Source: a virus
DNA: 50,593 bases
Direction: 5' to 3' (one strand)
IMG/VR virus record: IMGVR_UViG_3300042691_038861
Location: 1-50,593 of that record
The notes under the pieces were generated by a model. It did not search any database, was not told the origin of the DNA, and was given only the letters and a program-made list of their open reading frames with translations. A program made the translations under genes and the position numbers. Shown here piece after piece: positions 1 through 50,593 of this stretch; within the stretch, counting starts at the first letter, position 1; each line of letters begins with the position of its first letter.

Positions 1-668
1 ATGTCTGCGGCGTCGAGCGGCTTGACTCTGTGACCTTCGCGTGCCTTCAAAATTGCACACAATTTTTCTACGAATAATACGAGAGGTTTTGGACCGCTGC
101 TTGTACCACCAAAGCCGTGAATAGGATCACCAGCAGGACGTATGCAAACGGTTGAATACGAAAATGAGCGACCTGTTTCAAAGAATGATTCTAAAACTCT
201 ACGAGTTAGTTCATTCCAACCTTCGCGTGAATCAGGGACTATAAAATCAGCGTCTTTTGTATCCCTTGAAACAATATTAACGTCCTTTTTAACTCTTGGT
301 AGTTTGCTGACAAATCTGTGCTCTACAGACATACCAACACCGCCGCCTAACATTAGCAAATCTTGTGCTAATACGAAATTAGTCCATTCATCACCAGCAA
401 CAAACCAGCAGTTATTTAGGGCAACACCGCCAAGTTTTTTGTGTGATGGAGCGCCGCTATACCACCAACCACGACCAGCAGGACCAGCTTTGCGATTAGT
501 TAGATAATATTTTAGACGCGCAATCTCTTCTTCGCTTACGTTGTGTCCTTGCACGTTTCCACGGATAACACGATCAACTGTGTCGTTCCAATTCTCTAAA
601 ACGCCAGTATCTTTACGGGCATACGTGCGCTTATAAACTACTTTTGCTAAGTTAGACCAATTGCTCAT
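1..668 (-). CDS. nrdJ: Class II (B12-dependent) ribonucleotide reductase, N-terminal part
   Basis: The gene runs off the low end of the window, so only about 222 N-terminal residues are visible. The family reduces ribonucleotides to deoxynucleotides using adenosylcobalamin. The start is ATG at 668, preceded by GGAGAC; the protein begins MSNWSNLAKVVYKRTYARK. VYKRTYARK, the following ENWNDTVDRVIRGN, the LGGGVGMSVEHRFVSKLP segment and the DSREGWNELTRRVLES segment are typical of monomeric class II reductases (RTPR/NrdJ). The start codon lies inside the last codons of the upstream gene (17-nt overlap), which suggests translational coupling. A CNPC thioredoxin encoded just upstream is a plausible electron donor. 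The catalytic cysteines and the cobalamin site fall outside the window, so the class rests on the N-terminal resemblance. Confidence 0.85.
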   Translation of the reverse strand, partial: MSNWSNLAKVVYKRTYARKDTGVLENWNDTVDRVIRGNVQGHNVSEEEIARLKYYLTNRKAGPAGRGWWYSGAPSHKKLGGVALNNCWFVAGDEWTNFVLAQDLLMLGGGVGMSVEHRFVSKLPRVKKDVNIVSRDTKDADFIVPDSREGWNELTRRVLESFFETGRSFSYSTVCIRPAGDPIHGFGGTSSGPKPLVLFVEKLCAILKAREGHRVKPLDAAD

Positions 669-1143
669 TTTTTGTCTCCATATTGTTTTTATCTGGCTCA
701 CAGCCATTTTGTGTTCCGTATTTTTGAGTGCCACTTTCTGCACAAGAAACCCTATCGCTGATAGATTTAAATGGTCCACTCATATAGTGATGCTTTGTAA
801 GGAATTGCAAAAACTCTTTTTGAAAACTTCTGTCTTCATCCATATGAATAACAAGAATATTTGTTAAGTCTAACATTTCTTCTTCTAGCGGTTCATCTAT
901 TTTTATTAGCTCTCTAATAATTTTTTTAGTTTCTGCGTGATAGGGCTTATCATCAAACACATCATCCATAGTTCTATTTTTGTCTTTGATCCACTTAGCA
1001 ACACCTTTTTCATAACCAAGTGGTTGTAAATAATTTTTTAAATATTCATTTCTTTCATCTTGATCTCTTTTTTCAAAGTATTTTAGACGGGAATAAAAGT
1101 CTTTATTTTCTTTTAAAGAAGATTTTACTTTAATTTTAATCAT
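652..1143 (-). CDS. Uncharacterised 163-aa protein
   Basis: I do not recognise this family. It is charged, mostly helical by composition, and begins with a basic stretch (MIKIKVKSSLKENKDF). The C-terminal 35 residues are polar and include two cysteines (near the SCAESG and NGCEPD stretches). It overlaps the thioredoxin gene by 4 nt (ATGA) at its start and the nrdJ start by 17 nt at its end, so it sits in a tightly coupled nucleotide-metabolism block. A role connected with the reductase is possible from position only. Confidence 0.7.
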   Translation of the reverse strand: MIKIKVKSSLKENKDFYSRLKYFEKRDQDERNEYLKNYLQPLGYEKGVAKWIKDKNRTMDDVFDDKPYHAETKKIIRELIKIDEPLEEEMLDLTNILVIHMDEDRSFQKEFLQFLTKHHYMSGPFKSISDRVSCAESGTQKYGTQNGCEPDKNNMETKNEQLV

Positions 1144-1388
1144 AAAAACTCCTTAACGCGAACAACATTTTGCGCTCCTACTAAACGGTTAACCTCCTCA
1201 TTATTTTCAATTAACATAAATGTTGGAACTCCCGTAATTCCAAAATCATTTGCCATGTCACGATTTTCGTCGATGTCAACGATTTCAAATTGAACGTCGT
1301 TTCTCGATTCTTTTAATTGTTGAAAAACTGGTTTCGCTTGCTTACACGGATTACACCAACTTGCTGAAAACATTACAATTTTTTTCAT
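1140..1388 (-). CDS. Thioredoxin/glutaredoxin-like protein with CNPC active site
   Basis: An 82-residue thioredoxin-fold protein, shorter than the usual 105-110. The active site reads SWCNPCKQ (C12, C15), so the usual glycine of CGPC is asparagine; the cis-proline motif GVPTF is at 53-57. Phage thioredoxins commonly reduce the phage's ribonucleotide reductase, and here a class II reductase lies one gene downstream. It overlaps the helicase gene by 4 nt (1385-1388) and the next gene by 4 nt. The final helix of the canonical fold appears shortened. Function as a dithiol reductant is likely; its specific partner is inferred from position. Confidence 0.85.
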   Translation of the reverse strand: MKKIVMFSASWCNPCKQAKPVFQQLKESRNDVQFEIVDIDENRDMANDFGITGVPTFMLIENNEEVNRLVGAQNVVRVKEFL

Positions 1389-2767
1389 GATGCCTTCTTC
1401 TCCCGCTTATAATTTTTATACTTCTCTTTCAAATTTTCTTCTTGACGCTTTGTAGCTTTTTCCATGATCTCTGTTGCCGTTTCAGTGCTTTGTTGCAATA
1501 CTTTAATCTTAACGTTGCTTGTATCCATGAAAATTGGGAATACTAATCCATCAGGTCCGTTTCTGTTCTTAGCAACAAAGATACGTCCTTCGTTAGTGTT
1601 TTTATCCTTTATTGTTCTTGAGATCGTAAAAATGAAATCCGCGACGAAGCATTTATTGAAGGCTTCTGAGATGCTTTCCATTGTGATAACTTCTGCGTTA
1701 AGTCCGCTTCGGTTAGTCTGAGATGCAGTCCAAACAGGACACCCATAGATCTGTGCAATAGCCCGCATTTCTTCATAGATGCTCTCCAATTCATTGCGCT
1801 TCTCACGTTGCGCGGTGATTGGTCTAATTAGATCGCCGTAATCGACAATGACCATATCAATTTTAAAATCTTTACGCTTCAACTTCTCAAGATGATTTTT
1901 GATTGTATTGGTTGTTGCAGATTTAGTTGGATATTCTTTGACAATAAGCTTACCTTTGATATCCTTAATTGTTTCCCAAACTAAATCTTTTTGATCCTTT
2001 ACATCAGAAAGTGGAATACCAGAAATACAAGAATCGTATCTCAGAGCAACAACTTTATCTTGAAGCTCTAACGAATAGTGTACAACATTTTTGCCAGCTT
2101 TTAAAGCTTCCGCTCCAATGTGAACCAACGCCATGCTTTTACCAGCACCAGTTGGCGCAATAACTACACCAAGCTCACCTTTGCCTAATCCGCCCTTTGT
2201 GATACCATCAATAAGCTCCCAGCCAGTGGAAAGAGGGTTGCGTGCCATGATTTCAAAGCGCTTTTCAAAGTCTACAATAAAATCATAGCCATGATTATTG
2301 TCAGTTCCAAGTTTTAGTGCATCATTGATGATTTTACTGATCTCATCATAAGATGATTGTTGGATCAACCCAACGGATTTAATCATTGCTTCCTTCAACT
2401 TCTGCTTTTTACAAAAATCTAAAGAAACATCTTTAATGTGTTGTTCACCATCTAATGAAAATTCATTAGCTTGAACTCTTGCAAAAAATTCACGGGTCTG
2501 CTTTTGCAGCAGTTCTGGTTCTTTTTCAATTTCTGTCCGTAAAATAGTAGTCATTGTATCGCGTGATGGATGTGTTCCATACTTTTTGCGATACTCAAAA
2601 ACTTTCTCCACGAAAAGACGTAAATATTTTAACTCAAAGAAGTTTGGATCTAATACTTCTGAGATTTGATCGCAGAATACGCGGTCATCTAACATGATTT
2701 GCACTAAATTATCTTGAAACTTTGTTCCATATTTTTCAAAACTGGCTTTTTCATTTCCCAACGACAT
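1385..2767 (-). CDS. Replicative DNA helicase, DnaB/gp41-like
   Basis: A hexameric helicase of the RecA-fold DnaB family (T4 gp41 equivalent) that unwinds DNA at the fork. The chosen start is ATG 2767 because GGGAG lies 5 nt upstream of it; a TTG four codons earlier is in frame but has no better site. The N-terminal part resembles the DnaB N-domain. Walker A is VIAPTGAGKS, Walker B is the hydrophobic strand ending in VDYGDL, and a late KNRNGPDG loop resembles the DnaB arginine-finger/beta-hairpin region. The C-terminus is basic and charged, as in gp41. The primase lies about 45 kb away in the window rather than adjacent. Confidence 0.92.
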   Translation of the reverse strand: MSLGNEKASFEKYGTKFQDNLVQIMLDDRVFCDQISEVLDPNFFELKYLRLFVEKVFEYRKKYGTHPSRDTMTTILRTEIEKEPELLQKQTREFFARVQANEFSLDGEQHIKDVSLDFCKKQKLKEAMIKSVGLIQQSSYDEISKIINDALKLGTDNNHGYDFIVDFEKRFEIMARNPLSTGWELIDGITKGGLGKGELGVVIAPTGAGKSMALVHIGAEALKAGKNVVHYSLELQDKVVALRYDSCISGIPLSDVKDQKDLVWETIKDIKGKLIVKEYPTKSATTNTIKNHLEKLKRKDFKIDMVIVDYGDLIRPITAQREKRNELESIYEEMRAIAQIYGCPVWTASQTNRSGLNAEVITMESISEAFNKCFVADFIFTISRTIKDKNTNEGRIFVAKNRNGPDGLVFPIFMDTSNVKIKVLQQSTETATEIMEKATKRQEENLKEKYKNYKREKKAS

Positions 2768-2805
2768 TTTATCTCCCAAAGGAAGGTCTACTATACACCA
2801 ACAAA

Positions 2806-3771
2806 TTAGCAGTTTTCAAGCTGAATCTTTTTCAGCTGCAAAAACAAATCTGAGAAATCGGTTTCTCCAAACCCATCCTGAATTGACATTTTAATAATTT
2901 CTAATTTATTAAATGTACACTCGCTGTTCTCTAATGCAAAGTTAATGCTTTCACTATCCTGCACTGAGATATTTGGCACCCCGAGTTGCATGATTTTATA
3001 ATTATCACGAACGCGGTTCTGCTGTTCCAAGATTGTTTTGTATGCCTTTACATCAGTCTCCGTTGTTTTGCAAACGCTTAAAAGCTCATCAATTGTATAA
3101 CTTTTGCCTTCTTTCAACATAGGAAAACGTTTTGCCACGGTAGGCAATCCAATTCCGTCAACGCCTTCAATATTGTCTGACTTATCACCAGAAAGAGCGC
3201 GAGCTAAACAAAAATTATTCGGATGAATTCCATATTCCTCAACGATTTTTTTCTTATTTAAGATTTCGTGTTGAACTGGTCTATAGAGAATAGTAGAGTC
3301 GTTGCAAAGCTGAATAAAGTCTTTGTCGCTCGACACGATAACTTTATTATATTTCTGCATCGTATGATGATTTGCTACAGCTGAAATAAGATCGTCGGCT
3401 TCAACGCCGTCTAATAATAGCTGGACGATTGGCATTTGATTGATGTATTCTGCCAATCGCGTCATTTGCCAGATCTTATTATCAATTTCTTCGTTATCAG
3501 AAAGGTTTTGAATGTTTCTATTTAGACGAATAGGTTTTCTGCCATCTTTATAGTTTTTATTCATAGCCTTGCGTTTGGCAGAACCGCCCTTGCCATCCCA
3601 GCAAATAACAACACGATTTGGGTTAGTTTCGCGGCAAAGCTTTTGCAGAATTTTTATAAATCCCTTTAATCCACCAATAGGCTGACCATTTGTTGATACG
3701 CTTGGATCGACAATATAAGCTCGGAAATAATTGTTGTTACCGTCTATAATTAGAACTTTCTTTTTTTCCAT
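2806..3771 (-). CDS. 5'-3' exonuclease / RNase H of the FEN family
   Basis: A 321-residue flap endonuclease-type 5' nuclease (T4 RNase H or the N-domain of Pol I), expected to remove RNA primers and flaps. Metal-binding acidic motifs are visible: IIDGNNNYF (D10), VEADDLIS (124-130), SSDKDF (147-152) and SGDKSDNIEG (194-203), the last leading into the helix-3-turn-helix segment GVDGIGLPTVAKRF. It is encoded apart from the polymerase gene at 10145, so the Pol I-like activities are split. Its start overlaps the preceding small gene by 22 nt; the encoded start MEKKKVLIIDGNN is natural for the family. Confidence 0.92.
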   Translation of the reverse strand: MEKKKVLIIDGNNNYFRAYIVDPSVSTNGQPIGGLKGFIKILQKLCRETNPNRVVICWDGKGGSAKRKAMNKNYKDGRKPIRLNRNIQNLSDNEEIDNKIWQMTRLAEYINQMPIVQLLLDGVEADDLISAVANHHTMQKYNKVIVSSDKDFIQLCNDSTILYRPVQHEILNKKKIVEEYGIHPNNFCLARALSGDKSDNIEGVDGIGLPTVAKRFPMLKEGKSYTIDELLSVCKTTETDVKAYKTILEQQNRVRDNYKIMQLGVPNISVQDSESINFALENSECTFNKLEIIKMSIQDGFGETDFSDLFLQLKKIQLENC

Positions 3772-3986
3772 TCTTCCCTCAATTCGTCTAATTCTTTCTG
3801 AACTTCGTCTGCATAATCAGCTTCTGATTGCATAATCATTACAGCCATTTTAGCGCGCTCAATAAGATTGGTTGGAATTTCTTCGCCTTTGCCATTTACC
3901 AAACCAGCTGGTCGAAGAATTTCGTAAGCTTCTTGGATTTCTTGTTTTAGTTTTTTGTTTTCTTCCAATAATTCTTCATATGTCAT
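3750..3986 (-). CDS. Small coiled-coil protein, 78 aa
   Basis: A charged protein with two predicted coiled-coil ends (residues 2-22, rich in E/K/L, and 57-78). No family is recognised. It overlaps the deaminase gene by 4 nt (ATGA) and the 5' nuclease gene by 22 nt, so translation is probably coupled. Its C-terminal codons encode EEWKKRKF while the next gene starts in another frame within them. Confidence 0.65.
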   Translation of the reverse strand: MTYEELLEENKKLKQEIQEAYEILRPAGLVNGKGEEIPTNLIERAKMAVMIMQSEADYADEVQKELDELREEWKKRKF

Positions 3987-4378
3987 AATTTATAAGTCCC
4001 AATATTATCATTATCGACAGAATAAAATACTTGTGAAATACCACGTTCCTGCATCAGTGCATGGCACATCGTACAAGGCTTACTCATGCGATCTTCATGC
4101 TTACCCTTACTTGCACGGGCAACGTACATCACCGCACCCTTAGTTTGCGAGCGAGGAATATTAAGCAGTGCTTTAATTTCTGCGTGATAGGTAGAAACAC
4201 CCTTCTCCTCTGGACGATACTTCGCGCCAACAGAAGAATACTTTTCGCTATTGATCCCAAGATTAATGACAGCACCGCCCCGCACAAGCACAGCACCATG
4301 ACGAAAGTTACCATAAGTCGAACACTCAGCCATTTTCTTGGCTAACTGAAAGATACCTCCGAACGCGGTTGCTGGCAT
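3983..4378 (-). CDS. Cytidine/deoxycytidylate deaminase-like protein
   Basis: A zinc-dependent deaminase-fold protein with the paired motifs HAE (65-67) and PCTMC (101-105), expected to deaminate a cytosine nucleotide. At 131 residues it is shorter than classical dCMP deaminase. The start ATG 4378 is the first ATG in frame after an upstream stop. The Shine-Dalgarno AAGAAGG directly abuts it, which is poor spacing. A second frame begins further upstream with a much better ribosome site (see 4326-4421), so coupling or an N-terminal frame change is possible. The substrate (dCMP or other) cannot be read from the sequence. Confidence 0.85.
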   Translation of the reverse strand: MPATAFGGIFQLAKKMAECSTYGNFRHGAVLVRGGAVINLGINSEKYSSVGAKYRPEEKGVSTYHAEIKALLNIPRSQTKGAVMYVARASKGKHEDRMSKPCTMCHALMQERGISQVFYSVDNDNIGTYKL

Positions 4379-4421
4379 CCTTCTTACTAATAATCATCTC
4401 CTGCGGTCCATCATTATCCAT
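4326..4421 (-). CDS. Possible 31-aa leader peptide overlapping the deaminase start
   Basis: An ATG at 4421 lies 9 nt after AGGAGG, which is supplied by the 3' arm of the hairpin at 4431-4462. The frame runs 31 codons to TGA at 4326 and overlaps the first 53 nt of the deaminase gene in another frame. The stretch EMIISKKDA resembles N-terminal residues I expect in some phage deaminases, so this could be a leader peptide or the true N-terminus reached by a frameshift. No homologue is recognised. Confidence 0.3.
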   Translation of the reverse strand: MDNDGPQEMIISKKDASNRVRRYLSVSQENG

Positions 4422-4462
4422 AAAATAAAGCCTCCTAGTGTTCTCATCTTACCACTAGGAGG
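4422..4462 (-). terminator. Rho-independent terminator with a promoter -10 box in its loop
   Basis: The minus-strand hairpin has a perfect 10-bp stem, CCTCCTAGTG with CACTAGGAGG, a 12-nt loop and then CTTTATTTT. It follows directly after the gene ending at 4471. The loop contains TAAGAT, the -10 of the nested promoter. The 3' arm carries AGGAGG, exposed only in transcripts that start inside the loop. Confidence 0.8.
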
Positions 4463-4474
4463 TCAGGTTGTCAA
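4446..4474 (-). promoter_or_regulatory. Sigma70-like promoter nested in a terminator
   Basis: The -35 is a perfect TTGACA (4469-4474) containing the TGA stop of the upstream gene. After exactly 17 bp comes TAAGAT (4446-4451), a 4/6 match to TATAAT. The -10 lies in the hairpin loop; predicted start is near 4439, so the RNA would begin in or after the 3' arm. The -35 context CCTCTTGACA is identical to that of the promoter at 6806-6834. Confidence 0.6.
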
Positions 4475-4674
4475 GAGGCTTTTGAAAGTAGTTTTACGTT
4501 TCCTATAAAAACATAGTTACGTATTTTATCATCATTAAATACTAACTTTAGGTTGATAGTCCCATTGTTTTCTCTGTCTTTATTCACTTTTACCACAACT
4601 GCAAGAACTTTTTGATCGCCATTCCAAGAATCGGTATATTCTACCAAGTCTCCAATATTTGGTTTATATCCCAT
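4471..4674 (-). CDS. Small beta-barrel (SH3-like) protein, 67 aa
   Basis: A short protein with the pattern of a small SH3-like barrel: NIGDLVEYTD near the start, a VLAVVVKV strand, then strands LKLVFN and NYVFIGNVKLL. No specific family is recognised. The ATG follows the TAG stop of the preceding gene with no gap. The two adjacent genes share the layout P-G-x-L-I/V-x-Y then alternating strands, so they may be distant duplicates. Confidence 0.65.
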   Translation of the reverse strand: MGYKPNIGDLVEYTDSWNGDQKVLAVVVKVNKDRENNGTINLKLVFNDDKIRNYVFIGNVKLLSKAS

Positions 4675-4932
4675 CTAATGCTCTAGTATTTTAAAAAAAT
4701 TATAAAAATCAGCTATTGAATATTCTTCTGCGCTCGCTCCGATATCAACCTGAGAAAGATTTTTTCTTCTATATCTTACTTTATTAAAAATATGAACTTT
4801 AATCCTATAGCCTTTTTGCTCGTCATAAATAACGGCTTCTACGAAACCTATCCCCTCGTCTATATAGGGAAGATTATCATATCCATTTAATTTATATTTT
4901 ATCAATTGCCCAGGTGTTGGCGGTTTCAACAA
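4675..4932 (-). CDS. Small beta-rich protein, 85 aa
   Basis: No family is recognised. The N-terminus (TPGQLIKYKLNGY) and central strands (GIGFVEAVIYD, YRIKVHIFNKVRYRR) suggest a small beta-barrel like that of the 67-residue protein encoded next. A shorter acidic helical tail follows. It lies in the repair/small-protein operon that begins with the gene at 6565-6786. Confidence 0.6.
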   Translation of the reverse strand: MLKPPTPGQLIKYKLNGYDNLPYIDEGIGFVEAVIYDEQKGYRIKVHIFNKVRYRRKNLSQVDIGASAEEYSIADFYNFFKILEH

Positions 4933-4935
4933 TTA

Positions 4936-5361
4936 TCATGTTTCCTCGCTTTCGGCGTCAGTTAGTATTCCCCTTTCTTTATTATAAGTAGTTCTACATG
5001 GTTCACAAAGAGTTGTGATCCAACCGCTTCTATTTGGTTTTCCTTTATTACCACAATACTCGCAAATATTATAAGACATGGACTCTGCCATATCAATTAG
5101 GGCATCAACATAAGGATCGGCGTGATTAACATAGAAGCGCAAGCCACCATATTTTTCTTTTACTTGGACTGCTTCAACTTGTGGAAGTTGCTTATGATCA
5201 ATATGGCTTTGGATCAAGTGGCAAAGCGTATCAATAAGGTCATACCAACCATCAGAACAAGAAAAACCCCAACACATACATGTTTGATTCATCGGAAGAT
5301 CTTTTTGCCTAAAGATCTTTGGGTATTTTTCATACAGCTGTTTTGTTTTTTCGTCGATCAT
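4936..5361 (-). CDS. Zinc-ribbon-like protein, 141 aa
   Basis: The C-terminal half carries two CxxC pairs, CEYC (about 102-105) and CEPC (about 119-122), separated by a short basic loop, suggesting one structural zinc. The central segment VKEKYGGLRFYVNH and an N-terminal CMCWGFSC stretch resemble a widespread phage/bacterial uncharacterised family. The start overlaps the upstream membrane-protein gene by 4 nt. Its function is unknown. Confidence 0.7.
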   Translation of the reverse strand: MIDEKTKQLYEKYPKIFRQKDLPMNQTCMCWGFSCSDGWYDLIDTLCHLIQSHIDHKQLPQVEAVQVKEKYGGLRFYVNHADPYVDALIDMAESMSYNICEYCGNKGKPNRSGWITTLCEPCRTTYNKERGILTDAESEET

Positions 5362-5639
5362 AAATCTAACCTTTCTTTTAAGAAATATAAAAAGAACACC
5401 GTACCAGTAGCATATCCTAGCCCATTAAAAAAAGCAACCTTTAATTTATTTTTGAGTCCTTCTTCTTCTACAAGCAAAACCATTGGTAGCATACTAACAA
5501 ACGGATATGTTAAATTGGCTCCAATTGCTAATGAATAATTGTCATGGTTAGCAGAATACGCACACATAGAAAACCAAAACTCAAGAAACATTGAGGACAC
5601 AAAAGCAAAAATATATTTATGTTTCCTGATGAAATCCAT
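5358..5639 (-). CDS. Small integral membrane protein, 93 aa
   Basis: Three likely membrane segments: residues 9-27 (around IFAFVSSMFLEFWFSM), 35-55 (LAIGANLTYPFVSMLPMVLL) and 67-87 (KVAFFNGLGYATGTVFFLYF). No enzyme motif is seen. Its ATG overlaps the UvdE stop by one base (TAATG), so it is translated with the repair gene. It could be an inner-membrane host-takeover protein, but nothing in the sequence shows this. Confidence 0.7.
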   Translation of the reverse strand: MDFIRKHKYIFAFVSSMFLEFWFSMCAYSANHDNYSLAIGANLTYPFVSMLPMVLLVEEEGLKNKLKVAFFNGLGYATGTVFFLYFLKERLDL

Positions 5640-6568
5640 TAGTTTTTAATCCCAAAATCCTTTCTCATCTTAATTAGGGCGATATTTTTTAATTTTGCTT
5701 CAACATCAACATCAATTACGTCATCTCGCATAGCTTGCAGTTGTTGTTCTGGCACGTAACGAATAAGCTGTGAGTGCGCTCGCTTTTTGTTGTATACCGC
5801 ATTCTCCATACCAATTTCAGTGTTAGAGATATGCTGAAGAGGCTTAATCTTATTCCAAGTAGCAATAGCTCCGTGAAAAGCATCGCTAAACTCCAAATCA
5901 TTGCTGCCAAAAGTAAAATGATGGGAATCGAAAACAACAGGAATGCCAGTCCTACCACTAATATCGATAAGCTTGCGAACGTTGTAGCACTTTTCATCAT
6001 TTTCAAGAGTAAGTCTCTTCTTAATATTGTCTGGTAAGCTTGCAAAAACTTCTAGAATTCGCTCGCTGCGATTTGCTTTTCCGCCGTGAATATTGATAGC
6101 ATAATATGGAGTTTGCTCAAAACCCATAGCGTCAAACATCCATGCATGGTATTCAAGTTCCCTAATGCTATTGCTTACAATTCTATCGCTATCGCTACTA
6201 ATAACACAAAATTGACCAGGATGGCAAGTTACTCGGATTCCTGACTCCTTGAACCTTCGCCCAGCAAGAGCGAGGTTTCCTTTAATCTGTTCATCGTTTT
6301 TAGCAACATCTCCACAGAATTCAAATAGTGGGAATATTGAACTTGAAAGTCTGAAAGACTTGATACCGTGTTCATTGAGATAAGGAATGACTCGCAGGAT
6401 TTCTTTGACGTTTCCACGATATGTTTGAAGAATTCTTTCTCTTGTGTATTTACCATTTTTATATGCGCCTAACTGCAAAGATTTTTCATCTAGGATATTT
6501 TCTGTAAGTAGTTTGCCATTACGGTTTGTCCGTTGTTCGATCCATTGACAACAAAGCCCAAGACTCAT
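5639..6568 (-). CDS. uvsE: UV damage endonuclease, UvdE/UvsE family
   Basis: A 309-residue TIM-barrel nuclease that nicks DNA 5' to UV photoproducts. Metal ligand motifs are visible in order: CHPGQF (H116), NIHGG (H161), LTLENDE (E189), VVFDSHH (D214, H216, H217), and ISNTEIG. The N-terminus MSLGLCCQW and the RLSSSIFPLF strand are typical. Full length for the family. The start has GAGGTGA 4 nt upstream and overlaps the preceding gene by 4 nt. It probably repairs the phage genome after light damage. Confidence 0.93.
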   Translation of the reverse strand: MSLGLCCQWIEQRTNRNGKLLTENILDEKSLQLGAYKNGKYTRERILQTYRGNVKEILRVIPYLNEHGIKSFRLSSSIFPLFEFCGDVAKNDEQIKGNLALAGRRFKESGIRVTCHPGQFCVISSDSDRIVSNSIRELEYHAWMFDAMGFEQTPYYAINIHGGKANRSERILEVFASLPDNIKKRLTLENDEKCYNVRKLIDISGRTGIPVVFDSHHFTFGSNDLEFSDAFHGAIATWNKIKPLQHISNTEIGMENAVYNKKRAHSQLIRYVPEQQLQAMRDDVIDVDVEAKLKNIALIKMRKDFGIKN

Positions 6569-6786
6569 TCGATCACCTCTAGTTCATACCTTACACTATC
6601 TAGAGCTGCTTGTCGAGCACTTTCAATTGAATCTGCCTCGCCTTTTTCTTCTACTTTTATTGTCCACCAATATTTTCCGCTATCTAACGGACCACCAATG
6701 ATAATTTTGATTGGTCCATTATCACCAATAATTTTTACTTTACCAGCATGTTTGATATTAATTGTAGACCACTCAATTTTAGACAT
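6565..6786 (-). CDS. Small uncharacterised protein, 73 aa
   Basis: The start ATG 6786 (MSKIEWSTIN) was chosen because the only earlier in-frame ATG, 6834, lies inside the promoter/terminator element. The sequence alternates hydrophobic and charged residues, suggesting strands followed by a helix (ADSIESARQAALDSVRYEL); the helix pattern ESARQAALD is common in small phage proteins. The predicted mRNA leader is only about 13 nt, with GGGG 6 nt upstream of the ATG as the only ribosome-site candidate. Confidence 0.65.
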   Translation of the reverse strand: MSKIEWSTINIKHAGKVKIIGDNGPIKIIIGGPLDSGKYWWTIKVEEKGEADSIESARQAALDSVRYELEVIE

Positions 6787-6822
6787 AAAAAACCCCACTC
6801 CAGCTAGTATGCCAGAGTGGGG
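6787..6822 (-). terminator. Rho-independent terminator containing a promoter -10 box
   Basis: Minus-strand stem CCCCACTC with GAGTGGGG, a 14-nt loop and six Ts. It closes the transcript of uvsX and the tagged gene at 6847-7218. The loop contains CATACT, the -10 of the promoter at 6806-6834. Confidence 0.85.
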
Positions 6823-6834
6823 CAGCGATGTCAA
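6806..6834 (-). promoter_or_regulatory. Sigma70-like promoter nested in a terminator
   Basis: Perfect TTGACA (6829-6834), a 17-bp spacer holding the 5' arm of the hairpin, then CATACT (6806-6811, 4/6 match). The predicted start, near 6799, would give RNA without the 5' arm, so the hairpin could not form in the new message. It would drive the operon that includes uvsE. Confidence 0.6.
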
Positions 6835-6846
6835 GAGGATTTTATC

Positions 6847-7218
6847 TTAAGAAACTTGTTGGAGTCTTTCTTTAGATGCCTTTGCATCTGACATTATTTT
6901 TTTTATAAGTCCATAAAGTTCGCTACCAGATTTTTGTACAGATTCATCGTCGGGTGACTTAGAAGCTTTTACTGCGGTTAAAAAATCTCTTCCAAGGTTT
7001 ATTATTTTAGGATTTCTTGTTAAATCTGATAACTGTCTAATGTTCACAAAAAATCCTTCTTCTCTATATTTGTCAACATATTTTGATATGAATTTCATAT
7101 CTTCAATTATATCAATGCAGAGTGATTCAATTTCACCTGCATTTAGTAATGAACTTTCATTTATTTTTTGAACTTCTTCTTTAATGATTTGTTTTAGATA
7201 TTCTTTAGTAATTTTCAT
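6847..7218 (-). CDS. Tagged small protein, 123 aa (candidate internal/head protein)
   Basis: The first 21 residues, MKITKEYLKQIIKEEVQKIN and E21, match those of the protein at 36289-36951 at 17 of 21 positions. The bodies of the two proteins are unrelated. I19-N20-E21 followed by S22 fits the I/L-x-E cleavage rule of T4-type prohead proteases. The body (about 100 residues) is helical and charged, with SDLTRNPKIINLGRDF the most distinctive stretch. No family is recognised. It sits 3' of uvsX with GGAG 8 nt before the ATG, and a terminator follows it. Confidence 0.7.
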   Translation of the reverse strand: MKITKEYLKQIIKEEVQKINESSLLNAGEIESLCIDIIEDMKFISKYVDKYREEGFFVNIRQLSDLTRNPKIINLGRDFLTAVKASKSPDDESVQKSGSELYGLIKKIMSDAKASKERLQQVS

Positions 7219-7236
7219 ATATTTTCTCCAAATAAC

Positions 7237-7245
7237 ATAAATAGT
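7237..7245 (-). promoter_or_regulatory. Recurrent upstream motif ACTATTTAT, copy 1
   Basis: The minus strand reads ACTATTTAT at the uvsX stop codon, 19 nt before the next gene's ATG. The same 9-mer, or one base different, occurs upstream of four other genes. It could be a phage-specific promoter element. Confidence 0.35.
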
Positions 7246-8369
7246 TACTCGGTGGCAGATTCGCCCTCTAAATTATAGAACGCCTTCGCATCTCCTTCAC
7301 GTGTATCAAACTTAACAACAACTTCTTGTTCCATTAAATCATATACAGTTTTGCAGAATTCTGCATCGCCTTTCATTAGCTCTACCCATTGTTTTTCTTG
7401 GAACTTCTTTGCTTTACCGCCAACTTCTAATTCATACCAAGCACCGCTTTGCTTGATAAATGGTTTAACGGCTTCAAAGATGCTTTCTTCATCAAGAACA
7501 CCAACACGATCAGCCCACATAATACGGAAGAAGCATTCACGACCTTGCGAACCAAAGCGTGATTTTTCAAGGCGGCATTTAACTTCTGAGCCAACACGAT
7601 ATCCGCGTTCATCAATAACGTATGAATCTTTAGCTTTACGACCAGTTAGCCAAATGCGTAAGCTATATGAATACGCTAAAGCTTTACCACCAGGAGTTGA
7701 ATACTTTTCTGAATCTGTGGCGTATTTTGGATTTTGTACGGTGAGATTTGTCTTTAATTGATTTAAGATCAATAGAGTTGCTTGCTTATTTGCGATTGGT
7801 TGAATTAGCTTTGATAAGCCTTTTGCAAGAATGCGTGGCTTCACAGCCATTGAAGATTGTGGGTCAAAGTCTCCTTCAATGTCTGTTTTGCTTGGCGTTA
7901 AAGCCATTGAATCCCAAACAAATAAGAACTTCTCATCAGTTGTCTTCAACAAATCTTCAATTGTTTCAAGAACAAATTCAACTGAATCTGCTTGAACATA
8001 TAGCAACTTCTCAATATCACAACCAGCTTTTACAAGAAAGTCTGGATCAATAGCGCTTTCGCTATCAAAGTATACAACTGAGATGCCTTGCTTTTGGGCA
8101 TTAGCTGCAATTTGTGCAGCCATATAGCTTTTGCCAGAACCTTCAAGACCAGCTAATTCTGTAATCTTTCCAACTGGAACGCCAGCTAATTTACCACGGC
8201 AAACAATTGAATCTAACCAGCGTGATCCTGTAGAAATCCATTCCGTAACCTCCGTTGGATTATCTTCTTGCAAATCATAAGCTACTTCACGACCTAGCTT
8301 TTTATTAATCATTGCTCGCATATCAGCGATTGAAACTTTACCAGCTCCGCTATTTTCTTTTTTCTTCAT
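7245..8369 (-). CDS. uvsX: Recombinase UvsX / RecA
   Basis: A 374-residue strand-exchange ATPase of the RecA/UvsX family. Walker A is GLEGSGKS (74-81) and Walker B is FLFVWDS (148-154); the segment ILNQLKTNL and the following PGGKALAYSYSLRIWL match the L2/central RecA core. The start ATG 8369 has GGAG 6 nt upstream; a TTG four codons earlier is in frame but less likely. It lies after the gp32-like gene and behind its own promoter and hairpin. It should work with the gp32-like protein and the Mre11-Rad50 fusion in recombination-dependent replication. Confidence 0.95.
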   Translation of the reverse strand: MKKKENSGAGKVSIADMRAMINKKLGREVAYDLQEDNPTEVTEWISTGSRWLDSIVCRGKLAGVPVGKITELAGLEGSGKSYMAAQIAANAQKQGISVVYFDSESAIDPDFLVKAGCDIEKLLYVQADSVEFVLETIEDLLKTTDEKFLFVWDSMALTPSKTDIEGDFDPQSSMAVKPRILAKGLSKLIQPIANKQATLLILNQLKTNLTVQNPKYATDSEKYSTPGGKALAYSYSLRIWLTGRKAKDSYVIDERGYRVGSEVKCRLEKSRFGSQGRECFFRIMWADRVGVLDEESIFEAVKPFIKQSGAWYELEVGGKAKKFQEKQWVELMKGDAEFCKTVYDLMEQEVVVKFDTREGDAKAFYNLEGESATE

Positions 8370-8388
8370 GTTATTCTCCAAAGTAGAA

Positions 8389-8414
8389 GGGGGACAAGAT
8401 TTCTCCTGTCCCCC
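8389..8414 (-). promoter_or_regulatory. Hairpin in the uvsX leader with shared loop
   Basis: Stem GGGGGACA with TGTCCCCC (8 bp) and loop GGAGAAATCT. The same 10-nt loop caps a different stem at 35888-35913. The following TTCTACTTT is a poor U-tract, so termination is uncertain. The hairpin lies about 20 nt before the uvsX ATG. Confidence 0.7.
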
Positions 8415-8415
8415 A

Positions 8416-8444
8416 GTTATACTATAGTATAATTTTGCTGTTAA
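8416..8444 (-). promoter_or_regulatory. Sigma70-like promoter for uvsX
   Basis: TTAACA (8439-8444, includes the TAA stop of the gp32-like gene), a 17-bp spacer, and TATAAC (8416-8421, 5/6 match). The spacer and -10 include the perfect 16-nt palindrome TTATACTATAGTATAA, a possible operator. The predicted start falls within the 5' arm of the hairpin at 8389-8414. Confidence 0.65.
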
Positions 8445-9232
8445 GCATCCATTAATTCATCGAAGGCTGCGTCAACTGCATTCTTTTCGGTCTTTTTAGC
8501 AACAACCTTAGCAGCTGGCTTGGCACCAAACTTAGCAACTTCCTTTGAATCTTTTTCAACTTCTTCGTCGCTGTGATCACCAGCTAGATATTCATCTAGA
8601 ATAGCAGCAACCTCTTCTGTTGTTTTACGAGTGTGTAGCTTCTCAAAATCTGGAAGGCTGTCTAGCAATTCCTTGCATTCAGCAGAACCACCTTGGCAGA
8701 GTTTGCTGGTCTTACGAGCAGGAGTGATCTTTGTCATTGGGAATGACTGACCGGGAGCCTTGCTAGTAGAAAGCGCAAGATCTGTACCTTGCTCTGGATC
8801 AGTAATATCGCCATAGTCTGGGTTTAGGACTAGATTGATTAGATCTTGATAGGCATTCTTGCCATAACCCCAAACCTTGATGCCTTCCTTTTCCTCACCA
8901 CGAACAACTACTGGTGAGAAGAAGCGTTGACGGGGAAGGAACTTCTTACCCATCTTTGTTGATTCTTCAGTCTTTTCACGATATAGTTTATTTGCAAAAT
9001 CGCAAGCAGGGCAAACATCGCCAAAGTTCTTCTTTGGGCATAGGAATCCGCCTTGTGTGCCTAGTTCATAATGAAACCAGAATTCCTTGAATGGATCGCC
9101 ATCTGGCGTTGGAACAACACGAACAGAATAGCTGTTACCTTCTTTTGGACTCCAGAAGGCGGTCTTTGAACCACCGCCCTTATTTTGTAGAGCGTTAAGC
9201 TTGGCTTGCATTTTCTTTACGTCGATACCCAT
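8441..9232 (-). CDS. 32: Single-stranded DNA-binding protein, gp32-like
   Basis: A 263-residue T4 gp32-type protein that coats single-stranded DNA during replication and recombination. A zinc-binding cluster is visible (H54, C65, C74, C77; FGDVCPACDF), set in an OB-fold-like core with aromatic-rich strands such as GIKVWGYGKNAYQDL. The C-terminal 60 residues are acidic then Ala/Lys rich, ending FDELMDA, as expected for the partner-binding tail. The start ATG 9232 was chosen for the AAGGAG 8 nt upstream; the longer reading to 9268 has no such site. It is followed by its own hairpin/promoter and uvsX. Confidence 0.9.
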   Translation of the reverse strand: MGIDVKKMQAKLNALQNKGGGSKTAFWSPKEGNSYSVRVVPTPDGDPFKEFWFHYELGTQGGFLCPKKNFGDVCPACDFANKLYREKTEESTKMGKKFLPRQRFFSPVVVRGEEKEGIKVWGYGKNAYQDLINLVLNPDYGDITDPEQGTDLALSTSKAPGQSFPMTKITPARKTSKLCQGGSAECKELLDSLPDFEKLHTRKTTEEVAAILDEYLAGDHSDEEVEKDSKEVAKFGAKPAAKVVAKKTEKNAVDAAFDELMDA

Positions 9233-9280
9233 GTGTATTTCTCCTTTGTCGGGGGCAAATCTTCCCACCGAACTGTTATG

Positions 9281-9306
9281 ACTCTACCACGGTCTGTGGT
9301 GAGAGT
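9281..9306 (-). promoter_or_regulatory. Hairpin in the gp32 leader
   Basis: The minus strand forms ACTCT-C-ACCAC paired with GTGGT-AGAGT (10 bp with one bulged C) around loop AGACC. No U-tract follows, so it is not a simple terminator. It is about 50 nt before the gp32-like start codon. T4 gene 32 is autoregulated through a leader RNA structure; a similar role here is inference. Confidence 0.5.
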
Positions 9307-9317
9307 AAAGAACTTTT

Positions 9318-10145
9318 TTATTCTTGAATTTTTCTACTCCACGCAGCTACATAGCAAAAACTCTGCTCGTATCCTGTATGGTGTATTCTATACGAAATTT
9401 TTGTTTTGTCAAGTACTTTTTCACGCATACGTTCCTTGATTAACCTAAATAGTTTACTATTTGTTTTTAAATCATTTTCATTTATACCAAAATAATAGCA
9501 CTTATCATCAATAAAATCTAGTGGATAAAACAGCTTCTCAACATCATTTTCTAGGCTATAAACACCGTAAGTCATGATGCGGCTTACCTCATTTGGTTGA
9601 CTTGAATTATCAATAATCGGTTCTTCTGTTTCAAACTTTTTAACACCAGCAACAGAGTTATAAATAACACGATTTATATTTTTACTGTATTCAACAATTG
9701 GCATATCGCCAAGAATATTCTCTATTTCCGGTATGCTAACTAATGTTGCAGTTCTAAACAATCCAGACCTTGCATATTCTTGGAGAACGTTAAAGGCAAG
9801 CCTATCTTGTAATTTACCAATATTATTCAATAGCTGCGTATCAGTTCTTAAGTAAAGAATATCTATCTCTTTATCTTTTAGTTGTTTTAAAATTTGTAAT
9901 GATGCTCCCGCTATTTTTGCAGATCCATCGACCATAAAGATAATTTTTTCGCCTACATCTTTAAAAAAATCTGAAAGATCTGGGACGTTCTTTTCATAAT
10001 CTTCTGATGTTTGCTGCTTCGCTAGCGAAAAGCAATTGTCACCCTCAATATCCGTATCTAGTAATTTTACTTTATACTCTGGATTTGTCTCAAAAACTTC
10101 TGCAAGATCGCAGCCAACTTGTCCTAAGCTTATTATAGTGTGCAT
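9318..10145 (-). CDS. Divergent tubulin/FtsZ-like protein (candidate)
   Basis: A 275-residue protein with a tubulin/FtsZ-like order of elements: an N-terminal strand and glycine loop ISLGQVGCDLAE (5-16); after strand IIFMV, a glycine loop VDGSAKIAGAS (72-82) in the place of the tubulin signature GGGTGSG; the strand DILYLRTD; a long helix through LAFNVLQEYARSG; LVSIPEIENIL (135-145), similar to FtsZ IPNDKLL; helix YSKNINRVIYNSVAGVKKF; then N180 and EVSRIMTYGVYSL (186-198), similar to FtsZ ADVRTVMSEMGYAMM after its T7 loop. The catalytic aspartates of the T7 loop are not clearly kept. It overlaps the polymerase stop by one base (TAATG). Alternative: an unrelated Rossmann-fold protein. Confidence 0.6.
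   Translation of the reverse strand: MHTIISLGQVGCDLAEVFETNPEYKVKLLDTDIEGDNCFSLAKQQTSEDYEKNVPDLSDFFKDVGEKIIFMVDGSAKIAGASLQILKQLKDKEIDILYLRTDTQLLNNIGKLQDRLAFNVLQEYARSGLFRTATLVSIPEIENILGDMPIVEYSKNINRVIYNSVAGVKKFETEEPIIDNSSQPNEVSRIMTYGVYSLENDVEKLFYPLDFIDDKCYYFGINENDLKTNSKLFRLIKERMREKVLDKTKISYRIHHTGYEQSFCYVAAWSRKIQE
9385..9412 (-). promoter_or_regulatory. Sigma70-like promoter for the gp32 gene
   Basis: TTGACA (9407-9412), a 16-bp spacer, and TAGAAT (9385-9390, 5/6 match), inside the 3' end of the tubulin-like coding sequence. It would give the gp32-like gene a leader of about 145 nt containing the hairpin at 9281-9306. Confidence 0.5.
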
Positions 10146-11353
10146 TATTCCACCTTCAAGTTAAGTTTCTTCATATTACCATAATCTCTTCCAACTTTAA
10201 TATTACAAAGAAACTTACCAAATTGCGTGTTTTGCAGAATTTTTGCAATTTCTAAAATATTCTGTTTTTCATCTTCTGTCATGTCAAGAACAAATTCATC
10301 ATGCAATAAAAATGCAACAAAACTCTTTTTATCTTGTAGGAAGTCATCAACTTTCAAAACTTGACGATGGAATAGATCAATAAAAGTCGATTGGTTTAAA
10401 TACGGAATTGCGTGATGCTCATCGCTTTCAATTTTACGACCAAATGGCGTGTGGACATACCCATTCACCCAATATAGCTGCTTTAGAGTTTCTTTTTTAA
10501 ACACCGCGTCGAGATTTGCAGTGTATTTGTGGTATATAGGGTTGCTAGAATTATATAGCCACTCAATGACAATTTTCTTGGCTTCGCTTCGTGAAACATT
10601 TCCAAGAACATCTTTCCCAATCCATTCATATAAATCTTCCTGTGGTTGCGTACAGTTTAATAAGGCTAATGATGTTCTCAGTTCAGCTGCATTAATATCA
10701 AACGCTACAAACCAATCATTACGAGGTTTCAAACAATATCTAAATTGCTTCTGGAAGCTTTGTATTGGAAAGCTGCCACGCTTCATAGCCAAACGCCCAG
10801 TAATCGCACCAAACATATTATAGTCAACGATCTTGCTTACATCGCGCATTTTATGATAGTAAGTTAGATCCTTTTCATTTAAAATATTTTTCTTCAAAAC
10901 CTCAAGATCAATATTTAATGGACGATATTTAATGTCGATAAGCAACTCATTAAATCTACGATAAAAATTATATTCCTGTGGTTTTTCATAGCTGTCAAAT
11001 ACATGTTGAGTAATTTTGTTTTTAACATCACAATATTTTTCTAAAAATCTATGCGGCGTTAAATCAAAAAAACAATTTTCTTCTAGTGAAACTTTAGCCT
11101 CAATAAAAGATGACATGAAAGCTTTTAATCTCCCTTTGATTTCTGTCCATTCATCGCGGAGATGTTCTGGGCAAACTTCATCAAGAGTTTTGCCTTCACA
11201 ATATAAATTTGCGTATTGGATTTCTTGCCCTTTTAAATAGGGTGAATAGCTCCAAGACGCCATTAAATTTTCTGGTAATTCATTAAAATGTAACTTGCCG
11301 TTTGCGTAGATGCCTACGCATTCTTTTTTATCATCTAATGTTTGAAAAAGCAA
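10145..11353 (-). CDS. polA: Family A DNA polymerase, short form without exonuclease
   Basis: A 402-residue polymerase with Pol I motifs: TGR (185-187), motif A VAFDINAAELR (D219, E224), O-helix RSEAKKIVIEWLY (R255, K259, Y267), GYVHTPFGRK, LNQSTFIDLFHR, and motif C LLHDEFVLD (H351, D352, E353). The residue at the E. coli F762 position is isoleucine (I263) and the usual glycine next to it is glutamate. The region before about residue 170 shows no 3'-5' exonuclease acidic motifs. Klenow-type enzymes are about 600 residues. The start is TTG 11353 with AGAGG 6 nt upstream; no ATG is suitably placed. The 5' nuclease is a separate gene. Confidence 0.9.
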   Translation of the reverse strand: MLFQTLDDKKECVGIYANGKLHFNELPENLMASWSYSPYLKGQEIQYANLYCEGKTLDEVCPEHLRDEWTEIKGRLKAFMSSFIEAKVSLEENCFFDLTPHRFLEKYCDVKNKITQHVFDSYEKPQEYNFYRRFNELLIDIKYRPLNIDLEVLKKNILNEKDLTYYHKMRDVSKIVDYNMFGAITGRLAMKRGSFPIQSFQKQFRYCLKPRNDWFVAFDINAAELRTSLALLNCTQPQEDLYEWIGKDVLGNVSRSEAKKIVIEWLYNSSNPIYHKYTANLDAVFKKETLKQLYWVNGYVHTPFGRKIESDEHHAIPYLNQSTFIDLFHRQVLKVDDFLQDKKSFVAFLLHDEFVLDMTEDEKQNILEIAKILQNTQFGKFLCNIKVGRDYGNMKKLNLKVE

Positions 11354-11361
11354 AGCGACCT

Positions 11362-12663
11362 CTAGAAAATTATTTTGCTAGGTGGCACATAGCCAACTGG
11401 CGGGTTCTCTATGTCTATCATGCTCTGAAATTCTTGTAAAGTGTTAGAATAATTGATGCTACCGAAGCCTCTGAAGACGCCGTTAACGAATTTTAAGGCG
11501 TCTTCTTCAAAGTTATTTACAATTGCGTCATTTGCTTCTCTAACAACATTTTCATACTGTTGCTGACTCAGACCTCTTTTTGTTTCGAGGTTTTTTAGAT
11601 AAACATACATTTTGATCCAAAAACTATCATTTAAGTCTTTGAAAAATGTTTCTTGTGAGATTTTTTGTCTCATCACATAAGTTTGCCTGTTATTTTCACC
11701 AAAACACAGATCTTTAGGATTTCTTTCATAGAAATCATTAGCATTAACAAATTGATTATAAATATCAAAAAAAGTATTTTTTAAAATTCCTAAATCAAGC
11801 TTATAAGCCTTAACGAATCTTTTGCTTAGTAGATCATCAACGCCTGTAACCCCATATCTATTTAAATATTTTTGCATAGCCGGTGATGCTATATCTGCCA
11901 TTAGCAGCCAAGGCACATTTTTGTCTAATTTAAAACCAAATTTTCTACAACTTTCTAAAAATACTTCATACCCGTTTCCAAGCATGTAATCACTAAATTT
12001 TTTTAAATCATCGCCAGCATCATCATTAGATAAGCTTATCATCATACCAGAACAAAAAAAAGTTAAATTATAAAAAGCAACAGTTTCGCTAAAAGTAACA
12101 GGTACAAGATTTATTCTTTTTTCTAAAAACTTTCTGTATTCGAAAATAAAATCCTTATGAGTGACTATTCTTGAATTCAAAATTTTATCTTCTTGAGTTT
12201 CTTGTAAAAAAATGCTGTACATTGAAGCATAATTACCAGTATATAAATCAAAAATTGATCTAAAGCCGCTTTTTGCAGAAATATTTGCATATACAGAATT
12301 TTCATCAAATGTTCCTAAAGTTACGGCATTATTAATATATTTTTTTAGATCGCTAAAGGCATCTGCAACAAAATCTTGAACAAAAACTGCCTCCCGCTTA
12401 CTTTTACCATTTATTTTTTTTAAATTAGCATCTCCACCGTTATAAAAAATATAATCTCCATCATTATCTATTACGCCATAAAAAGCTTCTTGCCTTAATA
12501 AATTTCCAATTGGAGCTTTTGTAGATATATTTGTTAAAACAGCATTTACAGTGTTTTCTTCAAATCTTTTTCTAGCGCTAAAAATAGTCTTTGAAGAATT
12601 TGCATAGCCGTTTTGACTTCCAATCGGTATTGCATCCAAACTAAAATCTTCTATTTTGATCAT
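11362..12663 (-). CDS. Uncharacterised 433-aa protein, probably tail/baseplate associated
   Basis: No family is recognised. The protein is long, soluble and lacks signal or membrane segments, with many aromatic residues (for example SIFDLYTGNYASMYSIFL). The last residues, IENPPVGYVPPSKIIF, look like an extended tail. It follows the 916-residue baseplate-like gene with 1 nt between and precedes the polymerase gene by 8 nt, so it is the last gene of the tail block. A structural or baseplate role is inferred from position only. Confidence 0.65.
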   Translation of the reverse strand: MIKIEDFSLDAIPIGSQNGYANSSKTIFSARKRFEENTVNAVLTNISTKAPIGNLLRQEAFYGVIDNDGDYIFYNGGDANLKKINGKSKREAVFVQDFVADAFSDLKKYINNAVTLGTFDENSVYANISAKSGFRSIFDLYTGNYASMYSIFLQETQEDKILNSRIVTHKDFIFEYRKFLEKRINLVPVTFSETVAFYNLTFFCSGMMISLSNDDAGDDLKKFSDYMLGNGYEVFLESCRKFGFKLDKNVPWLLMADIASPAMQKYLNRYGVTGVDDLLSKRFVKAYKLDLGILKNTFFDIYNQFVNANDFYERNPKDLCFGENNRQTYVMRQKISQETFFKDLNDSFWIKMYVYLKNLETKRGLSQQQYENVVREANDAIVNNFEEDALKFVNGVFRGFGSINYSNTLQEFQSMIDIENPPVGYVPPSKIIF

Positions 12664-12664
12664 T

Positions 12665-15415
12665 CTAGCAACCGCCTCCTATTTTATTAGCAGCTTTGGC
12701 TATTTTCTTACCTTCCTTATTAACTTCTAAGTGTGCTATAAGAGAAGCATTTATAGAGGTCTGGAAGACGTTTTCATTGATGGATGTTTTTACTTCTAAT
12801 ACCTGGTAGTAACCACCTATTCCTAATTCTTCTTGCAAATCAATTGCTTTTTTATTTTGAAAAAATAAAGGCTCAATATAAATAAAGTCGCCTGGTCTAA
12901 ATATATTATTGCCAAACATTTCTGAACTAATATCGTAAGTTTCCTTTAACTGTGTTAAATTTACATTTCCTTCATTTGTAGCGCGCATTTCTTTATAAAA
13001 CTGTGTAGTATTTCTAGAGAAACTAATTTTTTTGATTAAAGAAGAATCGGTTCCTATGGAGAAGTGTAATATACCAGATTTTTTATCTTTCTCGTAATCG
13101 CCAGCATTTTCAATCATAACTTTTGGCATTTCTGATGAGCAATAAACATAAAAATAATCAGCTGCGGGTGTTGAAGCGCCAATGTCTTTTGGAGCTATGG
13201 CGTCCAAAACCATTGCTACATAATCAAGTCTAGCTTGGTCTATTGTTCCTTCAAATCTTATGAAATTATTAGCTTGTCTATTTCTTCTAGTAATAATCTC
13301 ATATAAGTTACCATTAAAATTTAATAATGGTAAACTAAAATTCAAATTAGAAATTCTAGCAGCATTTGAAGAACCATCTGAGAAGGCGTTTCTTCCAAAA
13401 ACAGTTGGAGATATAGCTGGTATGACCATTTCTGTTAGAAAATCTTTTATGAATTGTAATAATGGATAATTTTTTCTTCTTGGTTTTATTATTTTTTCAA
13501 AAAAGAATATCTCTATGAAATCTAGAGCTATTGGCATATTTGCTAAGTTTATTAATATTTCTTCATAATCTCCAAAAGTGCCAAGCAAACGAGCATTAGA
13601 AGGTGTTTTTATCGATATTTCACCAATGATTATATTAACGCCACCCTTTTCTACCAAAAGCCTGCCGTCAGTTATACTAATTCCATAGCCTCTCCGTAGC
13701 AAGCTTTCTAATATATCGCCAAAATAAACAAATTTAACCTTATAAGTTTTGTTTGCTTTATCCAATCCAAGCTGTTCTAAACTTTTATTATTAACAGCTC
13801 TACTTACCACATCTGCCGATTCTACATATGTTTGTGCTTTACCGTAATCAATCAAATTTTCAATTTTTATACCTGCATCTGCTATAAACTTTACAACCGG
13901 GTTGTCACTATTCACTTCATACAACTTTACGTCTGGTAGTTTTTCACTAAATTCTTCTTTTGGTATTTTTCTATAGCTTTTAATAGCACTTGAGCCATTT
14001 TTAAAAAAATAATCCGTCCTGTCGGTAGCCGCTCTATTCGAGTCTTCGAAAACTTTAAAATAACTTGGATCCGTACCCAGAGCAGCAGCATCAAATGTGA
14101 CTTCGTATAAATTTTCTTTAATAACAAATTCATAAAATTGTTGATAAAGCTGGTATGTTTCAAAATCTACTTTGTTTTTTTGTTCTTCTATTTTTTTTAA
14201 TTGCTCTTCTTCTTCTGCTACTTTAGCTTTTTTTACTTCTTCATTACATGTACTTTGTTTTATTCTATCTATTTTTGTTCTTTGAGCACGCACCGTCGAC
14301 TCGTATCCTTCTATGGAAAACTTCAATAATTTACTTAATTGCGAGCCAAATATATCCAATTCTTGCATTAATATGTCTATGCTAGCAACATACTGTATTT
14401 TTAAAGTAGCCGAACCGTTTTCTTCAAATGATAAATCGCTATTGTGTGGAGTTAAATTTAAAATAATTTTTGCTGAGTCTAGGGCTTTTTTTAATTTAGA
14501 GATATACTCTGGCGGTTGATCAGGCAGTAGTTTCCTCAAGTGCTCTTCAGATTGATCTGTATATCCCAGAACTACTTTAATTTGAAAATAATTTATGTTT
14601 GGTTTGCTGTTTTGTAAAAGTCTTGGTTGTATATTGACAAGATCACTATAGCTAAATGAAGTGTTTATATCGTTTTTTGGCTTAAAAGAACCAAATCTTG
14701 GATCATTTTTATCTTTGATGTCAATTCTTTTTACTGTATCTTCTATGTTTTGAAAAAACAGCTCTAATTCACATTCAATAGAAGAATTAACTTCAGCAGG
14801 ATTTGAACCAGCGAATTTATAAGAAAAAGACTTTATACCAACGCCATGTAATCTGCCCGTACCTTTTAGCAATTCATCGACTGAGTCTAGGACATATTCG
14901 CTGGTATAATCTCCAAACGTTGTGCTCATATCATCAAATGGAATTCTCCAGTCATATGACTCTTTGAAATAGTCCAATTCAGATACAGTCGCTTTTTCGT
15001 TTTCTTTTGGAATAATATATATTGTTTTATATATTTCTATTGATGGTAAAAGGTTACTTAGAACATTTGATGGTATTCTATCAAAAAATTCTATTAATTC
15101 ATTATTTTTAAATATTTTTTTTGATAATTCTGTAGAGTTATTATCATTTAAGTTTGTTGTACAAAAAAAATTATATACTTTTGAAGATCTTGCGATGCTA
15201 TCATTTGCTGGCACTTGGGAAAGTAACTGCTTAAGAGACAATATTAATGCAGTTTGTTTACCTATTCTTGTTCGATAGGCAAGAGTTTTATCTGACGAGT
15301 CTGGAGTTAGAGTTTTGAAAGTATCGCTATATGTATCAGCTATTTCTTGTACTTGATCGCCAACCCACTGTTTTGCAGTTTCATAGGCTGATTCTAACCC
15401 GGTAGTAATAGACAA
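12665..15415 (-). CDS. Large baseplate hub-like structural protein, 916 aa
   Basis: Starts at TTG 15415 with GAGG 8 nt upstream. The C-terminal 150 residues (GILHFSIGTDSSLIKKISFSR, then FRPGDFIYIEP and GGYYQVLEVKTSI) resemble the last domains of phage tail hub/late-control proteins, in which a barrel is followed by 'x-PGD-x-I' and 'G-x-Y-x-V'. A charged coiled coil lies near residues 370-420. The N-terminal part is helical. It is followed by a further unknown gene and lies after a gp53-like gene, consistent with a baseplate hub or wedge component. The precise T4 counterpart is uncertain. Confidence 0.6.
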   Translation of the reverse strand: MSITTGLESAYETAKQWVGDQVQEIADTYSDTFKTLTPDSSDKTLAYRTRIGKQTALILSLKQLLSQVPANDSIARSSKVYNFFCTTNLNDNNSTELSKKIFKNNELIEFFDRIPSNVLSNLLPSIEIYKTIYIIPKENEKATVSELDYFKESYDWRIPFDDMSTTFGDYTSEYVLDSVDELLKGTGRLHGVGIKSFSYKFAGSNPAEVNSSIECELELFFQNIEDTVKRIDIKDKNDPRFGSFKPKNDINTSFSYSDLVNIQPRLLQNSKPNINYFQIKVVLGYTDQSEEHLRKLLPDQPPEYISKLKKALDSAKIILNLTPHNSDLSFEENGSATLKIQYVASIDILMQELDIFGSQLSKLLKFSIEGYESTVRAQRTKIDRIKQSTCNEEVKKAKVAEEEEQLKKIEEQKNKVDFETYQLYQQFYEFVIKENLYEVTFDAAALGTDPSYFKVFEDSNRAATDRTDYFFKNGSSAIKSYRKIPKEEFSEKLPDVKLYEVNSDNPVVKFIADAGIKIENLIDYGKAQTYVESADVVSRAVNNKSLEQLGLDKANKTYKVKFVYFGDILESLLRRGYGISITDGRLLVEKGGVNIIIGEISIKTPSNARLLGTFGDYEEILINLANMPIALDFIEIFFFEKIIKPRRKNYPLLQFIKDFLTEMVIPAISPTVFGRNAFSDGSSNAARISNLNFSLPLLNFNGNLYEIITRRNRQANNFIRFEGTIDQARLDYVAMVLDAIAPKDIGASTPAADYFYVYCSSEMPKVMIENAGDYEKDKKSGILHFSIGTDSSLIKKISFSRNTTQFYKEMRATNEGNVNLTQLKETYDISSEMFGNNIFRPGDFIYIEPLFFQNKKAIDLQEELGIGGYYQVLEVKTSINENVFQTSINASLIAHLEVNKEGKKIAKAANKIGGGC

Positions 15416-15419
15416 TTTT

Positions 15420-15758
15420 TTATCCTCTCAAATAATTTAGTACTTGGTTTAATGGCAGCGGTATTAAGATTATATCACCAACTGATACATGTGATTCAGT
15501 CGGAGTATTATTAAACTTAGCTATGACCCACCAATCTTTTGCATCACCATAATATTGATAAGATAGCTTAAAGAATTTATCACCAACTGCCCATATGTGT
15601 TTAACGGTTTTTAAATTTTTAATTTCGGCAGCTGTTGGAAAATTAAACTCAGGAGTTTCATATTGATTTATGAACTTGACATTTCTTTCTCTAAAGGCGG
15701 TTTCATACTGGTCTAAATCGTTTTGGAATATTGTTCTACCAGAATATCTATTAATCAT
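15420..15758 (-). CDS. 53: Baseplate wedge protein, gp53/LysM-like
   Basis: A 112-residue protein whose C-terminal half is LysM-like: HIWAVGDKFFKLSYQYYGDA, WWVIAKFNN and VSVGDIILIPLPL (about residues 55-104). T4 gp53 has this domain and seals the baseplate wedges. The N-terminal part begins with INRYSGRTIFQND. It lies between the hub-like gene and another tail gene, as expected. The LysM identity is strong by eye; the gp53 equivalence is inferred from size and position. Confidence 0.75.
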   Translation of the reverse strand: MINRYSGRTIFQNDLDQYETAFRERNVKFINQYETPEFNFPTAAEIKNLKTVKHIWAVGDKFFKLSYQYYGDAKDWWVIAKFNNTPTESHVSVGDIILIPLPLNQVLNYLRG

Positions 15759-15759
15759 T

Positions 15760-16533
15760 TTATTGTGCCTCTAGGTCTAAAAGTGCTGGGTCTTTGGTAT
15801 CTTTATCAGTTTTTGCTATATTGGCTGCGCGTACACGTTCTACGGATGCACTAAGAGCTTGCTCGGAAGTTGAAAAATGAAAAGATCCTTCTGATCTTTG
15901 ATTAATTTTACCTTCAATATTAACCTCATTTCCAAGAGGAAATTCATGAATTATTCCTAAAGAAAACGTAACTTTTAATAATTTTGGAACCAAAGAATTT
16001 TTATCACCCTTTTTAATAAAAAAACCATTTTCAACATTTGGACTAAAATCAAATCCTTCAAAATAACTTAAAAGACCATTACTTAAAAATTTTCCCTCAA
16101 GTTCATACTCAGGCGATTTCGTTGATTTATTAAAAATAAAATTTGAAAATAAAACTCTAAAAAGCGGGGGAGATGATAAAGTAGCCGTTCCTAAATTATT
16201 TTTAGTATAAACTGGATATAGGCTTTGAATAAGTCCATCTACATTGTATAAATTATATTCCGCTTCCTCTACAGAAAAACTAGGAACGTCTACCGAACAA
16301 TTTATGCGTCTATATGTATTTTTAAAAGTAACTATCGGGTCCATACGACCATAAATTTCTTGAGATGTCCAGTTTGACTTAAAAGAATCCGTAAAGTCGG
16401 TTAAAAAAGCGTTAAAAGAAAAAGTTCTGTTGGTAGAAAAAGAATAAATATAAATTTTTGAATGAGAATCTGTCACGTTATTAGACACATCTTGTATTCC
16501 TGGTCCGCTAAGTTTATTATTATTTATAGCCAT
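15760..16533 (-). CDS. Baseplate/tail structural protein, 257 aa
   Basis: A soluble, strand-rich protein. The segment IYGRMDPIVTFKNTYRRI followed by VEEAEYNLYNVDGLIQSLYP (about 61-108) is a pattern I associate with phage baseplate or tube-associated proteins. It has no signal peptide. The C-terminus is charged and probably flexible. It is 1 nt upstream of the gp53-like gene and 15 nt downstream of the tape measure gene, in the order expected for tail completion or hub proteins. The exact T4 counterpart is not clear. Confidence 0.6.
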   Translation of the reverse strand: MAINNNKLSGPGIQDVSNNVTDSHSKIYIYSFSTNRTFSFNAFLTDFTDSFKSNWTSQEIYGRMDPIVTFKNTYRRINCSVDVPSFSVEEAEYNLYNVDGLIQSLYPVYTKNNLGTATLSSPPLFRVLFSNFIFNKSTKSPEYELEGKFLSNGLLSYFEGFDFSPNVENGFFIKKGDKNSLVPKLLKVTFSLGIIHEFPLGNEVNIEGKINQRSEGSFHFSTSEQALSASVERVRAANIAKTDKDTKDPALLDLEAQ

Positions 16534-16548
16534 TTTTAAAATCCTCTT

Positions 16549-19092
16549 CTAAGTTCTTCTAGAAAGTGTCCTGCCGCCAAGAGCAGTAGCCAATCTTGGA
16601 CTTCCAGCGCTTTCAACGATACTTGCTGCAAATTCTTTGCCATCTGCGATCACAAGCTTAATTGGTATAGAGCCGCCTTCTGCTGTAGTTCCAGCTGCTC
16701 CCTTGTTAAATTCGCCCATAACTTCTTTTAAGGCAACAACAAAAGCGTCTTTATCTGCATCTTTTGATTTAGCTTGTTCTGTATAGTAATCTTTTACAAC
16801 AGTAACAAATTTTCTTGTTGGCTCTAAGTCTGAGTCTTTCAAGGTTTTAACTGTTTTTAGGGTATTGTCTAAGGTTTCTAGCGATAACACTTTGCCTTCT
16901 GGAATCTTATTCAACTCTTCGACTAGAGCTGCAACAGCAACAGTTATTCCACCAATAGCCAATAAACCAACAGCTCCAACACCAGTTAAAGTTGTTATCA
17001 TCATAACTAGAGCACCAGTAGTTGCAGAAATGTTCTCTGCTATGCTCGCTCCTTTATCCCCAGAGAATACACCGAATGAGGTTACAAGGCTTCCTAATCC
17101 TGCTGCCGCAATACCAACGCCAGCGCCAATTAAGGCAATTGCACCGCCAACAGCTAACAATACTCCAATCGCAGCACCAGTAAGGACAGCTTGCGGACCC
17201 GCGACGAGGCTTATTAGCATTGCTACCATACCAAAAAATGCTAATGAGAAGATCCCAACAGCAGCAGCAGCATATGGAGCAGCATCACCAAGTCCTTGAA
17301 ATGATTTAACTAATTCTGCTAAACCAGAAGCCGCCATATATACTCCCGCTCCAATCATCGCTACAGCTGCTCCAAGGGCTAGTAGCGGCTTTTCATTAGC
17401 ATCAGCGGCTTGACCTATTGCAAAAATCATAACAGGTAAGGCTAAAAGTGCAAAATAAAGAATTGGAGAATGTGGTTCTAGTAACCAATAATGTAATAAT
17501 TGTATCGCCGCAATGAGCGCCATAATCGCGATACTTCTACCAGTCGATAAATTAAGAGCTTTAAAAGCCTTACTTAAACCAAAAATAGCAGCAGTCACGC
17601 TTAAAGCTACACCAACCCATCCATCTCCAAGGCTAAAAAATGCAGAAAATACGTCCATAATATTTTTTACCATTTTTGCTATTGGAGCTATAACAATTAA
17701 TAAGCCATTGAATGCTTGGGACATTTGCTTTGTTGACTCAGCAGCTGCTCTTTGAACCTCTTCTAGTTTTTCTTGGGAGGCAGCATTTTTTGCTTGTTCC
17801 ATCTCTAGTTCGCTGGTTGATTTACTAAACAGCTTGGTCGCATCATCCATATTTTGGATGCCTAATGTTGCAGCTATGGCTTTTTTCTCATATTTGCCTA
17901 GTGAATCAAAATTTTTTCCGCTTTGTTCAAAAGCTCTTTTAAGTAAAATAACTCTCTGTGCTTCATTTGCATTTAGCAATTCTATTGAATTTAAATAACC
18001 ACCGCCAAGCACAGCATTGAATTTACCAGCAGCTTTAGCGCTACCTTCAAATGTATCCATAGTCTCGCCAACAATACTTGTTAGATTAGAAACTTCTAAG
18101 CCCAAGCTTTTTGCTTGCTTTTGCAAATCGGTATAAATTTGAAGCGCTTGCTTACCATATGCAGCCAATTTTGGCATTGCTTCTGCAAAACCAGCTGCCA
18201 TTTTTTGCGGAGCTATTCCAGCGCCAATAGCCGCTTGAGCTAATTCTTCATTTGCTCTAAGTGCTTCGCTTGCTGTCATCTTAAAAGTCTTTGTTAGAAT
18301 ATCTAAATTCTTACCAGAAGTTTCTGATGAGATGCCTAATAATTCTAATTTTGCAGATGACTCAGCTAGATCCTTTTGCATTCCCTTGTTTAAATCAGAA
18401 AAACCAGACATTGTTGTAAAAAGGCTCATCGCAGATTTATTCATCTCTTCAAAACCAATACCAAATTGTGATGCTCCTAAGCCAAACATCATAGTTCTGT
18501 CTGCAACTTGACCAGTGGTTTTAGCGTATTCAACGTTTCCTTTCATAACACTATCAAAAATACCTTTTATATTCTCTAATTGCCCTTGAATAGTAAAATA
18601 TTTTTTTGCTTGCGATACTAAACCACCAGTTAAAGCATCTTGTAACTGTGTTTGCTCTTTTAGATTTTCATTCGCTTCGGAGATCTGATCGTTTAAGTTT
18701 CTTGTTTCAATCGTTGCATCAATTACAGCTTGACGCATAGCGTCGATAGCGCCAACTGAAGCGGTTGAGTCTTTTTTTATTCTTTCGTACTCTGCTTTTA
18801 ACTTTTCTAAGTTTGCCTGTGATGCTTCTAATCTAGCTTTGTTTATTTTTTCTTGATCGCCTGTTGCTTGAGCTGCTGTTAATCTACTAACAGCCGCAGC
18901 TTCTAATCTTGTCGCAAATGCAACTTGGTCATCTAATGCCTTAGCAACATCTTGTTGCATTTGTATCTCTCTTTCTATTTGAGCTAATCTTGCTGCTTGT
19001 ATGTCTGAAAGAGTACGTCTTGAAGCTATTATTGCCTCTAAATCGGCTTTTTCTTGTTTTAAAAGTCTTTCTGCTTCTGTTTCAATAGCCAT
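16549..19092 (-). CDS. Tail tape measure protein
   Basis: An 847-residue protein with the tape-measure profile: an N-terminal coiled coil (residues about 1-170, rich in E, K, Q, A), a middle segment similar to phage tail tape measure domains (EELAQAAIGAGIAPQKMAAG), a hydrophobic membrane-like region (about 455-700) and a polar C-terminus. Tape measure proteins set tail length and thread into the host membrane. It lies directly after the tail assembly genes and before the baseplate genes, the usual position. T4 gp29 is smaller (590), so a longer tail or an expanded hydrophobic domain is possible. Confidence 0.88.
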   Translation of the reverse strand: MAIETEAERLLKQEKADLEAIIASRRTLSDIQAARLAQIEREIQMQQDVAKALDDQVAFATRLEAAAVSRLTAAQATGDQEKINKARLEASQANLEKLKAEYERIKKDSTASVGAIDAMRQAVIDATIETRNLNDQISEANENLKEQTQLQDALTGGLVSQAKKYFTIQGQLENIKGIFDSVMKGNVEYAKTTGQVADRTMMFGLGASQFGIGFEEMNKSAMSLFTTMSGFSDLNKGMQKDLAESSAKLELLGISSETSGKNLDILTKTFKMTASEALRANEELAQAAIGAGIAPQKMAAGFAEAMPKLAAYGKQALQIYTDLQKQAKSLGLEVSNLTSIVGETMDTFEGSAKAAGKFNAVLGGGYLNSIELLNANEAQRVILLKRAFEQSGKNFDSLGKYEKKAIAATLGIQNMDDATKLFSKSTSELEMEQAKNAASQEKLEEVQRAAAESTKQMSQAFNGLLIVIAPIAKMVKNIMDVFSAFFSLGDGWVGVALSVTAAIFGLSKAFKALNLSTGRSIAIMALIAAIQLLHYWLLEPHSPILYFALLALPVMIFAIGQAADANEKPLLALGAAVAMIGAGVYMAASGLAELVKSFQGLGDAAPYAAAAVGIFSLAFFGMVAMLISLVAGPQAVLTGAAIGVLLAVGGAIALIGAGVGIAAAGLGSLVTSFGVFSGDKGASIAENISATTGALVMMITTLTGVGAVGLLAIGGITVAVAALVEELNKIPEGKVLSLETLDNTLKTVKTLKDSDLEPTRKFVTVVKDYYTEQAKSKDADKDAFVVALKEVMGEFNKGAAGTTAEGGSIPIKLVIADGKEFAASIVESAGSPRLATALGGRTLSRRT

Positions 19093-19133
19093 AATAGTTT
19101 ATTCCTCAAAATATATATTAATTAGCAACAAAA

Positions 19134-19169
19134 GAAAAAATGAGCAGAAACCACCGGGATCTCTGCTCA
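19134..19169 (-). terminator. Rho-independent terminator before the tape measure gene
   Basis: Minus-strand stem TGAGCAGA with TCTGCTCA (8 bp), 13-nt loop, six Ts. It follows the stop at 19174. The tape measure ATG is about 40 nt further on with GAGG before it, so termination must be partial or a promoter intervenes; AT-rich sequence lies between but no clear promoter. Confidence 0.8.
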
Positions 19170-19173
19170 CTTA

Positions 19174-19401
19174 TTATTTTTTCCTACTTGCTTTCTTTAG
19201 CGCGTCATTCTCTTCTTTTAATTGGTTTATTAACTTGTCTATAAACCATTTCCTAAGAGCTATCGGGAGGTTATAAGTTTCAAATAGCGAGAAGCCGCCA
19301 TAGTATTTTAGATAAAAGAACTGCTCATATACATTGAGCTGATATTCATCACTTAAACCAAAAGAAGTCAGTTGAAAGCGGAACCTCCATGTCCGCTTCA
19401 T
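19174..19401 (-). CDS. Tail assembly protein overlapping in the +1 frame
   Basis: The conserved-looking part is SDEYQLNVYEQFFYLKYYGG followed by FSLFETYNLPIALRKWFIDKLI, resembling small phage tail assembly proteins (gp51-like or the second product of a chaperone pair). It is read in the +1 frame from the end of the preceding 291-residue gene and overlaps it by 53 nt. The nearest ATG in frame, 19401, has no ribosome site. Translation may therefore be coupled or reached by frameshifting near the preceding stop TTT AAG TGA. I could not see a classic slippery heptamer. Confidence 0.6.
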   Translation of the reverse strand: MKRTWRFRFQLTSFGLSDEYQLNVYEQFFYLKYYGGFSLFETYNLPIALRKWFIDKLINQLKEENDALKKASRKK

Positions 19402-20224
19402 ATTCACAAGATTTGCATACAAATGGTTGGATAACCTTGAGACTTGGAATTGCTTCTTGGTATTTTGTTCTAAGATATTTTGAGTCTCTTGCTGGCATCG
19501 AGTCAACTGCTCTATTGATAGCGCTTCTTTCTGAAATATCCTGTATAGATACAACGCATAGTTTAATTTGGTCTAGCAAAAGGCTGTCATTTAGCGAATC
19601 GTTTTTCTTTTTTGACTCTGCCATCTTAGCAATCACTTTTTCATCACCGCCGTTTAGTGATCTACAAACAACTTTCCACTTTGTGGCTGGTAATTGTAAT
19701 TGAAAATAACCATCTTGGCTAAGTTGTAATTCTTCGCTAGCTTCTGTTATTTTCACACCTTCTGATAGGTTAAAACGACGTTTAGCTTTTTCACCACATG
19801 ATGGACATGAGATTTCTGTATCATAATCAATACCATATGCTGATATTCTTGCAGCAACAAGAATAGCATTTCTGTCTTCAATCACCAAACTGTCTGGATT
19901 TATGTTTTTATCTACAATAAGGGATTGAATTAATCTATCTAGCGCAATGCCTTTTTTAAGAAGAGATCTTGAATTCAAGATATCCTCTTCTTTTGCTGTC
20001 ATTTGCTTGATTTCAATTGTTTCTTTGTCTTTTAGTGGATGACCAACTTTATAAAACTTGCCTTTTGATGGCAATTCCACAAATTCTGTTGGAACAATAA
20101 AGTCTAAAGTACCAGCGTGTTTCTCGGGTTCTTGTGCGGATTGTTGTTGTTGCACTAATTGTTGTAGTGGGCTTGCATCTTGTTTTAAAGGATTTGCTCC
20201 AAAACGTTCTTCATTGTTTCTCAT
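19349..20224 (-). CDS. 26: Baseplate hub assembly / tail chaperone protein, gp26-like
   Basis: A 291-residue protein of a family common in T4-like phages. The FVELPSKGKFYK motif (about 48-59) and the middle ITAKEEDIL-like segment (MTAKEEDILNS) are characteristic. Two cysteine pairs, CPSC (about 141-144) and CKSC near the C-terminus, suggest a bound zinc. The N-terminal 45 residues are Q-rich and flexible. It lies two genes before the tape measure gene, as expected for assembly proteins. A good promoter precedes it. Equivalence to T4 gp26 is by resemblance. Confidence 0.7.
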   Translation of the reverse strand: MRNNEERFGANPLKQDASPLQQLVQQQQSAQEPEKHAGTLDFIVPTEFVELPSKGKFYKVGHPLKDKETIEIKQMTAKEEDILNSRSLLKKGIALDRLIQSLIVDKNINPDSLVIEDRNAILVAARISAYGIDYDTEISCPSCGEKAKRRFNLSEGVKITEASEELQLSQDGYFQLQLPATKWKVVCRSLNGGDEKVIAKMAESKKKNDSLNDSLLLDQIKLCVVSIQDISERSAINRAVDSMPARDSKYLRTKYQEAIPSLKVIQPFVCKSCEYEADMEVPLSTDFFWFK

Positions 20225-20258
20225 ATATACCTACGCTTTCTTTTTAGCTAATGCTTGT

Positions 20259-20286
20259 ATTATAGCAGTAATTACAATTTTGTAAA
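20259..20286 (-). promoter_or_regulatory. Sigma70-like promoter for the tail assembly genes
   Basis: TTTACA (20281-20286, 5/6 match), a 16-bp spacer, and a perfect TATAAT (20259-20264). The -35 region also contains the inverted repeat TTACAA-AA-TTGTAA. The leader is about 30 nt. Confidence 0.6.
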
Positions 20287-20287
20287 A

Positions 20288-22006
20288 TTAATATCCCGAT
20301 TGGTCTTCTATGGCTTGTTGATATTCAGTTTCTGCGGCTTGTTTACCTGCCTCTACTGCCTCTTGTTCATTTATTTTAGCATACTCCTGACGTTCCCATT
20401 CTTTTCTTGCCTCTGCTTGTTGCCTTAGATATTCTGATTCGCCATTATCAACCGTTGTTTTATTGTCGTTTTTTAATGTTTCTCTATATCGCATCTCATC
20501 TTCATATGGGATTGGATTATTGTTTGTTTGACGCGGAGAAGTTGCTGCTTTTTGAGCTTTTCTTTGCTCTTCGTCTTTTTCTAATTGTTCTTGGGTTGGT
20601 ATTTCTAAAACATAATCATCTGCGGGTTCTGAACTGGGCGCTGATGCTGGTTCAACAGGTGTGCTTGTTGATGCTTCGCTTAAATTAGGGCTTGATGCTT
20701 CTACAGGATTTCCTGTATCGTCTGTTAGTGGAACTTTATTTAAAAAATCTTCAGTAGTAGTTTGGCTTGGGTCTACTAGTTTATCTTTGATCTTTTTATC
20801 CTCTAGTGTTTGTGGTGGTTCATTTGTACCTCCACTTGCTTCTCTTGAAGACTGGCTTGAAGTTGCTTCTGGTGTCTTGGGCGCAACATCTTCTGGGCTA
20901 TCAGAGATCAAACCGCCTTCAGATTGTAATTTTTCTGGTGGGCTTCTAACGTCGCCTGTAGACTCTGCATTTTGTTCTGTACCTATAGCTCTTCTTTGTC
21001 TTAAATCTGCACCTTGCTGTTCTGCCGTTTTTGCTTCCAATTCTTGAGAACTAACTTGTTTTGGAATTTCTAAACCACCACCAGCAGCTTTTATTTTTGC
21101 TTGTTCTTGGGCTGCTGCTTCTCTATTGGATATAGATTTTTTTTCTACATCTTTACTTGTAGAGACTTCTTTTCCAGTTTTTTCATCGTTTATTCTATTT
21201 TGTAAATTTGATCCAATCACCCCATAAGCAACTGGTTTTGTATTTGCTGTAAGCTTTTTAAATTCATCAGTACTAAGATCGGCATACGTAGTTGTGGCTG
21301 TTTTTGAGGTATTTATTGATGGAATGGTTTTTTCAACTTTATTTTGTAGTTTAGCCTCTTCCGCGTTAAATTGTGCTTCAGTTTTTGGACTATAAGACCC
21401 AGGAAATTGAATTTCAAGTGCTTTAATGCCTTTAGAACCAGCAGACGCTTCATTATCAGATGAAATAGCTAAATCAACATCTAAACCATTTAAAGGTTCA
21501 TTATTTTGTAACTCTGCCCAATCATATTGTATTTCGGCAGTCATTTCAACAAAATCATCATTGGCGTATGATAAATTTCCATTCTCTATTGAAGAAAAAA
21601 AGGCGTTATACAAGCTCCAAACTTCTACAACTCTTCCATTTTCGTCTATTTGTTGTATGTCAAGATTAAATTTTATTTCTGATTTTGAAATATTGGAGAT
21701 TGCGTTAAATTTTGAATTATCAATATAATTTGTTCTTGTTTTTATCGACTCAGAAGTCCAAACAAACCCATTTTTTATATTTAAAAATTTTATTGTTACG
21801 GGGTTCCATGTAACAACTGTTGGATATTTATAAGTGTTATTTAGCAATTTATGTTCGCTAACGCCTATCTTAAAAGAAGGCTTAGAACACTCTTTAACTG
21901 ACTCTAAAGAGATTATTTCTGCTCCTTCTAAAGTAGTAATTCGCAGAAGCCACCTATTTTGTTTAAGCGGCTCTGCGAATTGCTGTGGATTACTCCAAAA
22001 TGTCAT
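20288..22006 (-). CDS. Second tail-tube-like protein with a long disordered tail
   Basis: The first 175 residues resemble the tail tube protein encoded just upstream. Shared stretches are HKLLNNTYKYPTVVTW (tube: HKWLNHTFNYPGRLTW), and VVEVWSLYNAFFSSI then SYANDDFVEMTAEIQYDW (tube: IIEAWTIYKPLFTNV, YANEDIVEISCTVKYDW). The next 400 residues are low in hydrophobics and rich in Q, E, S, T, P and A, ending in DQSGY, with many short repeats of acidic and Gln residues. T4 gp48 and gp54 also share the tube fold and start the tube at the baseplate, so this could be their counterpart. The disordered extension is unusual. It is 15 nt after the tube gene. Confidence 0.8.
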   Translation of the reverse strand: MTFWSNPQQFAEPLKQNRWLLRITTLEGAEIISLESVKECSKPSFKIGVSEHKLLNNTYKYPTVVTWNPVTIKFLNIKNGFVWTSESIKTRTNYIDNSKFNAISNISKSEIKFNLDIQQIDENGRVVEVWSLYNAFFSSIENGNLSYANDDFVEMTAEIQYDWAELQNNEPLNGLDVDLAISSDNEASAGSKGIKALEIQFPGSYSPKTEAQFNAEEAKLQNKVEKTIPSINTSKTATTTYADLSTDEFKKLTANTKPVAYGVIGSNLQNRINDEKTGKEVSTSKDVEKKSISNREAAAQEQAKIKAAGGGLEIPKQVSSQELEAKTAEQQGADLRQRRAIGTEQNAESTGDVRSPPEKLQSEGGLISDSPEDVAPKTPEATSSQSSREASGGTNEPPQTLEDKKIKDKLVDPSQTTTEDFLNKVPLTDDTGNPVEASSPNLSEASTSTPVEPASAPSSEPADDYVLEIPTQEQLEKDEEQRKAQKAATSPRQTNNNPIPYEDEMRYRETLKNDNKTTVDNGESEYLRQQAEARKEWERQEYAKINEQEAVEAGKQAAETEYQQAIEDQSGY

Positions 22007-22021
22007 ATTGTTCTCTACAAA

Positions 22022-22579
22022 TTATCTACCAGCAGTTGGTAATGTTTGACCGTTTAATTGTGCCCAATCATATTTAACTGTGCAACTAATTTCAACGATA
22101 TCTTCGTTAGCGTATTCTAATGAACCAAATTCAACGTTTGTAAATAATGGTTTATAGATGGTCCAAGCTTCGATAATGTCACCATCTGGGTTAACTTGAA
22201 TAATATCGAATTGCCCAATTACTGCGTTCATTTTAGCCTTACCTATGGTAGTAACTGGCGCTCCATTTGGTTTAATATCTGCATCTGACATAGCCTGTGG
22301 TCTTCTATAACCAGATCTTTCTAGAACAACATCCAAGAGATTTGTTGCATCTGGGTCTGAAACTGATGCAAATGTCATATTGATATCTTGCCAAGTCAAG
22401 CGACCTGGGTAGTTAAATGTATGATTTAACCACTTGTGTTCAACTGTGCTAATTTCTGCTTTTGGTTTATCAACCTTTTTAAGAGCATATCTTAAACCAT
22501 CTAATACACCAGAACCGAATTGAACGTACCATCTGTGTTGGCGCTTTGGTTCTAATCTCTCTGTACTCCAGAATGCCAT
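22022..22579 (-). CDS. 19: Tail tube protein, gp19-like
   Basis: A 185-residue tube monomer similar in length to T4 gp19 (163). Characteristic stretches are MAFWSTERLEPKRQHRWYVQ, HKWLNHTFNYPGRLTW and EYANEDIVEISCTVKYDWAQ. Rings of this protein make the inner tube. It lies directly after the sheath gene, in the same order as T4. It has a strong ribosome site (AGGAG) upstream. Confidence 0.93.
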   Translation of the reverse strand: MAFWSTERLEPKRQHRWYVQFGSGVLDGLRYALKKVDKPKAEISTVEHKWLNHTFNYPGRLTWQDINMTFASVSDPDATNLLDVVLERSGYRRPQAMSDADIKPNGAPVTTIGKAKMNAVIGQFDIIQVNPDGDIIEAWTIYKPLFTNVEFGSLEYANEDIVEISCTVKYDWAQLNGQTLPTAGR

Positions 22580-22632
22580 TTATTTATTCTCCTGATTTAA
22601 TATCTTATATTATTTAGTCTTTATCTTAATTT

Positions 22633-25425
22633 TTAATCGTTAAATGAAGCGCCAGTGTTTGTGATTACGAAGTCTAGTGCGATAAATTCAATTGCGCGGG
22701 TTGGCTTCAATAAGATCTTGGCATAAACAATGTTACGATCCACTAAGTCTGGTGTGGTTGTTGTTTCGTCTAAGATAACTCTGAAGTCTGATAGACCGAA
22801 TCTTGACTTAACGCCATCAAGGAATGGAACAACAAGATTTGTGAATCTCTTCCAAGTTACTTGAACGTTTGGATCGAATAGAACTGTTGTCGCAAAACGG
22901 CTGATTTCTTTCTTCAAGAAGATCATTAAGCGACGAACGTTGATACGATCTAGGGCGCTTGGGGTTACTTGTAGGGTCTTTTGACCGAAGATTACAATTC
23001 CTTCTGCTGGGAATGTCGCGATTGGGTTGATGTTTGCTTCGTAAAGCTTATCGCGATCTTTTGATGATAATCTTAATGCAGTTTGAACAACTGGTAAACC
23101 AGCTGCGCCATCTGTTAATCCACCACGGTTGAAACCAGCTGGTGCAAACCATACTTCTGTTCTGCGTTGTGAGCTTGAGAATGTACCAAGGGCGGCAACA
23201 GATGGTGGAACCCATACTGTATTGTTGTTTAATTCATCTCTGATTAGAACCCAAGGGAAGAATGAGCAACCATAGCTGCTGTTTAGCGCACGGTCTTTAA
23301 GATTTGCTACAACCGTATCTACATTTGGTTTACGTTGCGCTGCTGTTGTTGCAAAACCATCTTTACCTTCTTCTGGCACATAATCACCTTTTAGATCAAC
23401 AACTGCCAATGCATCACCGCGTGACTCACATTTTTCAATCAATAAGCCGGTTAATGCTTCGTTATCAACGCCTGGAATTGCAGCCAAGTTCATTTCAACA
23501 ACTTCTGGGTCTGAGACGCTTTCAACGGCTACTTTGATGCTGTTATATGCATAGCTTGTGATTTCTGACTTGCCATCAAGAACTCTTCTATTGAATGGAT
23601 CTTTTTCTACGATGTCTACGCCGTCGAAACCACCGACCATTGGAACTGTAAATTTATTAAATTTGCTTAATAGTAATGATGAACCGTCAGAACCAGTAGA
23701 AGCTTGTGAAGTTATTGAAGCACCTGTTGCTCTGTTTCCTTGAACCCATGTTGAGGCAGTACTTGCAACAATTGTGCTACCGCTAATTGAACCGCTTACA
23801 TCATCTAGAGAGAATACGAATTGATATGCAGAACCAACATATCCAGCGGGCAGGGCTCTAACATAATCAACAATATCTTTATTGTGCTTCTTTGTTTTAA
23901 GAACATTTGTCTTAAAGCCCCAATAAATTGAATTAAGCGATGGAACAATGCTATCGGCACTTGATGTTAATAGTGGTATTTCTGGTAATAAGAAGCTTGC
24001 AGTGTAGTTATTATTACCAGTTAGAGCAGTGTTAATAAAACTAAATGCAGATACGTTTGAGCCATTACCACCAGAGACTGCATTTGCCGTATAAACTTTT
24101 GGACCATAAAAACCATATGGCAATAAATCTGTGTCGGTTTCTCCGGTTTCTACTTCTGGTACCATTTCAACGCGGATAAACTTTGATTTATTATCATATG
24201 TTCCGTATTCAACGAAAGCTTTCTTCTCGTAGTCCCATTCTGAGTACTTATCGCCAATCTTTTTTGCAATAAAGCTCTCAGCTGATGGATCTAAGGTTAA
24301 ACCCGTAAATCTTTCAACATATTGTGGGTTGATGTCTGTATCATCAATTTTTCTAACTGATACAGAGAAGGTTCCAAACTTAACAAATTGATTTGGTGGC
24401 TCTTTGATATCTTCAATTGAAATTTTTAAGTTTTGGCTATTCCATTCGCCTTCTGATAAGCCGTGTAGACGGAATAGTTTTTGTACTGGATATTCGCCGC
24501 TTCCATTTGGAACCCACGAACCAGTTGCTCCCTTATGTTGAGAGAAGATCCAACCTGATGAAGCTTTTTGTGCCTCTTGCTTGAAGTTACCGAAGTCTAC
24601 AGAGCCAGTAGCTAATTTTACTAAAACTGCCGCAAAATTACCAGCTATTGAACCGCTATTATTTGTTTCGACCCAGCTCTTGTATGTTTCACCTAACAAA
24701 ATTCTTTCTTCGTTTTCAACAGTGACTGTATTTGTTAGTGTTGGGTTTGTATTCAAAACGGAGCGGATATATTTTTTTGAATTTTCATCAAAATTTACGC
24801 TTGATGTCGTAGCGCTGCCGTAGTTATTTAAGTGAGTAATTTTAACTTCTAGATTTGTCCCTGCGCGAACCCAAGTTCCTAATTGCCCAATTACTGTTTC
24901 TGAAGCTCCGCTTAGTGGAGTACCAGTTAAGCCTAGATTAGAACCGCTTGAATAGACAACGGCTGCTAAAGTTGCGCTAGCTGATCCGCTTGTAACGAAA
25001 ATATTTGGAGCACTTTCAGAGATTGGCATATAAAACAAACCATATGCATTATTAAATTTCCAACCTGCTGCACCGTCGCCTGCACCATTAGTAACTTCAT
25101 CTGGATTTTCATAACCAGCTAAACGAATAAAGGTTACTGGTGAGGAGTTACGCAAATATGCTTGCGCCGCATAAGCACCATAAGTTGGAGCTGTACGATT
25201 TCCATTTCTCCAAACATCACCGCCGATACCACCAGCTACTGGCTCACCGAAAACTTCAACGAAGTCTTGAAATGATTGAACCATAACTGGGCGCATTACT
25301 GGACCGCGCAAAGAGCGACCAATGATTACTGGACCCATTTCTGCTGGAGTTCTTGGTAATTGCGAATTATCTATTTCATTAATAAAAACACCGGGACTTA
25401 CAAATCTAAATTTAGCTACTGACAT
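22633..25425 (-). CDS. 18: Contractile tail sheath protein, gp18-like
   Basis: A 930-residue sheath protein, longer than T4 gp18 (659). The N-terminus SPGVFINEIDNS is the usual handshake motif, and the C-terminal core is clear: FWPAG-type nucleation is replaced by VWFAPAGFNRGG, then ILFPAEGIVIFGQKTL-type strand (here FPAEGIVIFGQKTL) and WKRFTNLVVPFLDGVK near the end. The extra length lies in the middle (about 150-560), where Ser/Gly/Thr-rich loops suggest surface-exposed insertion domains. It follows two neck genes and precedes the tube gene. AAGGAG lies 9 nt before the ATG. Confidence 0.93.
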   Translation of the reverse strand: MSVAKFRFVSPGVFINEIDNSQLPRTPAEMGPVIIGRSLRGPVMRPVMVQSFQDFVEVFGEPVAGGIGGDVWRNGNRTAPTYGAYAAQAYLRNSSPVTFIRLAGYENPDEVTNGAGDGAAGWKFNNAYGLFYMPISESAPNIFVTSGSASATLAAVVYSSGSNLGLTGTPLSGASETVIGQLGTWVRAGTNLEVKITHLNNYGSATTSSVNFDENSKKYIRSVLNTNPTLTNTVTVENEERILLGETYKSWVETNNSGSIAGNFAAVLVKLATGSVDFGNFKQEAQKASSGWIFSQHKGATGSWVPNGSGEYPVQKLFRLHGLSEGEWNSQNLKISIEDIKEPPNQFVKFGTFSVSVRKIDDTDINPQYVERFTGLTLDPSAESFIAKKIGDKYSEWDYEKKAFVEYGTYDNKSKFIRVEMVPEVETGETDTDLLPYGFYGPKVYTANAVSGGNGSNVSAFSFINTALTGNNNYTASFLLPEIPLLTSSADSIVPSLNSIYWGFKTNVLKTKKHNKDIVDYVRALPAGYVGSAYQFVFSLDDVSGSISGSTIVASTASTWVQGNRATGASITSQASTGSDGSSLLLSKFNKFTVPMVGGFDGVDIVEKDPFNRRVLDGKSEITSYAYNSIKVAVESVSDPEVVEMNLAAIPGVDNEALTGLLIEKCESRGDALAVVDLKGDYVPEEGKDGFATTAAQRKPNVDTVVANLKDRALNSSYGCSFFPWVLIRDELNNNTVWVPPSVAALGTFSSSQRRTEVWFAPAGFNRGGLTDGAAGLPVVQTALRLSSKDRDKLYEANINPIATFPAEGIVIFGQKTLQVTPSALDRINVRRLMIFLKKEISRFATTVLFDPNVQVTWKRFTNLVVPFLDGVKSRFGLSDFRVILDETTTTPDLVDRNIVYAKILLKPTRAIEFIALDFVITNTGASFND

Positions 25426-25468
25426 TATCTATTTCTCCTTGGGAGCAAGTCAATTAAAATAATTTATT

Positions 25469-25477
25469 ATAAATAGT
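25469..25477 (-). promoter_or_regulatory. Recurrent upstream motif ACTATTTAT, copy 2
   Basis: Upstream of the sheath gene the minus strand reads ACTATTTATAATAAATT, about 45 nt before the start codon. Here the motif runs into TATAAT. It may be a promoter for late genes. Confidence 0.4.
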
Positions 25478-25501
25478 AGACCGCATAATCAAATGTCTTT
25501 T

Positions 25502-26008
25502 TTACTTTGCATTAAACACTGATTCTCTTGCTTTAATACACTTTGCGTCCACTTCAAATTTATGATCTATTTGACCAAATAAACGCTTGCTCTCATTTAA
25601 AGTTACTATCTCATAAAATGTATCGCCGTAAAGAACAAAATCACCTTCACGAACATATAAATCTTGATCCTCTATGAGTCTTCTACGATGAAATTTGATT
25701 ACTATTGAAGTAACACGATCAATACCAAAAACTTCGGTATTTGTTTTAGAGCCTTCCCATTCTACAAGAGCATTAACTCTTATAGGCGCTAGGAATGTTT
25801 TCTGGACGGACTCGCCGTATATTTTGTGATAATTAGTGTGCTCTCTACTGATAGGATAATAAACAACTGTTTGTCCAATAACGCGCTCAATAATTTCATC
25901 ATTAACTTGCTTAACAAGATTACGCTCTTTTTCACCAAGAAATAATGGAGGTGGAGGCGCTTCTGGTGGCAATTCTGCTATGTTTGTATTCTTTTTCTTT
26001 CTTGCCAT
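25502..26008 (-). CDS. Neck / head completion protein, 168 aa
   Basis: The protein begins with a basic then proline-rich leader (MARKKKNTNIAELPPEAPPP) and has LFLGEKERNLVKQVNDEI, VYYPISREHTNYHKIYGE and FVLYGDTFYEIVTLNE stretches like those of a conserved T4-like neck/connector family. The central part YVREGDFVLYGDTFYEIV looks like a small barrel of a head-closure protein. It lies between the other neck gene and the sheath gene, the usual location of gp13-gp15 proteins. The exact T4 counterpart is not clear. Confidence 0.7.
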   Translation of the reverse strand: MARKKKNTNIAELPPEAPPPPLFLGEKERNLVKQVNDEIIERVIGQTVVYYPISREHTNYHKIYGESVQKTFLAPIRVNALVEWEGSKTNTEVFGIDRVTSIVIKFHRRRLIEDQDLYVREGDFVLYGDTFYEIVTLNESKRLFGQIDHKFEVDAKCIKARESVFNAK

Positions 26009-26011
26009 TTT

Positions 26012-27298
26012 TTATCCTACGAATATTAAGTTAGGTACATATCCTTGTGTTTTATTGGTGTCTTCCATCATCTTTGCGCCGTCTTCACCAATCTTTGCGT
26101 ATGTCATTTCTGAAAGTAGGGTTTTCAACTCTTCTCTAAGATCTTTTTGATCCGTTTTCGCCTCAGAAATAAGATCTTTGCCATCTAATGTAACATTATC
26201 GCCTGGAATTGGGACTGTGCTAAATTTGCTACGAACGTGCCCAAGAATTTCTTTGCATACAGCTAGTGCAAATCTTCTAATCCACTGCTTTCCAATACTA
26301 TTAATCTTATCATATGGAATATTTTGTAATGGAATAGTGTTCATATTGTTGATTCCATTAACACTGTCCGTCATAGGATTACCATTTGAATCAACAGACG
26401 GCGACCATGCGTCTCTTGGAACTGTAAACTCAACCCAATAATTGCTTGGGCTTGCTTCATTTGGGACTGGAAATAATCTTAGCTTATTATCTCTTATCTG
26501 AAATGACCAATCTGATACTCTTGTCTTGATTGCGTCTTCATAAGCCATTGCTTGTAGCTTATTCTGCCATGCAGGAATAATTTCAAATGTGCTGTCATCG
26601 GCATATTGACCATACGTTGATAAGTTTCCTACAACATTTAAACCACCGAAATAACCATAGAAGTTCCAAGAGGCACCGGGACTTTTATAATAAACTCTTC
26701 TAACTGTTATTCTCTTATTTCCAACATCCCAACCATTTGCAGCGCTTGCTCCGCTTATGATTGTTTGTAGATCATAATCTTGAACAGCTGCTACCCTATC
26801 AAAAGAAGCAGAATACACTGGTTCATTTCCGTTTAACAGTGCTTCGTTACTGACTCCGATAGCTATATTTTTAGCATACGAGAAAGTCATTTTTGGAAAA
26901 GCTAAGTTTACGTTTGTCAACGCTGCGCTTGAACCAGTTAGCTGACCATCATTATTGAACGTTCCTGTAGCTTGCCCAAGAACAAATGGTAATAAATTCT
27001 TTGATTGGTGTAAGTTGATTAGATAAGAGTATTCTAGAACTGCTTCTTCGTAAGCAGCATATACGTTTCCTTCTACTAATTCAATATCTAGTACATCGCC
27101 GCCTAATTTTTTGTATGTATAAGTTACTTGTTCCGCAGCACCTGTTTTAAACATATCTACTTGCGTTTGTGTCCAATAATCTGTGCTTGTATAAATACCA
27201 AATGGTAATGCAGAACCAACTACATTAGCTGTATTGCCTGTCACTGGCAATATAACCTTGCTCATTTGTGAAACTGGTGTTAACACAGGTAAAGCCAT
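26012..27298 (-). CDS. Neck protein, gp13-like (candidate)
   Basis: A 428-residue soluble structural protein. FGIYTSTDYWTQTQVDMF and KRITVRRVYYKSPGASWNFYG are distinctive, and the C-terminus has the helical LISEAKTDQKDLREELKTLL. These features fit a family of neck/connector proteins conserved in marine T4-like phages, but the assignment to T4 gp13 is mainly from size and position (before a small neck protein and the sheath). Start ATG 27298 has GAGG 8 nt upstream. No signal peptide or membrane segment. Confidence 0.6.
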   Translation of the reverse strand: MALPVLTPVSQMSKVILPVTGNTANVVGSALPFGIYTSTDYWTQTQVDMFKTGAAEQVTYTYKKLGGDVLDIELVEGNVYAAYEEAVLEYSYLINLHQSKNLLPFVLGQATGTFNNDGQLTGSSAALTNVNLAFPKMTFSYAKNIAIGVSNEALLNGNEPVYSASFDRVAAVQDYDLQTIISGASAANGWDVGNKRITVRRVYYKSPGASWNFYGYFGGLNVVGNLSTYGQYADDSTFEIIPAWQNKLQAMAYEDAIKTRVSDWSFQIRDNKLRLFPVPNEASPSNYWVEFTVPRDAWSPSVDSNGNPMTDSVNGINNMNTIPLQNIPYDKINSIGKQWIRRFALAVCKEILGHVRSKFSTVPIPGDNVTLDGKDLISEAKTDQKDLREELKTLLSEMTYAKIGEDGAKMMEDTNKTQGYVPNLIFVG

Positions 27299-27310
27299 CT
27301 ATTTTTCCTC

Positions 27311-29149
27311 TTAATCTTTTAAAATTCCAGCTATTTTTAGCATTTGTTTTCGTATCGCTTCATTCATTTGCTGTTGAGTTTCCTCTTTTTCTATTTGATT
27401 TCTTTTTTCGAATGCCGCTTTGATGATCCTTTTTATATCATTGTTATTTATTTTTTCAGGATCTAGTTTTTTTATTTTTTCCATTGGAAGTGCAGGATTT
27501 TTTATAACTTCTGCTACAGCATCAATTATATTATTCAACGACCCGATAAAATCACCGGGTGGTCCTTCTTTATCTTTAAATTGATTAAATATTTTCTCTA
27601 GAACATTCGGTGAGGCTTTTTTATTTTGTGCTACTGCTAGAATATCCCATGAGCTATTTCCAGGTTCTGAGTATTTTTCTAAAATTTCTTCTGGAGCTGA
27701 TTGCGATTTAAGTAGCTTAGTACGATTATCGGCGTTTCCCCCATCTTTATCAAATATTTTTTTAAAAGTTTCTGAGGAAATACCTGGTATTTGTGCTACA
27801 CTAATTCTTATAGAACTAAGTTTTGAATCCCCGAATTTTTCTAATTGTTGAACTGGTACATCTCTAAATTTTTCTTGTCTTAGTCCAATAGCTGCAAAAA
27901 AATCAGATGTTTTTTTTATTTTTTTTGAATCTAATATTTTTTTTAAAATTTCGGCTGGGAGGTCTTTTTGGTTTTTTAAAATATATAATGGAGCAATCTG
28001 ATCAGCTGCTTTTTCTGATAATTCAAATAATCCATATAACATTTCTTTTGTTGCCTTACCGGATTTTATGATATAAATACCCTGATTAGGCTGCATTTCA
28101 CCTTTTTTTATTTTTTGATAAAAATCATTTATTACTTCAAAAGGAGAATTTTTGTTACCAACAATAGAAAACGTTATTTCATCATTCTTTTTTTGTAAAA
28201 ATTTCTGGTATGCTTTTAATAGCAACTCAGGGCTTGCTTCACCGCCGGTTATTTTAAGAATAGTTTCTTTATTGCTGCGGGAGGCATCATCCGTATTCAA
28301 CACTATTTTTTCTTTTGCCTCATCAGGGAAATACTTACTTTTAAGTATTTTGCCTCCTTCGGAATCAAAATATTGTACCGGCTTAAATGTTTCAATAATC
28401 CAAGGTACAACCAAAGACTCGTATTTATCAGCGGGCGGTTTATTACCTCTTCCTTTTATTTCGTCTATTTTATTATCTTTTTTAAAAATATTTATAGAAA
28501 CATGCGGTTCATTTTTTGAGTCTCTTAACGAATAAATTGTTTCTTCTGCGGATAGAATTTTTTGGCAATGAACCTTCCCAATGCAATTGCCCATCTTATC
28601 GCCTTCAAGTTTTAAATCAAAATCAACATCTTTTTTATCACCTGAATCATGAGCGATGCGAACCATTTTATAACCGTTGCCAAAGCTATGAACTACATCG
28701 TTTGTTTTATATTCGCCTTTTGTATCACCAGTTGTTTTTGCCAACTCTTCATGCCATTTATCAGATGCTTCCATAGCCTCTTTAAATGTTGCTGGTAATT
28801 CCGAGGAATTAATGCCAACAAAATAATCTTTTACATGACGTATATCTTCATATTTTGGTATTATTTTTTCTACTTTAAGAACATTTGCTAGCCATTTAAT
28901 AAAATACTTTTTGCCATTTTCTGGTAAATATTGTGACGGAATTTTTTCAATAAAATCTAATATGTTCTTTGAAAATCTTTCTTCAACGCCCATTTCAGCT
29001 TTTTTAGTTAATTCTTGATAATAATCTCTTGGAGATTGTTCAGGGGGTTTTGGACTAGCCTTTTTTAAAAAATCCATATTAATAGAAACTAGTTCTTTAG
29101 AATCACCTTGTGCTTCTTTTATGTTTTTTTTAATTTTTACTCTTAACAT
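27311..29149 (-). CDS. PcfJ-like domain fused to helical repeats, 612 aa
   Basis: Residues about 155-260 look like a PcfJ-type domain: LEGDKMGNCIG (with C189), TIYSLRDSKNEPHVSINI and DEIKGRGNKPP match the usual 'EGxxMxxCVG ... SLRD ... P ... IE ... QxxGxxN' pattern. After about residue 290 there are repeated helical pairs with spacing like LRV/HEAT-type units, for example SSIRISVAQIPGISSETFKK and SSWDILAVAQNKKASPNVLE. The N-terminus is basic (MLRVKIKKNIKEA) and the C-terminus ends MLKIAGILKD, similar to the scaffold C-terminus. It lies between the capsid gene and the neck genes. Its function is unknown. Confidence 0.7.
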   Translation of the reverse strand: MLRVKIKKNIKEAQGDSKELVSINMDFLKKASPKPPEQSPRDYYQELTKKAEMGVEERFSKNILDFIEKIPSQYLPENGKKYFIKWLANVLKVEKIIPKYEDIRHVKDYFVGINSSELPATFKEAMEASDKWHEELAKTTGDTKGEYKTNDVVHSFGNGYKMVRIAHDSGDKKDVDFDLKLEGDKMGNCIGKVHCQKILSAEETIYSLRDSKNEPHVSINIFKKDNKIDEIKGRGNKPPADKYESLVVPWIIETFKPVQYFDSEGGKILKSKYFPDEAKEKIVLNTDDASRSNKETILKITGGEASPELLLKAYQKFLQKKNDEITFSIVGNKNSPFEVINDFYQKIKKGEMQPNQGIYIIKSGKATKEMLYGLFELSEKAADQIAPLYILKNQKDLPAEILKKILDSKKIKKTSDFFAAIGLRQEKFRDVPVQQLEKFGDSKLSSIRISVAQIPGISSETFKKIFDKDGGNADNRTKLLKSQSAPEEILEKYSEPGNSSWDILAVAQNKKASPNVLEKIFNQFKDKEGPPGDFIGSLNNIIDAVAEVIKNPALPMEKIKKLDPEKINNNDIKRIIKAAFEKRNQIEKEETQQQMNEAIRKQMLKIAGILKD

Positions 29150-29175
29150 AAACTACTCCATTATAAATCTATAGT

Positions 29176-29184
29176 TTAAATAGT
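29176..29184 (-). promoter_or_regulatory. Recurrent upstream motif ACTATTTAA, copy 3
   Basis: The minus strand reads ACTATTTAA, one mismatch from ACTATTTAT, about 27 nt before the start of the PcfJ-like gene and just after the capsid terminator. That position is natural for a promoter. Confidence 0.35.
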
Positions 29185-29203
29185 TTTTTAATCGGTTTAA
29201 AGC

Positions 29204-29238
29204 AAATAAAAACCCCGCCAACCTTTCGATTAGCGGGG
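29204..29238 (-). terminator. Strong terminator after the capsid gene
   Basis: Minus-strand stem of 11 pairs (CCCCGC-TAATC with GGTTG-GCGGGG, two G.U wobbles) capped by a GAAA tetraloop and followed by TTTTTATTT. It lies just after the major capsid stop codon and would limit read-through into the PcfJ-like gene. Confidence 0.92.
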
Positions 29239-29261
29239 CTTCTATCTTTTTAAGCTCTTGA

Positions 29262-31040
29262 TTAGCCTAATAGATCTTGTACAACAACTAAGCCGTACAT
29301 ATCTGGGCGAACCATTGCTTTACCATAACGAGTCATAACAGCCTTACGTGGTACGAAGGTGTCTGGATCGAAGATGGTTGGTGTGCTTTGTAGTGGAACG
29401 TATGGAGCATAGACATAGCCGCTTTCGAGGAAGCTTGCACCCTTACGACCAACTAGAATTACGTTACGGTGGAAGTATGGATGAACGATAACATCCCACT
29501 TCTTGTTTAGATCGCCGGTCTTAACTGCACCGATTGATCCCTTCTCTGCGTCAGCAGTTACTGAAGCGCGGAATCCTGAAGTAAATTCAAGGATATTTGC
29601 AACTTCTGGACCGCAAACGAGGAAGTTTGCACCACCACGTAATGTCTTACGGTGGATGAGAGCTGAAACATCGTTGATTGTTTCAACAAGTGTTTCGTAC
29701 CACATGCTTACGTTACCAGTGAAGTCTGGTGAGTATGTACCAGTGATTTCTACGCCTGAATCACGGTTAACGAATTTACCTGGACGGCGTGACCAGTACT
29801 TAACGCCAGCTGTTTGACCCTTGACAAGATCGTTCATGATTTCTTGATCGATTTCAAGACCGATTTGTTCTGACAACATTGAGGTCAATTCAACTTCTGC
29901 ATCCAAGTTGTGGTATGCATTTAAGTCTTGACCTAATTCTGGTGTCCAAGCAGCCTTGAGCTTGCGTGTACGAGCAGTAATTGAGAAGCTATCAACCTTC
30001 AATTCAATTTCTGGAATTGTTGCTGAACCTTCGAATGTCCAAGGTGTTGCACCGGCTAGAGCACCAAGAGCGTGGGCACCAACGCTTTGGAGATTGTCCT
30101 TGATTGGGACTGTAATACCGTAATTTTGTGCTTCGGTTAGTTTACCGCCAGCATCGGTGATGTCAGAAGTTGCGACTAGAACAAGCTTAAGAGCCTTAAC
30201 GCCTGAAGCTGTGCCGGTTGTACCGTCGATAATTTGTGTTAATCTACGGACGACCTTGAATGAAGTTGTTGAAACGCTTGCTGCTGGTACTTCGCCAGCA
30301 ACTGCGGTGAATGAACCGCTGGCTTCAACAAATGTTGTTGCAAATACGTCTTGTACTGCCAATAGAGCATATTGTGAAATAGCTGTTAGTGGAATTTCAA
30401 CTACCGCTACGTCTGTATATGCTGAATCGTTTAATAAATCGGCATCAAAACGTACTAGTTTCTTGCCAGCATCTGTTAGACCAGCAATCGTGGATGATGT
30501 TACAACGTTAACGTTTGAAGCTGATACTGCGCTTGAGTAACGGGAGGTGGTATAACCGTTAGCTAAATTGTAAAAACCTTTTTCAGCGTAATCAATACCA
30601 TCTACGCGAACACCACCAGTAATTTCGCTGCCTAAACGATCACCAAAGAATGATGATGATACTTCAAAGGCTTTATCTTGTGAATTACCGATTGTTGTAC
30701 CACGACGGAAATCCATGAAGAATACAAGACCTGATGGCAAGCTCATTGGTTGAACTGAAACTAGATCGTTTGCAATCAAACCAGCAAATACGCGGCGAAC
30801 GATTGGGAACGCAACTGCTGCGAAACCTTGTACGTCACCACCAGCCATTGTGGTTGATTCTTTGAGTAATTCTTTAGCTTGGTTCTCTAAGAGAACTGCC
30901 ATTGTGCTCTTTTGACGAACTGACTTTAGACCTTCTAATAGACCTGACTTTTCCCATTTGGAAACAACTGCTTCGGTTTCCTTTAACATGTTGCGTTCAA
31001 CGACGCCTTCTGTTAATCTTTCTAACATTCCGTTTGACAT
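29262..31040 (-). CDS. 23: Major capsid protein, gp23-like
   Basis: A 592-residue HK97-fold capsid protein like T4 gp23 (521). The segment VRRVFAGLIANDLVSVQPMS matches gp23 VRRAIPNLIAFDICGVQPMN, and ESGYVYAPYVPL and LKAAWTPELGQDLNAYHNLD are further gp23-like stretches. The propeptide probably ends at LLKE61/S62, aligned with the T4 site FLTE65/A66; the rule L-x-E matches. The start ATG 31040 has CAGGAG upstream. It follows the scaffold gene, and a strong terminator comes right after it. Confidence 0.96.
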   Translation of the reverse strand: MSNGMLERLTEGVVERNMLKETEAVVSKWEKSGLLEGLKSVRQKSTMAVLLENQAKELLKESTTMAGGDVQGFAAVAFPIVRRVFAGLIANDLVSVQPMSLPSGLVFFMDFRRGTTIGNSQDKAFEVSSSFFGDRLGSEITGGVRVDGIDYAEKGFYNLANGYTTSRYSSAVSASNVNVVTSSTIAGLTDAGKKLVRFDADLLNDSAYTDVAVVEIPLTAISQYALLAVQDVFATTFVEASGSFTAVAGEVPAASVSTTSFKVVRRLTQIIDGTTGTASGVKALKLVLVATSDITDAGGKLTEAQNYGITVPIKDNLQSVGAHALGALAGATPWTFEGSATIPEIELKVDSFSITARTRKLKAAWTPELGQDLNAYHNLDAEVELTSMLSEQIGLEIDQEIMNDLVKGQTAGVKYWSRRPGKFVNRDSGVEITGTYSPDFTGNVSMWYETLVETINDVSALIHRKTLRGGANFLVCGPEVANILEFTSGFRASVTADAEKGSIGAVKTGDLNKKWDVIVHPYFHRNVILVGRKGASFLESGYVYAPYVPLQSTPTIFDPDTFVPRKAVMTRYGKAMVRPDMYGLVVVQDLLG

Positions 31041-31073
31041 TTTTAATCTCCTGTAAATTTATATTTACGTTTT

Positions 31074-32489
31074 TTAGGTTATACCTGCTAATTTTTTCAT
31101 TCGTTCTGCGAATGGAATTTCTGCTTCTTCTTTTTTGCGTGTGATGAAAGGCGAGTTACCACGGATCAACGCTTCGCTAAGTGATTCTTTCGGTTTCTTA
31201 GAAGAAATACCCGACACCGTGCTTTGAAGCGTGTTATAGATGGTTTTAGCCTCTAAAACGCTAGTAGATTTGGAAATGTTTTCAACAATTTGGTCTTTTT
31301 GTCGCTCATTCAACGAGACATTTCCTAATACTTTGTTAGTATATAGTAATTTAGCATTTGAAATGCTTAATTTTTCAATATTTTCTTTTAATGAAAGTAA
31401 ATTTTCTTCCATTTCTAGTAATTTTGACTTTAAATCTTCATTTTCTTCTATTAGCGAAGAACCAACTTCTAGGGCTTCATCTAATTTTTCTTGTAAATCA
31501 GACATTGCTTTTTCTTCTTCTTGACGGGCTTCAACAGCCTTTGCGTCTCTCGCAGCTGCGAGTTCAAGAACTCGTTGTTCGCGTTTTTGCGTTACAGTAG
31601 TACCCATATGACCATCACTAAGATTGTCAATATTAATATCTACTTTTAATTCTTCCATTAACTCATTAAGCTCTTCTTCAGAAATTTCAATGTCTTCAGA
31701 CATTGGCGTTCTTTCCGCTTTTACAACTGGTTCTTTTGCAACTCTTTGTTGGGTTATTTTAGCTACGTTTTGTTTAGCCTTAGCTGCCTCTTCTTCTTCC
31801 TTGGCTGCTTTTAATTGAGCTGCTTGCTCTTCTGGTGTCATTTCTCCTTCCAGCTCTAGGTAAACTTGTTCTTCATATTCATCTTGCCCCTCAAAACCAC
31901 GTTCTTTTCTCTTTTCTTCTGCTCTTGAAGGATCGATGAGCATTTCGTCAAATTCATATTCTTCTTCATTTTCTTCTAATTCTTCTTCGGCAAGAGCATC
32001 GGGATCAACATCACGCGCTCCAGCACCATATACTTCGTCTAATTCTTCATTTTCTTCTACAGACTCCATCATTGCTTCTGGTGCTGGTGCTGTTGGTACA
32101 GCAGGAGTTTCCGGTGTTGCTAGCATAGGTGAAGAAACACCAAGTGCTCCTTTTATTTCTTTTTTAAGTTGATCGAAGTTAATTACGATCATTTCTTCAT
32201 CATCTCCCTCTAGAAAAGAAGAAGGAACACCATCAAAAGCTTTTTCTTTATCGTCTTCTGCCTCTAAGCCCATATCCATACCAGATGTTTCTGGTGTTGG
32301 TGTGGCTAAATTTGATGGCATTTGTGCAGCATCATCTTCTAAAGATGCGGCTTCTTGCTCTAACAATTTTTCAACAGATTGCTTGAATTCTTTTGAGTAT
32401 TTTTCAATTAAATTAGCTTCCGCACTTTTTAAGGCGACCTCTCTCAAGGCTGTTGCATCTATAATAGCTTGTTCTAACAAATTTGACAT
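31074..32489 (-). CDS. 22: Prohead core/scaffold protein, gp22-like
   Basis: A 471-residue acidic protein, very rich in E, A and D (long runs such as DPDALAEEELEENEEEYEFD), with a coiled coil at about 290-400. This profile and its position between the protease/tagged genes and the capsid gene fit the T4 gp22-type scaffold, though it is longer (gp22 is 269). Candidate I/L-x-E sites are frequent, as expected for a scaffold degraded by the protease. The C-terminus PFAERMKKLAGIT resembles that of the PcfJ-like protein. A hairpin TCCTG-TGCT-CAGGA covers its ribosome site. Confidence 0.8.
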   Translation of the reverse strand: MSNLLEQAIIDATALREVALKSAEANLIEKYSKEFKQSVEKLLEQEAASLEDDAAQMPSNLATPTPETSGMDMGLEAEDDKEKAFDGVPSSFLEGDDEEMIVINFDQLKKEIKGALGVSSPMLATPETPAVPTAPAPEAMMESVEENEELDEVYGAGARDVDPDALAEEELEENEEEYEFDEMLIDPSRAEEKRKERGFEGQDEYEEQVYLELEGEMTPEEQAAQLKAAKEEEEAAKAKQNVAKITQQRVAKEPVVKAERTPMSEDIEISEEELNELMEELKVDINIDNLSDGHMGTTVTQKREQRVLELAAARDAKAVEARQEEEKAMSDLQEKLDEALEVGSSLIEENEDLKSKLLEMEENLLSLKENIEKLSISNAKLLYTNKVLGNVSLNERQKDQIVENISKSTSVLEAKTIYNTLQSTVSGISSKKPKESLSEALIRGNSPFITRKKEEAEIPFAERMKKLAGIT

Positions 32490-32531
32490 TTATGTTTACT
32501 CCTGAGCACAGGAAAAGGGTACATTTTTTTA

Positions 32532-32540
32532 ATAAATAGT
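32532..32540 (-). promoter_or_regulatory. Recurrent upstream motif ACTATTTAT, copy 4
   Basis: ACTATTTAT on the minus strand about 42 nt before the scaffold start codon. A 5-bp hairpin that overlaps the ribosome binding site lies between the motif and the start. Confidence 0.35.
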
Positions 32541-32563
32541 GTAATCTATTATGAAATGACTTC

Positions 32564-32872
32564 TTATTGTTTTATTTCACTGGTTTGTTTAGTTTTAGAA
32601 GAAGGTTTTTTCTTTTTTGTCCTACCAATAGAGTCATTATTTAATTCTTCGTTGTATTTTTTTGAATTTCTCAAACGACGCATCTTTTTTTCTCTAACAA
32701 GAATTGATTTTTTTGTAAATCTTCTTGAATAAGCACTTTTTTCAAATAAAAACTGCAAAAGCGAGTCTTTACTGCATTCTTTGAGAAACTTTTTGATCAA
32801 TTGGTCATTCGTTTCATCAGTTGGCTTAACGTGCGGAGGTAATTTTACTTCTAAATGTGCTGCTCTTGCCAT
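32564..32872 (-). CDS. Ribosomal protein bS21-like protein (candidate)
   Basis: A 102-residue basic protein. DQLIKKFLKECSKDSLLQFL followed by FEKSAYSRRFTKKSILVREK and KMRRLRNSKK matches the bS21 pattern of an F-K-x-x-C/S helix, a short loop, a Y/F-x-x-P-S-like turn and a basic Arg/Lys helix. bS21 itself is about 70 residues; this protein has an N-terminal leader (MARAAHLEVKLPPHVKPT) and a Lys/Ser/Thr tail. Some phages carry bS21 homologues that may modify host ribosomes. It could instead be a basic DNA-binding head protein, since it lies next to the scaffold gene. Confidence 0.55.
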   Translation of the reverse strand: MARAAHLEVKLPPHVKPTDETNDQLIKKFLKECSKDSLLQFLFEKSAYSRRFTKKSILVREKKMRRLRNSKKYNEELNNDSIGRTKKKKPSSKTKQTSEIKQ

Positions 32873-32880
32873 AATACACC

Positions 32881-33333
32881 TTATTCTTTCTTGCCTTTTC
32901 CATTTAAGGCAGTTGATAGACCCTTCCAGATCTGTTTATTTTGTCCTAAAAGCCCTGAAATATCGACACCAGAGCCTTGAATACCTGGTAACACTGTTGC
33001 TTGAGGATTTAGATTTTCTACAATTTGTTCTTCACTGCCTTCAATTGGCATTGAACCTGCAAATGGGTCAAATCCATTCATTGAAATCTTCTGTAATAAT
33101 TGCTTCTTGGCTTCTTGTAGTTTGTTTGGTTTATTTGGAACTGCTTGCTTCATAAACCGAGCTTCTTTTGCTTGATAAGACGACTCTTCTTCGCGGTTTT
33201 CTTTTACTACTTCACGCTGTTTTGTCTTAATTGACTCTTCAATTAATTTATTTAAACCTTGCTCATACAAAATCTCTGTTAAACATTCTTTGATTATAGG
33301 CTTAACAATTTTTTTTAAATCTTGTTTATTCAT
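32881..33333 (-). CDS. Tag-like small protein, 150 aa
   Basis: The N-terminus (DLKKIVKPIIKECLTEILYE) resembles the shared tag of other small proteins here, with the same spacing of L, I and K/E and a candidate cleavage site L22-Y23-E24. The middle is charged and the C-terminal half is Gly/Pro-rich (for example PGIQGSGVDISGLLGQNKQ). No family is recognised. It lies among the head genes, so an internal head or assembly role is plausible. Confidence 0.65.
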   Translation of the reverse strand: MNKQDLKKIVKPIIKECLTEILYEQGLNKLIEESIKTKQREVVKENREEESSYQAKEARFMKQAVPNKPNKLQEAKKQLLQKISMNGFDPFAGSMPIEGSEEQIVENLNPQATVLPGIQGSGVDISGLLGQNKQIWKGLSTALNGKGKKE

Positions 33334-33341
33334 TTTAACCT

Positions 33342-34316
33342 CTAAATAGCTTGTACGCTAAAAGGACGATAATCGTTTACGTCTCTAATCATCCAAGTGT
33401 AGCCAAATTGGCTTGATGATATGGCTTGCAAAGTAATAAAATTATGTTGATCTGTTTCATATTCGTGACCAACTAAATTTTTATAATCTCTAACGGCATT
33501 TGTAATTAAATATGTACTAAAATTAGTGCTATTAGTTAATTTACCAGTTCCTACATAATCTGTATAATTTCCGCTTGAATAGGGATGAAATGTTATTTTG
33601 TGTACAGAATATTTCCCGCTAGTTGTAAATAAGCCCCCAGCAGATGCACTATACCCAATCGTATCATTTGAAGCTGTTCCAACATATGTTGCATTTATAA
33701 ATGTAAACGTTTTGCCAAGATGTGTCTGGACTGGTGGCAAGTTTATAGACATGCTGATATCAGATACTGCGTATTCGGCACTTTTTAAATTTTCAAATTG
33801 ACTATTGGCGTTAAAATAGGTAATGTTATTATAGTGAGGATCAAATGAAAAGTATACCGTTTTTTCATCTGCTTGCGGATTATAACTGGAGGTATTTAAT
33901 AAAAATTTATATCCGTCAAGCGAAGCGGTATTGAACGTTAGTGTTATTGTAGAGCCGCTTCTTGATGTTAGAATTTCACCGGCAGATACAATGTCTGTGA
34001 CATAATTTTGGCTTTCATCGTCGCCGCCAGATAATAAATCTTGACCATTAACAATAATTGTTCCTCCAGCTATCTCTAGTGAGCAATTATTTAAAAAAAC
34101 TCCAGAGGATGCAGTAAATTTTGAATTAACAATAGTGTTATCTACTGAACTGCTGCCTAATATTACATTATTTTTAAAATCTGCATTTGCATAAACATAA
34201 AGATTGTCAACGTTCCCATCGTTGTGCTCTAGCGGTGTGCCAATAGTAAAAACATCTTTGGCGGTTGAAGCCATGTTTAAACCACCAGATACTGTGAGGG
34301 TAGTTAGTACTTTCAT
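33342..34316 (-). CDS. Fibre- or decoration-like head protein, 324 aa
   Basis: A Ser/Thr/Asn/Gly-rich, strand-rich protein with no charged clusters. The start MKVLTTLTVSGGLNMAST and repeated short strands (NNVILGSSSVDNT, VFLNNCSLEIAGG) look like phage fibres and decoration proteins built from beta-strands. It lies in the head-gene cluster between the decoration-like 135-residue protein and a tagged protein, overlapping its upstream neighbour by one base. A head fibre or outer capsid protein is possible; no family is recognised. Confidence 0.6.
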   Translation of the reverse strand: MKVLTTLTVSGGLNMASTAKDVFTIGTPLEHNDGNVDNLYVYANADFKNNVILGSSSVDNTIVNSKFTASSGVFLNNCSLEIAGGTIIVNGQDLLSGGDDESQNYVTDIVSAGEILTSRSGSTITLTFNTASLDGYKFLLNTSSYNPQADEKTVYFSFDPHYNNITYFNANSQFENLKSAEYAVSDISMSINLPPVQTHLGKTFTFINATYVGTASNDTIGYSASAGGLFTTSGKYSVHKITFHPYSSGNYTDYVGTGKLTNSTNFSTYLITNAVRDYKNLVGHEYETDQHNFITLQAISSSQFGYTWMIRDVNDYRPFSVQAI

Positions 34317-34723
34317 TAGCCGATGCCTGCTGATCCGCTATAAACAGCTCCAAGATCATAGCCAGTAATTCCTGTTAAACTAGCTGCTACAGAAGCGGAG
34401 AGAACTGTTCCATTGTCGCTTATAAGATAAAGATCCGTACATCTTACTCTTAATTCAATCAAAGGAATTCCTTGTGCGTTACTATCAATTAAATAATAAT
34501 TTCCATTTTTTACACCATTTGAACTAAAACCAACTCTTAATTTTTCATTTTTTGTTAATAAGTGGATAGAAATTGCTTGTGTCACGCTTGGAAAAGTTAT
34601 ATGATTTGGTGTATTTGTAACAATCGGCGCAATAGTAGAGGTAACATATGGAACACCACTAATTTGATAATTACCAACATTTCCTAACCCTGCTTTTGGA
34701 TATTCAAAACCTTGAATTGACAT
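34316..34723 (-). CDS. Small structural protein, 135 aa
   Basis: A strand-rich protein of the type GLGNVGNYQISGVPYVTSTI ... ITFPSVTQAISIHLL ... IELRVRCTDLYLISDN, a family I believe is conserved in marine T4-like phages beside the prohead protease. Function is unknown; size and strand content fit a capsid decoration or vertex protein. Its start is 3 nt after the protease stop, and its stop overlaps the next start by one base. Confidence 0.6.
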   Translation of the reverse strand: MSIQGFEYPKAGLGNVGNYQISGVPYVTSTIAPIVTNTPNHITFPSVTQAISIHLLTKNEKLRVGFSSNGVKNGNYYLIDSNAQGIPLIELRVRCTDLYLISDNGTVLSASVAASLTGITGYDLGAVYSGSAGIG

Positions 34724-34726
34724 ATT

Positions 34727-35344
34727 TTATTTTCCTATAATATCGTTTAGCAAACGATTCAATCTATCTGCCTTGCTGAATATTTTATTTATATCTCTTG
34801 ATCTACTTTCTGCTAGTTCTTTTGGACCCATGAAAGCGCCCGGTGTCGATGGCTCTTGCACGAAATCGAAACAAATTAATTGAAAGTCTTCTTCAACTAC
34901 TGTTTTGCCACCCTCTTTTCTAGTAGAGCCAAGACCGCGAGAGCTAATACCTAATTTTACACCACCTTTTACTAAATTTTTAAGAATATTACCAGATGGT
35001 GTATCTAATACTTTAACTTTGCCCATAACATTATTGCCTTCCCAAAATATTTTTGTTACCATGTGAGAAGTATTTTTTAAATTGATGACGGAGTCATCTG
35101 GATGGTCTAGCTCGCCTAAAGCCCTGCGCTCTTCTACTAATTTTTGATAATTATCAACTTCCCTCTCAAGAATTCTTCGTGGATAAACACGACCATTGCC
35201 GTTTTCTTGATCTGCTTTTTGCATAATCCCAGATAAGATTAAGCCACCTTCTCTAACAAAGACCTTTTCTTGTTCTGTCAAAAGATCTTGGCAGACTCCA
35301 CCTTCACATAATTCAAAAAATTCTCTTAAAAGTTGTTTACTCAT
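34727..35344 (-). CDS. 21: Prohead protease, gp21-like
   Basis: A 205-residue serine protease of the T4 gp21 (S80) family that cleaves scaffold and capsid proteins during head maturation. RALGELDHPDD contains the likely catalytic H81 and KLGISSRGLGS the likely nucleophile S134 or S135; FDFVQEPSTPGAF is a further family stretch. The N-terminal 25 residues end in LLTE24, a candidate self-cleavage site of the L-x-E type. It is encoded just after a tagged protein and followed by two structural proteins, near the scaffold and capsid genes. Confidence 0.9.
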   Translation of the reverse strand: MSKQLLREFFELCEGGVCQDLLTEQEKVFVREGGLILSGIMQKADQENGNGRVYPRRILEREVDNYQKLVEERRALGELDHPDDSVINLKNTSHMVTKIFWEGNNVMGKVKVLDTPSGNILKNLVKGGVKLGISSRGLGSTRKEGGKTVVEEDFQLICFDFVQEPSTPGAFMGPKELAESRSRDINKIFSKADRLNRLLNDIIGK

Positions 35345-35347
35345 AAT

Positions 35348-35860
35348 TTATTTTTCAATTTGAAACTTGTATGCCATATCTTCTAAAGCCGCAGCAGCCC
35401 CAGCTTCTCCACCAAGACCTTGATTCATTGCCAAATTTGCTGCTCTAAGTTTTTTATCCATATTTGCATCAGACATATAAAGATCTTTAACTTTTATTTT
35501 TTTTCCATAAGAATCTATGGTTTTATTCATTAAAGATCTAACGTTCTCGTCTTCACTTTGTGCTAAAGATTGTATAAAAGATTTAAGCTCTTGTGGGTTT
35601 GAGACACCTTTTTTAACAATAGTAGAAAAAGGAGTTGCTGGAGCCTTTTCAGCTGCCTGTGCTTTGTTAGAAACACCTAAACCGCCAGCAATAGCAGCTG
35701 CCGCTCCTAATCCTGCAACTTTCCTTCCGACACCGCGCGCTAAATCACCCATTAAGCCTTCTTCAAGCTCAGAGGCATCTACTTCTAATTCTTGTTCATC
35801 AAGAACTTTTTCTAATTCTTCTTTTATAAGTTGTTTTAAAGCATCTTTTGTAATTTTCAT
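35348..35860 (-). CDS. Tagged protein, 170 aa, beside the prohead protease
   Basis: The first 18 residues, MKITKDALKQLIKEELEK, follow the shared tag; L20-D21-E22 fits the protease rule. A hydrophobic stretch VAGLGAAAAIAGGLGVSNKA (about 48-67) follows an acidic segment and resembles a membrane-active or signal-like helix. The C-terminal part (about 90-170) is helical. No family is recognised. It is encoded 3 nt upstream of the prohead protease, and a hairpin lies in its leader. It may be an internal head protein. Confidence 0.7.
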   Translation of the reverse strand: MKITKDALKQLIKEELEKVLDEQELEVDASELEEGLMGDLARGVGRKVAGLGAAAAIAGGLGVSNKAQAAEKAPATPFSTIVKKGVSNPQELKSFIQSLAQSEDENVRSLMNKTIDSYGKKIKVKDLYMSDANMDKKLRAANLAMNQGLGGEAGAAAALEDMAYKFQIEK

Positions 35861-35887
35861 TTTATTATCCCTTGAGTTTATTAAGGA

Positions 35888-35913
35888 AGCCCCGTAGATT
35901 TCTCCACGGGGCT
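35888..35913 (-). promoter_or_regulatory. Leader hairpin with the same loop as at uvsX
   Basis: Stem AGCCCCGT with ACGGGGCT (8 bp), loop GGAGAAATCT, followed by TCCTTAATAAA. The loop is identical to that of the uvsX leader hairpin, though the stems differ completely. It overlaps the micro-gene stop and lies 27 nt before the start of the tagged gene at 35860. A weak promoter-like pair (TAGACG, 16 bp, TGTATT) ends one base before the hairpin. Confidence 0.7.
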
Positions 35914-35989
35914 AAATACAGCTACCATTGCAACAACGTCTAACGGGTTGCAACATATAACGACGGATGTATACTTTTTCAGTATTCAC
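35912..35989 (-). CDS. Micro-gene encoding a 25-aa Cys-rich peptide
   Basis: A GTG start at 35989 is preceded by GGAGGTGA, an 8-nt perfect match to the anti-Shine-Dalgarno, 6 nt upstream. The peptide has a basic middle and ends RRCCNGSCI, three cysteines. It fills most of the otherwise empty stretch between two genes. A weak hairpin (TTGCAAC ... GTTGCAA) lies inside. No homologue is recognised. A chance reading frame is possible because of its shortness, but the ribosome site is the best in this region. Confidence 0.5.
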   Translation of the reverse strand: MNTEKVYIRRYMLQPVRRCCNGSCI

Positions 35990-36010
35990 AATAAATCACC
36001 TCCATTCAGT

Positions 36011-36019
36011 ATAAATAGT
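36011..36019 (-). promoter_or_regulatory. Recurrent upstream motif ACTATTTAT, copy 5
   Basis: ACTATTTATACTGAATGG on the minus strand, 7 nt after the stop of the 87-residue membrane protein and just before the ribosome site of the micro-gene. The motif runs into TATACT. Confidence 0.4.
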
Positions 36020-36025
36020 GAAGTT

Positions 36026-36289
36026 TCATTGTTTCTTCACTTTTATTGTTAATCCGTCATCATCTGCTATACGAGATAACAGATACGATGTACCAGATGA
36101 TATACATCCAGCAACAAACCAATTAAAACTTACGTCTATTAAAAGCCAATTAAATACTCCAACCCAAAAACCCATACACATTGGGCATTTAAAGAAATGA
36201 TGTTGCGGTCTAATAGCATCAAAAATTTTGCCATAGACCGCGATCATTGTCATGCCATAACAGGCTAATATAAAAGTTAATAAAATCAT
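36026..36289 (-). CDS. Small membrane protein with a CPMC motif, 87 aa
   Basis: Two to three membrane segments: about 1-20, 37-54 and 56-72. KCPMCMGFWVGVF (34-46) is a motif I associate with small conserved phage or bacterial membrane proteins in which a CxxC pair precedes G-x-W. It overlaps the upstream tagged gene by one base. The job is unknown. Confidence 0.65.
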   Translation of the reverse strand: MILLTFILACYGMTMIAVYGKIFDAIRPQHHFFKCPMCMGFWVGVFNWLLIDVSFNWFVAGCISSGTSYLLSRIADDDGLTIKVKKQ

Positions 36290-36951
36290 TATCTTGAAAA
36301 TTCGTGCGTCCCTTTGCTTGCACGCTGATGACCAGTTAATGTGTCACTGTATGTTCCGGGGGTGTCTCTTTCTCTTCGCTCTTTTTCGCGAGCCAACTCT
36401 AAGCTTTGTTCTGGGGATAATTCTCGACCCTTAGACAAAGATTTAGCAAAGCTAAGTCTGTCTTCTCTCTCTTGATCGGACTTTTCACGCGCTTCTTTTC
36501 CTGATTTTTCTTTCTGAAATTGTCTTTCTTTTTCATCAGCAGCTCTTTTTGTTTTCTCATCTGCATTCTTATACTTAATAGTTTTTTGAGATTCCTCATA
36601 AGTGCTTTGTAAAGCTTCTAGCCAAGCTTTTGTTAATTCTGCTCTTAATTCTTTATCAAAAAGCGCCTTGTCGGCTATTGCGGGAGTGTATTTGTCCCAT
36701 TTGCCAGCTTGAATCGCTCTTTCCCAAGCTTGTTTTTGGCTAGCAGTTAAGCTACCTTTTTTTCCCATTTTTTTAAGACCTTGGAATGCGCTACTGCTTT
36801 CAAGAGCATCCATGACTTTTTCTTTTTTATTTTTTCCAAAAACAGCTTGTCTTGCTTTTGTTAAAAAACCCTCTTCCATTTCTTGCTCTTCGTTAATTTT
36901 TTGTAATTCTTCCTTGATAACTTCTTTTAAATATTCTTTTGTAACCTTCAT
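36289..36951 (-). CDS. Tagged protein, 220 aa, in the head-gene cluster
   Basis: Start ATG 36951 was chosen over the ATG two codons earlier, because AAGGAG is 8 nt before it and the product then begins MKVTKEYLKEVIKEELQKIN and E21, aligned with the other tag. I19-N20-E21 fits the protease rule. The body is charged and helical with an Lys/Glu-rich region (about 140-190). The part after the tag starts EQEMEEGFLTKARQAVFG. No family is recognised. It overlaps the downstream membrane-protein gene by one base. Confidence 0.7.
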   Translation of the reverse strand: MKVTKEYLKEVIKEELQKINEEQEMEEGFLTKARQAVFGKNKKEKVMDALESSSAFQGLKKMGKKGSLTASQKQAWERAIQAGKWDKYTPAIADKALFDKELRAELTKAWLEALQSTYEESQKTIKYKNADEKTKRAADEKERQFQKEKSGKEAREKSDQEREDRLSFAKSLSKGRELSPEQSLELAREKERRERDTPGTYSDTLTGHQRASKGTHEFSR

Positions 36952-36981
36952 TTTCATTCTCCTTATAAATAAAGAAACTTT

Positions 36982-37506
36982 TTAATAGTTATAGCGATAA
37001 ATACCGCGAGTTGGGAAGCCATACTTGGGGATAGAGCCCTTGAATGGTTCTTGAGGAACTTCGCCAAGTTCTGTTGAGTTTTCAACTGATGGCTGTAGCA
37101 ACTCTTTTTCCATATTATCTTCAAATTCTTTTTCTTGTGCAATGATTGGACGTTCTATTTCTAAATAGTTTGCAGCATTGTATATTACAACTTGTAGAGC
37201 ATTTTCTCCACCGGGAGGCTGCGGCGTATAACTCGCTTGCAAGGAACCATAAACATTTCCGCCTGATACACTCTCTGGCAAGATAACTCCTTTTGAAGTC
37301 ATGTATTTAATAAAATTTTCTTGCGCCCTATAGACATGTTCGTCTGCTTCTTCTTTTACTAAAGCCATGATTTTATTTTTTTGTGGCATGACGATAATAT
37401 TAAAATGTGGATGCTCATTTAAGACATAATCACCAGATAATGTTCTGGACATTTTTACTTCTTTTTTTATACCAGTTTCTTTATCCTTTATGAAAATTTT
37501 TATCAT
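36982..37506 (-). CDS. Uncharacterised protein between portal and tagged genes, 174 aa
   Basis: No family is recognised. The N-terminal third is strand-rich (MIKIFIKDKETGIKKEVKMS, then FNIIVMPQKNKIMALVKEEA). The C-terminal part is Pro-rich and ends IPKYGFPTRGIYRYNY. TAATG overlap with its upstream neighbour suggests coupling. Position between portal and the prohead genes suggests a head-assembly role. Confidence 0.6.
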   Translation of the reverse strand: MIKIFIKDKETGIKKEVKMSRTLSGDYVLNEHPHFNIIVMPQKNKIMALVKEEADEHVYRAQENFIKYMTSKGVILPESVSGGNVYGSLQASYTPQPPGGENALQVVIYNAANYLEIERPIIAQEKEFEDNMEKELLQPSVENSTELGEVPQEPFKGSIPKYGFPTRGIYRYNY

Positions 37507-38321
37507 TATTGATTTACCTCATGGACAAATTGTTGAATTTTTAATATTTTTTGCAACATGTCCTGTGATAAGTCCTTTACGTCTTTAAAGCTATTCAAAA
37601 ATTGTAAAGTTTTCTTAGTTGAATCAACCATATTTTCATCAGATCTTATCTCTTCTTTATCCAGAGCTTTTATAACATTCTCTTTTAATCTTTCTAATTC
37701 TTCGTTTAGAAAAATTTTGAATTCTAAACCATTATTTTGAAAAGAATTAACATAATTTGTTAAAAATTCTTTTTGTTCCGAAAGAAGACCTTTATATTTT
37801 TCATTAAATTTATTAGTAAAAGTTTTATAAATTAAATTATCCATAGGTTGCAATGAGTTTTTTTGTTTTTCCTCTTTAATAATTTTAATTTTATTTATTA
37901 ATGTTTGCTCTAGTAAGATCTTTTCTTTTGGTGGTGTAGAATTATTAAAAATCTGGTATATTGTTGCTAGATCTTTATAGTTTGGCACAAAAGAATCATA
38001 GATTTTAGCGCCTAATGTTTTATTTATCTTATTAATTAAGTTTGTCTGTTCATTAAAAATAGTTCTTTTATCTATTTTTTCATATCTTGACTCTATTTCT
38101 TTTACAAACTTTTCAGCCAAATGCTCTTCAACTGAATTTTCTTCTAAAGAGCGGTAAAGTGTGAGTTCTTTATATAATTCAGACTTGGGATTAAAATGTT
38201 CAAGAATAATTGTCTTTATAGTTTTTATCTTTTCAACGTCTTTTTCTAAAGCACCACGGGTTGCTTCACGTAGTAAAACTTCGTAAAGAAAAGCGGTATT
38301 TCTTTTCTTATTATGTTTCAT
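37506..38321 (-). CDS. Helical protein following the portal gene, 271 aa
   Basis: Start ATG 38321 was chosen for GGAG 9 nt upstream; an in-frame TTG at 38339 is less likely. The product begins MKHNKKRNTAFLYEVLLREA and is almost wholly helical and charged, with several long coiled-coil-like stretches (for example ERLKENVIKALDKEE). It overlaps the portal gene by 11 nt. The family is not recognised, although a helical protein after the portal gene is common in marine T4-like phages; a core or head-assembly role is inferred. Confidence 0.6.
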   Translation of the reverse strand: MKHNKKRNTAFLYEVLLREATRGALEKDVEKIKTIKTIILEHFNPKSELYKELTLYRSLEENSVEEHLAEKFVKEIESRYEKIDKRTIFNEQTNLINKINKTLGAKIYDSFVPNYKDLATIYQIFNNSTPPKEKILLEQTLINKIKIIKEEKQKNSLQPMDNLIYKTFTNKFNEKYKGLLSEQKEFLTNYVNSFQNNGLEFKIFLNEELERLKENVIKALDKEEIRSDENMVDSTKKTLQFLNSFKDVKDLSQDMLQKILKIQQFVHEVNQ

Positions 38322-40305
38322 TTTTGTTTTCTCCATCAACTTTTTTATTTAGTAAAAACTTATCAAAATTGTTTATTTTTTCTTGAACTTCTAGAAGTAA
38401 TAATTCATCTTTTTCAAAATGATCTACTGTTTCTGTAGTCATAATACCTCTAGAAATGCTTCCCATACCTTTCATACCTTGGATAACACCAGTTATTCCA
38501 GGTGATCCAACTTGCCCACCAGATTGAGCCGACATAGACCTCTTTCTAGCGCCAGAGGAATTTTGTGAAGAAGCAACCTCTTTATATACTGCTCCATTCC
38601 ATCCGGGTTTTGTATAGTATCCGTCTTCACGGCGGGCGGGGGCTGCTAGTAATGGCGACTCTTTTCCTGTTTCACCAGTTGCTGGTGGTGCTTCTCCAGC
38701 AGCAGGAGCGGCTGGAGCTGGAGTTTCACCAGTTGCTGCTGGAGCTGTTTCTCCACCGGCTGGAGATTCGCCAATACCGCCCAAACCACCTCCACCGCCT
38801 GCCGCGCCGCCTTCAGGAACCTCGCCGCCTGCGGCTTCTAATGATTTAGTGAACGCAGCATCATAGAATAATTCTCTTTGAACTCTAACAAATTCTTGTT
38901 CTTCAACTTTTAAAATATTTTGAAATATATAGCGCTTGCTGAATCCTTGCTCTTTTGCATTTCCAGCAATTGCTAGTTGTTTATCTAAATGCTCTAATTC
39001 TTGTAATTCTGCTAATTTTGATGGATTGTGTAGGCGAAGACTAAAATTGATCAAATCGTCGTTGCGGAAACCAAGGGTATAGAGATGGATCATGCCAATT
39101 TTTTCTAATTCATTAATAACGATCTCTTGTAATCTTTGAATTGTTCTAGCAAAACGAATATCTTTTTGCGCTAACATTGTTTTGTCTTCTGCTGCACCTT
39201 CTCCGCGAGCCAAATATGCTTGTGGGATCTTTAAAGCAGAGAATAACTTATCTCTTAGATACTTAACGTCATCAATATCGCCTACGAAATTACCGCCAGC
39301 TAATGTATCAATTGTTGTACCACTTGCTGTTCCACGAACTGGTATAAAATAGTCTTCATCGATACTCATAGGATTGTAACGAAGATCGACACGACCAGTA
39401 GTTGGATCAACTATTTGGTTACGCTTCATTTGAGTAATAACTTTTTGCATATATTGCTCAACATCTTGAGGTGGAACATTTCCAACATCAATTTTGAATA
39501 CACGGCGGTCTGGGGCGCGAACAATACGATAAGCCATCATAGCATCTTCTAGTAATTGAAGCTGACGCCAAATACGACGCGCTGGTTCTAGGATAGAAGT
39601 ACCATATGGGCTATATTTATCTTGTCCTAAAATACGAAAATGAGCTATTTGCCAATTTTCAAAGGTCATCTGAGCACTGTTCCATTGGAACTGCACATAG
39701 TTTGGATTAGTTTCGTCTTCGCCTTCTAGTCTTTCTACTTCTGGTGACGGTAATCCCAGAACGCTTTTAATTCCAGTCTTTTCGTCAATATCTAAATATA
39801 AGAAAAAATCACCAAATTTAACCATTGTACGGCACCAACCATACAAATTTTGTTTAATATTTAATGTTTTATAATATAAATTATTTAATACTTGCTTAAT
39901 TTCTTCATTTTTGCAGCTAATTGACAGCAAAGGTCTAAATTGATTAAATGTTGTCATTTCATCTGCATAAATATCCATAGCAGATGCAATCTCTGGCATG
40001 AATTCCATTTGATCGAAGTCGCTGTAACGTTCGGCGCGACTTTGGTTAGCCATGATATTGCTTTGAATTGCTTCAAACGGATTATAGCTTTTCTTTTTAA
40101 AACTTTGTCCACTTGTTGAAGTAAATTTAAAGCGATCTAAATCTCTGCGCTTGAAACGAATTTGCGATTGCTGGCGATAGTTTACTAATGGACCAGAAAA
40201 CAATCTTGTTAAGGCATTATAAAGAGGTGACTCTTGATTTTTTGGATTGTTTTTAGATAAATCTTTTTTACCATAAATATTTGTATTTTTTGTTCCTGTA
40301 GCCAT
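38311..40305 (-). CDS. 20: Portal protein, gp20-like
   Basis: A 664-residue portal with T4 gp20-like stretches: NPFEAIQSNIMANQSRAERY, PEIASAMDIYADEMTTFN, ILEPARRIWRQLQLLEDAMM and DIRFARTIQRLQEIVINEL. T4 gp20 is 524 residues. The extra length is an Ala/Gly/Pro/Glu-rich insertion at about 491-549 followed by a C-terminal segment (550-664). The portal forms the head vertex through which DNA is packaged. It lies directly after the terminase gene. Confidence 0.94.
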   Translation of the reverse strand: MATGTKNTNIYGKKDLSKNNPKNQESPLYNALTRLFSGPLVNYRQQSQIRFKRRDLDRFKFTSTSGQSFKKKSYNPFEAIQSNIMANQSRAERYSDFDQMEFMPEIASAMDIYADEMTTFNQFRPLLSISCKNEEIKQVLNNLYYKTLNIKQNLYGWCRTMVKFGDFFLYLDIDEKTGIKSVLGLPSPEVERLEGEDETNPNYVQFQWNSAQMTFENWQIAHFRILGQDKYSPYGTSILEPARRIWRQLQLLEDAMMAYRIVRAPDRRVFKIDVGNVPPQDVEQYMQKVITQMKRNQIVDPTTGRVDLRYNPMSIDEDYFIPVRGTASGTTIDTLAGGNFVGDIDDVKYLRDKLFSALKIPQAYLARGEGAAEDKTMLAQKDIRFARTIQRLQEIVINELEKIGMIHLYTLGFRNDDLINFSLRLHNPSKLAELQELEHLDKQLAIAGNAKEQGFSKRYIFQNILKVEEQEFVRVQRELFYDAAFTKSLEAAGGEVPEGGAAGGGGGLGGIGESPAGGETAPAATGETPAPAAPAAGEAPPATGETGKESPLLAAPARREDGYYTKPGWNGAVYKEVASSQNSSGARKRSMSAQSGGQVGSPGITGVIQGMKGMGSISRGIMTTETVDHFEKDELLLLEVQEKINNFDKFLLNKKVDGENKNET

Positions 40306-40308
40306 TTT

Positions 40309-41886
40309 TTAACCTTTTATCAACCAAGCAAAATCTTTATAAATATTTTGTTGTTGTTGAAGTCTTTGCTGATGTTCATAGTTTTGCATCCCTGGGATGC
40401 TTGTATTCAAGTAGCTTCTAGATTTTCCAATTGAGTTCAAGAATGCCCTAGAATATTCTAAATTTCTTTCGTTGTTTATTATAGCCGTATCTCTTACCCA
40501 GCATGCTATAGCAAGAGACATTATTAAATCATCATTATAGCCTTTTTGCGCTTCTGGACGACCATTATTCCATATGAATGTATCTAGCTCATTTAATGTT
40601 CTTTGCGAAATTATGTTAATATTTTTATTTCTTACGAATTCATCAAGTTTAGCTACGATCAACGGACGTGTTTTCATTGTCGTCGTAAACCCCGGAACGC
40701 TATTGCTATTATACTGTGCAGAAGTATTATCAACAAAATCATGAGATGCTTTAGCGCTGTAATAAACGTTTGGATATCTCATATCTACTAGTTTAGTAAT
40801 CACAGAATAACCAATATTGTTGTTTTCTACAACAACCATGCAACCACCATATTCTAACCCAGTATCATAAATTAGTTTAGCAAAATTATCAGGATCTATC
40901 TTGCCTTGATATTCTGCCACTTGCTCCATGTTTTTTATATCAATAATATGAAATACCGAATAATCTTTACCATCACCTCTTGCAACGTCGGCGCTTAAAA
41001 GGTAGCTACCGCCAGCTTCAAAAGTTTTCCAGATATGCAAGTTTCTATCAATATATGTTTTGTATGAAGGCTCTTTGGAGACATTTTTCATTCGATTGAT
41101 ATCGTCAGCATTAATGACTGTCTCGCCAGATTGATTAAAATTACACTCAAATTCCTGAGCAATTTGACGTTTGCTCATATTCTTGGTCATATTCTCAAAC
41201 CAGCGGTCATCATACTCTGGATGTAATGTCCAAGGTAATTTTGTAGGTTTAAAATTATTTCCACCAGCTTCAGAGTCTATATAGGTTTTATGAAACCAAT
41301 TTCCAACGCCATTAGGAGTCGAAAGAGCAATGCACCGTCCACCAGTTGAAATAGTTGGTAAAAGACCTGTCCACAGATCATCCATGTCATCAACGAATGC
41401 AGCTTCGTCAACAATCAAAAGACTTAGGGCTTGACCACGACCAGCATCTTTACTGGTTGGAGTGCCTTGGATTTTTGAACCATTGCTTAGTTCAAATGTT
41501 GTTTTATTATTAACAGTAGTTGTTGCTAATTTTAAAAAATCTGGAACTGAATCGATAATATCTTTAACTTTATCAACAATTTCAATAGCAGTTTTTTGTT
41601 TTGTTGCCATAACAAGAATATTTTTCTCTTTATGAAACAACATCATCCAAGAGCAATAGCCAGAAACAATGGTTGAAATACCCATTTGACGGCTTTTTAA
41701 AATTATATTGTATCTGTGATCATGAAAGTCATTTAATAATTGTTTCTGGAAGGCGAAAGTTCTAAATGGGATAATTCCGCGCTCCTGATGAACGATTTTT
41801 GCATAATTATCTAAGAAATAAGCAGGATCGCGCCCGCATTTAATAATTTCACTTCTAATTTCTTCTTTAGATAATTTGTAAGACAT
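40309..41886 (-). CDS. 17: Terminase large subunit, gp17-like
   Basis: A 525-residue packaging motor with ATPase and nuclease. Walker A is KSRQMGIST (64-72), Walker B LLIVDEAAF (156-164, D160/E161), followed by motif III (ALSTPNGVGNWF). The nuclease acidic residues lie in SADVARGDGKD (D300), VVVENNNIG (E354) and GYNDDLIMSLAI (D452/D453). Length is slightly below T4 gp17 (610). It follows two small unknown genes, one of which could serve as the small terminase subunit, and precedes the portal gene by 3 nt. Confidence 0.96.
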   Translation of the reverse strand: MSYKLSKEEIRSEIIKCGRDPAYFLDNYAKIVHQERGIIPFRTFAFQKQLLNDFHDHRYNIILKSRQMGISTIVSGYCSWMMLFHKEKNILVMATKQKTAIEIVDKVKDIIDSVPDFLKLATTTVNNKTTFELSNGSKIQGTPTSKDAGRGQALSLLIVDEAAFVDDMDDLWTGLLPTISTGGRCIALSTPNGVGNWFHKTYIDSEAGGNNFKPTKLPWTLHPEYDDRWFENMTKNMSKRQIAQEFECNFNQSGETVINADDINRMKNVSKEPSYKTYIDRNLHIWKTFEAGGSYLLSADVARGDGKDYSVFHIIDIKNMEQVAEYQGKIDPDNFAKLIYDTGLEYGGCMVVVENNNIGYSVITKLVDMRYPNVYYSAKASHDFVDNTSAQYNSNSVPGFTTTMKTRPLIVAKLDEFVRNKNINIISQRTLNELDTFIWNNGRPEAQKGYNDDLIMSLAIACWVRDTAIINNERNLEYSRAFLNSIGKSRSYLNTSIPGMQNYEHQQRLQQQQNIYKDFAWLIKG

Positions 41887-41907
41887 ATCATGCGCCTATC
41901 TTCTTAT

Positions 41908-42417
41908 TTATTCTACTTTTGCTCTTGTATTCATTAACCAACGTTTTGAAATATCAGCCATGCGCTCTTGTTCTGAGTCGTAAACTTTTTCACCAGAACC
42001 ATCAATATCAACATTACCAATTTTATAAACTTGAACTGCATTAACATATGCAGTTCTACGATTAGCTGTTTGAACCATAATTTGAATATCGCCTTCTTCT
42101 GTTAGAGAGAGAGCAGATTTTGTAGCTTTACGATATTCTTCTTTAAGGTGTTTTGTAATTTGCTTAACTGTATCACGTGTATCGGTTTCAAAATTTTTAT
42201 TATGAACTCTTGTTAGAGGTTCTTCGCTATGATACTTAAGAATTAAACGATCACCTTGGAACTGTACTCCAAAGCCGTCCATCACTCTTGGGTCATAAAT
42301 TGAGCAACCTTGTATTAAATCCTGAGTTTCTCTCTTAAGACCAAATTCAGCGCCGCCGTAGTGCTTGGCTTTTAGAGCGTCTTGAATTCCTGTTATAACT
42401 TCTAAAATACTAGCCAT
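41908..42417 (-). CDS. Uncharacterised protein upstream of terminase, 169 aa
   Basis: No enzymatic motif is seen. KVMDGFGVQF-like stretch (here PRVMDGFGVQFQGDRLILKY) and VKQITKHLKEEYRKATKSAL are distinctive and, to my recollection, conserved in environmental T4-like phages before the large terminase. It overlaps the preceding gene by 8 nt. Position alone suggests a packaging or head-assembly role, perhaps a small terminase. Confidence 0.6.
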   Translation of the reverse strand: MASILEVITGIQDALKAKHYGGAEFGLKRETQDLIQGCSIYDPRVMDGFGVQFQGDRLILKYHSEEPLTRVHNKNFETDTRDTVKQITKHLKEEYRKATKSALSLTEEGDIQIMVQTANRRTAYVNAVQVYKIGNVDIDGSGEKVYDSEQERMADISKRWLMNTRAKVE

Positions 42418-42757
42418 CTTTTTTACCCTCTAGCTCGCATATATAACATCTATAACAAGCTTTAAATTTATTTAAGTATAAATCATCTCGTTTATTAAAA
42501 GAATATTTTTTACAAAGCGAACATTCTTTTTCTGCAACTTTATTAATTAGTTTCTTTGGTAATAAAACCCCATCAACTTCGACTTTTTCTCTAGTTTGTT
42601 CTGAAAGATACTTCTTGTTTAAGAATTCTTTTTGCTGCTCTATGTACTCTTTTTCTTTCACTTCATCCCAAAATTGTTTTGGATTCTGGGTTGCAAGATC
42701 GCCATATTTTTCTTTTACTGCTTTTTCTAGAGCTTGAATATAGTTTAGGTCTTTCAT
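42410..42757 (-). CDS. Zinc-ribbon protein upstream of terminase, 115 aa
   Basis: The N-terminal part is helical (MKDLNYIQALEKAVKEKYGD, then PKQFWDEVKEKEYIEQQKEF). The C-terminal part carries two CxxC pairs (ECSLCKKYSF and KACYRCYICE), a likely zinc ribbon. This family, to my recollection, is conserved near terminase in marine T4-like phages. A small-terminase function is possible but only by position. It overlaps the upstream membrane-protein gene by 4 nt (ATGA). Confidence 0.65.
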   Translation of the reverse strand: MKDLNYIQALEKAVKEKYGDLATQNPKQFWDEVKEKEYIEQQKEFLNKKYLSEQTREKVEVDGVLLPKKLINKVAEKECSLCKKYSFNKRDDLYLNKFKACYRCYICELEGKKDG

Positions 42758-43215
42758 TTAACAACCTCAACTGCTACATAAAACATTGCAATTGATACTG
42801 CAAAACCAACAATCATTCCGCCTATTAATTTAACTGTTCCCCAATTTGCTTCATCTTGTAGACTTGCTATTCTGTCTTGCCTAATTTTTAAGATACTTTC
42901 ATACATTTCTTTGTTTATATTAAGTTCTATTTCTTTCTTTTTAGTTAGTGTTTCTATATCTAAATCTTTCTTTTTAAGTTCTGTATCAAAGTGTAGTTTT
43001 AGTTTACCTAATTCTTTTTCTCTTTCCGTTATTAGTTTTACCATAGCGTCTTTATGCAATAGAAATCCATCAAAAGGAGCTGTTTCTTGCTCCTTAAGCT
43101 CAACATAATCGCCCTCGCCATCGTCATCAACATCTACTTCTTCAGCAAAGGCTGGCAGTGCCGTCAAATAAGCTGACAACACAAATATTGCTAATAACTT
43201 TTTAAGTAAGATCAT
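42754..43215 (-). CDS. Exported coiled-coil protein with C-terminal membrane anchor, 153 aa
   Basis: A signal peptide (residues 1-24, LLAIFVLSAYLTALPAFA then EE) is followed by an acidic, then a coiled-coil region (about 55-120) and a C-terminal membrane segment (LIGGMIVGFAVSIAMFYVAV, about 130-149). This order is that of some phage spanins, but there is no lipobox cysteine, so outer-membrane lipidation is not supported. It is the third of three small membrane genes that together look like a lysis module. No endolysin is found nearby. Confidence 0.65.
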   Translation of the reverse strand: MILLKKLLAIFVLSAYLTALPAFAEEVDVDDDGEGDYVELKEQETAPFDGFLLHKDAMVKLITEREKELGKLKLHFDTELKKKDLDIETLTKKKEIELNINKEMYESILKIRQDRIASLQDEANWGTVKLIGGMIVGFAVSIAMFYVAVEVVK

Positions 43216-43605
43216 CTATCTTCGCGGTCCTTTCTTTTTCTTTTCCTTTAATCCAAGTGTTGCAGCTGCCTCTTTCTTTACCTCTTTAATATCGGCTTTT
43301 TTTAGCTTCTCAGCCTTTTCTTTGAGTTCTATTTCTAATTTTGCTTCTTTCTCTTTCTTTTCAGCTTCCAACTTAGCTTCTTTTTCTTTCTTTTCAGCTT
43401 CTAGCTTGGCTGTTTCTTCCGCTAGTTTCTTAGCAGCCTCTTCCTTTGCTGCTTCTTCTTTTGCTTTTTGCTCGACTTCTTGCATTCCAGCTTTAACGTG
43501 TTCACGCCAAGCAACTGCTCCAACGGCTAAACCAGCAATTAGTAACCCGACCAATAGTTTAATTTTCATCCATAATTCTCCTGCAATAGTTTTAACTTGT
43601 TCCAT
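43216..43605 (-). CDS. Membrane protein with a long Lys/Glu-rich coiled coil, 129 aa
   Basis: One N-terminal membrane segment (about 15-30, IKLLVGLLIAGLAVGAVAW) is followed by an unbroken coiled coil made of tandem EAKLEAEKKEK-type units. The repeated 11-residue pattern is exact in places, so a segmental duplication is likely. The C-terminus is very basic (LKEKKKKGPRR). It lies between a holin-like and a spanin-like gene, so i-spanin-like function is possible, but no proline-rich linker or second frame is seen. Confidence 0.65.
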   Translation of the reverse strand: MEQVKTIAGELWMKIKLLVGLLIAGLAVGAVAWREHVKAGMQEVEQKAKEEAAKEEAAKKLAEETAKLEAEKKEKEAKLEAEKKEKEAKLEIELKEKAEKLKKADIKEVKKEAAATLGLKEKKKKGPRR

Positions 43606-43606
43606 A

Positions 43607-43855
43607 TTATTTACCTGCTCCCTTCCACTTTGTGGCTAAATCAGCAAATCCTTCAACGCCTACATATCCTAAAGATATTGCGGTCCATTCATCTGGCGTA
43701 ATTTTTCCTAATCCTAGAAAAACACAAGCGGTTACCCAAACTAAAAGTTTTCTAGAGATAGCTTTTGCTGTAATAATGTCTAAAACGCCTCTATCATTTT
43801 CTTTTTCTTTCATTTCTTTTTTTACTTCTTTTTTCATATCTTCTATTATGCCCAT
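43607..43855 (-). CDS. Small membrane protein, holin-like, 82 aa
   Basis: A basic, charged N-terminus (MKKEVKKEMKEKEND) is followed by two hydrophobic segments (KLLVWVTACVFLGLG at about 34-48 and TAISLGYVGVEGFADLA at about 57-73). Size and layout fit holins or small phage membrane proteins of the ARK..WVTA..LFL type. It lies 11 nt after the recombination gene and is the first of a three-gene membrane block. Holin activity is not proven by the sequence. Confidence 0.6.
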   Translation of the reverse strand: MGIIEDMKKEVKKEMKEKENDRGVLDIITAKAISRKLLVWVTACVFLGLGKITPDEWTAISLGYVGVEGFADLATKWKGAGK

Positions 43856-43866
43856 AAAATTTTTCC

Positions 43867-46800
43867 TTATTGGTCAATATGCGCGTATCCATTTATCTTT
43901 TCGATTGAAATTTGCATATCAACACAATCTTTTAAGCTGTCTAAGTGTGAAATAAGTATGACAGTTTTGAAATATGTCTTAATTAGTTCTAAGATACGTA
44001 CAAAGCCATCCATATTTTCTTCGTCTAGAGCAGTTCCTGGTTCATCTAGAATGAAGATATCACCTTTTGGAAGCGTTGTTACGCTCAAAAGTGCCAATCT
44101 TATTGCTGTTGATGCAATTGTTTTTTCTGCACCGCTTCCCATTTCTAACGGACGAGCATCATATTTGGGATGTTTGATGAAAATATCAAGTTTGTCATCG
44201 TCGTTCTCAAGATAAACTCCAAATTCTACAATATTTGTTAGAATTTTAGCAATTTCTGCGTTGATCTCTGGCAGCTTTTGCTTGATAATCTCATAAGAAA
44301 TACCGCTTGGATGCATACAAGCCTGAAAAAGGTCATATGCGGCGTATTCCTTACGCAAATTTTCAAGATCAGTCTTTTGCTTCTTTAGGATCTCCACTCT
44401 TTCTGTTGCTGAACCATTTTTTCTATGAGCTTCGATGATTTCTGCCTCACATCGCTTGAGATCTTTTGTTGAAGAACTAAGTTGAAAGCGGCAAATTTCA
44501 CGATTGTTGAATAATAATTGGCAGTTTTCAATAGCTTCTCTGTTATCGTTGTAATTTTTGATTTTTTGTTCATATTCTTCAACTTGTTTGCTAGTTTTTT
44601 CAATGGTAACATTGTTTTTTTCAATCTTTAGCTGGTTAAGGCTAAATTGTTTCTCGCTTTCGATCTTTTTTTGAGTAATTTTTGCTTGTTTGTTACTTAA
44701 GTCTGTTACTTTTTTGTCTAATTCATCATATCTTTCGTTTAAGTTGCTCAAATCTAACGTTTTTTGCTCAACTTTGTCCTTTAATTCTGGATAAAGCTTC
44801 TTAGATCCAAATGCATCTTTGATAAACTTGCAGCTTGGGAATGTATCACCGCATGGAACGCTCTCTAATAGTTCTAATTTATGCTTCGCACCGCTTAATT
44901 GAGCAGAAAGCGCTGAGATTTCTTTCTCTAGAGGAATAATTTTCTTGTTTAATTCTTCCATTTCGGCATCGCCGCTAGTAATTTCACTAACATCTATCAT
45001 TCCAAGAAGTTCATTGGCTTTAGCAATAACCAATTCAAGCTTTGTATTCTCAATTAATAGAGAATCGTTCTCTAGCTTTAGAGATTTAACTGATGCTTTT
45101 AGCTTTTCTGCCGCATCAATAGTTGCCCCAATATCAATGATCTCAGCGGGGACGCTATTAATGGCTTTATTCAGTGTACAAAGCTTTTCATTCAAGCTAT
45201 CAATAGAAAGTTTGATGCTTTCGGCTTCGTCAGACTTTTGTTTTACGAGATTATCAGCAGCAACAACTTCTAATTCAGCCGTTGCAATATCTCTATCATA
45301 GTTATTGCCTTCAAGTTTCTTTAGAAGGCTCTTAACTTCTGATGATTCTTCTTTTGCAAGCTTATATTTCTTCTCAAAGTTCTCTAGATCAAGGAATTTA
45401 GCAAGGATTTCTTTACGCTTTGTAGAACCTTCGCCAATAAATGACAAATAACCAAACTGACTTGCCATAGAAGTCAAGAAAAAGTCATCAATTGTTCCAA
45501 AAAAACGACGAATATTCTTGTCCGTATCATTGCGGGCAAGACCATTTAGTGATTCACCGCTTGTGGTAAACTCAACATCAGTCTTTGCTTCTGTAGTTGT
45601 TACACCTTTGAGCTTTTTCGTATATTTTTCTGATGTTCGCTTGATAGTATAAAGCTCATCGTCAATTTCAACCTCTACTTTACCAGCGCCTTTATCACGA
45701 TTTTGGTTAATAACGTTAATATTCTTACGATTGTTCTTTGAGGTTGTGTTATAAATGGTGTATAGGAGCGAATCAACCACAGAACTCTTGCCGCTATAGT
45801 TTTTTCCAAAAATACCAACGATTCCTTCTAGGTTTTCAAAGTTAATTTTGTTGCTTTCGCCATAATTGAATAGATTATCCCACTCAAGAGTCTTGAGTTT
45901 CCAATTAACGTTACGCAATACCTCTTCATTCTCTTCAAGATATGAAGAAAACTTCTTGTTTAGAGCTACAACTTTATCCAAAACAACATCTTCTGCTTTG
46001 AAATCCTTTAGATAATTACGGATAAGCTTCTCTTGGACAGAAAGATCTCGTAAATTCTCGCTGTGCGTCACGACATTTGATACTAATTCGTGATCGCTAG
46101 CGCTTGCTGTAGCTTTATTTACGAACGTAACGCTCTCTGGGCTGTATTTGCTTTTAACAACCTCTGTAGCCTTCTTAATTTTGTCTAATGACACACTTTT
46201 ATCCGCAACAATGCGGATACGTGCTCCATTTTTCACAGAAACTTCTGGAACTTGTCCGTTTTCATCAAGAATAACTGTAAAAAATGGTCGCGGATTAGGA
46301 ATTGCATAGTGTTTGCAGCTGAATTTATCCTTACCTTCGATATCCCAGATCAAAAAGCCCTTATCATCTGTTTCACCAAAGTTTTGTTGCACGGTAGAGC
46401 CTGGATATCTTACTCTTCCTTCACGATCTAATACTTGGTTTGTCTTGTGGATGTCGCCAAGCATTGCAAAATCGTGTCCAGCGAAGATATCTACCGAATA
46501 ATCTCCGTGTTCCATAACATAACCAATGTCGGTTTGGACACCGGCAACTGATCCGTGGAAAAGAGCAACGTTAATCTTGTTTGGATTACTAGGTTTGACC
46601 CAATTTTTCTCGTCAAACACGCTCATGACGTTAAATGAAAGCTGTTCGTTTACAGAAATCTCGCCAGCGTCTTTTAAAAGGTAAAGATTTTGTAAGTTTA
46701 GAGCTTTTACGATAGGCGTAATTGCATCTTGACGGCTATCGTTTCGTAGGTTGCCATCATGGTTGCCGAGGATAATATAGGTTGGGGCGATAGAGGCAAG

Positions 46801-46998
46801 ATTTTTGAAGAAATCACCAGCCATTTCAACGAATTCGGGTGAAATTTGCGTCTTTGTGTGGGCAATATCGCCACAATGAACGATGTAATCTACGCTTTCC
46901 GAACGCAAAATATCGTACATTTTGTTGAAAACTTCACGATATTCGTCGTGAAATTTAAGATTTTTGATATGTGTATCTGCTATGTGAGCAATTTTCAT
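43867..46998 (-). CDS. Single-chain Mre11-Rad50 (SbcD-SbcC; gp47-gp46) nuclease/ATPase
   Basis: A 1043-residue fusion of the two T4 recombination proteins. N-terminal SbcD/Mre11 phosphoesterase motifs: IADTHIK, IVHCGDIAHTKTQ, ILGNHDGN, LFHGS and GHDFAMLGDIHK. The C-terminal part is SbcC/Rad50: Walker A IFGKNYSGKSSVVDS, a coiled-coil middle with a CGDTFPSC zinc-hook-like turn, and the C-terminal signature MGSGAEKTIAS plus Walker B DIFILDEPGTALDEEN. It is expected to process DNA ends for recombination-dependent replication with UvsX. The start has GAGG 5 nt upstream and the gene has its own promoter. Confidence 0.96.
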   Translation of the reverse strand: MKIAHIADTHIKNLKFHDEYREVFNKMYDILRSESVDYIVHCGDIAHTKTQISPEFVEMAGDFFKNLASIAPTYIILGNHDGNLRNDSRQDAITPIVKALNLQNLYLLKDAGEISVNEQLSFNVMSVFDEKNWVKPSNPNKINVALFHGSVAGVQTDIGYVMEHGDYSVDIFAGHDFAMLGDIHKTNQVLDREGRVRYPGSTVQQNFGETDDKGFLIWDIEGKDKFSCKHYAIPNPRPFFTVILDENGQVPEVSVKNGARIRIVADKSVSLDKIKKATEVVKSKYSPESVTFVNKATASASDHELVSNVVTHSENLRDLSVQEKLIRNYLKDFKAEDVVLDKVVALNKKFSSYLEENEEVLRNVNWKLKTLEWDNLFNYGESNKINFENLEGIVGIFGKNYSGKSSVVDSLLYTIYNTTSKNNRKNINVINQNRDKGAGKVEVEIDDELYTIKRTSEKYTKKLKGVTTTEAKTDVEFTTSGESLNGLARNDTDKNIRRFFGTIDDFFLTSMASQFGYLSFIGEGSTKRKEILAKFLDLENFEKKYKLAKEESSEVKSLLKKLEGNNYDRDIATAELEVVAADNLVKQKSDEAESIKLSIDSLNEKLCTLNKAINSVPAEIIDIGATIDAAEKLKASVKSLKLENDSLLIENTKLELVIAKANELLGMIDVSEITSGDAEMEELNKKIIPLEKEISALSAQLSGAKHKLELLESVPCGDTFPSCKFIKDAFGSKKLYPELKDKVEQKTLDLSNLNERYDELDKKVTDLSNKQAKITQKKIESEKQFSLNQLKIEKNNVTIEKTSKQVEEYEQKIKNYNDNREAIENCQLLFNNREICRFQLSSSTKDLKRCEAEIIEAHRKNGSATERVEILKKQKTDLENLRKEYAAYDLFQACMHPSGISYEIIKQKLPEINAEIAKILTNIVEFGVYLENDDDKLDIFIKHPKYDARPLEMGSGAEKTIASTAIRLALLSVTTLPKGDIFILDEPGTALDEENMDGFVRILELIKTYFKTVILISHLDSLKDCVDMQISIEKINGYAHIDQ

Positions 46999-47009
46999 TT
47001 ATGCCTCAT

Positions 47010-47040
47010 AAAAAAGTCCCGCTAGGGACACTAACGGGAC
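47010..47040 (-). terminator. Terminator with a promoter immediately upstream
   Basis: Minus-strand stem GTCCCGTTAG with CTAGCGGGAC (one G.U pair), loop TGTCC, then six Ts. It ends the transcript containing the primase and the tagged gene. The promoter at 47042-47070 abuts it and would start inside the 5' arm. Confidence 0.88.
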
Positions 47041-47041
47041 C

Positions 47042-47070
47042 AGTATACATCAGCTGTATATTCTTGTCTA
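47042..47070 (-). promoter_or_regulatory. Sigma70-like promoter for the Mre11-Rad50 fusion
   Basis: TAGACA (47065-47070, beginning with the TAG stop of the upstream gene), a 17-bp spacer, and TATACT (47042-47047, 5/6 match), one base before the terminator hairpin. Predicted start near 47035 would remove about half of the 5' arm from the new message. Confidence 0.65.
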
Positions 47071-47517
47071 GGGCTGTATTAAATTCTTAGTGTGCTTTCT
47101 TGTATCTTCCTGACCAGAGCTTGCGGCGGCATTCATTGGCTTTCTTAAAAATTCTGGATCTTGGTCAACATCTGGGTCGTGATCTATTCTTGGAAAGTGG
47201 GCAAATGCGTTTATATTTCTTTTCTTACCACCAGTTATTTTTATAATTTCATTGTGTATTTCATTACAACGAATATAAAAATTTTGGTCTATCTCTTCCG
47301 AATCTAACAGGTCAATAGCCTTATTTGGCGTAACACCAATCATTTCAAGAGATTGAATTAAATCCTGTATAAAATCTTGTTTATTAGCAGGATCATCCAT
47401 ACCATCTCTTGCTTTTACGAATAAGTGAATAACTTGTTGCTTAATTGGATCACCATAAAGAACTTTTCTTACTTCTTCTTTTATTAATTGTTTTATAAAA
47501 CTTGTTTTAATTTTCAT
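47068..47517 (-). CDS. Tag-like small protein after primase, 149 aa
   Basis: The N-terminus MKIKTSFIKQLIKEEVRKVL matches the shared tag in the positions of K, L/I and E, but the residues after it (YGDPIKQQ) do not form an I/L-x-E site. The body is helical and acidic with an Asp-rich stretch (HFPRIDHDPDVDQDPEFL) and no family is recognised. It overlaps the primase gene by 4 nt (ATGA). It is read just before a terminator. Confidence 0.6.
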   Translation of the reverse strand: MKIKTSFIKQLIKEEVRKVLYGDPIKQQVIHLFVKARDGMDDPANKQDFIQDLIQSLEMIGVTPNKAIDLLDSEEIDQNFYIRCNEIHNEIIKITGGKKRNINAFAHFPRIDHDPDVDQDPEFLRKPMNAAASSGQEDTRKHTKNLIQP

Positions 47518-48458
47518 AGGTTTGCCAACTTATTTAAGAGAAAATAATCTTTTCCATTAATTAGTTTAGCGTTCCGTTTGCATTCCAAGAATTGTTCGTG
47601 TGACATATCACCAACATCCATACCATATGGAATTGGAACCTTATAAATTTCTGCGTCATATTGCAGTAAATCAAGAATCAAACGTTCTGCTTTCTTTTCG
47701 GCGTCTGGGTCTAATGCAATATAGATCGCTGGGTCGTGCTTTATGATATCTCTGAACAGCTTTGAGCTTTCGCGCATCGTAGATCCAAGGATTGGAATAG
47801 CATTACGCGCTTTAATTGCATCAAAAACGCCTTCTACGATTGTAACATCGCTGCTCCAATCAACATAAAGTTCATTAAATACCAGATCTTTGCTTACATC
47901 GGGGTTTTTATACTTGGACCAGCCGCCGCCATCATATCGTCTGCCGACGTAATAATTGATTTTACCTTCATTATTGAAGGATGGAATGATGACGCGATTT
48001 TCATATTCTCCAGAAACTGCATATCCCATCTTCCAAAACATGATATCTTGCTGCGAAATACCACGTTCACGCAAATATCTACGCACTGGTAACGAAGTTA
48101 ACGATTGATCCCGATTACAAAGCGTTTGAAACTCTGGTGGAAGTTCTGGAAGTATTGTTTTTTCTTCTGTTGCATCTGGTGCATCGAAGATTTTATCGTA
48201 ATCTGATATTTCAACAATTCCGTGAAGTTCATTCCAATCGCGATTATGACTAAAACTGCCATAGCGAATGACAATTCTGCGGATAGTAGAGCCATTCCAA
48301 TCACATACCCAACATTTAAACTTATCTTTTGATAGATTGATGCTAAGTTTTTTCTTATGGTGTTTACACTTTGGACAAAAGAAAAGATGCTCATTACCAA
48401 CGCGATTGTAATCGCCTAATATTTCTTTTAAGATATTTAACTTTTTTGTTTCTGACAT
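47514..48458 (-). CDS. 61: DNA primase with zinc finger and Toprim domain, gp61-like
   Basis: A 314-residue DnaG-type primase that makes RNA primers on the lagging strand. The N-terminal zinc finger uses C28, C31, C49 and C52 (FFCPKCKHH and FKCWVCDWNG). The Toprim residues are E209 in VTIVEGVFDAIKA and D250/D252 in IYIALDPDAEKKAE. The helicase-interaction domain is short or absent at the C-terminus. It overlaps the RuvC-like gene by 22 nt at its start. The partner helicase is encoded at 1385-2767. Confidence 0.92.
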   Translation of the reverse strand: MSETKKLNILKEILGDYNRVGNEHLFFCPKCKHHKKKLSINLSKDKFKCWVCDWNGSTIRRIVIRYGSFSHNRDWNELHGIVEISDYDKIFDAPDATEEKTILPELPPEFQTLCNRDQSLTSLPVRRYLRERGISQQDIMFWKMGYAVSGEYENRVIIPSFNNEGKINYYVGRRYDGGGWSKYKNPDVSKDLVFNELYVDWSSDVTIVEGVFDAIKARNAIPILGSTMRESSKLFRDIIKHDPAIYIALDPDAEKKAERLILDLLQYDAEIYKVPIPYGMDVGDMSHEQFLECKRNAKLINGKDYFLLNKLANL

Positions 48459-48961
48459 AGAATATAGCCAGCCTTTGCAATCACATAACTATCTGCACGG
48501 TCATATGTACCGGGCTTTGGATTACCATGAGCAGTATACTCTACTTTAAATTTGGGTTCAAGCTCTAAAATTTTCTTCAGTACCACTTCTTTTGCATTTT
48601 CACCTTTTTCAACTTTAATATCAAGTTTTTTACGGGCAGAAGATGCTCCAATGTATTCAGGTTCAGTTTTAAAAACTTCGCAGCATATCCAACTTACTAT
48701 ACCATTAAATTTACCGAGCGTCAAGATGACTTGTGCGCTACTTAAACCTGGTCGAAATGCATTAAGGGATTGTTCAATATAAACGTCTTTAATGTTATAT
48801 AAATTTTTTATCTCTATTAAACGTTCCTTTACAGTTTGGGCTTTTTTGAACATTGAATCTAATTTTCTTAGATCAATCATTTCATTATGTAAAATATGAC
48901 CATCTTCTGTAAGAACAGTAAAACCAGTTATTGAAGTACTAATATCAAGTCCTAATATCAT
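48437..48961 (-). CDS. ruvC: RuvC-like Holliday junction resolvase
   Basis: A 174-residue RNase H-fold endonuclease that cleaves branched DNA before packaging. Acidic residues of the family are visible: D6 in ILGLDISTS, E63 in VYIEQSLNAFRPG, and D154/D157 in DRADSYVIA. T4 uses gp49 (endonuclease VII) for this job, so the RuvC type differs. It follows the fibre gene by 10 nt and overlaps the primase start by 22 nt. Confidence 0.88.
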   Translation of the reverse strand: MILGLDISTSITGFTVLTEDGHILHNEMIDLRKLDSMFKKAQTVKERLIEIKNLYNIKDVYIEQSLNAFRPGLSSAQVILTLGKFNGIVSWICCEVFKTEPEYIGASSARKKLDIKVEKGENAKEVVLKKILELEPKFKVEYTAHGNPKPGTYDRADSYVIAKAGYILCQKQKS

Positions 48962-48971
48962 AAAAAAGCCT

Positions 48972-50593
48972 TTATGTTATAGCTGTCCAGCTTGTACCAT
49001 TATGGAAATACAACGTTGTGCCGCTTACAGCCATTAACCCTAACGAACCAGCGGGTAACGTTGTATATGGAGTTAATTTTACCAAAGAGCTTATCAATTG
49101 TGCAGACCCAGTTAAAGTAATATTTTTGTTTGTTTCAATAGGATATTGATAATCTAATTTGGTATTTGCAATATTTAGGCGATTATCTATTTTTGCCGTC
49201 TCAGCCGTAATAATGGGTAATTGGGAATAAAAATAATTTTTATCGTCAGCGCGGAAATCACCATTTGATCTATAATTTGCGCTGCCAGAAGTTGCAAAAA
49301 GTGGATTGTAATAAGATATTCTAATATCACTTCTAAATGAAGCAATAAAAGGTGTTGTAATTGCGCTATAAACATTTCTTAAATCTAATACGGAGTTAAT
49401 ATTTAGGTTACATTTACCATTTAATAGCATTAGATAATCGGAATTGCTTGTACCAGATAGAGAGGAAGTCGAATTAACCGCTCCAAATTCTATGAAGGTA
49501 TTGTTTGTCGCATTTATAAATCTAAAAAATGGTCCATGCGCTGTCATTGTTGAAACTAAATTTAAAAATGACTGATTATAACCATCAAAACCAATACTTT
49601 TATAGTAAACTGAATCGTTTGGATTTGACCCAACCACTGAACCATATAGAGAAACTCTATCGCCTGATGCTTTGCTGCTAATCATTTTTCTTGGTAGTGT
49701 TACGCTGTCGCAAGATGTAAAACTAAAAGAACAATTATTAGTAAACGCAGATCTAAAATCTATAATAGGAACGCTAACAAACGAAAAATTAATATTTTCA
49801 TAATACGAAGTCACTGAATAGAAAGAATCAACTTGGCTGTAATTAGAGTAAATTGTTGCGTCTATTGAACTTGAAACGTAAGAAGACTGCATAAATGTTT
49901 TTGGACCAATAATTAATCTTGCGCCAAGCGTATTAATAATATTACAAAAAACAATACGGATCTCATCGTTAGAATACGATCCATATCTTGTTTGTAAAGT
50001 TGATCCAATTATTTGACCAGTTGCGCTTTCATCAATCGCTCCAACTGGATGATAGATTGAAGAAAAGAAATAAGTGTCGTTACCATCGCCTTCATTTTTT
50101 GTTAAGTTTAGATTTATGTTCTTAAACTCAATAGTTCCTTCATTACCAATGCTCCTGAAAAAACCATTTACTTCAGTTACATTTTTTGTTATAAAATAAT
50201 CGTTTCTGCCAAATAACGAAGCATAATTTGTATAAGATAAATGTACTGTGCTGCCGGAATTACCAGTGATCAAAAGATCATTGGCTAAAGGATTGCTGAT
50301 CCTGTTGAGATAGTAGCCTTTTAAAGAATTATTAGCTGGGGGTGTTGCAAAATTTAAAGTAAGTGATCGAAAACCGTTTGCATCACCAGAATCGGGATCT
50401 GTTGATGTCTGCGAAACTGGGCTTAAGTTTTGATAAACAGTCTCTTTAGCTCCTTTTAACATCATTAAAAGATTACTTTTATTGCCAGAATATCCTTTAT
50501 TGAAAATATTTACTTTTTCGCTATATGTACCGCTTGCAATATTAATCACAGTATGAAACTGAACTCTCGTAGCGGCTGAATTGTTATATGGAG
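48972..50593 (-). CDS. Fibre-like beta-helix protein, C-terminal part
   Basis: The gene continues beyond the high end of the window; the frame is open to the last complete codon, so the GTG at 50549 is not its start. The visible N-terminal part reads VQFHTVINIASGTYSEKVNI, a pattern of right-handed beta-helix/pectate-lyase-type proteins. The middle is Ser/Asn/Thr-rich with many short strands, and the C-terminus ends LGLMAVSGTTLYFHNGTSWT, typical of fibre or tailspike tips. It probably forms an adsorption or decoration structure. It is followed by the RuvC gene with 10 nt between. Confidence 0.75.
   Translation of the reverse strand, partial: PYNNSAATRVQFHTVINIASGTYSEKVNIFNKGYSGNKSNLLMMLKGAKETVYQNLSPVSQTSTDPDSGDANGFRSLTLNFATPPANNSLKGYYLNRISNPLANDLLITGNSGSTVHLSYTNYASLFGRNDYFITKNVTEVNGFFRSIGNEGTIEFKNINLNLTKNEGDGNDTYFFSSIYHPVGAIDESATGQIIGSTLQTRYGSYSNDEIRIVFCNIINTLGARLIIGPKTFMQSSYVSSSIDATIYSNYSQVDSFYSVTSYYENINFSFVSVPIIDFRSAFTNNCSFSFTSCDSVTLPRKMISSKASGDRVSLYGSVVGSNPNDSVYYKSIGFDGYNQSFLNLVSTMTAHGPFFRFINATNNTFIEFGAVNSTSSLSGTSNSDYLMLLNGKCNLNINSVLDLRNVYSAITTPFIASFRSDIRISYYNPLFATSGSANYRSNGDFRADDKNYFYSQLPIITAETAKIDNRLNIANTKLDYQYPIETNKNITLTGSAQLISSLVKLTPYTTLPAGSLGLMAVSGTTLYFHNGTSWTAIT

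What the first reader, a model, noticed from the sequence alone, without database searches (positions are those of the whole stretch)
6847..7218. Shared N-terminal tag ending in a T4-type protease site: candidate capsid-targeting sequence
Proteins at 6847, 35348 and 36289 begin with the pattern MK-I/V-TK-xx-LK-x-x-IKEE, and 32881 and 47068 with looser versions. Between 6847 and 36289 the tag is 17/21 identical although codons differ at many positions and the remaining protein bodies are unrelated, so the peptide is under selection. Residues 19-21 (I-N-E in two; L-D-E or L-Y-E slightly shifted in two) fit the I/L-x-E rule of gp21-type proteases, the same rule as the likely capsid cleavage LLKE61/S62. 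T4 internal proteins carry an N-terminal capsid-targeting sequence removed by the protease; this looks like an analogous but different tag. The 47068 copy lacks the site. No published description is known to me for this phage.
Basis: partly seen in the sequence, partly recalled or inferred. Interest (0 to 1): 0.85.

Follow-up and report, generated by a model that had tools for sequence, protein, structure and literature searches.

The report
Widespread phage head-import tag candidate
Many unrelated small proteins of a large group of uncultured T4-type phages begin with the same roughly 21-residue peptide, which usually ends at a cutting site of the phage's own head protease, so it is probably an address label that loads proteins into the virus head, where they could later be injected into the host.

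Summary
In the window the tag MK[I/V]TKxxLKxxIKEE opens 6847, 35348, 36289 (start at 36951) and 47068. 32881 is not a copy; it is a conserved single-copy head-cluster gene with a related N-terminus. In 23 genomes (2.6 Mb) I found 197 tags, 3 to 36 per record, on unrelated bodies. The conserved stretch is a glycine- and proline-poor amphipathic helix that ends near residue 22, just where an (I/L/M/V/F)-x-E motif sits: 146/183 proteins against 31-40/183 further on, with A/G/S preferred after the E. The capsid proteins of the same genomes carry the same rule (LL[K/R]E, then mostly A/S/T/Q). Tag-bearing records carry a gp21-type protease in 38/50 cases against 4/50 random records; the large exceptions are cut-off contigs. 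Tagged genes cluster beside head genes, and some arrays follow a late-promoter-like element. No Pfam family and no paper found describes the tag, and no isolate checked carries a clear copy. Best reading: a capsid-targeting sequence that works like T4's but has a different sequence. Packaging and cleavage are inferred, not shown. About 20% lack the site, and the bodies are acidic, unlike T4 internal proteins.

The parts
6847..7218 (-). Tagged protein, 123 aa, unknown body; tag codons 7156-7218 (MKITKEYLKQIIKEEVQKINE, predicted cut after E21, before S22)
   Evidence: Translation; tag score 50 bits; no Pfam/PHROG match; no relatives of the body in viral contigs
35348..35860 (-). Tagged protein, 170 aa, directly upstream of the protease gene; tag codons 35795-35860 (MKITKDALKQLIKEELEKVLDE, predicted cut after E22)
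   Evidence: Translation; tag score 42.8 bits; between portal and protease, the position of T4 genes 67/68
36289..36951 (-). Tagged protein, 220 aa from the inner ATG (ORF opens at 36957); tag codons 36889-36951 (MKVTKEYLKEVIKEELQKINE, predicted cut after E21)
   Evidence: Translation; tag score 40.4 bits from the inner ATG; between portal and protease
47068..47517 (-). Tagged protein, 149 aa; tag MKIKTSFIKQLIKEEVRKVLYG without an (I/L)-x-E site at the tag end
   Evidence: Translation; tag score 28.1 bits
32881..33333 (-). Conserved head-cluster protein between protease and scaffold-position gene; N-terminus (33262-33333) related to the tag and ending in L-Y-E
   Evidence: One orthologue in every genome whose contig covers this region, 18 with the window, E 1e-55 to 4e-25; N-terminal alignment, E24 and G26 invariant
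34727..35344 (-). Prohead protease, gp21 type (Peptidase_S77)
   Evidence: PF03420 E=4e-35; phrog_207 head maturation protease E=5e-57
29262..31040 (-). Major capsid protein gp23; predicted cleavage LLKE61/S62
   Evidence: PF07068 E=9.5e-71; the same site is conserved in the tag-bearing genomes
31074..32489 (-). Scaffold-position (gp22-like) protein, C-terminus ERMKKLAGIT
   Evidence: Synteny next to the capsid gene; counterparts in the other genomes
38311..40305 (-). Portal (gp20 position)
   Evidence: Synteny and tblastn counterparts in the tag-bearing genomes
7237..7245 (-). ACTATTTAT element just upstream of tagged gene 6847
   Evidence: All 4 copies of ACTATTTAT in the window are intergenic and on the coding strand, although 2.3% of the region is intergenic
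32532..32540 (-). ACTATTTAT element upstream of the scaffold-position gene
25469..25477 (-). ACTATTTAT element upstream of the tail sheath gene
36011..36019 (-). ACTATTTAT element upstream of tagged gene 35348 (a 25-codon ORF and a hairpin lie in between)

Best explanation
The shared N-terminal peptide is a capsid-targeting propeptide of a large group of uncultivated T4-superfamily phages. Its amphipathic helix probably docks late-expressed proteins onto the prohead core or scaffold; the shell then closes around them. The gp21-type protease cuts after an (I/L)-x-E at the end of the tag, most often after residue 21 or 22, and leaves the body free in the head for injection with the DNA. Shown here: the tag, its unrelated bodies, its end at the protease consensus, linkage to the protease and head genes, and the shared upstream element at some arrays. 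Inferred: docking partner, packaging, cleavage, injection and the function of the bodies.
For: (1) 197 tags in 23 genomes, none in shuffles; only 6 of 1191 within-genome body pairs are similar. (2) Conservation falls to background after residue 22. [ILMVF]-x-E occurs in 146/183 at residues 16-28 against 31-40/183 in later windows; with A/G/S next, 61 against 4-10; P1' A/G/S enrichment p=1.3e-5 against the same motif in bodies. (3) The MCPs of the same genomes carry LL[KR]E followed mostly by A/S/T/Q. (4) S77 protease in 38/50 tag records against 4/50 random ones, p=2e-12; length-matched 28-100 kb 17/27 against 0/35. Records cut before the protease explain large gaps, and no HK97-type capsid was found in the S77-less ones. 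(5) Tags lie in arrays next to head genes; two window tags sit at the T4 gene 67/68 position. (6) [AT]ACTATTTA precedes 15/89 array heads against 1.6% of random positions, and CTATTTA is upstream of 27/50 structural against 0/49 replication genes. (7) The helical moment is raised in the tag only; Gly/Pro/Asp rise right after residue 22. (8) A conserved head-cluster gene has a related N-terminus with an invariant E after I/L-x. (9) T4 CTSs are 10-19 residues, on divergent bodies, cut by gp21 (PMC9026906).
Against: No virion proteomics or cleavage data exist for any member that I know of, and no cultured phage with a clear tag was found. About 20% of tagged proteins lack the motif at residues 16-28. 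I12-K13-E14 also fits the rule, so the cut point is uncertain. Mean body charge is negative (about -4 per 100 aa), whereas T4 internal proteins are basic. Against other genes the upstream element is only modestly enriched (OR 1.9, p=0.04; OR 3.3, p=0.003 where upstream space is free), and it is absent before the MCP. Among records of at least 100 kb alone the protease association is weak (21/23 against 4/7, p=0.07).
Confidence: 0.75

Rival explanations
1. The tag is a head-targeting or scaffold-binding helix that is not cut: the (I/L)-x-E at its end is just the last turn of the amphipathic helix.
For: Hydrophobic spacing L8, I12, L16, L19/20 fits a continuing helix; about 20% of tags lack the motif; 47068 lacks it.
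Against: E two residues after the hydrophobic, and A/G/S after the E, exceed what the same motif shows in the bodies (p=1.3e-5); the site shifts position while keeping LxE-A (for example G001); MCP site matches.
Confidence: 0.12
2. The tag recruits proteins to another phage or host structure (replication complex, host RNA polymerase, membrane, tail), and co-occurrence with gp21-type proteases only reflects that one phage clade uses it.
For: All tag carriers with mapped cores belong to one collinear phage group, so genome-level association is not independent evidence; some arrays lie far from head genes; one tagged protein is a sigma factor.
Against: The tag end matches the protease rule; shared upstream element with scaffold and sheath genes; two window copies at the 67/68 position and a related N-terminus on a conserved head-cluster gene.
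Confidence: 0.1
3. Conservation is at DNA level (recombination site or translation leader) or a by-product of recent gene duplication.
For: Arrays of adjacent copies and variable bodies resemble recombination-driven exchange.
Against: Synonymous codon changes at identical residues; almost no similar bodies within a genome; sharp motif at the peptide end; internal in-frame second tags in 7 proteins.
Confidence: 0.03

Closest known systems
Capsid targeting sequence (CTS) of phage T4 internal proteins IPI, IPII, IPIII and Alt
   Same: Short N-terminal propeptide, shared by divergent bodies, ending in a gp21-type (I/L)-x-E site, in a phage with a homologous protease
   Different: Different and longer sequence (about 21 against 10-19 residues); T4 has no match to the tag profile; far more carriers (up to 36 per record); bodies acidic on average
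Propeptides of ejection proteins in giant phages such as SPN3US and phiKZ, cut by their prohead protease
   Same: Many head proteins processed by a prohead protease (SPN3US: PMC7411985, PMC10052503)
   Different: Sequence relation not examined here; from memory, phiKZ-type sites follow another rule (S/A/G-x-E)
Far-T4 phages (Roux et al. 2015, PMC4360716) and relatives RM378, immuto, Mel-JY01
   Same: T4-like MCP and head gene order; the window MCP is closest to immuto, Mel-JY01, RM378 and two uncultured huge phages
   Different: Only weak or no tag matches in immuto, RM378 and Mel-JY01; membership in a Far-T4 clade was not tested by a tree

Membership tests
T4 capsid targeting sequence (CTS) | Short N-terminal peptide shared by proteins with unrelated mature parts | tested here: met
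   197 anchored tags; 6 of 1191 within-genome body pairs similar
T4 capsid targeting sequence (CTS) | Peptide ends in a gp21-type cleavage consensus | tested here: met
   146/183 against 31-40/183 in control windows; about 20% lack it
T4 capsid targeting sequence (CTS) | Phage encodes a gp21 (Peptidase_S77) protease | tested here: met
   Window E=4e-35; 38/50 tag records, missing large cases truncated
T4 capsid targeting sequence (CTS) | Sequence homology to the T4 CTS | tested here: not met
   Tag profile finds nothing in the T4 genome
T4 capsid targeting sequence (CTS) | Mature parts are basic, as in T4 internal proteins | tested here: not met
   Mean net charge about -4 per 100 residues
T4 capsid targeting sequence (CTS) | Tagged proteins are inside the head, cut, and the tag alone directs import | not testable with these tools
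   Needs virion proteomics and fusion experiments
T4-superfamily (Far-T4-like) phage | gp23-type MCP, S77 protease and T4-like head gene order | tested here: met
   T4 order
T4-superfamily (Far-T4-like) phage | Placement in a Far-T4 clade by MCP phylogeny | not tested
   Only tblastn similarity was used

The most novel reading that the evidence does not exclude
A protein-import address system new to science, derived from the N-terminus of a conserved prohead-core protein (the 32881 family), loads up to about 35 different proteins per virion, including a sigma factor, into the heads of an abundant uncultured phage group; the tag then identifies hundreds of injected effectors from sequence alone.
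Probability: 0.4. Interest if true: 0.9.

Novelty: new variant of a known kind. Interest (0 to 1): 0.8.

Why it matters
Proteins injected with phage DNA disarm host defences and redirect host transcription, but they evolve too fast to be recognised. A readable address tag would turn a large set of anonymous small genes in uncultured aquatic phages into predicted injected effectors, and would offer a second, independent targeting signal besides the T4 CTS for loading chosen proteins into phage heads.

Tried and rejected
tblastn of the tag alone and of 13 joined tagged proteins against phage isolates: no match (the tag is short and low-complexity). Relatives of the window bodies 6847, 35348, 36289 in viral contigs: none. 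Pfam, PHROGs and PADLOC scans of about 300 tagged proteins: a handful of single matches. T4 late promoter TATAAATA as a marker: not enriched. Idea that tags occur in phages without a gp21-type protease: rejected, the large S77-less records are contigs cut before the protease and a longer assembly of one has it. HK97-type capsids in S77-less records: none. Profile-profile comparison of tag and 32881 N-terminus: only suggestive (E=1.7e-4 for a single comparison, probability 49%). Literature for the tag letters: nothing relevant.

Full report
What was checked. The window is a complete IMG/VR record of 50,593 bases, a fragment of a T4-superfamily myovirus. The 6847 and 36289 tags share 17 of 21 residues, with 7 of the 17 shared residues written by different codons, and bodies that align no better than shuffles. 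The better start of 36289 is the second ATG, at 36951. 32881 does not score as a copy and is discussed below.

How common it is. I read 22 tag-bearing records plus the window (2.6 Mb). Scored from residue 2 to 15 at every possible start codon, 197 proteins exceed 16 bits and no shuffled control does. Records carry 3 to 36 tags; the 284-kb record G043 has 36. Bodies are short (median 115 aa) and unrelated: 6 of 1191 within-genome pairs match, and 9 of 11,175 pairs in the first set.

Shape of the tag. The consensus is MKITKxQLKQIIKEEL. Information falls to background after residue 22. Residues 1-22 hold almost no proline, glycine or aspartate and have a raised helical moment; the next residues are rich in all three. 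This fits a short amphipathic helix followed by a linker.

The end of the tag. In 183 tagged proteins of at least 75 aa, 146 have [ILMVF]-x-E starting at residues 16-26, against 31, 40, 40 and 35 in four later windows of the same size; with A, G or S after the E the numbers are 61 against 4-10. The residue after the E is A/G/S in 37% of such sites at the tag end and in 15% in the bodies (p=1.3e-5). The capsid proteins of the same genomes carry LL[KR]E followed mostly by A, S, T or Q in front of the conserved mature start (one has VLKE). T4 gp23 in the same library reads FLTE-AE. Two reservations: about 20% of tags lack the motif, and I12-K13-E14 inside the tag also fits it.

Protease and gene order. 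Peptidase_S77 is present in 38 of 50 tag records and 4 of 50 random viral records (p=2e-12); at 28-100 kb it is 17/27 against 0/35; above 100 kb it is 21/23 against 4/7. No random record carries a tag. The two large records without the protease are cut: G047 ends just before it and G046 lacks the head region. G026 and G048 also end just beyond the terminase, and a longer assembly that holds the same tagged sigma gene as G047 has the protease. No S77-less record has an HK97-type capsid gene. The genomes are collinear with the window: SbcC, tag arrays, terminase, portal, tags, protease, scaffold, capsid, tail, ssb, uvsX, DnaB. Tags 36289 and 35348 lie between portal and protease, where T4 has genes 67 and 68. 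Because all these phages are one group, genome-level association alone cannot prove a functional link.

Expression. [AT]ACTATTTA is strongly strand-specific in these genomes (for example 18 to 0). CTATTTA lies upstream of 27 of 50 capsid, scaffold and sheath starts and of none of 49 replication gene starts. The element precedes 15 of 89 tag-array heads within 200 nt against 1.6% of random positions. Compared with other genes the excess is smaller: OR 3.3, p=0.003 for genes with free upstream space. In the window the element stands in front of 6847, the scaffold gene and the sheath gene; the copy before 35348 is separated from it by a 25-codon ORF and a hairpin. I read it as a late promoter element; this is inference.

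The 32881 family. Every genome whose contig covers the region has one orthologue between protease and scaffold gene (18 with the window). Its N-terminus, MKKSELKKxLKPLVKECIKEVLFEEG, resembles the tag and ends in an invariant E two residues after I or L. In G001 and G006 it shortens to MKKSELKNIIKECVKEVIFEEG, and in G043 it begins MAKITKRMLKGIVKECLVEILSEG, a bridging form. The profile comparison is only suggestive. The tag may have been borrowed from this core protein; this is inference.

Cargo. Nearly all bodies are unknown. One tagged protein (G047:80401-81549) has a sigma-70 region 2 (41.8 bits, cut-off 24), and its 83%-identical relative keeps the tag and I-D-E site. Seven tagged proteins contain a second internal tag.

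Comparison with the known. T4 propeptides of 10-19 residues direct internal proteins to the core, with targeting determined by residues 4 and 7 and processing by residues 8 and 10, and are removed by gp21 (PMC9026906). The present tag looks like that in every respect that sequence can test except two: it has another sequence, with no match in T4, and it sits mostly on acidic bodies. It is therefore filed as a new variant of a known kind, not as a member of the T4 CTS family. I found no description of it in the held papers, which cover only open-licence literature.

Verdict. Most likely a capsid-targeting propeptide system of uncultivated T4-type phages (0.75). Packaging, cutting and injection remain to be shown.

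Noticed in passing
window 31074-32489 and 27311-29149; G043, G021, G007, G022, G023: C-terminal motif [RQ][WM]xx[LI]AG[IL] on the scaffold-position protein and on several other proteins (22 ORFs against 0 for permuted motifs); possibly a second, C-terminal sorting signal. The 27311 copy (RKQMLKIAGILKD) and some others are looser.
   Followed up: partly
window 7237-7245, 25469-25477, 32532-32540, 36011-36019: Putative late promoter element ACTATTTAT of this phage group, strand-specific and absent before replication genes, which instead often have TTGACA.
   Followed up: partly
L373:401-1549 (G047:80401-81549): Tagged protein with sigma-70 region 2; a possible packaged and injected sigma factor.
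   Followed up: partly
G043, G001, G006, G011, G049: Seven tagged proteins carry a second, internal tag in frame, like fused or polyprotein cargo.
   Followed up: partly
L282 (NHDW01000006.1), L283/L285 (PBIO01000025.1): Contigs of bacterial MAGs with about 20 tags each; probably phage contigs binned into MAGs.
   Followed up: no
L296:4782-5024 (T4 gene 67): T4 gp67 contains TIDLIKEEKIAIARNFLIE-G, which resembles the IIKEE core and end site of the tag; may be coincidence.
   Followed up: no
window 35912-35989: A 25-codon ORF (GTG start, strong ribosome site) followed by a terminator-like hairpin, between the ACTATTTAT element at 36011-36019 and tagged gene 35348.
   Followed up: no
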